DNA from: an uncultured Clostridia bacterium
Lineage (GTDB): Bacteria; Bacillota; Clostridia; Oscillospirales; Acutalibacteraceae
NCBI GenBank assembly: GCA_947176035.1
Contig: CAMWPJ010000004.1
Coordinates: 1 to 41,299 of the forward strand
Direction of reading: 5' to 3'
DNA: 41,299 nt
Positions 1-41,299 of this stretch are shown here, one piece after another. Position 1 is the stretch's first letter, and each line of letters begins with the position of its first letter. The notes under the pieces are model-generated. The model was not told the origin of the DNA. It did no database searches and saw only the letters and a list, made by a program, of their open reading frames with translations. The position numbers and the translations under genes are program-made.

Positions 1-440
1 ATAATATAGTAAGTAATAAAGATAAGATTGATAAAGATAAAAAACGAGCTAAACAGTTGCTTCAGAAAAGAGAAGATTGGACTGAAATCATAAAGAAAAA
101 TATCGAGTATGATTACTTTTCTGACAAAGCAAACGAAGATGATGATGACGAACTTATTGAATTCGTAAATTTAGCGGTTGAGGTTATGGTGGATGTTATC
201 ACTTCTTCAAAACCGATTACATATATTAAGGGTCAGGAATTTCCTACACAAACAGTTTCAAATCAAATGCAAAAAATTACTTCCTCTCAAATAGAGTATG
301 TTTGGAATTGTATTAAGCATAATACAACCGGAATTAAAAATATTCAGAACTATGTTCTTACTTCACTATATAACGCATTTAACAGTGAAAGTTTATATTG
401 GCAACAAGTTGTTAATCACAATCATCCTGAATTCTCATAA
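1..440 (+). CDS. C-terminal part of an ICE replication-initiator-type protein with a DUF6017-like domain (5' truncated by window edge)
   Basis: Frame stays open to the left edge (NIVSNKDKIDKDKKRAKQLLQKREDW...). C-terminus IEYDYF..VNLAVEVMVDVI..PTQTVSNQMQKI..IEYVWNCIK.NTTGIKNIQNYVLTSLYNA resembles DUF6017 of conjugative element replication proteins. Confidence 0.6.
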   Translation, partial: NIVSNKDKIDKDKKRAKQLLQKREDWTEIIKKNIEYDYFSDKANEDDDDELIEFVNLAVEVMVDVITSSKPITYIKGQEFPTQTVSNQMQKITSSQIEYVWNCIKHNTTGIKNIQNYVLTSLYNAFNSESLYWQQVVNHNHPEFS

Positions 441-534
441 CAAAATATAATTTGATTTTATGTGCAAATCTCAAAATCGTATAATTGAAATTATATATTA
501 CTTATGCTACTATTATGGCAAGGAGGTAATATTT

Positions 535-792
535 ATGAAATCAGTTTTGTTTAACATATTAAAATCAATTTTGACAGTTGTAAAATTTGTTTTTGTAATT
601 ATCGGAAGTATAGGAGCTTTTTTATCAGTGCTTTTATTGCTATTGTGCATATTTGGTCTATTGTTAAATGCAGTTATAGGTGGTTGGGACAAAGCATTTG
701 ATTTAACACTTATGCCACTGTTAGTAAGTTTAGGTGCAGTATTCGGATTTTCAATACTACGTGCTCTTGGAACTTTAGGTAATGATAAATGA
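535..792 (+). CDS. Small membrane protein (about 85 aa, hydrophobic segments)
   Basis: ATG at 535 preceded by AAGGAGG; hydrophobic stretches. Start chosen downstream of the track start at 460 because of the RBS. Confidence 0.55.
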   Translation: MKSVLFNILKSILTVVKFVFVIIGSIGAFLSVLLLLLCIFGLLLNAVIGGWDKAFDLTLMPLLVSLGAVFGFSILRALGTLGNDK

Positions 793-811
793 TACAAAAG
801 GAGGAAGATTT

Positions 812-1405
812 ATGAAAAAGAAAATATTAGCCATTATCGGCATAGGAATTATTGCTACAACAATGCTTGCAGGATGCAGTTCAAAGGATGTTGACGCTGA
901 TGCAACGTCAAGTACCGAATCAACAAGTCAGATTACAACAGTTACAACTACAACAAAACCTGCAGAGAGCACAACCAAACCAACCGAAACAAAGGCTGAC
1001 ACAACAGCACCAGCAAAAGCTCCTGTAAATAAAACTACGGCATATAACACAACACGCAGCACAACAGCTGCAACTACAGAAAAGCTAACGACTACAGAAC
1101 CAACAACTGAGTCCGAAACAGATCCGCCAACAGAAGCACCTACCGTTAAAAATGTATCTGCATCTGAGGTACAAGCTCAGGTTAATTCATATATTCGCAG
1201 CAAGGGATATACGGTTGACAGTTCACTCAGACCTGATAATGCTGGATGGAGTGGAAAAATTTCAAGAACTCAAGAAGCTTTAAATAACGGAAGAACATTA
1301 CAATTATGTAAAGAATATGTAGATATTGAAATTTCAAACGGATACGATGGAATGACATTATATTGCTATTATGATAACAGCTCATTTTACATTTTGTATC
1401 TATAA
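812..1405 (+). CDS. Thr-rich cell-surface lipoprotein
   Basis: RBS AAAGGAGG before ATG 812; signal peptide with lipobox LAGC; Thr/Pro/Glu-rich stalk followed by a compact C-terminal domain. Confidence 0.7.
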   Translation: MKKKILAIIGIGIIATTMLAGCSSKDVDADATSSTESTSQITTVTTTTKPAESTTKPTETKADTTAPAKAPVNKTTAYNTTRSTTAATTEKLTTTEPTTESETDPPTEAPTVKNVSASEVQAQVNSYIRSKGYTVDSSLRPDNAGWSGKISRTQEALNNGRTLQLCKEYVDIEISNGYDGMTLYCYYDNSSFYILYL

Positions 1406-1433
1406 TCCATAAAACACAAGTTAATAACTCTTT

Positions 1434-1473
1434 AAGAGCTAATTTATCAAATCGATAGATTGGCTCTTTTTTT
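1434..1473 (+). terminator. Rho-independent terminator
   Basis: AAGAGCTAAT ... ATTGGCTCTT stem followed by a T run. Confidence 0.65.
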
Positions 1474-1535
1474 ATGCAATTCCAGCCATAAGGCTGTTTT
1501 GAATAGATAAAAAATTTATTGAAAGGAGAGATTTT

Positions 1536-4500
1536 ATGAAGAAAAAAATCTCGAAAATTATGGCAGTATTGCTGTCAATGCTGATACTGCTGACACAAAC
1601 TGTACCGGCATTTGCAGCACTGACAGAAGGCAATAAATATGATTTTGAAACAAGATATTTAGATGCCTACTATGACACAGGCACGTGGGAAACAGCAGAC
1701 GGCCACATCCATAACAATTACGGTCAGGTTGCGCTACGTAATCTCAAATCAACAGGTGAACCGATTTATTGCATTCAGATTTACAACGCTGTAAATAGTG
1801 ATGCCGCTACAGCTGAAGAACTTAAAGATACAGGTGTATGGCGAGACGAATTGACAGGAGTTGCTCAAAATGGTATCACGAAAGTCTCTGTATATGGCTA
1901 TCCAAATTACACATACGGTTATTCTGCTGATGATGCACAGCTTGCTACACAGGTTTTGATGTGGGATTTTGAAATTGACAGACGTTCTGATTTCTCTGTT
2001 GCAACAACTGCATTTGCAAGAAAAATCTTTGCCAACTATCCTGATGCAGAAAAATGTTACCTTGAAATCCTCAAGGCTTGTAGCGGTCACTATATCAGAC
2101 CTGACTTTGATACAAACAAAGTTACGCTCAAGGGTACAGGCAGTTCCAATGCTGTTAACGTCTATGATGCTAATTTCGTTCTGAGCAATTATACAGTTAG
2201 CTCATCAGACAGCAGAATCAAAACCGAAATACTCGGCAACAGACTTACTGTTTACGCTGAAGGTTCAGGTACTATTTCAGGCAGACTTACTCTTACCAAG
2301 AAAAACACTGATATCAATTCTGTTTTTGCACTGACAGGTGCGAATCAGACCTTGCTTTACGGAACAATTGAAGATCCGGTTAGAACGGTATTAACCGTTG
2401 AAATGATTTCACTCGGTAATCTCAGTATTCACAAAACATCTGAGGACAACAATGTATCCGGCATCTCTTTTACAATTAAAGGCAATGGATATTCTAAAAC
2501 CGTAACAACGGACAATAACGGCAATATCAGGCTCAATGACTTGCAGCCCGGCACATACACTGTAACCGAAAACAGCAGTGATAAATATGCTGCACAGAAA
2601 GCACAGACCGTAACCGTTGAAAGCGGAAAGACTACATCCGTTACATTCAACAACGTTCTCAAAAAATTCAGAGTAACCGTAACTAAGGCGGATGCCGAAA
2701 ACGGCACGGCTCAGGGTGATGCTACACTTGCAGGTGCTGTGTACGGCATTTACAACAACGGCGCACTTGTTGATACCTACACAACAGATGCTGAAGGAAA
2801 ATTCACTACAAAATATTATGTATGCGGTAACAATTGGACTATCAGAGAAATCACACCGAGCACAGGCTATCTGCTTGATGAAACGGAATACAAGATTGGC
2901 GCAGAAGCAAAGAATTACACCGTTGAACTTAACGATACGACTAATACTGTTAAAGAGCAGGTAATCAAAGGCAACGTTGCAATTATAAAACACATCGGCA
3001 ATGGCAGCGCAGGTGTTGAAACTCCTGAAAGCGGTGCAGAATTCCAGCTCTACCTTAAATCTGCAGGCAATTATGAAAATGCAAAGCAGAATGAGCGTGA
3101 CACACTTGTTTGTGACGAAAACGGTTATGCAGTAAGTAAAGACCTTCCATATGGTGTTTACACACTTCATCAGAGCAAAGGCTGGGATGGAACAGAATAC
3201 GTCACCGATTTTGATGTGTACATTTCAGAGAACGGCAAAACGCATCACTACATTATGAATAATCCATTATTCAACAGTCATCTCAAGATTGTTAAAACAG
3301 ATGCAGAAACAGGCAAAGCAATTGCTTATGCCGGCGCAGGCTTTCAGATTTACAAGCCTGACGGAACACTTGTAACGCAGTCCTTCACCTACCCTACTCC
3401 AAGCACGATTGATACGTTCTATACAAACGCTGACGGTGAACTAATTACACCTGAAGTATTGGAATACGGCAAGGGATATAAGCTTGTTGAGGTTCAGGCA
3501 CCGTATGGATATGTGCTTGATTCCGCACCTACTGTGTTTGATGTGACAGAGGAAAACAGCACAAGCGAAAATGCTTTGACAATTGTAAAAGTAAATAAAT
3601 CTAATCTCGCTCAGAAAGGTGTTATCGAAATCACCAAGATAGGCGAGATTTTTTCATCTGTAGGTATGCTCGGCGGCGGATATGTTGATGAAAATGGTAA
3701 TGATGTTTCATTCCCAATCACATATTCACCTATATTTGATACTAAAAACCTTGCTGATGCAGTATTTCAGATTTTCGCTGCTGAAGATATCATCACTCTT
3801 GACGGAACAGTAAGAGCAGCCAAGGGTGACCTTGTTGATGAAATCACAACTGATGAAAAAGGTTCTGCAAAATCAAAAGAACTTTATCTCGGCAAATACA
3901 CAGTAATTGAAAAATCTGCTCCTGATACTTTTGTTATTTCTAACGAAAAGTATGATATTGAATTAGCTTACGCTGATCAGAAAATCGAAATAACAACAGC
4001 TGACTTATCTGTATTTAATGAGAGACAAAAGGTAGCTGTTTCACTTAACAAACTGCTTGAAAATAACGAAACATTTGATATCGGCAACAACAATGAAATT
4101 CTTTCAGTACAGTTTGGACTTTATGCAGATGAAGATGTTACAGCTGCAGATGGCAGCATCATCCCACAGGATAGTCTGATTACATTTTCTAACTGTGACG
4201 AAAACGGAAATATCACTTTCAACTGTGATTTACCAATCGGCTTTAAGTGGTATGTAAAAGAAATTGCAACTGATGAGCATTATATCCTTTCTGACACCAA
4301 GTATGAATTTGATACAGATTATCAGGGTCAGGATACCGAAATAATAAATATCGAAATCAATAATAGTGAACCTATTGAAAACAAACTCATTTATGGCAAC
4401 ATAAAGGGTTTGAAGATTGACAGAGAAACCAAAAAAGCAATTGAAGGTGCTTTATTCGGTTTATTCAATACAAGCGAAATTGAATTCACGGAGGATAATG

Positions 4501-5186
4501 CGATTTTTACAGCCGTGTCAGATAAAAACGGTATTTTCAAATTTGAAAACATCCCATTTGGTAATTGGATTGTAAAAGAGTTGAAGCCTGCAGCCGGATA
4601 TCTGCAGAATACTGAATTACATTATGTTCAGATAAACAGCAATGAACAGAATATTGAATTAACAATTGAAAATGATCATACACCTGAAATCAGAACAACG
4701 GCAACTATTGACGGTGAAAAAGAAACAGCTTCAGAGGGCGAAATTACAATTATTGATACTGTATCATACAAACACCTTGTTCCCGGTAAGGAATATGTCC
4801 TCAAGGGCGTTCTTATGGATAAATCAACAGGCAAACCGTTTGAGGTTAATGGAGTGAGTATAACATCCGAAGTAACATTCGTTCCTGAAACTGCAAACGG
4901 AACTGTAGACGTGGAACTCAAATTCGATTCAAGCAGTATCAAAAGAACAACAGAGCTTGTAGTGTTTGAAACCTTGTATCAGGATAATATTGAGCTTACA
5001 GCTCACGCAGATATTAATGATGAGGGACAAACAGTTACGATTACCCGACCTGAATTAAAATCACCAAATACAGGTGCAGATGCAAATGTGCCGAGAATAC
5101 TTTTTGTTTTTGCAATAGTTGCTGCAGCAATTACAAGCACCTATTTCTTAACAATCCGAAACAGAAAGTCTGAGGAGAAAAACTGA
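1536..5186 (+). CDS. Large thioester-domain / SpaA (Cna-B) / VaFE-repeat cell-wall adhesin with SPNTG sorting signal
   Basis: Signal peptide; thioester-domain-like Cys (PIYCIQIYN) and Gln (ATQVLMWDFE); multiple SpaA/Cna-B repeats; VaFE-like IIDTVSYKHLVPGKEYVLKGVLMDKSTGKPF; C-terminal SPNTGAD + TM + charged tail. Confidence 0.85.
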   Translation: MKKKISKIMAVLLSMLILLTQTVPAFAALTEGNKYDFETRYLDAYYDTGTWETADGHIHNNYGQVALRNLKSTGEPIYCIQIYNAVNSDAATAEELKDTGVWRDELTGVAQNGITKVSVYGYPNYTYGYSADDAQLATQVLMWDFEIDRRSDFSVATTAFARKIFANYPDAEKCYLEILKACSGHYIRPDFDTNKVTLKGTGSSNAVNVYDANFVLSNYTVSSSDSRIKTEILGNRLTVYAEGSGTISGRLTLTKKNTDINSVFALTGANQTLLYGTIEDPVRTVLTVEMISLGNLSIHKTSEDNNVSGISFTIKGNGYSKTVTTDNNGNIRLNDLQPGTYTVTENSSDKYAAQKAQTVTVESGKTTSVTFNNVLKKFRVTVTKADAENGTAQGDATLAGAVYGIYNNGALVDTYTTDAEGKFTTKYYVCGNNWTIREITPSTGYLLDETEYKIGAEAKNYTVELNDTTNTVKEQVIKGNVAIIKHIGNGSAGVETPESGAEFQLYLKSAGNYENAKQNERDTLVCDENGYAVSKDLPYGVYTLHQSKGWDGTEYVTDFDVYISENGKTHHYIMNNPLFNSHLKIVKTDAETGKAIAYAGAGFQIYKPDGTLVTQSFTYPTPSTIDTFYTNADGELITPEVLEYGKGYKLVEVQAPYGYVLDSAPTVFDVTEENSTSENALTIVKVNKSNLAQKGVIEITKIGEIFSSVGMLGGGYVDENGNDVSFPITYSPIFDTKNLADAVFQIFAAEDIITLDGTVRAAKGDLVDEITTDEKGSAKSKELYLGKYTVIEKSAPDTFVISNEKYDIELAYADQKIEITTADLSVFNERQKVAVSLNKLLENNETFDIGNNNEILSVQFGLYADEDVTAADGSIIPQDSLITFSNCDENGNITFNCDLPIGFKWYVKEIATDEHYILSDTKYEFDTDYQGQDTEIINIEINNSEPIENKLIYGNIKGLKIDRETKKAIEGALFGLFNTSEIEFTEDNAIFTAVSDKNGIFKFENIPFGNWIVKELKPAAGYLQNTELHYVQINSNEQNIELTIENDHTPEIRTTATIDGEKETASEGEITIIDTVSYKHLVPGKEYVLKGVLMDKSTGKPFEVNGVSITSEVTFVPETANGTVDVELKFDSSSIKRTTELVVFETLYQDNIELTAHADINDEGQTVTITRPELKSPNTGADANVPRILFVFAIVAAAITSTYFLTIRNRKSEEKN

Positions 5187-6112
5187 TGTCAAAGAAATTC
5201 AATATTTATACGGTATTAGATGTAAGGCATCTCATTTTAGAACAAGGATTAGAGTGTGACGACATTTTTAATGATGAACTGAATGAATATCAAAAACATT
5301 TAATAACACAGCTGAACCGCAACGGCAGCTTTACATATATTCTCACCAAAAAAGGCTTTGAAAAATATTCAGAAGAATATGATGTTCAGATTGTCGGTAA
5401 GATCAGAAAGCGTCAGAAACATTATACAAATTATATTGATTTTGACGAGCTGAAGAAACAAAAAGCAAAAAAGAAAATTATCGGCTGCTGCAAGCTCTCA
5501 ATTGACAGCAATTCAGAGGAATGGAAAAAGTATGATATTAAACGCAGTGATCATTCACATACTGTCGGTTATGCCTGGATAGGTGGAAATCAATTCCTTC
5601 AGGTTACAACATTCAATCCTCTGCTCCTGCTCATTCCCCTCTTTCTTGCTTGTATGATTGCAATTCTGTTTGCTGCTTGCCCAAAGGATGATGTTATTCT
5701 CCCTTGGGCAATTCCGTCGGATATAACTGAAACTGCAGATAATGATAGTCAACCTCAAGCTGAACTTTGTTATTTTGCTCCATTCTCAGAACAGATAACA
5801 CTGACTAAGGATAATAAAACCGTTTCACTTATGAATGTAAAGGAAAACAACGGTAATTACTACATTTCCTATGAAGTATTCGTTGACGGTGAAAAAATGC
5901 AGATTCGTGATATTGCATCCGGCGAAGATCCGGGCAATGCATATATCACCGGATTGATTGTTCCCGGTGAAAAGGTAGACCTTGACTTGTGGAGCAAGCT
6001 TAATGCAGGAACGTATAGCTTAGTCTGCAGGGCAACAGAATACGGATTTGATACAAAGGACGAAAAAGACATTCATTACGATTTAACTACTACATTAGTA
6101 GTTGAAAAATAA
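5186..6112 (+). CDS. Membrane protein with N-terminal cytoplasmic and C-terminal extracellular domain, function unknown
   Basis: 308-aa ORF overlapping the adhesin stop (TGATG); one strong TM (FNPLLLLIPLFLACMIAILFAA). Confidence 0.6.
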   Translation: MSKKFNIYTVLDVRHLILEQGLECDDIFNDELNEYQKHLITQLNRNGSFTYILTKKGFEKYSEEYDVQIVGKIRKRQKHYTNYIDFDELKKQKAKKKIIGCCKLSIDSNSEEWKKYDIKRSDHSHTVGYAWIGGNQFLQVTTFNPLLLLIPLFLACMIAILFAACPKDDVILPWAIPSDITETADNDSQPQAELCYFAPFSEQITLTKDNKTVSLMNVKENNGNYYISYEVFVDGEKMQIRDIASGEDPGNAYITGLIVPGEKVDLDLWSKLNAGTYSLVCRATEYGFDTKDEKDIHYDLTTTLVVEK

Positions 6113-6156
6113 AAAATGACGCTGTGGAAAGACACAGAGAAAGGAGAGATTTTACT

Positions 6157-6846
6157 ATGAAAAAGAAAATCTCAAAAATCGCAGCATTCATTATGGCTGC
6201 ACTCATCATCTTCAGTAGCTTTTCAGCGTTTGCTGCAACAGGCTACGTAAATTCAACCGGTTCTGAGGCATCCGATATTGCTGTTCTTGATGACAGTACA
6301 TATATAGTTGCCGGTAAGGACACAACGCAGAATCAGAAATCAGAATATACCGAAATTCAGTATGCTGATGAAACTATCACAAGCAAATGTGATGTTTATG
6401 CAACGGTAGCTGAAGGTGAAAAGGTATATGATCCGACCAATCCCGATGCGGATGAAAACGGATTTGTTGACGGCAGCATCCTTGTAGGTGTACCTACAGT
6501 CCTTATTATGGATGCAGTGGCAGACGAAAACGGCTATTACATTGCAAAGGCTCAGGGCAGAGTAAAGGGCAATATCACAGGTGCTACAATCATCAATGTT
6601 GTGCCTGAAGCAAGCTTTACAATGTCACAGGACGGCAAGGATGACATCACAGCGATCGTTACACAGGACTTTACGAAATTTGTTGTTCCTACATCTGATG
6701 TTACCGGTGCAGATATAAACAAAAACGTAACACCTTCATTTAACGACAACGCTGTATTTAATGTAACAGTTGCAACAAATCAGGCTACTGCCGGCTCATG
6801 GCACGGTTCATTCACATACACCATTTCTACAAGCACAGCTGCTTAA
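6157..6846 (+). CDS. Small secreted protein with a domain shared with the next gene
   Basis: RBS AAAGGAG before ATG 6157; signal peptide; GVPTVLIMD...QDGKDDITA...AGSWHGSFTYTIST. Confidence 0.65.
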   Translation: MKKKISKIAAFIMAALIIFSSFSAFAATGYVNSTGSEASDIAVLDDSTYIVAGKDTTQNQKSEYTEIQYADETITSKCDVYATVAEGEKVYDPTNPDADENGFVDGSILVGVPTVLIMDAVADENGYYIAKAQGRVKGNITGATIINVVPEASFTMSQDGKDDITAIVTQDFTKFVVPTSDVTGADINKNVTPSFNDNAVFNVTVATNQATAGSWHGSFTYTISTSTAA

Positions 6847-6865
6847 TTAATACGGAGGTAAAAAG

Positions 6866-8782
6866 ATGAATAAAAAGACAAACAAAATACTTGCTGCTTG
6901 TCTATCAGCTGTAATGCTGCTGAGTGCATCCCCTGTTATGGCTGCACCTGTCATTCAGGAAGTCGGTGAAGGCAGTGCCAAAACTGACGTTTATCTGAAT
7001 ATTGATGATACAAATATCATTGCCGGAGTACCTACAACAATTATCGTTGACGGCAAGGCAAATGAAAACGGCGAAAATATCGGCGAATACTCCGTTAGTG
7101 CAAGTGGTGATATGGCAGGCAACAAAGAGCTTACCATTGCGCCGGAAAGCAATGAGATTACTTTGACACAAAAAGGAAAAGCAGACATTACCGCATCCAT
7201 TTCACAGGAGCAAACAGTTTTTTCAAGCGAAGACTTAGCGAACGGCACTTCATCTAACGGTAAAGTATCGGCAACTCTTACAGCCGGCAGCTGGACAGGC
7301 AGCACAAACTTTGTTATTTCAATGAATACCCTGCTGATGCCTGGATACACGACACTATATGAATACGATTTATCCGCTACAACTGATGATGATGTAAAGG
7401 CATATTATATGGTTCCGAACAAAAACACTTCAGCTGTGGAAGTTGAGACAGAACCGGTTATCGGTAATATGAATATTCTTTCAACTATTTCTAACCTGGT
7501 AAAGCCTATGACAGCATACGCAGCTGATAGCACTGTTATTGAGGTTGGTGAGACAAGATTTGAGCTTTCTGACGAAGACAAACTCATTATCTCCGGCAAT
7601 GGCGAAATGAAAAAAAACATTGCAACCGACATTGCTGATTTTGAAGGATTAAGAAAAGCTGTTGATGAGCATTTCAATACAACTCACAGTACTGCCCATA
7701 TAGGTACAGATACTTGTAAAGTTGATTATGTTAAAAATAACAGACAAGCAGTCATTCAGTATAAAAATTATACAGATTTATACCCAATTAATGTAATGAG
7801 CTGCTGGAAGGTTAATGATGGTTCTTGGGTATGTGACAAATCCTGTGGTTCAATAATGCAAGGGACAGGTGAAGGTCCTTTTTCCGCCTCAGAAACAAGT
7901 CGTCATAACAATCCTCAGTTGATGCAGGAAGTAAATGATTATATTGATAGTATAAAAAATGACTACATAATTAGTCTTCCTAAAGAAGTAATCATAAGAG
8001 ACGGTGTTACTAACATCTCTGAAAAAGCTTTCTATAATGTTTACACTATCGAAAGTATTGAAATACCGAATACTGTTACATCTATCGGCGAAGAAGCATT
8101 TTGGGGTTGTAAAAACTTAACTGATATATCTATTCCTGACAGCGTTAAATATATAGGGCACTTTTCTTTTAATAGCTGTGGTTTTGTAAAGGATGAAAGC
8201 AACTATGTAGATGGTGTACTGTATGTTGATAATGTTCTTGTCGAGGTAAAAAACACAGTCAGCGGCAATTTTACAATCAGAAACAATACTTCTACGATTG
8301 CCGGAGGTGCTTTTACTAACTGCAAAAATATAACAAGTGTAACAATTCCACAGGGAATAACCACCATTAATCCATATACATTTTTCGGTTGCAAAAAATT
8401 AGGCCGCGTAACTATTCCTGACAGCGTAACATACATTGATAAATTCGCTTTTACAAATTGCTCGAGTTTAGGATATATAACTATTCCTGATAGCGTAACT
8501 GGTATTGGTATGTCAGCATTTGATCACACAATGTTAAGACGTATTGATATACCAAATAGCGTAAAATCTATCGGCTACGGTGCATTTTATGGTTCATCTA
8601 ATATGCAAACAGTTAATCTTCCTAACAGCGTTGAAAGTATCGAAAATGAGGCATTCCTCTATATCAAACAAGGTTCAACAATTAACTGTCAGTCTCAGGC
8701 TGTTGCCGATTTGCTGATTGCTTCTAAAAATTATGACTCACTAAAATCAACAATAGTTGTTGCTCCTGAATTATTTTCATAA
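6866..8782 (+). CDS. Secreted protein: N-terminal domain shared with preceding gene plus BspA-type leucine-rich repeats (LRR_5)
   Basis: Signal peptide; repeated IxIPDSVTxIGxxAFxxCxxL units typical of BspA-like LRRs. Confidence 0.8.
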   Translation: MNKKTNKILAACLSAVMLLSASPVMAAPVIQEVGEGSAKTDVYLNIDDTNIIAGVPTTIIVDGKANENGENIGEYSVSASGDMAGNKELTIAPESNEITLTQKGKADITASISQEQTVFSSEDLANGTSSNGKVSATLTAGSWTGSTNFVISMNTLLMPGYTTLYEYDLSATTDDDVKAYYMVPNKNTSAVEVETEPVIGNMNILSTISNLVKPMTAYAADSTVIEVGETRFELSDEDKLIISGNGEMKKNIATDIADFEGLRKAVDEHFNTTHSTAHIGTDTCKVDYVKNNRQAVIQYKNYTDLYPINVMSCWKVNDGSWVCDKSCGSIMQGTGEGPFSASETSRHNNPQLMQEVNDYIDSIKNDYIISLPKEVIIRDGVTNISEKAFYNVYTIESIEIPNTVTSIGEEAFWGCKNLTDISIPDSVKYIGHFSFNSCGFVKDESNYVDGVLYVDNVLVEVKNTVSGNFTIRNNTSTIAGGAFTNCKNITSVTIPQGITTINPYTFFGCKKLGRVTIPDSVTYIDKFAFTNCSSLGYITIPDSVTGIGMSAFDHTMLRRIDIPNSVKSIGYGAFYGSSNMQTVNLPNSVESIENEAFLYIKQGSTINCQSQAVADLLIASKNYDSLKSTIVVAPELFS

Positions 8783-8801
8783 AAATATTAAATTAATACG
8801 G

Positions 8802-8835
8802 ACAGATGTGTACTCAGTGCACATCTGTTTTTTTT
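8802..8835 (+). terminator. Rho-independent terminator
   Basis: ACAGATGTG-TACTCAGTG-CACATCTGT followed by T8. Confidence 0.85.
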
Positions 8836-8890
8836 AATGCTCGTATCACTTTGTATTACAAAATAAATCATTACAAAAGGAGAAATAAAA

Positions 8891-11800
8891 TTGCCTGATA
8901 ACTATGATTTACTAATTGAGATTTACTCAAATACAGTCTTAGAAATAGCTACACCTTTAAAATGGCAGCATTTTTTAAAAACTGCTGCATTTAATTACAA
9001 GCAAGATTTTTATAATCAAGTGCTTATATTTGCTCAAAAATCAAACTCTACAGTTATAATGACAGAAAATGATTGGATAAATAAATATAACTGCTCTGTT
9101 AATCAAAATAAAGCTATTAGCTTAATAAATCCGTTAGATAGAAATATCAAAAATGTTTTTGACATTTCTGATACTTCAATAGATAATAAAGATAATAAAC
9201 TCATTCCTATATTTACTTTCAATTCTTCTGATGAAAATATTAATCATACTTTAAATGTTATAAACAAAACATATGAATCAAATGAAAACAATCTAGAAAA
9301 TGCTGTTCTTACAGCTTCTAACAGCATTACTGCTGATGAACTTGAAAACGTATTTGATGAATTAAAAAATGCAATACAAGGTACTCCTGCAGCTCATTTC
9401 AGCACATCGCTACTTCATAATAAGATATCTCGTCTTATTTCTAATTCAGCTGCATATATGTGTTTAGTTCGTTGCGGTTATCCTGTTGAGGATATATTTT
9501 CTAATGCTGACTTTCGTGATATTTCTACTTTTGGAACAAACGGATTAATTTCTGTTGGTACTGTTATGAGCAGAGTATCATTCGAGCTTATGAAAACAAT
9601 TATCAGAGCTAATATAGAAAATGATAAAAAAATGTATGAAATTTCAAATCGTACATTTGCAACACAAGATGAACAGCGATATAATATAAGTACAACAAAT
9701 GAAAGGCAGGAATCTGATAATGAATCTAAACTTCTTCGGACAAAAAAGACTGGATTATCTCAAGGAACACAGACCCATACAATACAACGAAATGGCAACT
9801 CAGGGAACACTGCAAGAACATATAATGAGCATTCAGGAGGAAGCGGAACAGAAGTGGCAGCTCCTAATGGAGCAAAATCAGAAAGAGTGGAAATTGACGG
9901 AACAGCTCAAAACAGAAAATCCGGAAGAATGGATTGGATTAATGACCAACCTGAAAGAGGAAATGAGAGTACAAGTTCTTCAGGAACTGATATACAATTA
10001 AATAAATTAAAAGCGGTAGAGATTGAAAATTCTCTGCCGCTTTCTTTATCTCAAGAACAAATTGATGATGTTCTCTGTCAAGGAAGCAATGTCCAACATA
10101 GCAAATTTCGTATCTTTGACTATTTCTCAAAAAAAGAAACATTAAAAAATAATATTGATTTTTTAAAAACAGAGTATGGCATAGGTGGAGTAAGCGGTCC
10201 CAATATGTTAGGTATTTGGTACGATGCTAAAGGCATTGAAATCACTTCAATTGATAGAAAAGAAAAATATAAGCTATCGTGGAACACAATAGCCAAAAGA
10301 ATAAGACAACTCATTGACCTTAACAGATATTTTTCGGATGAAGAGTTTAAGGCTTATTCTGAATACAAACTAAATTTGTATATATTAGTTAACGGCGCTA
10401 AACCTCATTACAGTTATTCAATCGGTGATTTGGTTTATATAGGAACGAAAAAATACGAAATTGTATCTGCAGATAACCAAGTTGTATTATCAGATGTTGA
10501 ATTCCCTTTATCTCAAGTTCAGTATTCAATAGCCGAATTTGAAAATAAATTAAATGAAAATCCCTTAAATGTGCATTTAAGAGAATCAGTTGATAATAGC
10601 AGTTCTAATAAAGACGAAGAACACAATGAGGTCTTCTTTATAGATAATGAAAAGCAAAGTGTAACCTGGATGTATTACAATTCAGATAGTGATTCAGGCG
10701 GTCAGTATGTTACAAATAACGTGAATTTTGATGTTGTAATCATTGCTGCAGAAAAATTCAAAAAGTCTGACGATTTCTTTAACTATCTTGAAGAAAACTG
10801 TTATCAGGAATTAGCAGATAAGGGTACAGAATTTTTTGCTTCTGCAAAAGAAGAATTTAATAGCATTTCGGATTTTGTTGGTTGCACCCAAGAAACAATG
10901 GATGCTATTGTGGAACGGGTAAATCAAAAATTTAATAAGCCTGCAAAAAAACACAATTTATCAGCAGAAAAGACAATTACCAAAGAGAGTAATGAACCAC
11001 ACTGGCTACAAGATGTACATCAATTGAAATCAGAATATCCTGATTATATAGTTTTGTATCAGGTCGGTGATTTTTATGAAATTTTCGGTGATGATGCAAA
11101 GACTATTGCCAAAGAACTCGATTTGGTATTAGTAGGAAGAGATGCAGGATATAAAAATAGAGTTCCTATGTGTGGTTTTCCTAAACATAGTCTTGAAAAA
11201 TATCAAAAACAGCTTGCAAAATTAGGATATAAAATCATATTGTCTGATATAGAAAATGGTAACAGAAAAACAACGTGGCTATCTCTTGAATACTCTTCAG
11301 ATGTTCAAAGAGCATTAGACCTGATTAATAAATATAAAAAAGATGAATTTGGTTATGACGATGATGCTCCTTATGAAGATTTATCAGATATAGGGCTTGC
11401 TTTTACTGAAACAGAAGATGGTAAGTTTGATATTGACGTTTCGCTCGATCTCACAAATTTAAAAATCACTCAACGATTTGCAGGAAAAATATCAGAAGAG
11501 AGAAAATACAATTCTCTTTCTGAATTGATTGAAGAAGAACTTGAATCAATTTCATTTGATGATTTAGTGTTTATTGATGAAGATAAAATTGCTGAATTAA
11601 AAAAGGAAATTTCACTTGATAATGCAAAAAAACATATTGACCGATTTGTAGATGAAGAAATTGAAGGTTCTGTTGATTTTAGTAATTTATCTAAAGTCAA
11701 TATATTTTTCTCCGAGTTGGGCGATGACAATGAGTACGCTTTTGAAGTAAGTGTTAATCTTATTGATTATTCTTTTAATATGTTTATTGACGGTGAACTT

Positions 11801-14800
11801 GTTAGACTTAATAAGTATGAATCATTGGAAGAACTTATTGAAAAAGAAATTGAAGATAAAGGTTTTGATGATTTTATTTTTGCAGGTAATCAATTAATAT
11901 CTCAAATTGAAAAGGCAGCCACGAGAGTATTAACAGAAGACCTTGCAGTAAAAAGCAATTATAATCTTAATGAGAAAGAAATCACCTATGTAAACAAAAA
12001 AGAGCAATTTCATAGAAATATCGAAGCCATTAAAATTTTGAAACTATGTGAGCAGGAAAACAGATTGGCAACACTTGAAGAACAAGAAGTATTATCCAAT
12101 TATGCCGGCTGGGGCGGTTTATCAGATGCTTTTGATGAAAACAGAAGTAATTGGTCAGCTGAATATGAAGAACTTAAAGAACTCCTCACAGACAACGAAT
12201 ATAAAAATGCACGTGCTTCTACACTTACTGCTTTTTATACTCCGCCTATTGTTATAAAAGCAATGTATAAAGTTCTTGAGAATTTGGGATTCAAAAACGG
12301 AAATATTCTTGACCCTTCCTGCGGTATAGGTAACTTTTTCGGAATGCTTCCAAAAGAATTTCAAAATAGCAAAACCTTTGGTATCGAAATTGATAGTTTA
12401 TCAGGAAGAATGGCAAAACATTTATATCCTGAAACTAAAATTGAAATAAACGGTTTTGAAAACACTTCTCTCCCGGACAGCTTCTTTGATGTAATTGTTG
12501 GCAATGTTCCATTTGGAGATTTTAAAGTATTTGACACACAGTACAATAAACTTAAATTTTTAATACACGATTATTTCATTGCAAAATCTATTGATAAATT
12601 AAGACCCGGCGGCGTAATTGCTGTTATTACTTCTAATGGAGTATCTGGCGGTACTATGGATAGGCAGGATAACCGAGTACGAAAATATATTGCTCAAAGA
12701 TGTAAATTGCTTGGTGCAATTAGACTACCAAACAATGTATTCAGTAAAGCTGCAGGAACTGATATCGGAACAGATATTATGTTTTTGCAGAAAAGAGAAC
12801 GAGCAATTGATATTGACCTCAATCCGCCTGAATGGATTGATACTTATATTTTTCACGAAAGTTTTGATACAGATTCAAACAATATTACGCATCATAATAT
12901 TTTAACAATAAACAAATATTATGACAGTCATCCTGAAATGGTACTTGGGAAACACAGTGTCATTTCAGGTCCTTTCGGTCCGCAAATTGTTTGCAAACCA
13001 TTTAGTGAAACTGATTTATCTGTATTACTTGATGAAGCTGTTAAAAACATAAATGGGAATATTGAAACTGTTGAAATAGATTTCAGTCTGGACAATGATG
13101 CGATTTCATCAATTCCTGCAGATCCGTCAGTTCGTAATTATTCTTTCACTATTCTTGATGGTGAAATATATTATCGTGATAATTCAATAATGTATCAAAA
13201 AACGTTTTCCGATACACGAAGAAATCGAATAATAGGAATGATAGGCATTAGAGATTGCGTAAGACAGCTTTTAGACTATCAGGTAGAAGATTATCCTGAT
13301 AGCGAAATAAAGTCCTTACAAGGCAAATTAAACCGCTTATATGACGATTTCTTTAAGAGTTATGGCGCATTAACTTCAAGGACTAATCAATCATTGTTCC
13401 GTGATGATTGTTCTTCACCTCTTTTGTTTTCATTGGAAAAATTAGATGAATACGGAAACGTTATAGGAAAATCTGATATTTTTTCAAAAAGAACAATAAA
13501 AGCTCATAAAGAAATTGACCACGCTGATACTGCAGCGGATGCATTGGCAATATCTATATCAGAGAGAGCAAAAATTGATATGGAATATATGCAGACACTC
13601 ACTGGAACAACAGAGAAAGAACTATATAATAATCTGCAAGGCGTTATTTTTTATAATCCTAATTATTTCAATAATAATCAAGATGAAAAATACTTAATGG
13701 CTGATGAATACTTATCAGGAAATGTCCGTGATAAGCTAAAATTGGTAAAAGAACTTTCTAAAAGCAACTCAATATTTGATATTAATGTCAAATCACTTGA
13801 AGCAGTTCAGCCAGAAGATTTAAACGCCACTGATATAAGTGTTCGTCTTGGTTCTACTTGGCTTCCTGAAGATATCGTAAATCAATTTATATATGATTTG
13901 CTTGAAACCCCCAAGGAACTGCAAGAGAGTATACAAGCTCGCTATAACAGCTATTTAGGGGAATGGAAAATTAGTAATCGTTCAGCTGACAGTAGTAATA
14001 TAAAGGCTTATAGCACCTTTGGTACAAAACGTGCACACGCTTATCGTATTATTGAAGATACATTAAACTTACGTGATACCAGAATTTTTGATACTTATTA
14101 TGAAAATGGTAAAGAAAAATCAGAATTAAATGCACAGGAAACTGCTATTGCTCAAGGCAAGCAGGAAGCTATTAAACAAGCGTTTAATTCTTGGATATGG
14201 AAAGACCCTGAACGCAGACATAGACTTTGCAATCTGTATAACGAAAAATTCAATTCAATCAGACCAAGAGAATATGATGGTAGTCATATTGTTTATCACG
14301 GAATGAATCCTGAAATTAAATTTAGACCGCATCAAAATGGTGCAGTCGCTCATATGTTATATGGATATAATACTTTATTGGCACATTGTGTAGGGGCAGG
14401 CAAAACGTTTGAGATTGCTGCTGCAGCTATGGAAGCTAAGTATCTTGGTTTGTGTCAAAAATCTATAATAGTAGTACCGAATCATCTTACCGAACAGTGG
14501 GCATCTGAATTCTTATTATTGTATCCAAATGCTAATCTGCTTGTGACAAGAAAAACAGATTTTCAAAAAGAAAATCGTAGAAGATTTTGTTCTAAAATTG
14601 CAACAGGCAATTTTGATGCAATCATAATTGGTCAATCTCAATTTGAAAAAATACCTATGAGTGTTGAAAGACAGAAGAGTATGATTTTCAAACAGATAAG
14701 TGAGCTTGAGCAAGGTATAAGTGATGCTTCAAAAGAAAATGGAGAGCATTTTAGTGTGAAAGCAATGGAACGTTCAAAACGAACTTTGGAAGATAGATTA

Positions 14801-16750
14801 AAACGTCTTACAGAACAAAGTCGTAAGGACAATGTAGTTACGTTTGAACAGCTCGGTGTAGACAAAATGTTTGTTGACGAAGCACATTACTATAAGAATT
14901 TATTTCTTGTAACAAAAATGAGAAATGTTGCCGGAATTGCTCAATCCGAAGCTCAAAAATCAAGTGATTTATTTATGAAATGTCAGTACCTTGATGAGAT
15001 AACAAACAATAAAGGTGTTGTTTTTGCTACCGGAACACCTATTAGCAATAGTATGGTTGAATTATATACTATGCAACGTTATCTTCAGTATGACAGATTA
15101 AAGGAAATGGGACTTGAACGATTTGATGAATGGGCATCTGTTTTTGGAGAAACCACAACAGCTATGGAGCTTGCTCCTGAAGGTACGGGATACCGATTTA
15201 AAACTCGCTTTGCAAAATTCAACAATCTACCTGAACTTATGTCTGTATTCAAAGAAGTTGCTGATATCCGAACTGCAGATATGCTTAATCTTCCTACCCC
15301 AACGGCTAATTATCATAACATAGTTATTAAACCGTCAGAATTTCAGAAAGTTTACATTGAAAAATTAGCAGAACGTTCTGAAGCTATTCATAACAGAAAA
15401 GTAGAACCTTACGAGGATAATATGCTCAAGGTTACTAATGAAGGTCGTAAGTTAGCTTTAGATGAAAGACTTATTAGGTCTAATGTTATCAAAAAAACAA
15501 GTAATAAAGTAGATGCTTGTGTTGATAATGTTTTTGATATTTGGAATAAAACAACTGAAAAAAGCTCTACACAACTTATTTTCTGCGACCTTTCCACTCC
15601 GTCAAAAAATGGGTCATTTAATGTTTATGATGAAATAAAACACGAACTTATACGTAAAGGTGTTCCTGAAAATGAAATCGCATATATACACAATGCTAAT
15701 TCTGAAATACAAAAAAAGAATTTATTTTCAAAAGTTCGTGATGGAAAAATACGTGTTTTAATTGGCTCTACACAGAAGATGGGTGCAGGTACTAATGTTC
15801 AAGACCGTCTGATTGCTTTACATCATTTAGACTGTCCTTGGCGTCCTTCAGATCTCGAGCAAAGGGAAGGTAGAATTATTCGTCAAGGAAATAGTAACAA
15901 GGAAGTTGAAATATTTCGATATGTTACTGAGGCTACATTTGATAGCTATATGTGGCAGCTTGTTGAGAATAAACAAAAATTTATTGCCCAAATTATGACT
16001 TCAAAAACGCCAGTGCGTTCGGCTGAAGATGTAGATGAAACTTCGTTGTCATATGGTGAAGTTAAGGCTCTTGCAAGTGGTAATCCTATGATTATGGAAA
16101 AATGTTCTCTTGAAGCTGAAGTTGGAAAACTTAATATTTTAAAGGCTAATTTTCTTAATCAGAAATATGAGCTTGAAGATAAGATTATAAAATATTACCC
16201 TTGTAAAATACAAAAAGCCAAAGAATATATCAAGAGATTAACACAGGATATTAATTTAGCTGAGAATAATCCTATTTCTAAAAGTGATTCTTTTTCGATT
16301 CAAATTCAGGATAAAATCTACAACGAACGAGCAGATGCAGGAGAGTTAATAATTGAATTATGTAAATCTCTTGAAAAAAACAAATGTAAATGTATAGGTT
16401 TTTATAGAGGTTTTAAGCTTTCAATTTATTATGAAGCAGGAGGCTTTTTTGCTGTGTTAGATAATAAATTGACACACACAGTTACACTTAGCTCTGATGC
16501 TGTAGGCAATATTAGAAGAATCGAAAATGAAATCAAAAGACTTCCAGAATACCTTTCAGATGAGCAAAAAGAACTTGAATCCTTAACTAAAAATCTTGAG
16601 GCAGCAAAGCAAGAAATTAAGGTTGAATTTGCACAAGAAGCGGAACTTATTGAGAAACAAGAAAAACTCGCTAAAGTAACTGCACTTCTTACTAATGATA
16701 GTAAAGCTAAAATTCAATCCAATAAATCAACACCACAAGTAACAGTGTAA
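8891..16750 (+). CDS. Giant ICE polyprotein: MutS-I-like domain, N6-adenine methylase, SNF2/DEAH helicase
   Basis: TTG start with AAAGGAG RBS. MutS-I-like YPDYIVLYQVGDFYEIFGDDAK..; methylase DPSCGIGNFFG and NVPFG; helicase VGAGKTFE, VDEAHYYKN, ATGTPISNSM, QREGRIIRQGN. Confidence 0.85.
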   Translation: MPDNYDLLIEIYSNTVLEIATPLKWQHFLKTAAFNYKQDFYNQVLIFAQKSNSTVIMTENDWINKYNCSVNQNKAISLINPLDRNIKNVFDISDTSIDNKDNKLIPIFTFNSSDENINHTLNVINKTYESNENNLENAVLTASNSITADELENVFDELKNAIQGTPAAHFSTSLLHNKISRLISNSAAYMCLVRCGYPVEDIFSNADFRDISTFGTNGLISVGTVMSRVSFELMKTIIRANIENDKKMYEISNRTFATQDEQRYNISTTNERQESDNESKLLRTKKTGLSQGTQTHTIQRNGNSGNTARTYNEHSGGSGTEVAAPNGAKSERVEIDGTAQNRKSGRMDWINDQPERGNESTSSSGTDIQLNKLKAVEIENSLPLSLSQEQIDDVLCQGSNVQHSKFRIFDYFSKKETLKNNIDFLKTEYGIGGVSGPNMLGIWYDAKGIEITSIDRKEKYKLSWNTIAKRIRQLIDLNRYFSDEEFKAYSEYKLNLYILVNGAKPHYSYSIGDLVYIGTKKYEIVSADNQVVLSDVEFPLSQVQYSIAEFENKLNENPLNVHLRESVDNSSSNKDEEHNEVFFIDNEKQSVTWMYYNSDSDSGGQYVTNNVNFDVVIIAAEKFKKSDDFFNYLEENCYQELADKGTEFFASAKEEFNSISDFVGCTQETMDAIVERVNQKFNKPAKKHNLSAEKTITKESNEPHWLQDVHQLKSEYPDYIVLYQVGDFYEIFGDDAKTIAKELDLVLVGRDAGYKNRVPMCGFPKHSLEKYQKQLAKLGYKIILSDIENGNRKTTWLSLEYSSDVQRALDLINKYKKDEFGYDDDAPYEDLSDIGLAFTETEDGKFDIDVSLDLTNLKITQRFAGKISEERKYNSLSELIEEELESISFDDLVFIDEDKIAELKKEISLDNAKKHIDRFVDEEIEGSVDFSNLSKVNIFFSELGDDNEYAFEVSVNLIDYSFNMFIDGELVRLNKYESLEELIEKEIEDKGFDDFIFAGNQLISQIEKAATRVLTEDLAVKSNYNLNEKEITYVNKKEQFHRNIEAIKILKLCEQENRLATLEEQEVLSNYAGWGGLSDAFDENRSNWSAEYEELKELLTDNEYKNARASTLTAFYTPPIVIKAMYKVLENLGFKNGNILDPSCGIGNFFGMLPKEFQNSKTFGIEIDSLSGRMAKHLYPETKIEINGFENTSLPDSFFDVIVGNVPFGDFKVFDTQYNKLKFLIHDYFIAKSIDKLRPGGVIAVITSNGVSGGTMDRQDNRVRKYIAQRCKLLGAIRLPNNVFSKAAGTDIGTDIMFLQKRERAIDIDLNPPEWIDTYIFHESFDTDSNNITHHNILTINKYYDSHPEMVLGKHSVISGPFGPQIVCKPFSETDLSVLLDEAVKNINGNIETVEIDFSLDNDAISSIPADPSVRNYSFTILDGEIYYRDNSIMYQKTFSDTRRNRIIGMIGIRDCVRQLLDYQVEDYPDSEIKSLQGKLNRLYDDFFKSYGALTSRTNQSLFRDDCSSPLLFSLEKLDEYGNVIGKSDIFSKRTIKAHKEIDHADTAADALAISISERAKIDMEYMQTLTGTTEKELYNNLQGVIFYNPNYFNNNQDEKYLMADEYLSGNVRDKLKLVKELSKSNSIFDINVKSLEAVQPEDLNATDISVRLGSTWLPEDIVNQFIYDLLETPKELQESIQARYNSYLGEWKISNRSADSSNIKAYSTFGTKRAHAYRIIEDTLNLRDTRIFDTYYENGKEKSELNAQETAIAQGKQEAIKQAFNSWIWKDPERRHRLCNLYNEKFNSIRPREYDGSHIVYHGMNPEIKFRPHQNGAVAHMLYGYNTLLAHCVGAGKTFEIAAAAMEAKYLGLCQKSIIVVPNHLTEQWASEFLLLYPNANLLVTRKTDFQKENRRRFCSKIATGNFDAIIIGQSQFEKIPMSVERQKSMIFKQISELEQGISDASKENGEHFSVKAMERSKRTLEDRLKRLTEQSRKDNVVTFEQLGVDKMFVDEAHYYKNLFLVTKMRNVAGIAQSEAQKSSDLFMKCQYLDEITNNKGVVFATGTPISNSMVELYTMQRYLQYDRLKEMGLERFDEWASVFGETTTAMELAPEGTGYRFKTRFAKFNNLPELMSVFKEVADIRTADMLNLPTPTANYHNIVIKPSEFQKVYIEKLAERSEAIHNRKVEPYEDNMLKVTNEGRKLALDERLIRSNVIKKTSNKVDACVDNVFDIWNKTTEKSSTQLIFCDLSTPSKNGSFNVYDEIKHELIRKGVPENEIAYIHNANSEIQKKNLFSKVRDGKIRVLIGSTQKMGAGTNVQDRLIALHHLDCPWRPSDLEQREGRIIRQGNSNKEVEIFRYVTEATFDSYMWQLVENKQKFIAQIMTSKTPVRSAEDVDETSLSYGEVKALASGNPMIMEKCSLEAEVGKLNILKANFLNQKYELEDKIIKYYPCKIQKAKEYIKRLTQDINLAENNPISKSDSFSIQIQDKIYNERADAGELIIELCKSLEKNKCKCIGFYRGFKLSIYYEAGGFFAVLDNKLTHTVTLSSDAVGNIRRIENEIKRLPEYLSDEQKELESLTKNLEAAKQEIKVEFAQEAELIEKQEKLAKVTALLTNDSKAKIQSNKSTPQVTV

Positions 16751-16776
16751 AATGATTGATTTATAAAAAATATAAC

Positions 16777-16806
16777 AAAAGCAGTCGATATCCGACTGCT
16801 TTTTTA
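16777..16806 (+). terminator. Rho-independent terminator
   Basis: AAGCAGTCG-ATATC-CGACTGCTT plus T run. Confidence 0.8.
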
Positions 16807-16828
16807 TTTAAGGAAGTGACTATAATTT

Positions 16829-17935
16829 ATGGCAAATTATATTGAACGACTAAAAGCTATTCCTATTATTGATATTCTTCAAAACATATATGGGATTGAA
16901 ATTAGTCAAAAAGGAAATAGATATTATTGCAAAATCAGGGATGAAAGGACATCATCCTGTGCTGTTTATCCCAATAATACGTTTTATGATTTTGGTGGAG
17001 GAATTGGCGGCGATACCATTTGTCTTATTGAAACATTAGATAATTGTGACCGTAAAACTGCTATGCAAAAGCTCTCGAATTTATATCATATTGAACGAGA
17101 GTATACCAAAAGAGATAAAACAAATCTTATGGATTATGAATGGCGTAAACTTGGAATAGAGCCTGACTTAGTAAGTAAAAATCTTAATATCAATATTATT
17201 GAACACAATGGTCAATGGTCAAGAAATGCAGATATTAATCTTAATCCTACAAATTCTGAACAGATAGAAATGTTTCATCAAAGATATCATATTTCTGTAA
17301 ATGAATTCAGACAAAAAGACCCAACAGCTTATCATAAATTCATAAAAACTAAAGTTTATCATCCTCTTCTTAATGAAAAGGATGATTATTTTTCCCATTT
17401 AAATAGTCTTTATAATTTTTGTTGCGGTATTACGAGCAAAGAATGTGCATTTACAATGGTGGCAACCGACCCTGATACATTCGATATGGCAAAAGAAATT
17501 GAAGCAAAATTTACCCTTTTAAAAAATACTATTGATGATAAATCAGCAATAAAAGTACCTGATATAAAACTAAATCCCCAAACAGATTTAGCTTCTATAT
17601 TAAATGGAACAGCAAAGTTTAAAGTAAGTAAAATATCATATTTTGAGTTGTTTAACTATGCCCAAAAGCTACACCAAAATCTTTCTTCAATTACAGTTTC
17701 TTACGATTCTTATATTCAGATTCACACACCTAAACAGAGTGAATTACGTGGTATTCCTCATTATTCTATGTATCAAAACGGCAATTGCAAAATGTATTGT
17801 ATGGCAAAAGATTACGATAAAATTCTTACACTTTTTCAAGGAGATGTAATTACAAGCAAGCAATTTTCTCGTCCATATGCTCAAGAAAATCAAGTAAAAA
17901 AACAATCTAAAACTGATATAAATTTCAAAAAATAA
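16829..17935 (+). CDS. CHC2 zinc-finger primase-like protein
   Basis: N-terminus IPIIDILQNIYGIEISQKGNRYYCKIRDERTSSCAVYPNNTFYDFGGGIGGDTICLI resembles the DnaG CHC2 fold. Confidence 0.6.
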   Translation: MANYIERLKAIPIIDILQNIYGIEISQKGNRYYCKIRDERTSSCAVYPNNTFYDFGGGIGGDTICLIETLDNCDRKTAMQKLSNLYHIEREYTKRDKTNLMDYEWRKLGIEPDLVSKNLNINIIEHNGQWSRNADINLNPTNSEQIEMFHQRYHISVNEFRQKDPTAYHKFIKTKVYHPLLNEKDDYFSHLNSLYNFCCGITSKECAFTMVATDPDTFDMAKEIEAKFTLLKNTIDDKSAIKVPDIKLNPQTDLASILNGTAKFKVSKISYFELFNYAQKLHQNLSSITVSYDSYIQIHTPKQSELRGIPHYSMYQNGNCKMYCMAKDYDKILTLFQGDVITSKQFSRPYAQENQVKKQSKTDINFKK

Positions 17936-17957
17936 TTTTTGAAATTCAATGATATTT

Positions 17958-18060
17958 ATGGGGTTTCAGGGGACTCCCTGACAAGCGGGATTATGGGGTG
18001 GTCACCCAAATCCCTTGCTTGCCATTCCGTCCACTGGAATTCAAACAAAGAAAAAAGGAG
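17958..18060 (+). other. Candidate origin of transfer (oriT)
   Basis: Clustered inverted repeats (TCAGGG-GACT-CCCTGA; GGGTG-GT-CACCC nested in CAAGCGGGATT...AATCCCTTGCTTG) directly upstream of the RHH/MobC/relaxase genes. Confidence 0.55.
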
Positions 18061-18072
18061 GATAGTATCAGA

Positions 18073-18264
18073 ATGGTTGGGAATAAAGATAAGCAGATTT
18101 TAATTCGTGCTTCCGATTATGAAATTCAGCAAGCAAAATATTTTGCCGCAGAGTGCGGAATTTCTGTTGCAGAATTATTTAGGGTTTCGCTGCGAATGAT
18201 TGCTAACAATTTGCAGCCTTCTAAAATTCCACAGTTTGAAAGACTTTACAACAAGGAGGAATAA
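18073..18264 (+). CDS. Small DNA-binding accessory protein (probable ribbon-helix-helix type)
   Basis: RBS AAAGGAGG before ATG 18073; 63-aa product MVGNKDKQILIRASDYEIQQAKYFAAECGISVAELFRVSLRMI; adjacent to mobC. Confidence 0.55.
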   Translation: MVGNKDKQILIRASDYEIQQAKYFAAECGISVAELFRVSLRMIANNLQPSKIPQFERLYNKEE

Positions 18265-18266
18265 AT

Positions 18267-18593
18267 TTGGCAAACAGAAAACGAAATCATCGTGTTCAAG
18301 TTCGATTAGATGACGAAGAATATGCTTTTTTTGAATACAATCTTGAAAGAACAGGATTATCAAAGGAGGTTTATATCAGAAATTTACTGCTGAATAAAAT
18401 TCCAAAAACAAAGGAGGAAAACGAAGCTAACCGCAATATTCTCTCGCAACTCTATTCAATTGGAAACAATTTAAATCAGGTAGCTCGTCTTGCTCATTCT
18501 ATCAAAGTAATTAACGTTGAAAGATATGACAAGGCAGTAGCGGATTTTAAAGAAATTATGGAAAGATTTCTTAACTCTAATTTGGAGGGATAA
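18267..18593 (+). CDS. mobC: MobC-type mobilization accessory protein
   Basis: TTG start with AAGGAGG RBS; RKRNHRVQVRLDDEEYAFFE...IGNNLNQVARLAH motif. Confidence 0.75.
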   Translation: MANRKRNHRVQVRLDDEEYAFFEYNLERTGLSKEVYIRNLLLNKIPKTKEENEANRNILSQLYSIGNNLNQVARLAHSIKVINVERYDKAVADFKEIMERFLNSNLEG

Positions 18594-18595
18594 TT

Positions 18596-19951
18596 ATAGC
18601 AACAACAAAACGGTTAAAAAATCCACCTAAAACACACGAAGGAGTAGTATCACTGATTAGATACATTCTTAATCCGGACAAGACCGCTGATGAAAAGTGC
18701 TTATATGTTAATTCAATAAATTGTTCTGTTGTGAATACTGCAAACGAATTTAAAGCTGTACGAAATCAATGGCAAAAACACAATGGCAATTACGCTTATC
18801 ATTTTGAGCAATCTTTCAAACCGGGAGAAACTACTCCTGAAGAGTGTCATCAGTGTGGAGCAGAATTAGCGGAGGCTTTATTCGCACAATACGGCTATCA
18901 AGTTATATTTGCTACACATCTTGATAAAAAACATTTGCATAATCATTTTGTTGTCAATGCAGTTAATCCTGTTGATGGAAAAAAGCTCCAAACTGACCAC
19001 GAATTTATAAGGCGAATGCGTGCCGAAAATGACAGAATATGCAAAGCTCATAATTTATCTGTTATTTCAGAACCAAAAGGTAAAGGAAAATCTTATGGCG
19101 AATGGATAACTGATAAGAATGGTGGATTCACTTGGAGAGGAATGATACGTGATGATATAGATGATTTGATAGGTACTGCTACTTCAATCAAAGAATTATT
19201 TGATAATCTTACAAGTATTGGCTATGAAATAAATAGTGAAGGTAAATATATCAAACTCTCCCCACCGGGTACAAACACATTCTTTCGCTTGAATAAGCTC
19301 GGTAAAGGTTATTCTCTTGAGGAATTATCAGAACGGATAATAAAGCAATCCTTTCCATACTATAAACCTCAAGTAAATAAAAGCAATTCATATACCATAG
19401 CTCCGCTCATTATTGTTCAATATAAATTTAACGGTTCATTTTCAAATTTGAGAAAGCACAAAGGATTTCAAGGTATGTATTTGTATTATCTTATAAAATT
19501 ACGTAAATTCTTGAATTCATCATCAGCGTATAAAAAACGTATGCCTGCACAGATGAGAAAAGATTCATCTGTTGTTAATGAATTTGCAGAAGATTTACAA
19601 GTATTAAGTGATAATAATATTACAACTATTGAAGATTTAACTGCATTCTTTTCTAATTGCAATAATGAATTAAAATCTTTCTATGAGAAAAGAAATTTGT
19701 TAAATGAAAAACTTGTTGAATGTGACAATACTGAAGAGCTGAAAGTTATTCATAAGGAGGTAGAAAATGTAAAAGACAATATTTTACAATTAAAATCAAA
19801 AATACGGTCTGCTGAACGAATTTTTAAGCGATCTGAAACCGTAAATCAAACAATACAACAGATTAATAATATTCAGAAAGGAAGGAAAGAAGATGTCAGC
19901 AGAAGCAGAAGCAACCGATATTCTTGTGAGAATATCAATGGAAGGAGCTGA
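18596..19951 (+). CDS. MobA/MobL-type relaxase, apparent ATA start (track ORF starts at GTG 18731)
   Basis: In-frame upstream sequence IATTKRLKNPPKTHEGVVSLIRYILNPDKT carries the expected N-terminus; RBS GGAGGG at 18584-18589; His motif THLDKKHLHNHFVVNAV. Confidence 0.75.
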   Translation: MATTKRLKNPPKTHEGVVSLIRYILNPDKTADEKCLYVNSINCSVVNTANEFKAVRNQWQKHNGNYAYHFEQSFKPGETTPEECHQCGAELAEALFAQYGYQVIFATHLDKKHLHNHFVVNAVNPVDGKKLQTDHEFIRRMRAENDRICKAHNLSVISEPKGKGKSYGEWITDKNGGFTWRGMIRDDIDDLIGTATSIKELFDNLTSIGYEINSEGKYIKLSPPGTNTFFRLNKLGKGYSLEELSERIIKQSFPYYKPQVNKSNSYTIAPLIIVQYKFNGSFSNLRKHKGFQGMYLYYLIKLRKFLNSSSAYKKRMPAQMRKDSSVVNEFAEDLQVLSDNNITTIEDLTAFFSNCNNELKSFYEKRNLLNEKLVECDNTEELKVIHKEVENVKDNILQLKSKIRSAERIFKRSETVNQTIQQINNIQKGRKEDVSRSRSNRYSCENINGRS

Positions 19952-20888
19952 ACACTTTCTTAAGATAGCAGGTGCAGCTGCAGAGCGTGGACTTGCGTTT
20001 TTGTGTGCAGCATTAAAAGCATTTTATGAAAAAACACGTGGACAACAAAAATTAGGCGGTAAAATCAATGCCAGGTCATTCTTGGAAAACTTTACTTCAT
20101 CAAGTATATTTTCAATATCGAAAGCAGATATGAAAGTTCTTGAGCCTGAATTAAAGCGTTTACATATTCCATATATGCAGTATAAAACATCCAAAGATAT
20201 GAAATCTAATGGAAAAGTTGAAATATCTGTAAGACAAGAAGATGCAGAGCGTTTTGTCCGAATTGCTGAAAGCAAAGGCATTGCTGCAGTAGACGCATAC
20301 GATTTCAGTTGCGAAGAAATATCAGAGAACGCATATGAAGAATTATTGAATGAAGGAGCTGCAAAAGGTGTAGATTTTTATGTTACTCCTGAAGGAGTTG
20401 CAATAGTTAATGAAAGAAAAAACCCCTTGCCAGCTCTGACGGAAAACCGTTCCGTTCCGTCGGAGCAGCTCTCGAAAGCATCCAATACAGACGACTTCAA
20501 TTTTGATGCTTCAAAAGGTATTGATAAAAACCTTGCTGGAGCAAAGATTGAAGCCGCTCGAAGGGACGGCAGGCTTGTTCCAATTTCAGCTAATAAGGAT
20601 ACATTGTTGCAAAAAACAACATCAGATGGAGTTTTACTGAAAGTTCCTGGTACGAAAGGTAAGGAATACATTTTTGTTCCTAAAGGAGATATTGTTAATA
20701 TGAACGCTGATGGTGGATTAACAATAAGAGCAGACCTACGCCGTGATGAATCTTATCAAATTTTCTCTGCAGATAATCAGCCATTGAAAACAATGACCGG
20801 CAAAGAAATAAAAGAATCAAACAAATGGAATAAAGTTAATAATGCTAAATTGGCTGCACCTAAAATTCCGAAAAAAGGAGGTCGATAA
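19893..20888 (+). CDS. DUF3801 / PcfB-family conjugation protein
   Basis: EGAEHFLKIAGAAAERGLAFLCAALKAFYEKTRGQQKLGGKINARSF; gene order before VirD4; overlaps the relaxase 3' end. Confidence 0.65.
   Translation: MSAEAEATDILVRISMEGAEHFLKIAGAAAERGLAFLCAALKAFYEKTRGQQKLGGKINARSFLENFTSSSIFSISKADMKVLEPELKRLHIPYMQYKTSKDMKSNGKVEISVRQEDAERFVRIAESKGIAAVDAYDFSCEEISENAYEELLNEGAAKGVDFYVTPEGVAIVNERKNPLPALTENRSVPSEQLSKASNTDDFNFDASKGIDKNLAGAKIEAARRDGRLVPISANKDTLLQKTTSDGVLLKVPGTKGKEYIFVPKGDIVNMNADGGLTIRADLRRDESYQIFSADNQPLKTMTGKEIKESNKWNKVNNAKLAAPKIPKKGGR
20433..20466. repeat. GC-rich 12-bp stem hairpin inside the PcfB-like CDS
   Basis: GCTCTGACGGAA-AACCGTTCCG-TTCCGTCGGAGC (one T:G wobble). Confidence 0.6.
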
Positions 20889-20890
20889 CG

Positions 20891-21829
20891 TTGTCTGAAG
20901 AACTTACTATCGAAGAATTTCGGCAGCAGATGATTGCAAAGGAAAAGACTACTTTTACTATGCTTGATAATCAAACAAGTGAAATTATGAAAAGCGAATA
21001 TCTTTTTAAAGATTTGTTAGATATGCTTGCTCGTCACGTAACAACTTCTGTTAGCAATACTATTTTAGTTCAGGCACAGCTTCCTGATGCACAAGCAGTA
21101 ACCTCAAGTCCGGAATGGGAAAAAAGGCAATGTCCGGTAAAAAGAGATAATAATGGATATTTGCCGAAAGGTATTTATCAGATTGCGTATGACGGGCAAC
21201 GTACTGACGAGAACGGAGATGTACGTGCAAAGTATAAAATCTATAAGGGATATGATGCTTCTCAAACAACTGACCCTGTATCAGCAAAAAGTTTCATAAA
21301 TGATATACCGCCAAACAGTGTTTATTATGATGAACCTAATAAAATGCGTAATCTTGCATTATGTAATTCTTCACTGATTAAATGCATTGCATATAATCCT
21401 AAAAGTTTTATTGATGATAAAGAATACATATCTGATGATGACGGAGTTAAATATATTCCTGAAACAAAAACTGTTATTATAAAAAAAGTTTCAAGGGAAA
21501 CTTGGTTTCAGCAAGTTTGCTTTCAAATCGCACTTGGTATGTATCATCGCATTGATGGAACAGAATACTCTTATCAGAAGCGTTCGTTTGAAGCAATTAT
21601 TGTGGCATATGTTGTTAGCAGAAAAATGGGAGTAGATACTTCCTGCTTCCACTTCGATGTAACAGAGCTACCACAAAAGTATACTCCAAAACAATTCAGA
21701 AAAATGCTTGAGCAGACTTTGGAATTTGCTGATGATATTGTTTACAGAGCAAAAAACAAACTCAATGAATATAATGTTCCAAAATCGCAAAAAGCAGCAA
21801 TTGAAAAAAGAGAGGTGTATTTCCAATAG
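20891..21829 (+). CDS. ArdC/LtrC-like ICE protein (N-terminal ssDNA-binding-like region)
   Basis: TTG start after AAAAGGAGG; FKDLLDMLARHVTTSVSNTILVQAQLPDAQAVTSSPEWEKRQ resembles the ArdC-type N-terminus and the N-terminus of the giant polyprotein. Confidence 0.45.
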   Translation: MSEELTIEEFRQQMIAKEKTTFTMLDNQTSEIMKSEYLFKDLLDMLARHVTTSVSNTILVQAQLPDAQAVTSSPEWEKRQCPVKRDNNGYLPKGIYQIAYDGQRTDENGDVRAKYKIYKGYDASQTTDPVSAKSFINDIPPNSVYYDEPNKMRNLALCNSSLIKCIAYNPKSFIDDKEYISDDDGVKYIPETKTVIIKKVSRETWFQQVCFQIALGMYHRIDGTEYSYQKRSFEAIIVAYVVSRKMGVDTSCFHFDVTELPQKYTPKQFRKMLEQTLEFADDIVYRAKNKLNEYNVPKSQKAAIEKREVYFQ

Positions 21830-23754
21830 CATATCAAAGTCAAAAAGAAAGAAAAAAACCACTGTATATTTTTACAATTGTAGGCGTTCTGCCAGTTATT
21901 TATCTTGCAATACTGATTGCTCCATATATAGATAATGGTTTAATCGGACTTATTCAGAATTACGAAAAAATTGATTTAACGCAACCTATTTGGGTAGAAG
22001 GCACACTAAAAACAATTTTGGTGTGCCTTTTAATATACCTGTTAGGAATGATGATGTTTATAACCACACAAAAGCGCTATCATCGAAGCGGAATTGAACA
22101 CGGTAGTGCGGATTGGGCAGATGTTAATCAGCTTCAGAAGGAGTTCCACAGTAATTCTGATAAAAGAATTGTCTACTCTAAAAATTTCGCTATAGCCTTT
22201 GATAAAAAGGCTTTGTTTAAGCACAAAAGAAATTTAAACACATTAATCACCGGAGGTCCAGGTTCAGGTAAAACAACAGGCTATGTTTATCCCAATTTAT
22301 TGGAATTGTCAGCAAGTAATATTGTTCTTGATCCAAGCGGTGAAGTTTGCAGGAATACGGCAAAGTTTATGATTAAAAACGGATATAAGGTTAAAGTATT
22401 AAATCTGAAAGAACCAGAGTGTTCTTGGGGATATAATCCATTTGCTTATATCAATAACGATGATGATGTGCAGCGAATTGTTACAGCAATTTTTAAGGCA
22501 ACAACACCGCCGAACTCACAATCTCAAGACCCATTTTGGGATGAAGCAGGCAAAATGCTGTTATCTGCTTTAATGTATTTATTAGTTTATTTTGGTGCAG
22601 AAAATGAAAAAAACTTTCCGTATCTTATGGAACTAATCCGTGCTGGAAGAATTGAGGACAGTGAGGATGACACGCAGAAATCTGCTCTTGATATTTTATT
22701 TCAATCGATTGAAATGAAATATCCTGATCATCTTTGTGTTCGTTATTATAAAAATGCTACAAGTGGAGCAGGAAAAACAATGCAGTCTGTTCAAATAACA
22801 TTGCTTTCGAGGCTTCAGAAATTTGAACTTCCGTCTATATCAGGCATTATGCAAAAAGATGAACTTGAACTTGATAAAATCGGTGATGAACTTACTGTGT
22901 TATACTGCATTATTCCTGATGATGATACAAGTTATAATTTCATTATTTCATTGTTATATTTGCAATTATTTCAAGTCTTGTATCACAAAGCAGATACAGT
23001 TTATAAAGGTAGATTACCGAACTTTGTTCACTTTATAATGGATGAGTTTGCCAATATTCATACTCCTGATGATTTTCTTGGCATTTTGGGAACTTGCAGA
23101 AAAAGAAATATCGGTATTTCAATTATTCTGCAGAACCTATCTCAATTAAAAGCAAAATACAAAGAAGGATGGGAAAATATAATCGGACAATGTGACGAGT
23201 TCATTTATTTAGGCGGTAACGAAAGTTCTACTCACGAGTACATATCAAAAATGCTTGGTAAGGAAACAATCGATACAAAACATTACGGTAGAAGATACGG
23301 AATGCACGGCGATTCATCCGCTAATTTTCAAGATTTAGGTAGAGAACTTATGACTCCTGATGAGGTTAGAAAACTTTCATATGATTATGCAATTATAATT
23401 GTGAAAAATTCTCCGCCGCTCATTGACTGTAAAATCAATGCTTTTGAGTATAAAAAGGCTGCCGGAACGCCCATAGCTGGAGCTAAGGATATGGAATATT
23501 CTATTCCACTTCGTTCAGAACGCTTGAAAACAGTATCTGAAAATAAGACTGATACTGAAGATGAAAAGACCACTGATAATACTTTCGATGCTACTGCTGT
23601 AGGTGAACAAAAAGATGAAAATGGTCTTTTAGTTTCAATTGACGGAACAGCGGCAAACATATCTGATTATGATGTTGGTGAGTTGTTACAAGAATATGAA
23701 ATTGATGTTGATGAACTTGAAAAATTCATCGAACAATGCTTAATTGCAAAATAA
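21826..23754 (+). CDS. virD4: VirD4/TraG-type coupling protein, apparent ATA start (track ORF starts at ATG 22018)
   Basis: Walker A TGGPGSGKTTGYVYPN; DEFANIHTPDDF; QNLSQLKAKY. In-frame extension IAYQSQKERKKPLYIFTIVGVLPVIYLAILIAPYI supplies the expected N-terminal TM helix. Confidence 0.85.
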   Translation: MAYQSQKERKKPLYIFTIVGVLPVIYLAILIAPYIDNGLIGLIQNYEKIDLTQPIWVEGTLKTILVCLLIYLLGMMMFITTQKRYHRSGIEHGSADWADVNQLQKEFHSNSDKRIVYSKNFAIAFDKKALFKHKRNLNTLITGGPGSGKTTGYVYPNLLELSASNIVLDPSGEVCRNTAKFMIKNGYKVKVLNLKEPECSWGYNPFAYINNDDDVQRIVTAIFKATTPPNSQSQDPFWDEAGKMLLSALMYLLVYFGAENEKNFPYLMELIRAGRIEDSEDDTQKSALDILFQSIEMKYPDHLCVRYYKNATSGAGKTMQSVQITLLSRLQKFELPSISGIMQKDELELDKIGDELTVLYCIIPDDDTSYNFIISLLYLQLFQVLYHKADTVYKGRLPNFVHFIMDEFANIHTPDDFLGILGTCRKRNIGISIILQNLSQLKAKYKEGWENIIGQCDEFIYLGGNESSTHEYISKMLGKETIDTKHYGRRYGMHGDSSANFQDLGRELMTPDEVRKLSYDYAIIIVKNSPPLIDCKINAFEYKKAAGTPIAGAKDMEYSIPLRSERLKTVSENKTDTEDEKTTDNTFDATAVGEQKDENGLLVSIDGTAANISDYDVGELLQEYEIDVDELEKFIEQCLIAK

Positions 23755-23774
23755 GATAAGGATGGTATTTTATT

Positions 23775-24119
23775 ATGAAAAAATCTACATTAAGAAAACA
23801 ATTACAAAAAAGACGAGTTAAAAAATACATAAAAAATTGTATCGCATTTACAACAGCTTTTTTAGCAACATTATCAGTCTTTACAATGACAGCGTTCGCA
23901 GATGTTGTAACTGACCCTTTGAATAAAACAAATGACCTTCTGTTTGGAATATTAAGAACTGTTGGTATTGGTATTACAGGATATAATTTTTTTGAACTGT
24001 CTGCGGCGATTAAATCACACGATGGTGCACAAAAGGCACAGGCTTTTCTCGGAATTGCTTCTGGTCTGATTATCGTATTTATTAAGGAAATTCTTGGTAT
24101 AATTGGTGTTAGTGTATAA
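23775..24119 (+). CDS. Maff2 / VirB2-like small membrane protein with signal peptide
   Basis: Signal peptide ending AFA; two hydrophobic helices; position between VirD4 and VirB6-like genes. Confidence 0.6.
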   Translation: MKKSTLRKQLQKRRVKKYIKNCIAFTTAFLATLSVFTMTAFADVVTDPLNKTNDLLFGILRTVGIGITGYNFFELSAAIKSHDGAQKAQAFLGIASGLIIVFIKEILGIIGVSV

Positions 24120-24137
24120 AAATAAGGAGATATTATT

Positions 24138-24986
24138 ATGACACCTATTACAATGAATTTTTGGGGTGAAACAGCTCTCGATCAATTACAATCTGCACTT
24201 AACACCTGGAATGAAAAGTATAACAGTATTTTTGATATTCTTACTACCCCTCCTTCAGAATTTCAGGGAGGAGGTATTTGGAATACTGTATCGACAGTAA
24301 CAGGAATAATCAAAGGCACAGGTGTTTCGCTTATAATCTTATTCTTTCTGTATGGATTGTTTAAAACATCTGTAAGTATTCAGGATTTCAGAAGAAGTCC
24401 AAAACAAGTTATATTTTCTTTATTTAGGTTAGGAATAACACAATTTCTTGTTTTATATTCAACTGATGTTCTTATCAACATTATGATTATTGTTCAGAAT
24501 ATAATTGTCAAAATAAATGCGGCAGCCTTAACTGCAGATTTCCAAGTTCCTGATGATTTGAAAAATGCCCTTGAAAATGCAGATTGGGGTGCGGGTTTAG
24601 GTGCATTTGCAGCTTCGCTTATCGGTACTGCAGCTATATTCTTATTATCCATAATAATTTTAGTTGTTGTATATGGAAGATTTTTTAAAATATTTCTTTT
24701 ATCAGCTATTGCACCTATTCCTCTTGCGGGTTTTGCAAGTGAAACGACAGAATCTATTGGTATGAATTTTATGAAATCATACATTGGTGAATGTATGCGA
24801 GGAATTATTATTCTGGTAGCCTGTATGATATTTACTGCTTTTGCAGTAACTCCAACAGGATTGGATGCAAATACGCCTGGAGGAATGACTTGGGTATATG
24901 TAGGCGAAGTTATTATGCAGATGCTTTTACTTGTAATTGTAGTAAAAGCTTCAGAACGCCTTGTAAAAGAAATATTTGGATTTTAA
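24138..24986 (+). CDS. VirB6/TrbL-like polytopic conjugal transfer protein
   Basis: Multiple TM segments; SAIAPIPLAGFASETTESIGMNFMKSYIGECMRGIIILVAC typical of ICE VirB6-like proteins. Confidence 0.7.
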   Translation: MTPITMNFWGETALDQLQSALNTWNEKYNSIFDILTTPPSEFQGGGIWNTVSTVTGIIKGTGVSLIILFFLYGLFKTSVSIQDFRRSPKQVIFSLFRLGITQFLVLYSTDVLINIMIIVQNIIVKINAAALTADFQVPDDLKNALENADWGAGLGAFAASLIGTAAIFLLSIIILVVVYGRFFKIFLLSAIAPIPLAGFASETTESIGMNFMKSYIGECMRGIIILVACMIFTAFAVTPTGLDANTPGGMTWVYVGEVIMQMLLLVIVVKASERLVKEIFGF

Positions 24987-25004
24987 TAAAGGGAGGTAAA
25001 GACA

Positions 25005-25373
25005 ATGGAAATACAATTAAATAAAGATTTACAGAAATTTCAGGACAATGTTGTGTTAGGTCTTAATGCCCGACAAACTGTTTTTGGCGGTATAGGTGCA
25101 GGATTAGGTATAGCTGTATTTTTATTAGCATCAAAAAAAGGATTGACAGATGATATTTCATCAATTATTACTTCTGCTACTGTTGCTCCATTTGCTGCAC
25201 TTGGATTTGTCAATTATAATGGAATGACGTTTGAAAGGTTAGTAAAGGTATGGATAAAGCAATTTTTTCTTTGTCCGAAAAAAATAATTTCAAGACCTGA
25301 AAATCTTTTATATAAGCGTGATAAAGAAAAAATTGAAAAAGCAAAAGAAAAGGAGGCAAAACAATATGACTAA
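25005..25373 (+). CDS. PrgI-family membrane protein
   Basis: Short protein with two TM segments directly upstream of and overlapping virB4; KDLQKFQDNVVLGLNARQTVFGGIGAGLGI. Confidence 0.7.
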   Translation: MEIQLNKDLQKFQDNVVLGLNARQTVFGGIGAGLGIAVFLLASKKGLTDDISSIITSATVAPFAALGFVNYNGMTFERLVKVWIKQFFLCPKKIISRPENLLYKRDKEKIEKAKEKEAKQYD

Positions 25374-27735
25374 AACGCTTAAGAATGTTCGTAAAAATGA
25401 TAAGGAAAAACTCAAGTCAATTAAGTTTGTTCAGGATTCCATACCTCTTGAGCAGTTTTATGATGACGGTATATTTTTAATTCAATCAATACATAAAAAA
25501 CTCAATAAATATTCTGCCACATTTCAAATAAGAGATGTATCATATCTTACACTGTCAGATGAAATGCAAAGACAATTGTTCTTAGCTTGGGCAGCTGTAT
25601 TAAATGTTCTTGACCCTGGTGCAACAAATAAATTATCTGTTATTAAACATAAAATTGGTACTTCTACCATTGAACGCTTTAAAATGCACAATAAAAATCC
25701 AAATTATGCGGCATTGCAGAAAGAGTATAATAAAATCATCGCTCAAAAGGCTCTGCAGGGAAATGGGATGGTTCAGGAAGTGTATTTAACAATTTCTGTT
25801 AATAAAAAGGATTATCAGGCAGCACGAAATTTCTTTTTGCGTACCGTATCAACATTGCAAACGCAATTGGTCAAATTAGGTTCAGCTTGTGAAATGCTTA
25901 ATGGAAAAGCTCGCCTTGAACTACTTCACGATATTTACCGAGGTGATAAAGAAAATGAGCCTGAATTTGATTTAAGTCAAACTCTGATAAGAGGTTCATC
26001 GGCAAAAGACTTTATCGCACCTGAAAGTATGGAGTTTGAAAATGACTATTTCAAAATGGGTTCATTATATGGTCGAGCTCTTGTGCTGCATAATTATCCT
26101 ACATATCTCAAGGACAGTATTGTATCAGATTTATGTGACATTAACAGCAGATTGATTTGGAGTATGGATATTATTCCAGTTCCAACCGATGAAGCTGTTA
26201 ATGAAGCCGAAAAACGAGCTACATCTGTTGAAGCAAATATATCAAAATGGTTTCAAAAGCAGTATAACAATAAGAATTACGCTGCAGAACCACCATATGA
26301 TTTAAAGCAGCAGAGAGAACAGGCACAGGAATACCTGACTGATTTAACTGAACGTGACCAACACTTAATGTATGCTGTTGTAACTATGGTTCATTTTGCA
26401 GAAAGTAAACAACAGCTTGATGATGATACAGAAAGCATTATGGCAAGTGCAAGAACCGCTCGGTGCCGTCTTAACATACTTCGTTGGCAGCAGCTTGACG
26501 GTCTTAATACGGCACTTCCTTTAGGTGTAAGAAGAATAGAAGATATTATGACACTGACAACAGAAGGAATTGCCGGCTTTATTCCATTTAAATCAATGGA
26601 AATGCAGGAAGAAAACGGCTTTTGTTTCGGACAGAATCAGATTTCTAAAAATCTCATCACAATTAATCCGAAAAATAGACAATCATTTAATTCTGTTCTA
26701 CTTGGAGTACCCGGTTCAGGTAAATCTATGACGACCAAATGGCTTATACTTACCAAAATACTTGCTACTGCAGATGATCAACACGAAGTGATAATCATCG
26801 ACCCGGAAAGAGAATATGCTCCTCTTGTTAAGGAACTCGGTGGAGAAGTTGTTTATTTATCTGTAAACAGCAAAACACACATTAATGCTATGAGTGTATC
26901 TGCAGGATATGATAAATCAGATAATCCTATCACAACTAAAGCTGAATTTATGCTTTCACTGTGCGAACATCTTATGTATCCAACTGTAATAAATGCAAAG
27001 CATCGCTCATTAATTGACCGTTGCACAGATTTAGTATTGAGCGATTATGTGCGCAAGGGGTGTGAAGGAGTAGCTCCTACATTATTTAACTTTTATGAAT
27101 GTATGAAGGAACAGCCTGAACCTGAAGCACAGGATATTGCTTTATCAATTGAAATTTATGCCAAAGGTTCTCTTTCAACATTTGCTAATCAAACTAATGT
27201 AAATATTAAGAACAGAATTATATGCTTTGATATTCTTGAGCTTGGTGACAATCTTATGAGCATAGGAATGCTTGTTTTATTTGACCACATTCAAAACAGA
27301 ATGATTAAAAATCGTACAAAAGGCATTACCACTTCAGTTGTTAATGATGAGTTCTATATGATGTTCCAAAGAGAATTTACCTCAAATTTCTTTTATAAAA
27401 TGTGGAAACGTGGCAGGAAATACGGTGTTGATTATTCAGGTATTACTCAAAATACAGAGGATTTATTAAGAAGTCCTAATGGAAGAGCAATTCTTTCAAC
27501 AAGTGAATTGATAATTATGCTTAATCAGGCACCACTTGATAAGCAGCAATTATCAGAATTACTTAATTTATCTGAAAATCAAGAGGAATATATTGATAAT
27601 GCAAAAGAAGGTGCTGGACTTATAAAAATGGGTGGAACAATTGTACCGTTTGAAAATGATATTCCCAAAGATTCTAAAATATATAAACTGTTTACTACAA
27701 AATTAGGTGAAGCTATTTATGACAGCGGTGAGTGA
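25366..27735 (+). CDS. virB4: VirB4-type conjugation ATPase
   Basis: RBS AAAGGAGG before ATG 25366; Walker A LGVPGSGKSMTTKW; IIDPEREYAPLV; YSGITQNTEDLL. Confidence 0.9.
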   Translation: MTKTLKNVRKNDKEKLKSIKFVQDSIPLEQFYDDGIFLIQSIHKKLNKYSATFQIRDVSYLTLSDEMQRQLFLAWAAVLNVLDPGATNKLSVIKHKIGTSTIERFKMHNKNPNYAALQKEYNKIIAQKALQGNGMVQEVYLTISVNKKDYQAARNFFLRTVSTLQTQLVKLGSACEMLNGKARLELLHDIYRGDKENEPEFDLSQTLIRGSSAKDFIAPESMEFENDYFKMGSLYGRALVLHNYPTYLKDSIVSDLCDINSRLIWSMDIIPVPTDEAVNEAEKRATSVEANISKWFQKQYNNKNYAAEPPYDLKQQREQAQEYLTDLTERDQHLMYAVVTMVHFAESKQQLDDDTESIMASARTARCRLNILRWQQLDGLNTALPLGVRRIEDIMTLTTEGIAGFIPFKSMEMQEENGFCFGQNQISKNLITINPKNRQSFNSVLLGVPGSGKSMTTKWLILTKILATADDQHEVIIIDPEREYAPLVKELGGEVVYLSVNSKTHINAMSVSAGYDKSDNPITTKAEFMLSLCEHLMYPTVINAKHRSLIDRCTDLVLSDYVRKGCEGVAPTLFNFYECMKEQPEPEAQDIALSIEIYAKGSLSTFANQTNVNIKNRIICFDILELGDNLMSIGMLVLFDHIQNRMIKNRTKGITTSVVNDEFYMMFQREFTSNFFYKMWKRGRKYGVDYSGITQNTEDLLRSPNGRAILSTSELIIMLNQAPLDKQQLSELLNLSENQEEYIDNAKEGAGLIKMGGTIVPFENDIPKDSKIYKLFTTKLGEAIYDSGE

Positions 27736-28130
27736 TTTTAATGATTAGAGATATTAAAACTCGAAAAGTAACAAAGGGTACTATAAAAACGCTCAAGGGA
27801 ACAATAAAAACATTTGATAATACTGTACGAACCTTGATAAGCAGCAATTATCAGAATTACTTAATTTATCTGAAAATCAAGAGGAATATATTGATAATGC
27901 AAAAGAAGGTGCTGGACTTATAAAAATGGGTGGAACAATTGTACCGTTTGAAAATGATATTCCCAAAGATTCTAAAATATATAAACTGTTTACTACAAAA
28001 TTAGGTGAAGCTATTTATGACAGCGGTGAGTGATTTTAATGATTAGAGATATTAAAACTCGAAAAGTAACAAAGGGTACTATAAAAACGCTCAAGGGAAC
28101 AATAAAAACATTTGATAATACTGTACGAAC
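27535..28130 (+). repeat. Perfect tandem duplication, two copies of a 298-bp unit (27535-27832 and 27833-28130)
   Basis: Base-by-base identity at a 298-nt offset from 27535 to 27833; left mismatch at 27534/27832, right mismatch at 27834/28132. Confidence 0.95.
27741..27923 (+). pseudogene. Truncated duplicate 5' end of the M23 peptidase gene
   Basis: MIRDIKTRKVTKGTIKTLKGTIKTFDNTVRT is identical to the N-terminus of the gene at 28039, then runs into the duplicated virB4 tail out of frame. Confidence 0.85.
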
Positions 28131-29604
28131 CGGTGGAACAATTAAAGAAACTGCAGACAGAGCCGCTGAATCTTTTGATCCTGCGGTTGCCAATGCTGAT
28201 ATTATGCAAAGTGCAGAAAGTTATTTAACTAATGAAGCCGGAAGAAAAACTATTAAAACTCTACATTATACTGCCAGTGAAGCAATGCATATTAAGCAAC
28301 GCAAACAAGCGGTAAAAGATAGTATTAAAACTTCGCAGAGAAATATCAAAGTTGTAGGTGAAGCTGTAAAAAATGGTAAGCGCCAAGTAAAAACAGCTTT
28401 AAAGCAAGGTCGCACAATTATCAAAACTGCAGGAATGCACACAAAAGTATCTTATGCTGCAGGAACAACTGCTCAATCAACTTTTAAAACTGCACAAAAA
28501 ACTGCTCAAGCCTCTTTTAAGGCTGCAAGAATAGTATCTGAATCCACAGCTCGTGCTACACGAATTACAATCAAAGCAATATTTGAAGCCTTAAGGGCAT
28601 CAATTCAAGCATTGATTGCAGTTGAACAGGCAACAGTTGCTTCCATATCCGCAAGTGGTTGGATTGCATTATTAATAATTGTTGTAGTAGTATTAGCAGC
28701 ATTCATTGCTTCATCAGCGTTAGGTGTTTTTTCAGGCGTTGATACTAATGGGAAAACACTTAATACTGTACAACAAGAATTAAACCAAGAATTTTTAGAG
28801 GAAATCTCAAAACAGAAAGAGGATTTATTAGAATATGATGAAATTGAAGTCCGTCCAGCAGAATTTATTACCGAATGGAACAACATTGTTTCAGTATATT
28901 CTGTAAGATGTCAAAACGAGGGTCTTGTTCCTGCAGAGATGAAAGATGAAAATATTAAAATGCTGCGTGAAACTATGTGGGATATGATAACAATATCTCA
29001 ATCAACTGAAGAAGTAGAATACTTTGGTTCTGATAATTCAGAAGATAGTGAGAATACAGAAGAACCAAAAGTTATTGGAGTAATAACAATATCTTACTTA
29101 AATTTAAATGAAGTCACTTCGTTTTATAACTTTTCTAATGAAGATAAAGAATTGATGATGATGACACTTCATATGTCCATTGGAGATAATTATGTTGGCG
29201 GTAGTGGAAATGGCAAAATGATAAATCCTTGCCCGAATGGAACTTTTAATGGCAACGACTATCCGAATTATTCGAGTGGGGCTTATCACGGCGGAAGAGA
29301 TATTTCCTGTCAGAAAGGCACACCAGTTTATGCTGCGGCTGACGGAATTGTAATTAAAGCAACTTATATGAATACTTCATATGGTAATCACATTATGATT
29401 GCCCACGGTAATGATGTATATACTCTTTATGCTCACAATTCAGAGCTTTTAGTATCTGTTGGAGATGAAATTAAACAGGGACAGCAAATCGCAATATCCG
29501 GTGATACGGGTAACTCGTCAGGTCCACATCTGCACTTTGAGGTTCGGGTGGGAGGCTCTCGATATAAAGAGAATAATGTTGACCCATTTGAATGGATTGT
29601 TTAA
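28039..29604 (+). CDS. ICE M23 peptidase-domain protein (cell-wall hydrolase of the conjugation machine)
   Basis: N-terminal IKT-rich repeats, TM helix, C-terminal M23 HGGRDISC...GNHIMIAHGNDVYTLYAH...GNSSGPHLHFEVR. Confidence 0.85.
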   Translation: MIRDIKTRKVTKGTIKTLKGTIKTFDNTVRTGGTIKETADRAAESFDPAVANADIMQSAESYLTNEAGRKTIKTLHYTASEAMHIKQRKQAVKDSIKTSQRNIKVVGEAVKNGKRQVKTALKQGRTIIKTAGMHTKVSYAAGTTAQSTFKTAQKTAQASFKAARIVSESTARATRITIKAIFEALRASIQALIAVEQATVASISASGWIALLIIVVVVLAAFIASSALGVFSGVDTNGKTLNTVQQELNQEFLEEISKQKEDLLEYDEIEVRPAEFITEWNNIVSVYSVRCQNEGLVPAEMKDENIKMLRETMWDMITISQSTEEVEYFGSDNSEDSENTEEPKVIGVITISYLNLNEVTSFYNFSNEDKELMMMTLHMSIGDNYVGGSGNGKMINPCPNGTFNGNDYPNYSSGAYHGGRDISCQKGTPVYAAADGIVIKATYMNTSYGNHIMIAHGNDVYTLYAHNSELLVSVGDEIKQGQQIAISGDTGNSSGPHLHFEVRVGGSRYKENNVDPFEWIV

Positions 29605-29610
29605 AAAGTC

Positions 29611-29646
29611 AAAACAGCAGAGCATTTTAAAATGCTCTGCTGTTTT
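29611..29646 (+). terminator. Rho-independent terminator at the end of the ICE transfer operon
   Basis: AAAACAGCAGAGCATTTT/AAAATGCTCTGCTGTTTT, near-complete long palindrome. Confidence 0.85.
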
Positions 29647-29679
29647 GTATATAACTTTGCAAATTTTTTAATTGCACAA

Positions 29680-29708
29680 TTGCGATATACATTTTTATAT
29701 GCTATTAT
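29680..29708 (+). promoter_or_regulatory. Candidate promoter with extended -10
   Basis: TTGCGA - 17 nt - TATTAT preceded by TGC; no ORF follows on the + strand. Confidence 0.45.
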
Positions 29709-29715
29709 ACAAAGT

Positions 29716-29788
29716 GATGTAAGTGGTGAGATACTTATGTCGTTGCCAAAAACTCTTGCAACGAGCACTTCTTAAAGCAACTTACATC
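29716..29788 (+). ncRNA. Candidate structured RNA (nested hairpins) just downstream of the promoter
   Basis: Outer stem GATGTAAGT (29716-29724) / ACTTACATC (29780-29788); inner stem TCGTTGC (29740-29746) / GCAACGA (29758-29764). Confidence 0.35.
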
Positions 29789-29950
29789 GGTTAATATATT
29801 TGTACCTTGGCAATTCAATATAGCTGAAGCATTGATGACATTCCGGTAATAGCGAGCAGTTTCAAGTGTTCCGCCATAACTACCTGTTTCAATTGAAATA
29901 GAAAACGCAAATGTTTTTACAATATTTGAATGGTAAGGTACGAGCAGCAA
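29735..29950 (-). pseudogene. Fragment resembling the N-terminus of a TnpB-like protein
   Basis: KTFAFSISIETGSYGGTLETARYYRNVIN resembles the start of some IS605/IS607-type TnpB proteins; only about 70 aa remain. Confidence 0.25.
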
Positions 29951-30091
29951 TATAACATCTTGAATTAATAAAGTTGATTACTTTAGATTGCGATAACCTA
30001 TTATCAGGTGATAATGATACTTACATAATTCGTGTCCCGGTCACAAAGAAGATGGGGAGGTTCATAGACCTATGGAGATGTCAATCAGCAT

Positions 30092-30117
30092 CCCATCCGT
30101 GTTTCATAACGGGTGGG
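30092..30117. repeat. Stable hairpin in intergenic region
   Basis: CCCATCCGT-GTTTCATA-ACGGGTGGG (9-bp stem with one G:U); upstream GATGGG at about 30051 can compete for CCCATC. Confidence 0.55.
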
Positions 30118-30196
30118 TCAGCTTAATTTTTGAATTGACCTTTTTGTTAAATTATATGTGTGCTTTTGGCATTAACTTTAATAGCTGTAAAAAGGC

Positions 30197-30298
30197 AATA
30201 AAAAATCACCGACACAGAAGTTTGATGTGGTGGTAGCAATAACATTTGACTTAACATCAAAGGTGTTTGCTTTAGGGGATTGTCGGTGATTTTTTATT
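30197..30298 (-). ncRNA. Candidate short transcript closed by an 18-bp perfect inverted repeat that also acts as its terminator
   Basis: AATAAAAAATCACCGACA (30197-30214) / TGTCGGTGATTTTTTATT (30281-30298); inner TTTGATGT/ACATCAAA stem; on the - strand the distal arm ends in T6. Confidence 0.4.
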
Positions 30299-30311
30299 AA
30301 CTTAAGGAGTA

Positions 30312-30366
30312 ATGGTTAGCGTTTACTAACCATATATAGGTTAGCATAAACTAACTTATTTGTCAA
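30312..30366 (-). promoter_or_regulatory. Promoter with two palindromic operators (GTTAG-N6-CTAAC type)
   Basis: - strand TTGACA (30361-30366), 17-nt spacer, TGC-TAACCT (30338-30343); operators ATGGTTAG-CGTTTA-CTAACCAT (30312-30333) and AGGTTAG-CATAAA-CTAACTT (30338-30357). Confidence 0.5.
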
Positions 30367-30374
30367 TACCTGAA

Positions 30375-31589
30375 TTAAAAATTTTCTTTAAATTCATAAA
30401 ATATTGTGATTACTCTGTGCGTGTCGTTGCAGCTGTATGACAGATTACCGCTTTCAAGCTTGCTCGAAAATAGATCAATTGACATCAAAATCAAATGAAT
30501 ATTTTCATTATCAAGTAAAACGGTCCGAGCCTTTTGGTATGTCTCATCATTTGCAAATTTAAGTTCAATTCCGTTTTCTTTGTTTTCAAGGCTGTTTTTT
30601 ATTGCGTTTCGCGTTTTCGGTTGGTTGTATTCCTCAAAATATAAGTTTTCCTTTATGAAATAATTGTTTTTTTCTGCTGTGCTTTTTATGAAATCATATA
30701 TACTGCTGAGCTTATGTGTTTTTTCAATATTATCTGAATTTGCTAAAAAGTAAATATGGCTTACAAAATTATTACTTATAGTGCTCTCGTAGCAGTCACC
30801 CCAGGTAGGATCGGTAAAATAGTTTTCATTGTCAATAACCTGCACAACCCATGCATGATTGCCCACTCCGTCAGGTGTTTGTGCAGTACCTGTTACAGTT
30901 ATTGCATCAATGCCTGCAAGCGACAGTAAATATTGATATGCCTTTGAATATCCCGAACAGACTGCGCTTGAATTCAGGAATACACCTTCAATGGTTGATA
31001 TTTCAATATGATTATCCATATCGTTGATTGCATCGTGAGCATAGCTGGTATTGCTTATGATATAATCAAATATAGCGAGTGATTTTTCATATTCGCTTCC
31101 GGTTGGATTGATTTTATCAAAAATTTCCTGTGCTTTTTTTTCAATAGAATAGTTCTTTTCCTCGATTTCCTCAAAAGTGTATGGATATTTGAGAGTTAGT
31201 ATTCTGTTGCTTGCAAATATACAGTCGCCCTTTGACCAGAATATCTCGGGATGCTGCGCAATAACAAGCTGCACAAGCTCAAAAACCCTTTCTGTTTCGA
31301 TGTCCTGGTAAATAGCTACAGTGTCCTTGCGTTTGCTCATTGCATCATAAATGCTGTTATATGCCTTTTTTTCTTCCGCAGTCATTGTATCAAGCAGCTG
31401 CTCACTCAGCGTTTTTTTGCCGGTTGATTTGAATTCCTGATTTTTCAGATTAGTTGTCTGGATTTCTTTTTGCGTGGGTACAAAACTTTCGATAGTCTGT
31501 ACAATTGCACCTCCCGAATAAGCATTAAAACCAATTACGGATACAGCAATTAATATGATGCCGAGAAATACCAGTGAACTTTTTTTCAT
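30375..31589 (-). CDS. Secreted/membrane-anchored transglutaminase-like (papain-fold) protein
   Basis: N-terminal TM; LNSSAVCSGYSKAYQYLLSLAGI...GNHAWVVQVID...YFTDPTWGD carries the Cys-His-Asp triad. Confidence 0.85.
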   Translation of the reverse strand: MKKSSLVFLGIILIAVSVIGFNAYSGGAIVQTIESFVPTQKEIQTTNLKNQEFKSTGKKTLSEQLLDTMTAEEKKAYNSIYDAMSKRKDTVAIYQDIETERVFELVQLVIAQHPEIFWSKGDCIFASNRILTLKYPYTFEEIEEKNYSIEKKAQEIFDKINPTGSEYEKSLAIFDYIISNTSYAHDAINDMDNHIEISTIEGVFLNSSAVCSGYSKAYQYLLSLAGIDAITVTGTAQTPDGVGNHAWVVQVIDNENYFTDPTWGDCYESTISNNFVSHIYFLANSDNIEKTHKLSSIYDFIKSTAEKNNYFIKENLYFEEYNQPKTRNAIKNSLENKENGIELKFANDETYQKARTVLLDNENIHLILMSIDLFSSKLESGNLSYSCNDTHRVITIFYEFKENF

Positions 31590-31778
31590 AACGTTTATCC
31601 TTTCCTGCTTTATTGAGTATTTTAGTTATATTGTACTGATTTTTATTAACAATAAACGTAAATATTTGTAAGTGTTTGTTTTAATTGTTGCCAATGCTGT
31701 ATAGATAACTGAAAAAATATGTGATACAATTATATATAGTATAATTTGAGGTTGTTTTTACTTAGGGGAGTGTTATTT

Positions 31779-32600
31779 TTGATAAAGCTGATAGCAACTG
31801 ATTTGGATGGTACGCTGATGTCAGGCGACCATATGACAATTACACCATATACTATTAATACGCTTGAAAAAGCACACCGAAGAGGAATTAAAATAGCAAT
31901 TGCCACAGGACGTCCCTTGTCACTGATTGATAATGTCACAAATCAGGTTCCTTTTGTTGATTATGTGATATATTCAAACGGTGCGTGTGTTTATGACAGA
32001 AATGAGAATAAAATAATTTATTCAAATTTAATTTTAAATAGTCAGGTGAAAGAAATAGTTAGGTATTTTTTGGAAAAACAGGTGTTTTTTGAAGTATATA
32101 TTGACGGGTGCTCACATTATCAGCTTGGAACAGAAAATTTACTTGATGATATGGATATGCCAAGTGAATTTATTGACGAGGTTGTGGCATCAATGACAGC
32201 ACATAAAAACCTCCCTCAATATATAAGTAGTAAAAACATAGAAAAAGTAACACTTTATTCTGTAAAAAAATGTAAATTTACTGAGTATGAGCAAAAGCTG
32301 TTGTCTTATGGATTATCTGTTGCCAGCAGTTTTAAGGATAATCTGGAGGCAACTGCACCGTCAGCCGATAAAGGTGAGGCTGTAAAGGGAATATGTGAAA
32401 TTATGGGTATAAATGCTGATGAATGTATGACTTTTGGTGATGCCGGTAATGATGTGCCTATGCTCAGGTTTGCAAAATATTCTTTTGCAATGGAAAATGG
32501 CACCGATGAATGCAAAGCGGCTGCCCATTATGTTGCTAAACCTAATACTGAGGACGGTCTTGCGAAGGCGGTTGAGATATATGCACTTAAAACAGTCTGA
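31779..32600 (+). CDS. Cof-type HAD-IIB family phosphatase
   Basis: LIATDLDGTL motif I, ATGRP, GDAGNDVPML motif IV; TTG start after AGGGGAG. Confidence 0.9.
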   Translation: MIKLIATDLDGTLMSGDHMTITPYTINTLEKAHRRGIKIAIATGRPLSLIDNVTNQVPFVDYVIYSNGACVYDRNENKIIYSNLILNSQVKEIVRYFLEKQVFFEVYIDGCSHYQLGTENLLDDMDMPSEFIDEVVASMTAHKNLPQYISSKNIEKVTLYSVKKCKFTEYEQKLLSYGLSVASSFKDNLEATAPSADKGEAVKGICEIMGINADECMTFGDAGNDVPMLRFAKYSFAMENGTDECKAAAHYVAKPNTEDGLAKAVEIYALKTV

Positions 32601-32797
32601 TTTGCATATAATTAACAAAACATCACGGTAAATTAATGCTATTTTCCCTTAAAAATACTATTGAAAGATTTTTGATAATTTAGTATTATGTAATCCGATA
32701 AAAAGCATTAAATTAATAGTATATATAAATATAGTTTTAGTAAGAGTTAAAATTATTATTGACAAAAAATATAAATTATTAACTGAGGAGAAGAAAT

Positions 32798-33271
32798 ATG
32801 ACTGAAAAAATTGATTTAACACAGCTTGAGCCTGTGCTTGATGAGCTTGCGTCTGTTAAAGGCTCATTAATTACAATTTTGCAAAAAACTCAGGATATTT
32901 ATGGCTATCTGCCAAAGGAAGCGATTGAGTACATAAGCAAAAAAACAAATATTGCAGAAAGTGAAATTATGGGTGTGGCAACCTTTTATACTCAATTTCG
33001 CCTTACCCCTGTTGGCAAGTATCTTATTATGCTTTGTCAGGGTACAGCATGCCATGTTAATTCAAGTGAGCTTGTTTTGCAGACGATTCATGACGAGCTT
33101 GGCATATCAGACGGTGAAACAACTGAGGATGGTTTGTTTTCACTTAAGTGTGTTGCGTGCCTTGGCTGCTGTTCGCTTTCACCTGTTATGATGATTAATG
33201 ATAACACCTATGGTTCGCTTACTCCCGAAAAAACAAAGCAAATCTTAAAGGAACTGAGGGAGGCAGAATAA
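32798..33271 (+). CDS. NuoE-like [2Fe-2S] thioredoxin-fold subunit
   Basis: GVATFYTQFRLTPVGKYLIMLCQGTACHVN...CVACLGCCSLSPVMMIND. Confidence 0.92.
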   Translation: MTEKIDLTQLEPVLDELASVKGSLITILQKTQDIYGYLPKEAIEYISKKTNIAESEIMGVATFYTQFRLTPVGKYLIMLCQGTACHVNSSELVLQTIHDELGISDGETTEDGLFSLKCVACLGCCSLSPVMMINDNTYGSLTPEKTKQILKELREAE

Positions 33272-35025
33272 TGAGTAATTTGAAAATTGTTGTTGGTCAG
33301 GGTTCATGCGGTATTGCTGCAGGTGCTGAAAAGGTAAGGCAGGCACTTTTAAAGGAAGACTTAAACGGTGCAGCTCTGACAATTGCAGGCTGTGTAGGTA
33401 TGTGCTACCTTGAGCCGATTGTTGATATTTACGAAGATGATAAAGAGGTAAAGCGTCTTGTGTGCGTTACCGAAAAGGATGCAGCTAAGATTGCAGAATA
33501 TGCAAAAACAGGCGACGAGCGTGCGATTTCGGATTTGCTTGTATCAGACGAAGATAAGCAGTTCCTTGAAAAGCAGACAAGAATTGCACTCAGACGCTGC
33601 GGCGTTATTAACCCTGAGGAGCTTGAGGATTTTGTATCTGCTGACGGTTATACTGCACTTAAAAAAGCAGTATGTGAAATGACTCCCGAAGAGGTTATCG
33701 AGGTAATCAAAACCTCAGGACTTGCAGGACGTGGCGGTGCAGGCTTCCCTACATGGTTTAAGTGGAATGCAGCAAGACAGTCTGACGATGAAGAAAAGTA
33801 TTTAATCTGTAATGCCGACGAGGGTGACCCCGGTGCATTTATGGACAGAGCAGTTATAGAATCAGATCCTCATAATCTTATTGAGGGTATGCTCATCGGT
33901 GCATATGCAATTGGTGCAAAAAATGCGGTTGTTTATGTAAGAGCAGAGTATCCGCTTGCAATCAAAAGACTTGAAAGAGCAATTGAGCAGGCAACAGCAG
34001 CAGGCTATCTCGGTGATCATATTTTCGGAACTGATTTCTCCTGCCATATGACGATTAAGGCTGGCGCAGGTGCGTTTGTGTGCGGTGAGGAGACTGCACT
34101 TATCGAATCACTTGAGGGACATAGAGGTATGCCGCGTCTCAAGCCTCCTTTCCCTGCACAGAGCGGTTACTGGAGAAAGCCGTCAAACATCAATAATGTT
34201 GAGACGTTTGCAAATGTCAGCTGGATCATTAATAACGGTGGTGAAGCTTTTGCTGCAATGGGTACAGAGGGCTCAAAGGGAACCAAGGTATTTGCCGTTA
34301 CGGGTAAGGTTAAGCGCAGCGGACTTGTTGAAATTCCAATGGGTAAAACTTTGCGTGATGTTATTTTTGATATCGGCGGCGGTATGAAGGGGGATAAGGC
34401 ATTCAAGGCTGTTCAGATGGGTGGCCCGTCAGGCGGATGTATCCCTGCAAGTCTTATTGATACCGTAATTGACTATAAGGCACTCGGTGCAACAGGCGCT
34501 ATTATGGGTTCAGGCGGTATGGTTGTTATGGACGAAAGCACCTGCATGGTGGGTATGGCTAAGTTTTTCCTTGACTTTACGGCTAAGGAAAGCTGCGGAA
34601 AATGTGTTCACTGCCGTATCGGTACTACCAGAATGTTAGAGATTCTGACAAGAATTACCGAGGGTAAGGGTGAAGACGGAGATGTTGAGCTGCTTGAGGA
34701 GCTTTGCTATGGTATTAAAGATGGTGCACTCTGCGGATTAGGTCAGACTGCTCCAAACCCTGTTTTAACAACAATCAAGTATTTCAAGGATGAGTATATA
34801 GCTCATATTGAGAATAAGACCTGCCCTGCAGGCGAATGCTCAAGTCTTGTTGAATATTCTATCGATTCTGATGCCTGCAAGGGTTGCACACTCTGTGCGA
34901 GAAACTGCCCTGTCGGTGCAATCAGCGGTTCAGTTAAAAATCCGCATACTATTGATGCTGATAAATGTATCAAGTGCGGCAAGTGTATTCAGTCCTGCAA
35001 ATTTGGTGCAGTGGTAAGGAAGTAA
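33271..35025 (+). CDS. NuoF/HydB-like FMN/NADH-binding Fe-S subunit
   Basis: GLAGRGGAGFPTWFKW; CNADEGDPGAFMDR; SCGKCVHCRIGTTRMLEIL; C-terminal 2x[4Fe-4S]. Confidence 0.93.
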   Translation: MSNLKIVVGQGSCGIAAGAEKVRQALLKEDLNGAALTIAGCVGMCYLEPIVDIYEDDKEVKRLVCVTEKDAAKIAEYAKTGDERAISDLLVSDEDKQFLEKQTRIALRRCGVINPEELEDFVSADGYTALKKAVCEMTPEEVIEVIKTSGLAGRGGAGFPTWFKWNAARQSDDEEKYLICNADEGDPGAFMDRAVIESDPHNLIEGMLIGAYAIGAKNAVVYVRAEYPLAIKRLERAIEQATAAGYLGDHIFGTDFSCHMTIKAGAGAFVCGEETALIESLEGHRGMPRLKPPFPAQSGYWRKPSNINNVETFANVSWIINNGGEAFAAMGTEGSKGTKVFAVTGKVKRSGLVEIPMGKTLRDVIFDIGGGMKGDKAFKAVQMGGPSGGCIPASLIDTVIDYKALGATGAIMGSGGMVVMDESTCMVGMAKFFLDFTAKESCGKCVHCRIGTTRMLEILTRITEGKGEDGDVELLEELCYGIKDGALCGLGQTAPNPVLTTIKYFKDEYIAHIENKTCPAGECSSLVEYSIDSDACKGCTLCARNCPVGAISGSVKNPHTIDADKCIKCGKCIQSCKFGAVVRK

Positions 35026-35046
35026 GAAGGGAGCAGATTTATAGTT

Positions 35047-37254
35047 ATGGAAATGATTAATCTTACAATTAACGGTCAAAGTGTTACTGCTCCTGCCGGC
35101 AGTACAATTTTAGAAGCAGCAAGGATGAATGGAATTTATATTCCTACTCTTTGTTATGATGAGGCAGTAGAGGTTTACGGTGCTTGCGGTCTTTGTGTTG
35201 TAGAGGCTGAGGGTGTGCCAAAGCTCCTTCGTTCCTGCTCGGCGAAAGTGTCCGAGGGAATGGTAATCAACACAGAGAGCGAAAGAGTTATAAAATCAAG
35301 AAAAATTGCGATGGAGCTTTTGGTGTCTGCTCACGATGGTGATTGCATTGCGCCTTGTCAGCTTGCATGTCCTGCAAACACAGATTGTCAGGGTTATGTT
35401 GGTCTTATTGCAAACGGAAAGTTTGATGATGCACTTGAGCTTATTAAAAATACAAATCCGCTGCCTGCATCTATCGGCAGAGTATGTCCGCATCCTTGTG
35501 AAAAGGCTTGCAGACGCGGTAAGGTTGAAGAGCCGATCAATATTGCTCAGCTTAAATTCTTTGCAGCTGATTTGGACTTGAGGGGAGCATCATATCTTCC
35601 TGAATGTGCATCTGCAACAGGTAAAAAGGTTGCCATTGTCGGCGGCGGTCCTGCCGGTCTGACAGCGGCTTATTATCTCAGAACGCTCGGTCACGAGGTT
35701 ACTGTTTTTGATATGATGGATAAAATGGGTGGTATGCTCAGATATGGTATTCCGCAGTATCGTTTGCCTAAAGAGATTCTTGACAGCGAAATTAAGCTGA
35801 TTGAAAAAATCGGCGTTCGTCTTGTTAACAATGTTAAATTCGGCAGTGATATCACAATGGATATGCTTAAATCAGTTAATGATGCTGTTATCCTTGCTCC
35901 CGGTGCTTGGAAATCAAGCCCTATGCGTGTTAAGGGTGAGGATATTGATGGTGTTTACGGCGGTATAGATTTTCTCAGAAGTGTGATTCAGGGTAATCCT
36001 GTTAAAATCGGCGAAAAGGTTGCTGTATGCGGCGGCGGTAATACCGCAATGGATGCCTGCCGTACTGCTGTTCGTCTTGGTGCGAAAGAGGTTTATGTAA
36101 TCTACCGCAGAACCGAGAAGGAAATGCCGGCAGAGGAAATTGAGATTAAAGAGTCTAAGGAAGAGGGCGTTATTTATAAATTCCTTACAAACCCTGTTGA
36201 GATTCATGCAGAAAACGGCAGGGTTTGCGGTATGACGCTTCAGCTTATGGAGCTTGGTGAGCCGGACGCATCCGGCAGAAGGAAGCCTGTCGCTATTGAG
36301 GGCAAGACAGAATATCTTCCGCTTGACAGTGTAATTATGGCTATCGGTCAGAAGCTTGATCCTACTGATTTTTCAGATGTTGAGCTTACAGACAGAGGTA
36401 CAATCCTTTCAGATGAGGACGATTTCACAACAAATCTTGACGGTGTGTTTGCTATCGGTGATGCTACAAACAAGGGTGCATCAATTGCTATTGCTGCAAT
36501 CGGTGAGGCAGACCGCTGTGTTAAGTCGGTTGATGCTTACCTCAAGGGTGAACAGCTTGATTTTACACCGAAATATATCAGCAAGCGTGATGATGACAGA
36601 ATTGATCTTTCAGGCAAAACCCAGCAGGCAAGAACGGTTGCAGATGTGCTTGATGCAGATATAAGAAAAAATAATTTTGACGAGGTTTCACTGGGTCTTA
36701 CCGTTGAACAGGCTCAGGAAGAGGCTAAGCGTTGCCTTGAGTGTGGCTGTCGTGAATATTTCAAGTGCAAGCTTTTACAGGTTGCACAGAGATATGATAT
36801 CAACCCTGAACGTTTTGCAGGTGAAATGCCGCAGAAATATACCCGCGATGAAAATTCATTCATTGAGCGTAACACAGCGAAATGTATTCTTTGCGGTCTT
36901 TGTGTGCGTTCTTGTAAAGAGGTAATGGATATTAGTGCAATCGGTCTGCTCGGCCGTGGCTTTAAGACAAGTGTTTCACCTGCCTTTGCGTTACCGCTTG
37001 ACCAGACTAAGTGCACAAATTGCGGCCTTTGCGTTAAGCTTTGCCCTACAGGTGCTTTGACTGAAAAGTCATCACTTGATAAGCAGGTTCCGCTTAAGGA
37101 GCAGTATTCAATTGAGACTGTAACAGTTGAGGGCAAGTCTTGCGAATTGCTCGTATCACGCTATAACGGTGAGGTTATCAGAGCAGTGCCTAATAATGAC
37201 AATGCAAGAAATTGCGGCCTTTCCCGTGAAGAATTAATTAATCTGGTAAAGTAA
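35047..37254 (+). CDS. Fused 2Fe-2S ferredoxin / GltD-like FAD-NAD(P)H oxidoreductase / 4Fe-4S subunit
   Basis: N-terminal 2Fe-2S CYDEAVEVYGACGLCVVE; GltD-like VAIVGGGPAGLTAAYYLRTLGHEVTVFD; C-terminal CILCGLCVRSC and CTNCGLCVKLCPTGAL; no H-cluster motifs. Confidence 0.88.
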   Translation: MEMINLTINGQSVTAPAGSTILEAARMNGIYIPTLCYDEAVEVYGACGLCVVEAEGVPKLLRSCSAKVSEGMVINTESERVIKSRKIAMELLVSAHDGDCIAPCQLACPANTDCQGYVGLIANGKFDDALELIKNTNPLPASIGRVCPHPCEKACRRGKVEEPINIAQLKFFAADLDLRGASYLPECASATGKKVAIVGGGPAGLTAAYYLRTLGHEVTVFDMMDKMGGMLRYGIPQYRLPKEILDSEIKLIEKIGVRLVNNVKFGSDITMDMLKSVNDAVILAPGAWKSSPMRVKGEDIDGVYGGIDFLRSVIQGNPVKIGEKVAVCGGGNTAMDACRTAVRLGAKEVYVIYRRTEKEMPAEEIEIKESKEEGVIYKFLTNPVEIHAENGRVCGMTLQLMELGEPDASGRRKPVAIEGKTEYLPLDSVIMAIGQKLDPTDFSDVELTDRGTILSDEDDFTTNLDGVFAIGDATNKGASIAIAAIGEADRCVKSVDAYLKGEQLDFTPKYISKRDDDRIDLSGKTQQARTVADVLDADIRKNNFDEVSLGLTVEQAQEEAKRCLECGCREYFKCKLLQVAQRYDINPERFAGEMPQKYTRDENSFIERNTAKCILCGLCVRSCKEVMDISAIGLLGRGFKTSVSPAFALPLDQTKCTNCGLCVKLCPTGALTEKSSLDKQVPLKEQYSIETVTVEGKSCELLVSRYNGEVIRAVPNNDNARNCGLSREELINLVK

Positions 37255-37269
37255 GAGCGTGTCAGATAA

Positions 37270-37300
37270 AATATTTTGAAAATATTAACCCCCATAGGGG
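37270..37300. repeat. Two adjacent inverted repeats between the oxidoreductase gene and hypB
   Basis: AATATTTT-G-AAAATATT (37270-37286) and CCCC-ATA-GGGG (37290-37300). Confidence 0.5.
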
Positions 37301-37360
37301 CTTGTAATAGTATTTTATTCATACTATAATTTAAGCAGCTTTAATTATACGGAGGGCACA

Positions 37361-38029
37361 ATGGACGAATTCAAGGTAATTGAAATAAAACGAAGTGTTT
37401 TTGAAAATAATGACAAAGAAGCTGAGCGTTTAAGAAGTGAGTTGAAAAAAGAAAAAACCTTTCTCTTAAATCTTATGTCTTCGCCCGGCAGCGGAAAAAC
37501 CACTACACTAAAAGCAACGATTGCACGTCTTAAGGACGAAATGAATATCGGTGTTATGGAGGCAGATATTGACAGTGATGTTGATGCTAAAACGATTGCC
37601 GATACAGGTGTAAGATCAATTCAGCTGCATACAGGCGGAATGTGCCATCTTGATGCAGGTATGACCGAGCAGGGACTTAAGGAATTCGGCACGGATAATC
37701 TTGATCTTGTTGTGCTTGAGAATGTCGGCAATCTTGTTTGTCCTGCTGAGTTTGATACAGGCTCAAGCAAAAATGCAATGATTCTTTCGGTGCCCGAGGG
37801 TGACGATAAGCCGCTTAAATATCCGCTTATGTTTACAATTTCGGATGTTGTTTTGATTAATAAGATTGATACCAAATCCGTATTTGATTTCGATGATGCT
37901 GCAGTTGTCGAGAGAATTCATAATCTTAATCCGAATGCAGAAATTTTCTTTATTTCAGCTAAAACAGGCGAAGGTGTAGATGCCTGGTGTGACTGGCTGA
38001 GAAAAGAAGTTAAAGAGTGGAATAGCTGA
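37361..38029 (+). CDS. hypB: Hydrogenase/nickel incorporation GTPase HypB
   Basis: SSPGSGKTTTLKATI; MEADIDSDVDA; HTGGMCHLDA; VLENVGNLVCPAEFDTG. Confidence 0.93.
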   Translation: MDEFKVIEIKRSVFENNDKEAERLRSELKKEKTFLLNLMSSPGSGKTTTLKATIARLKDEMNIGVMEADIDSDVDAKTIADTGVRSIQLHTGGMCHLDAGMTEQGLKEFGTDNLDLVVLENVGNLVCPAEFDTGSSKNAMILSVPEGDDKPLKYPLMFTISDVVLINKIDTKSVFDFDDAAVVERIHNLNPNAEIFFISAKTGEGVDAWCDWLRKEVKEWNS

Positions 38030-38367
38030 TGCACGAGCTTGGAGTGGTTCTGGAAATCTTTGATTTGGTAGAAGAGATTATGAAGGAACAGGGACTGAAA
38101 AAAGTATCGTCAATTACTGTTGAGGTCGGTGAGCTTTCGGGTATTCTGCCTGATTATCTCAGCGAATGCTGGAAGGTTGCACGTCTTGGCGGCACCTTTG
38201 ATAATACTGAGCTCAAGCTTATTCATATTCCTGCCACAGCCCGCTGTACCTGCGGTGCGGAGTATGAAATGACAAGGAATAATCGTATCTGTCCCAAATG
38301 TCATAAAACTGATTACGAGGTAATCAAAGGCAGAGAGTTTATGGTGTTATCCATAGAAGCATGTTAA
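38029..38367 (+). CDS. hypA: Nickel metallochaperone HypA
   Basis: MHELGVV N-terminus; zinc site CTCGAEYE..CPKCHKTDYEVIKGREF. Confidence 0.92.
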   Translation: MHELGVVLEIFDLVEEIMKEQGLKKVSSITVEVGELSGILPDYLSECWKVARLGGTFDNTELKLIHIPATARCTCGAEYEMTRNNRICPKCHKTDYEVIKGREFMVLSIEAC

Positions 38368-38388
38368 TATTAATTTACACACAAAATG

Positions 38389-38425
38389 AAAAGGAGTAGT
38401 CTATGACTACTCCTTTTGTTTAATT
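38389..38425. terminator. Bidirectional-looking terminator
   Basis: AAAAGGAGTAGT-CTATG-ACTACTCCTTTT (12-bp stem). Confidence 0.75.
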
Positions 38426-38445
38426 ATAACCATATATAATTGAGA

Positions 38446-38838
38446 TTATTTTTTGTAGATTATATTCAAATCTCCGTCAACAAAGCCTATTCCTATAGCC
38501 GTATATGCTTTTAATTTATTTGCATATTTACCACCTTTTAAATACTCTGAAACCATTTCGGTGAACAGATTTTCAGCATCCTTCCACGAGTATTCCCTTA
38601 TCAAAACAAACGGATTATCTCTTGTTGTGAAAACTTCATTACAAGCCCAGTCTGTATTATTTTCATCAAAGGAGGATGTGCCTACGAATTCAATTGACCA
38701 TTTGTTATCGCCGTCATCATACAGATTAAAACAGATTGCCTTTATATCAGCAGATAAAGGCTCAGCAAAAATATTATTTAGCCAGATATCAAATGCACTG
38801 TCTTTTGTTGCTTTTTTTAGTTTATTGAATAGACTCAT
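38446..38838 (-). CDS. Small cytosolic protein of unknown function (possible immunity-type protein)
   Basis: 130-aa ORF, acidic, no signal peptide; no family confidently recognised. Confidence 0.55.
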   Translation of the reverse strand: MSLFNKLKKATKDSAFDIWLNNIFAEPLSADIKAICFNLYDDGDNKWSIEFVGTSSFDENNTDWACNEVFTTRDNPFVLIREYSWKDAENLFTEMVSEYLKGGKYANKLKAYTAIGIGFVDGDLNIIYKK

Positions 38839-38860
38839 TATGAATTAACCTCTTGTTTTT

Positions 38861-40519
38861 TTATGACTCAAAAACATAAACCCTTGTTTCATACGGTCTT
38901 GTTTTGAAGCCGTTGCCCTGAACTGTCGGATTATCATAGTTGCAGAGGATTGGTGTGCCCTTTTCAAGCTCAAAGCCTGCAGGTGCCTCAAATGCAACAT
39001 TATCCTCGGTGAAGGAATTTATAACAAGCAGACGCTTGCCGTTATAATTTCTCTCATAAACATAGAGCTTGCCTGAATTTTTGTAATGCTCCTTATAATC
39101 ACCATAAATAGCAACCTCATTCTCCTTTTTGAATTTTATGAGCTTCTTATAGTGATTGAGGATTGAGTTCGGATCTTCCATTTCCTTTTTTGCATTGATT
39201 TCAGGATAATTCTTATTAACAGGGAACCAAGGTGTGCCTGTGGTAAAGCCTGCATTGGTGCTGTCATCCCACTGAACAGGAGTTCTTGAATTATCACGTG
39301 TTGATTTTACTGCCCATTCCCAGCATTTTTCTTCTCTGATATGCACTTTGTTCCTCGCAACATTATAGTTGTTCTTAACAAAGCAGTCCTCATAATCGTC
39401 AAGACTGTCAAGTGCAGTGTTGAGCATACCGATTTCCTGTCCCTGATAAATAAACGGTGTGCCCTGCTGAAGCATATACATATTTGCAAGCATTTTACCG
39501 GATTCAACTCTGTATTTTTCACTGCCATAGCGTGAAATAATTCTCGGGTGGTCGTGATTTTCTATGTAAAGCGTATTCCATGCCTTGCCGTTCAGCTTAT
39601 ACTGCCAGTTTGAAAAGGCATGCTTCATTTTTCTCAAATCAAATCTGGTTTGTATATAGTCTACCATAAAGCAGTCAGCCTCTATATGCTGAAAATGGAA
39701 CATCAAATCAAGCTCTTTTTTGCCTTCGCTGATATATTTGAGTGCATTGCCAGGTGTCATCATCGGTGCTTCACCAACAGTGAAGCAGTCGTACTGATTT
39801 GTTACCTCTCGGTATTCCTGCAAATATTGATGAATATTAGGACCATCCATATAATGCTCAATTCCGCATGCTGCCGGAATTGGGAATCCGTTCGGCAATC
39901 CCTTACGCTTTGATATAAAAGTGATAACATCCTCTCGGAAGCCGTCAACGCCCATATCAAGCCAGAATTTCATGATATCCTTAACCTCTTGGCGTACTTT
40001 AGGGTTGTCGTGGTTAAGGTCAGGCTGCTTTTTAGCAAATACGTGAAGATAGTATTCGTTGAGCTTGTTGTTATATTCCCAAGCACCTCCCTCAAAGCAG
40101 GAAAGCCAATTGTTAGGCGGACGTTTCCCTCTGCCCTTGCGCCATATGTAGTAATCATGATATGGTGAGTCTTTATCCTGTGAGTCAATAAACCACTGAT
40201 GTTCGTCGGATGTGTGGTTGACAACAAGGTCCATTATAACCTTGATTCCACGCTTATGTGCTTCATCAAGAACTTTTTTGAACAGCTCAAGATTACCATA
40301 ATCCTCGTGAATATTTCTATAGTCAGCAATATCATAACCATAATCAGCGTTAGGTGATGGATAAAGCGGTGAAAACCAGATGCAGTTAATACCTAAATCC
40401 TCAAGATAATCGAGCTTGCTGAGTACACCCTCCAGATCGCCTATTCCATCACCATTGCCGTCGCAGAATGAGCGAGGCCAGATCTGATATACAACTAATT
40501 CCTTGTACCAATCCTTCAT
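38861..40519 (-). CDS. GH13 alpha-glucosidase / oligo-1,6-glucosidase family
   Basis: VVYQIWPRSFCDGNGDGIGDL; VMDLVVNHTSDEHQWF; GVDGFREDVI; ENHDHPRIISRYG; GTPFIYQGQEIGM. Confidence 0.95.
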   Translation of the reverse strand: MKDWYKELVVYQIWPRSFCDGNGDGIGDLEGVLSKLDYLEDLGINCIWFSPLYPSPNADYGYDIADYRNIHEDYGNLELFKKVLDEAHKRGIKVIMDLVVNHTSDEHQWFIDSQDKDSPYHDYYIWRKGRGKRPPNNWLSCFEGGAWEYNNKLNEYYLHVFAKKQPDLNHDNPKVRQEVKDIMKFWLDMGVDGFREDVITFISKRKGLPNGFPIPAACGIEHYMDGPNIHQYLQEYREVTNQYDCFTVGEAPMMTPGNALKYISEGKKELDLMFHFQHIEADCFMVDYIQTRFDLRKMKHAFSNWQYKLNGKAWNTLYIENHDHPRIISRYGSEKYRVESGKMLANMYMLQQGTPFIYQGQEIGMLNTALDSLDDYEDCFVKNNYNVARNKVHIREEKCWEWAVKSTRDNSRTPVQWDDSTNAGFTTGTPWFPVNKNYPEINAKKEMEDPNSILNHYKKLIKFKKENEVAIYGDYKEHYKNSGKLYVYERNYNGKRLLVINSFTEDNVAFEAPAGFELEKGTPILCNYDNPTVQGNGFKTRPYETRVYVFES

Positions 40520-40689
40520 AATAATTCCCCTTATATTTCAATTTGTCAGGGTATGTGTGCCGGATATTTTATCACCCTTAATTATATCGTAACAGAAATA
40601 TTGAGTATTTACAAGAAAATTTTATATTGATATAAATTATTAATCCGGTATATAAATTATTTGCGGAATATCGCAGTAACATAAAAGAA

Positions 40690-40713
40690 AAGCAGGATAA
40701 TTTTACCCTGCTT
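40690..40713 (-). terminator. Terminator of the downstream - strand gene
   Basis: AAGCAGG/CCTGCTT stem; on the - strand followed by TTTCTTTTATG. Confidence 0.5.
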
Positions 40714-40739
40714 GTTGATTTGACTAAAATAAGGAACTA

Positions 40740-41299
40740 TCAATTAATAATGCTATGCTCAAATGATTTAAAATTCCAGTTATATATCTTTAAAATTTCC
40801 GCTGCATCTTGCATAAAAGAAATTATCACATTTCTAAAGGAATTATAATCAACCTCATCATAACCTAAATCATAATCAAAATATACATTGCTTTCTTTCC
40901 AGAAAAGATTATTCCACGAAATTTCTACACTATTTTCTCGTCTGAAGAAGCATACACTTGGCATAATACTTCCGGTTTTGGCTGATAACCAACAATGTCT
41001 TTGAATCCATCTGCTTTTAGCAAAATGCCACAAATCAAATTCCAAATCAGTATTGTCATCAAATTCATCAGCAGAGCATAACATAGTGTTAATATCTGCA
41101 TTTGGAACAGGTAATGGAAAAGGGTCATATCCAAGTATATATTCGATATTACTATACATCCAATCTATGATATATTGAATTTCTCCAAAATATGTATATT
41201 TAGAATTATCATAATTATAAGACATTAACTGCTTTCCTTTTATCCATAATTCTAAGTAAAAATCCGGTAAGCTATCGTTATAATTATCTTTTTCAAAAG
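40740..41299 (-). CDS. Protein of unknown function, immunity-like composition, probably 5' truncated at window edge
   Basis: Track ORF starts at 41225, but the frame stays open with protein-like sequence FEKDNYNDSLPDFYLELWIKGKQL to the edge. Confidence 0.55.
   Translation of the reverse strand, partial: FEKDNYNDSLPDFYLELWIKGKQLMSYNYDNSKYTYFGEIQYIIDWMYSNIEYILGYDPFPLPVPNADINTMLCSADEFDDNTDLEFDLWHFAKSRWIQRHCWLSAKTGSIMPSVCFFRRENSVEISWNNLFWKESNVYFDYDLGYDEVDYNSFRNVIISFMQDAAEILKIYNWNFKSFEHSIIN

Follow-up and report, generated by a model that had tools for sequence, protein, structure and literature searches.

A conserved small RNA gene in Clostridia with predicted DtxR-type iron control and predicted iron-sulfur enzyme targets

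The minus strand of an uncultured Clostridia bacterium at 30331-30197 of the window (the whole stretch of 41,299 nucleotides analysed here) probably encodes a trans-acting, iron-sparing small RNA (sRNA) that would repress the mRNAs of glutamate synthase, pyruvate:ferredoxin oxidoreductase (PFOR) and similar enzymes. From comparison of genome sequences we hold with high confidence that the non-coding RNA gene is real and belongs to a predicted iron regulon. We have good confidence in the iron-sparing function that we infer for it, and moderate to good confidence in glutamate synthase and PFOR as its main predicted targets.

Results

Structure of the RNA

The elements of the locus are collected in Table 1. 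The minus strand folds with -33.1 kcal/mol, against -13.0 +/- 2.8 for shuffled sequences (z -7.2), and it has an 18-bp perfect inverted repeat (30298-30281 / 30214-30197) that encloses a 66-nt loop. In front of this hairpin lies ACTCCTTAAG at 30310-30301 (-), within a seed whose core has a mean unpaired probability of 0.92, and ACUCCUUAAG is exposed within the non-coding leader; no ORF common to the relatives was found within the unit. The original prediction of a leader of about 130 nt with no convincing ORF, carrying an anti-Shine-Dalgarno-like stretch and closed by a perfect 18-bp repeat, is therefore borne out, the leader having no conserved ORF in relatives and the seed being mostly unpaired and conserved. 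The C-rich motif that it had also placed in the loop fares differently: the proposed AAUCCCCUAAAG is not conserved, and the element that is, ACCACCUACAUCAAACUU in the 3' half of the loop (mean unpaired probability of 0.79 over 30218..30237), had been overlooked.

Table 1. Features of the sRNA locus and its neighbours in the window
Feature	Position	Strand	Basis
Predicted sRNA of about 134 nt; start placed from the promoter	30197..30331	-	Nine-species conservation, covariation, no conserved ORF
5' single-stranded seed CAUUACUCCUUAAGUUAA, complementary to extended Shine-Dalgarno	30297..30314	-	Unpaired probability, conservation, target scan
Closing hairpin, 5' arm	30281..30298	-	Fold, inverted-repeat search, covariation
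Closing hairpin, 3' arm and U-tract, predicted intrinsic terminator	30197..30214	-	Fold, covariation
Loop motif GCUACCACCACAUCAAACUU (ACCACCUACAUCAAACUU in relatives)	30218..30237	-	Conserved
-35 hexamer TTGACA	30361..30366	-	Sequence; kept in relatives
-10 hexamer TAACCT after TGC, 17-nt spacer	30338..30343	-	Sequence
Operator 1 GTTAGTTTATGCTAAC, covers spacer and -10	30340..30355	-	Motif search
Operator 2 GTTAGTAAACGCTAAC, covers predicted start; RNA copy can form a 5' hairpin	30315..30330	-	
Transglutaminase-like protein gene, immediately upstream	30375..31589	-	Pfam PF01841; syntenic in G008, G022, G075
nuoE-like [2Fe-2S] subunit gene, heads Fe-S operon	32798..33271	+	Pfam PF01257; rank 12/669

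Conservation of the RNA in relatives

Operators, 5' seed and closing hairpin occur together in nine species (G000, G008, G022, G024, G027, G072, G074, G075 and G096), which argues that the RNA gene is real, with DtxR-type control by iron predicted for it; among public records, the unit occurs in Clostridia MAGs deposited as Clostridium sp., Eubacterium sp., Clostridiales bacterium or uncultured Clostridia bacterium. In an alignment of the stem from six species, 95.7% of the cells in 16 pairs are paired and 6 of the 16 pairs have changed on both sides, giving a covariation score of 0.400 as compared with 0.050-0.133 for slid-partner controls. The stem changes in sequence from one species to the next; the 5' seed and the loop motif ACCACCUACAUCAAACUU do not, as expected of an RNA that may act by pairing. 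Both the conservation of the unit and the covariation of its closing stem had been named beforehand as checks, and both were found.

A second covariance model, run on 36 genomes without the RNA, gave no further homologue that was convincing on inspection, and matches to the anti-Shine-Dalgarno pattern in G062 and G089 were discarded as chance. The RNA was not detected in G080, whose target genes are near-identical to those of the host and whose assembly consists of about 410 contigs. Rfam searches of the window and the relatives returned no family matching the RNA, and the comparison with plasmids returned no match.

In two of the relatives, G022 (L105) and G008 (L104), the sRNA gene contains inserts with inverted-repeat ends (CAAGAGAGA...TCTCTCTTG; GAGTTGAT...ATCAACTC) between the seed and the hairpin, which resemble small MITE-type elements.

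Genomic setting

The unit lies near genes for a HAD hydrolase and nuoE in G000, G008, G022, G072 and G075, with the transglutaminase gene beside it in all of these except G072. Since these chromosome-side neighbours (transglutaminase gene, HAD hydrolase gene and nuoE/F operon) are kept in relatives, gene order indicates that the sRNA belongs to the chromosome and that the ICE is a later neighbour. The description of the locus as an ICE/chromosome junction was thus correct as a location, but the junction is incidental.

The order of genes also bears on whether the unit is instead a cis-acting attenuator, a regulated 5' leader in which transcription towards a downstream gene stops prematurely at the hairpin. 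A hairpin with a U-tract shortly behind a regulated promoter would suit such a leader, and in G074 a further operator and an ABC-transporter gene do come after the unit; in the window, however, no convincing gene follows it, and in the relatives the downstream genes vary or are convergent, so that we regard this explanation as very unlikely.

Two other elements were noted between the ICE and the sRNA. The Rfam pemK RNA motif (RF02913, 51.3 bits) occupies 30011-30075 (+) of the window, between the ICE genes and the sRNA, and an imperfect inverted repeat at 29706-29798 (TATACAAAGTGATGTAAGT / ACTTACATCGGTTAATATA, arms separated by 55 nt), immediately beyond the last ICE gene, is possibly an ICE end or an att/ori element.

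Promoter and operators

The promoter that had been read from the window, TTGACA-17-TGC-TAACCT, is present on the minus strand (30366-30361 and 30343-30338), and many relatives have TAACAT or TAATAT as the -10 hexamer where the window has TAACCT. Over the -10 and the start lie, also as described earlier, two near-identical palindromes of the form GTTAG-N6-CTAAC, 25 bp apart; the 2.16-Mb genome has just two copies of the exact motif GTTAGTNNANNCTAAC, and these are the ones at the sRNA locus. Generic promoter and terminator scans of the window did not pick up the unit, TAACCT differing too much from TATAAT and the 66-nt loop escaping a simple terminator scan. Support is therefore drawn from comparison.

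The assignment of the operators to a DtxR/IdeR-type regulator is supported, with one correction. Their half-sites, GTTAG and CTAAC, are those of the textbook DtxR box, but the spacing is N6 here and N1 in the consensus on which the assignment relied, and the operators of the sRNA locus do not match the textbook box TTAGGTTAGSCTAACCTAA (GTTAG-N1-CTAAC). Owing to this departure, the predicted binding of a DtxR-family protein rests on gene adjacency. Exact GTTAG-N6-CTAAC sites in the host genome are found at the sRNA locus, in a cluster on contig 7 and on contig 68, with one more on contig 15, inside a MazG-like gene, that may be there by chance. On contig 68, the identical 25-bp tandem layout stands at feoA-feoA-feoB, and the divergently oriented gene next to it (L056:4697-5068) has, according to Pfam, two iron-dependent repressor domains, PF01325 and PF02742; a DtxR-family-like gene adjoins operators in G027 as well. 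The contig-7 cluster comprises genes for NEAT, Shp haem-binding and periplasmic binding proteins, a flavodoxin and ABC exporters. The genome-wide search that had been suggested as a check thus finds the operators next to a DtxR homologue as well as at genes for Feo and haem uptake. Across the genus, the pattern of a -35 hexamer followed by two operators matches in 27 of 80 genomes, with no control matches, and nearly all tandem-operator promoters precede feoA or the sRNA, mostly feoA. Within the contig-7 iron cluster, a DUF3793 gene (L054 6571-7125, -) adjoins the flavodoxin gene downstream of two operators and probably belongs to the iron-starvation response.

Iron and manganese had both been considered plausible signals. 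The DtxR family includes MntR, and a spacing of N6 departs from that of the textbook iron box, as could be the case if the operators served an MntR-like regulator of manganese or of metals in general and the RNA responded to manganese. The operators, however, sit at feoA-feoA-feoB, haem uptake and flavodoxin genes, and no manganese transporter was found at those examined. By their genomic context iron clearly fits better than manganese as the controlling metal; control by manganese is, of the readings considered here, the one to which we give least credence.

Similar leaders outside the family

Tandem operators also precede leaders of other kinds. In Solobacterium MAGs (L110 from 5609 on, L111 and L112), identical tandem operators stand before another conserved leader, which contains ACTCCTTCAAACTCTGTA and TTCTCCTGG and has a hairpin resembling a terminator. 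No Rfam match was found in L110 and L111, and this leader is possibly an independent iron sRNA in another order. Two Lachnospiraceae MAGs (L115 and L116) have tandem operators upstream of a leader containing CTCCTT, which in L116 could pair with its own AAAGGAG; in L115 the leader runs into an enolase-like gene. In G030 (L080, from 1172 on), tandem operators stand before a leader in which TATTCC is repeated and which has a terminator-like hairpin; it may be a diverged relative or a different iron-regulated RNA.

Predicted targets in the host genome

An exact-pattern search for the complement of the seed found five matching places in the host genome. Among them are the RNA gene itself and the start of the glutamate synthase operon (GACTTAAGGAGTGATG); at the latter, inspection reveals 16 contiguous pairs, two of them G-U. 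A duplex scan covered 669 translation starts in stretches that make up about a third of the host genome; some of these stretches were picked for ferredoxin-domain genes or for the glutamate synthase site, and 200 control seeds, in which CUCCUU was kept and the flanks were shuffled, were scored on the identical genes. The glutamate synthase operon ranks first of the 669 with -27.3 kcal/mol, a value reached by 0 of the 200 controls, whose best scores average -19.9. It is followed, with identities taken from Pfam, by PFOR (rank 3), a NuoB-like subunit (5), the Fer4 gene of glutamate synthase (6), HypF (10), nuoE (12), rubrerythrin (13) and RnfC (15). By a strict Pfam count, the top 20 include 7 that encode iron proteins or head an Fe-S operon, as compared with 1/20 for two control seeds and 0/20 for random genes (Fisher p 0.02 and 0.004). 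A ferredoxin-motif regex is a weak classifier of iron proteins, yielding p = 0.04 with 1/200 controls reaching the difference, and radical-SAM-like proteins are not enriched in the host scan. Target prediction thus points to iron-sulfur enzymes, with glutamate synthase first and PFOR third. nuoE was rejected as a conserved target, its site not being kept in G008, G022 or G072, and is a weak candidate in this genome only.

The same scans bear on whether the RNA, while regulated by metal, has another main job, its seed being a general anti-Shine-Dalgarno element, its loop motif the true effector (acting on other mRNAs, a protein or a chaperone) and the matches to iron enzymes secondary. The loop motif is highly conserved, yet its perfect complements are mostly the RNA gene itself and no conserved mRNA partner was found; many non-iron genes also score well. 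Against this, the glutamate synthase outlier and the enrichment in iron proteins exceed in the host what is obtained with control seeds that preserve the core, and glutamate synthase heads the two-species ranking described below. We therefore consider another main job improbable.

Target sites in a second species and across the clade

In G027, a scan of 651 genes places FprA (flavodiiron-type), glutamate synthase, an aconitase-family protein (rank 5), PFOR, a radical-SAM protein and NadA among the top. The best single site, that of FprA, is reached by 32 of 100 control seeds and hence is not beyond controls, and the mean of the top ten beats them modestly only (10/100 reach it). When 141 orthologue pairs of G000 and G027 are ranked jointly, glutamate synthase comes first, with a z sum of -9.0 reached by 0/100 controls; PFOR takes second place, and the top-five mean stands out less (8/100 controls). 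Two-site pairing on the glutamate synthase mRNA was dropped as a general feature, being strong in G027 only.

An extended site, UUAACUU(A)AGGAG, is found at glutamate synthase and PFOR in most species that carry the RNA and is mostly missing elsewhere (p 0.0003 and 0.001). All carriers belong to a single clade of 13 species, so that this association could in part be due to common descent; the contrast within the clade is weak (p = 0.03 and 0.06), and a test on independent pairs found one well-supported pair only and no significance. G099 and G100 have target-like sites, with the RNA not detected; in G024, the RNA has no AAGUUAA and the PFOR site is also absent. Conservation of the sites thus supports these targets without proving co-evolution.

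Discussion

Taken together, our comparisons allow us to propose how the sRNA might act. When Fe(II) is ample, the DtxR-family repressor encoded beside feoAAB would bind both operators over the -10 and the start, and the RNA would be silenced. Upon iron starvation, it would be made along with Feo, haem uptake and flavodoxin, and its exposed 5' seed UUACUCCUUAAGUUAA would pair with UUAACUUAAGGAG, the extended ribosome-binding sites on mRNAs that encode iron-rich enzymes, the best predicted partners being the glutamate synthase operon and PFOR. Such pairing would block translation, so that scarce iron is saved for essential uses. The assignment to iron-sparing sRNAs with an FsrA-like anti-Shine-Dalgarno logic, as put forward in the original prediction, is supported by the operators, the conservation and the ranking of iron-enzyme targets.

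RyhB and PrrF are controlled by Fur and depend on Hfq in Gram-negatives. The sRNA described here shares their iron-sparing logic (PMC9410917) and has no match in Rfam. In Bacillus subtilis, FsrA represses gltAB, leuCD and citB, and its pairing with the gltAB leader has been shown in vivo (PMC8464778). Both RNAs are short, with C-rich single-stranded regions and iron repression (predicted for ours), and among the targets predicted here the glutamate synthase operon comes first, with an aconitase-family gene at rank 5 in G027 as a further likeness. FsrA, in contrast, is controlled by Fur and helped by FbpABC. The operators of our sRNA match sites of the DtxR/feo locus. The FsrA family (RF02273) has no match in the window at E up to 10, and none at its gathering score; a weak match in one relative was set aside, lying on the other strand and outside the RNA. 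IsrR of Staphylococcus aureus has three C-rich single-stranded regions, is repressed by iron and targets mRNAs of iron enzymes including gltB2 (PMC9410917). Compared by description, it resembles our sRNA in its C-rich regions and in glutamate synthase as a target (predicted for ours), but it is Fur-controlled and belongs to another host lineage. MrsI of Mycobacterium tuberculosis, whose promoter has a site for IdeR (DtxR family), represses hypF and bfrA (PMC8628891). It is likewise compared by description: the DtxR/IdeR-type control (predicted for ours) is a likeness, as is HypF, at rank 10 in our host scan, while MrsI is actinobacterial and has a six-nucleotide seed. RyhB, PrrF, FsrA and MrsI share neither synteny nor sequence with IsrR (PMC9410917). 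In the limited collection of literature that was searched, neither this RNA nor any clostridial sRNA under DtxR control is described, and the family, with no Rfam match, appears not to have been described before.

We would put forward only tentatively, as a doubtful extension, that DtxR-controlled iron-sparing sRNAs arose independently in Firmicutes, with the present family as one case and the C-rich Solobacterium leader behind tandem operators as a second, and that the seed co-evolves with the sites at which ribosomes bind the glutamate synthase and PFOR mRNAs.

Iron-sparing RNAs are known from few lineages, namely as RyhB, PrrF, FsrA, IsrR and MrsI. With operators, seed and targets now named, the proposal is open to direct testing. 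If it is true, the iron-sparing circuit would have been invented repeatedly, here in an apparently unrelated family that is under DtxR-type rather than Fur control and directed at PFOR and glutamate synthase, and it would extend to anaerobes that rely on iron-sulfur enzymes for their central metabolism.
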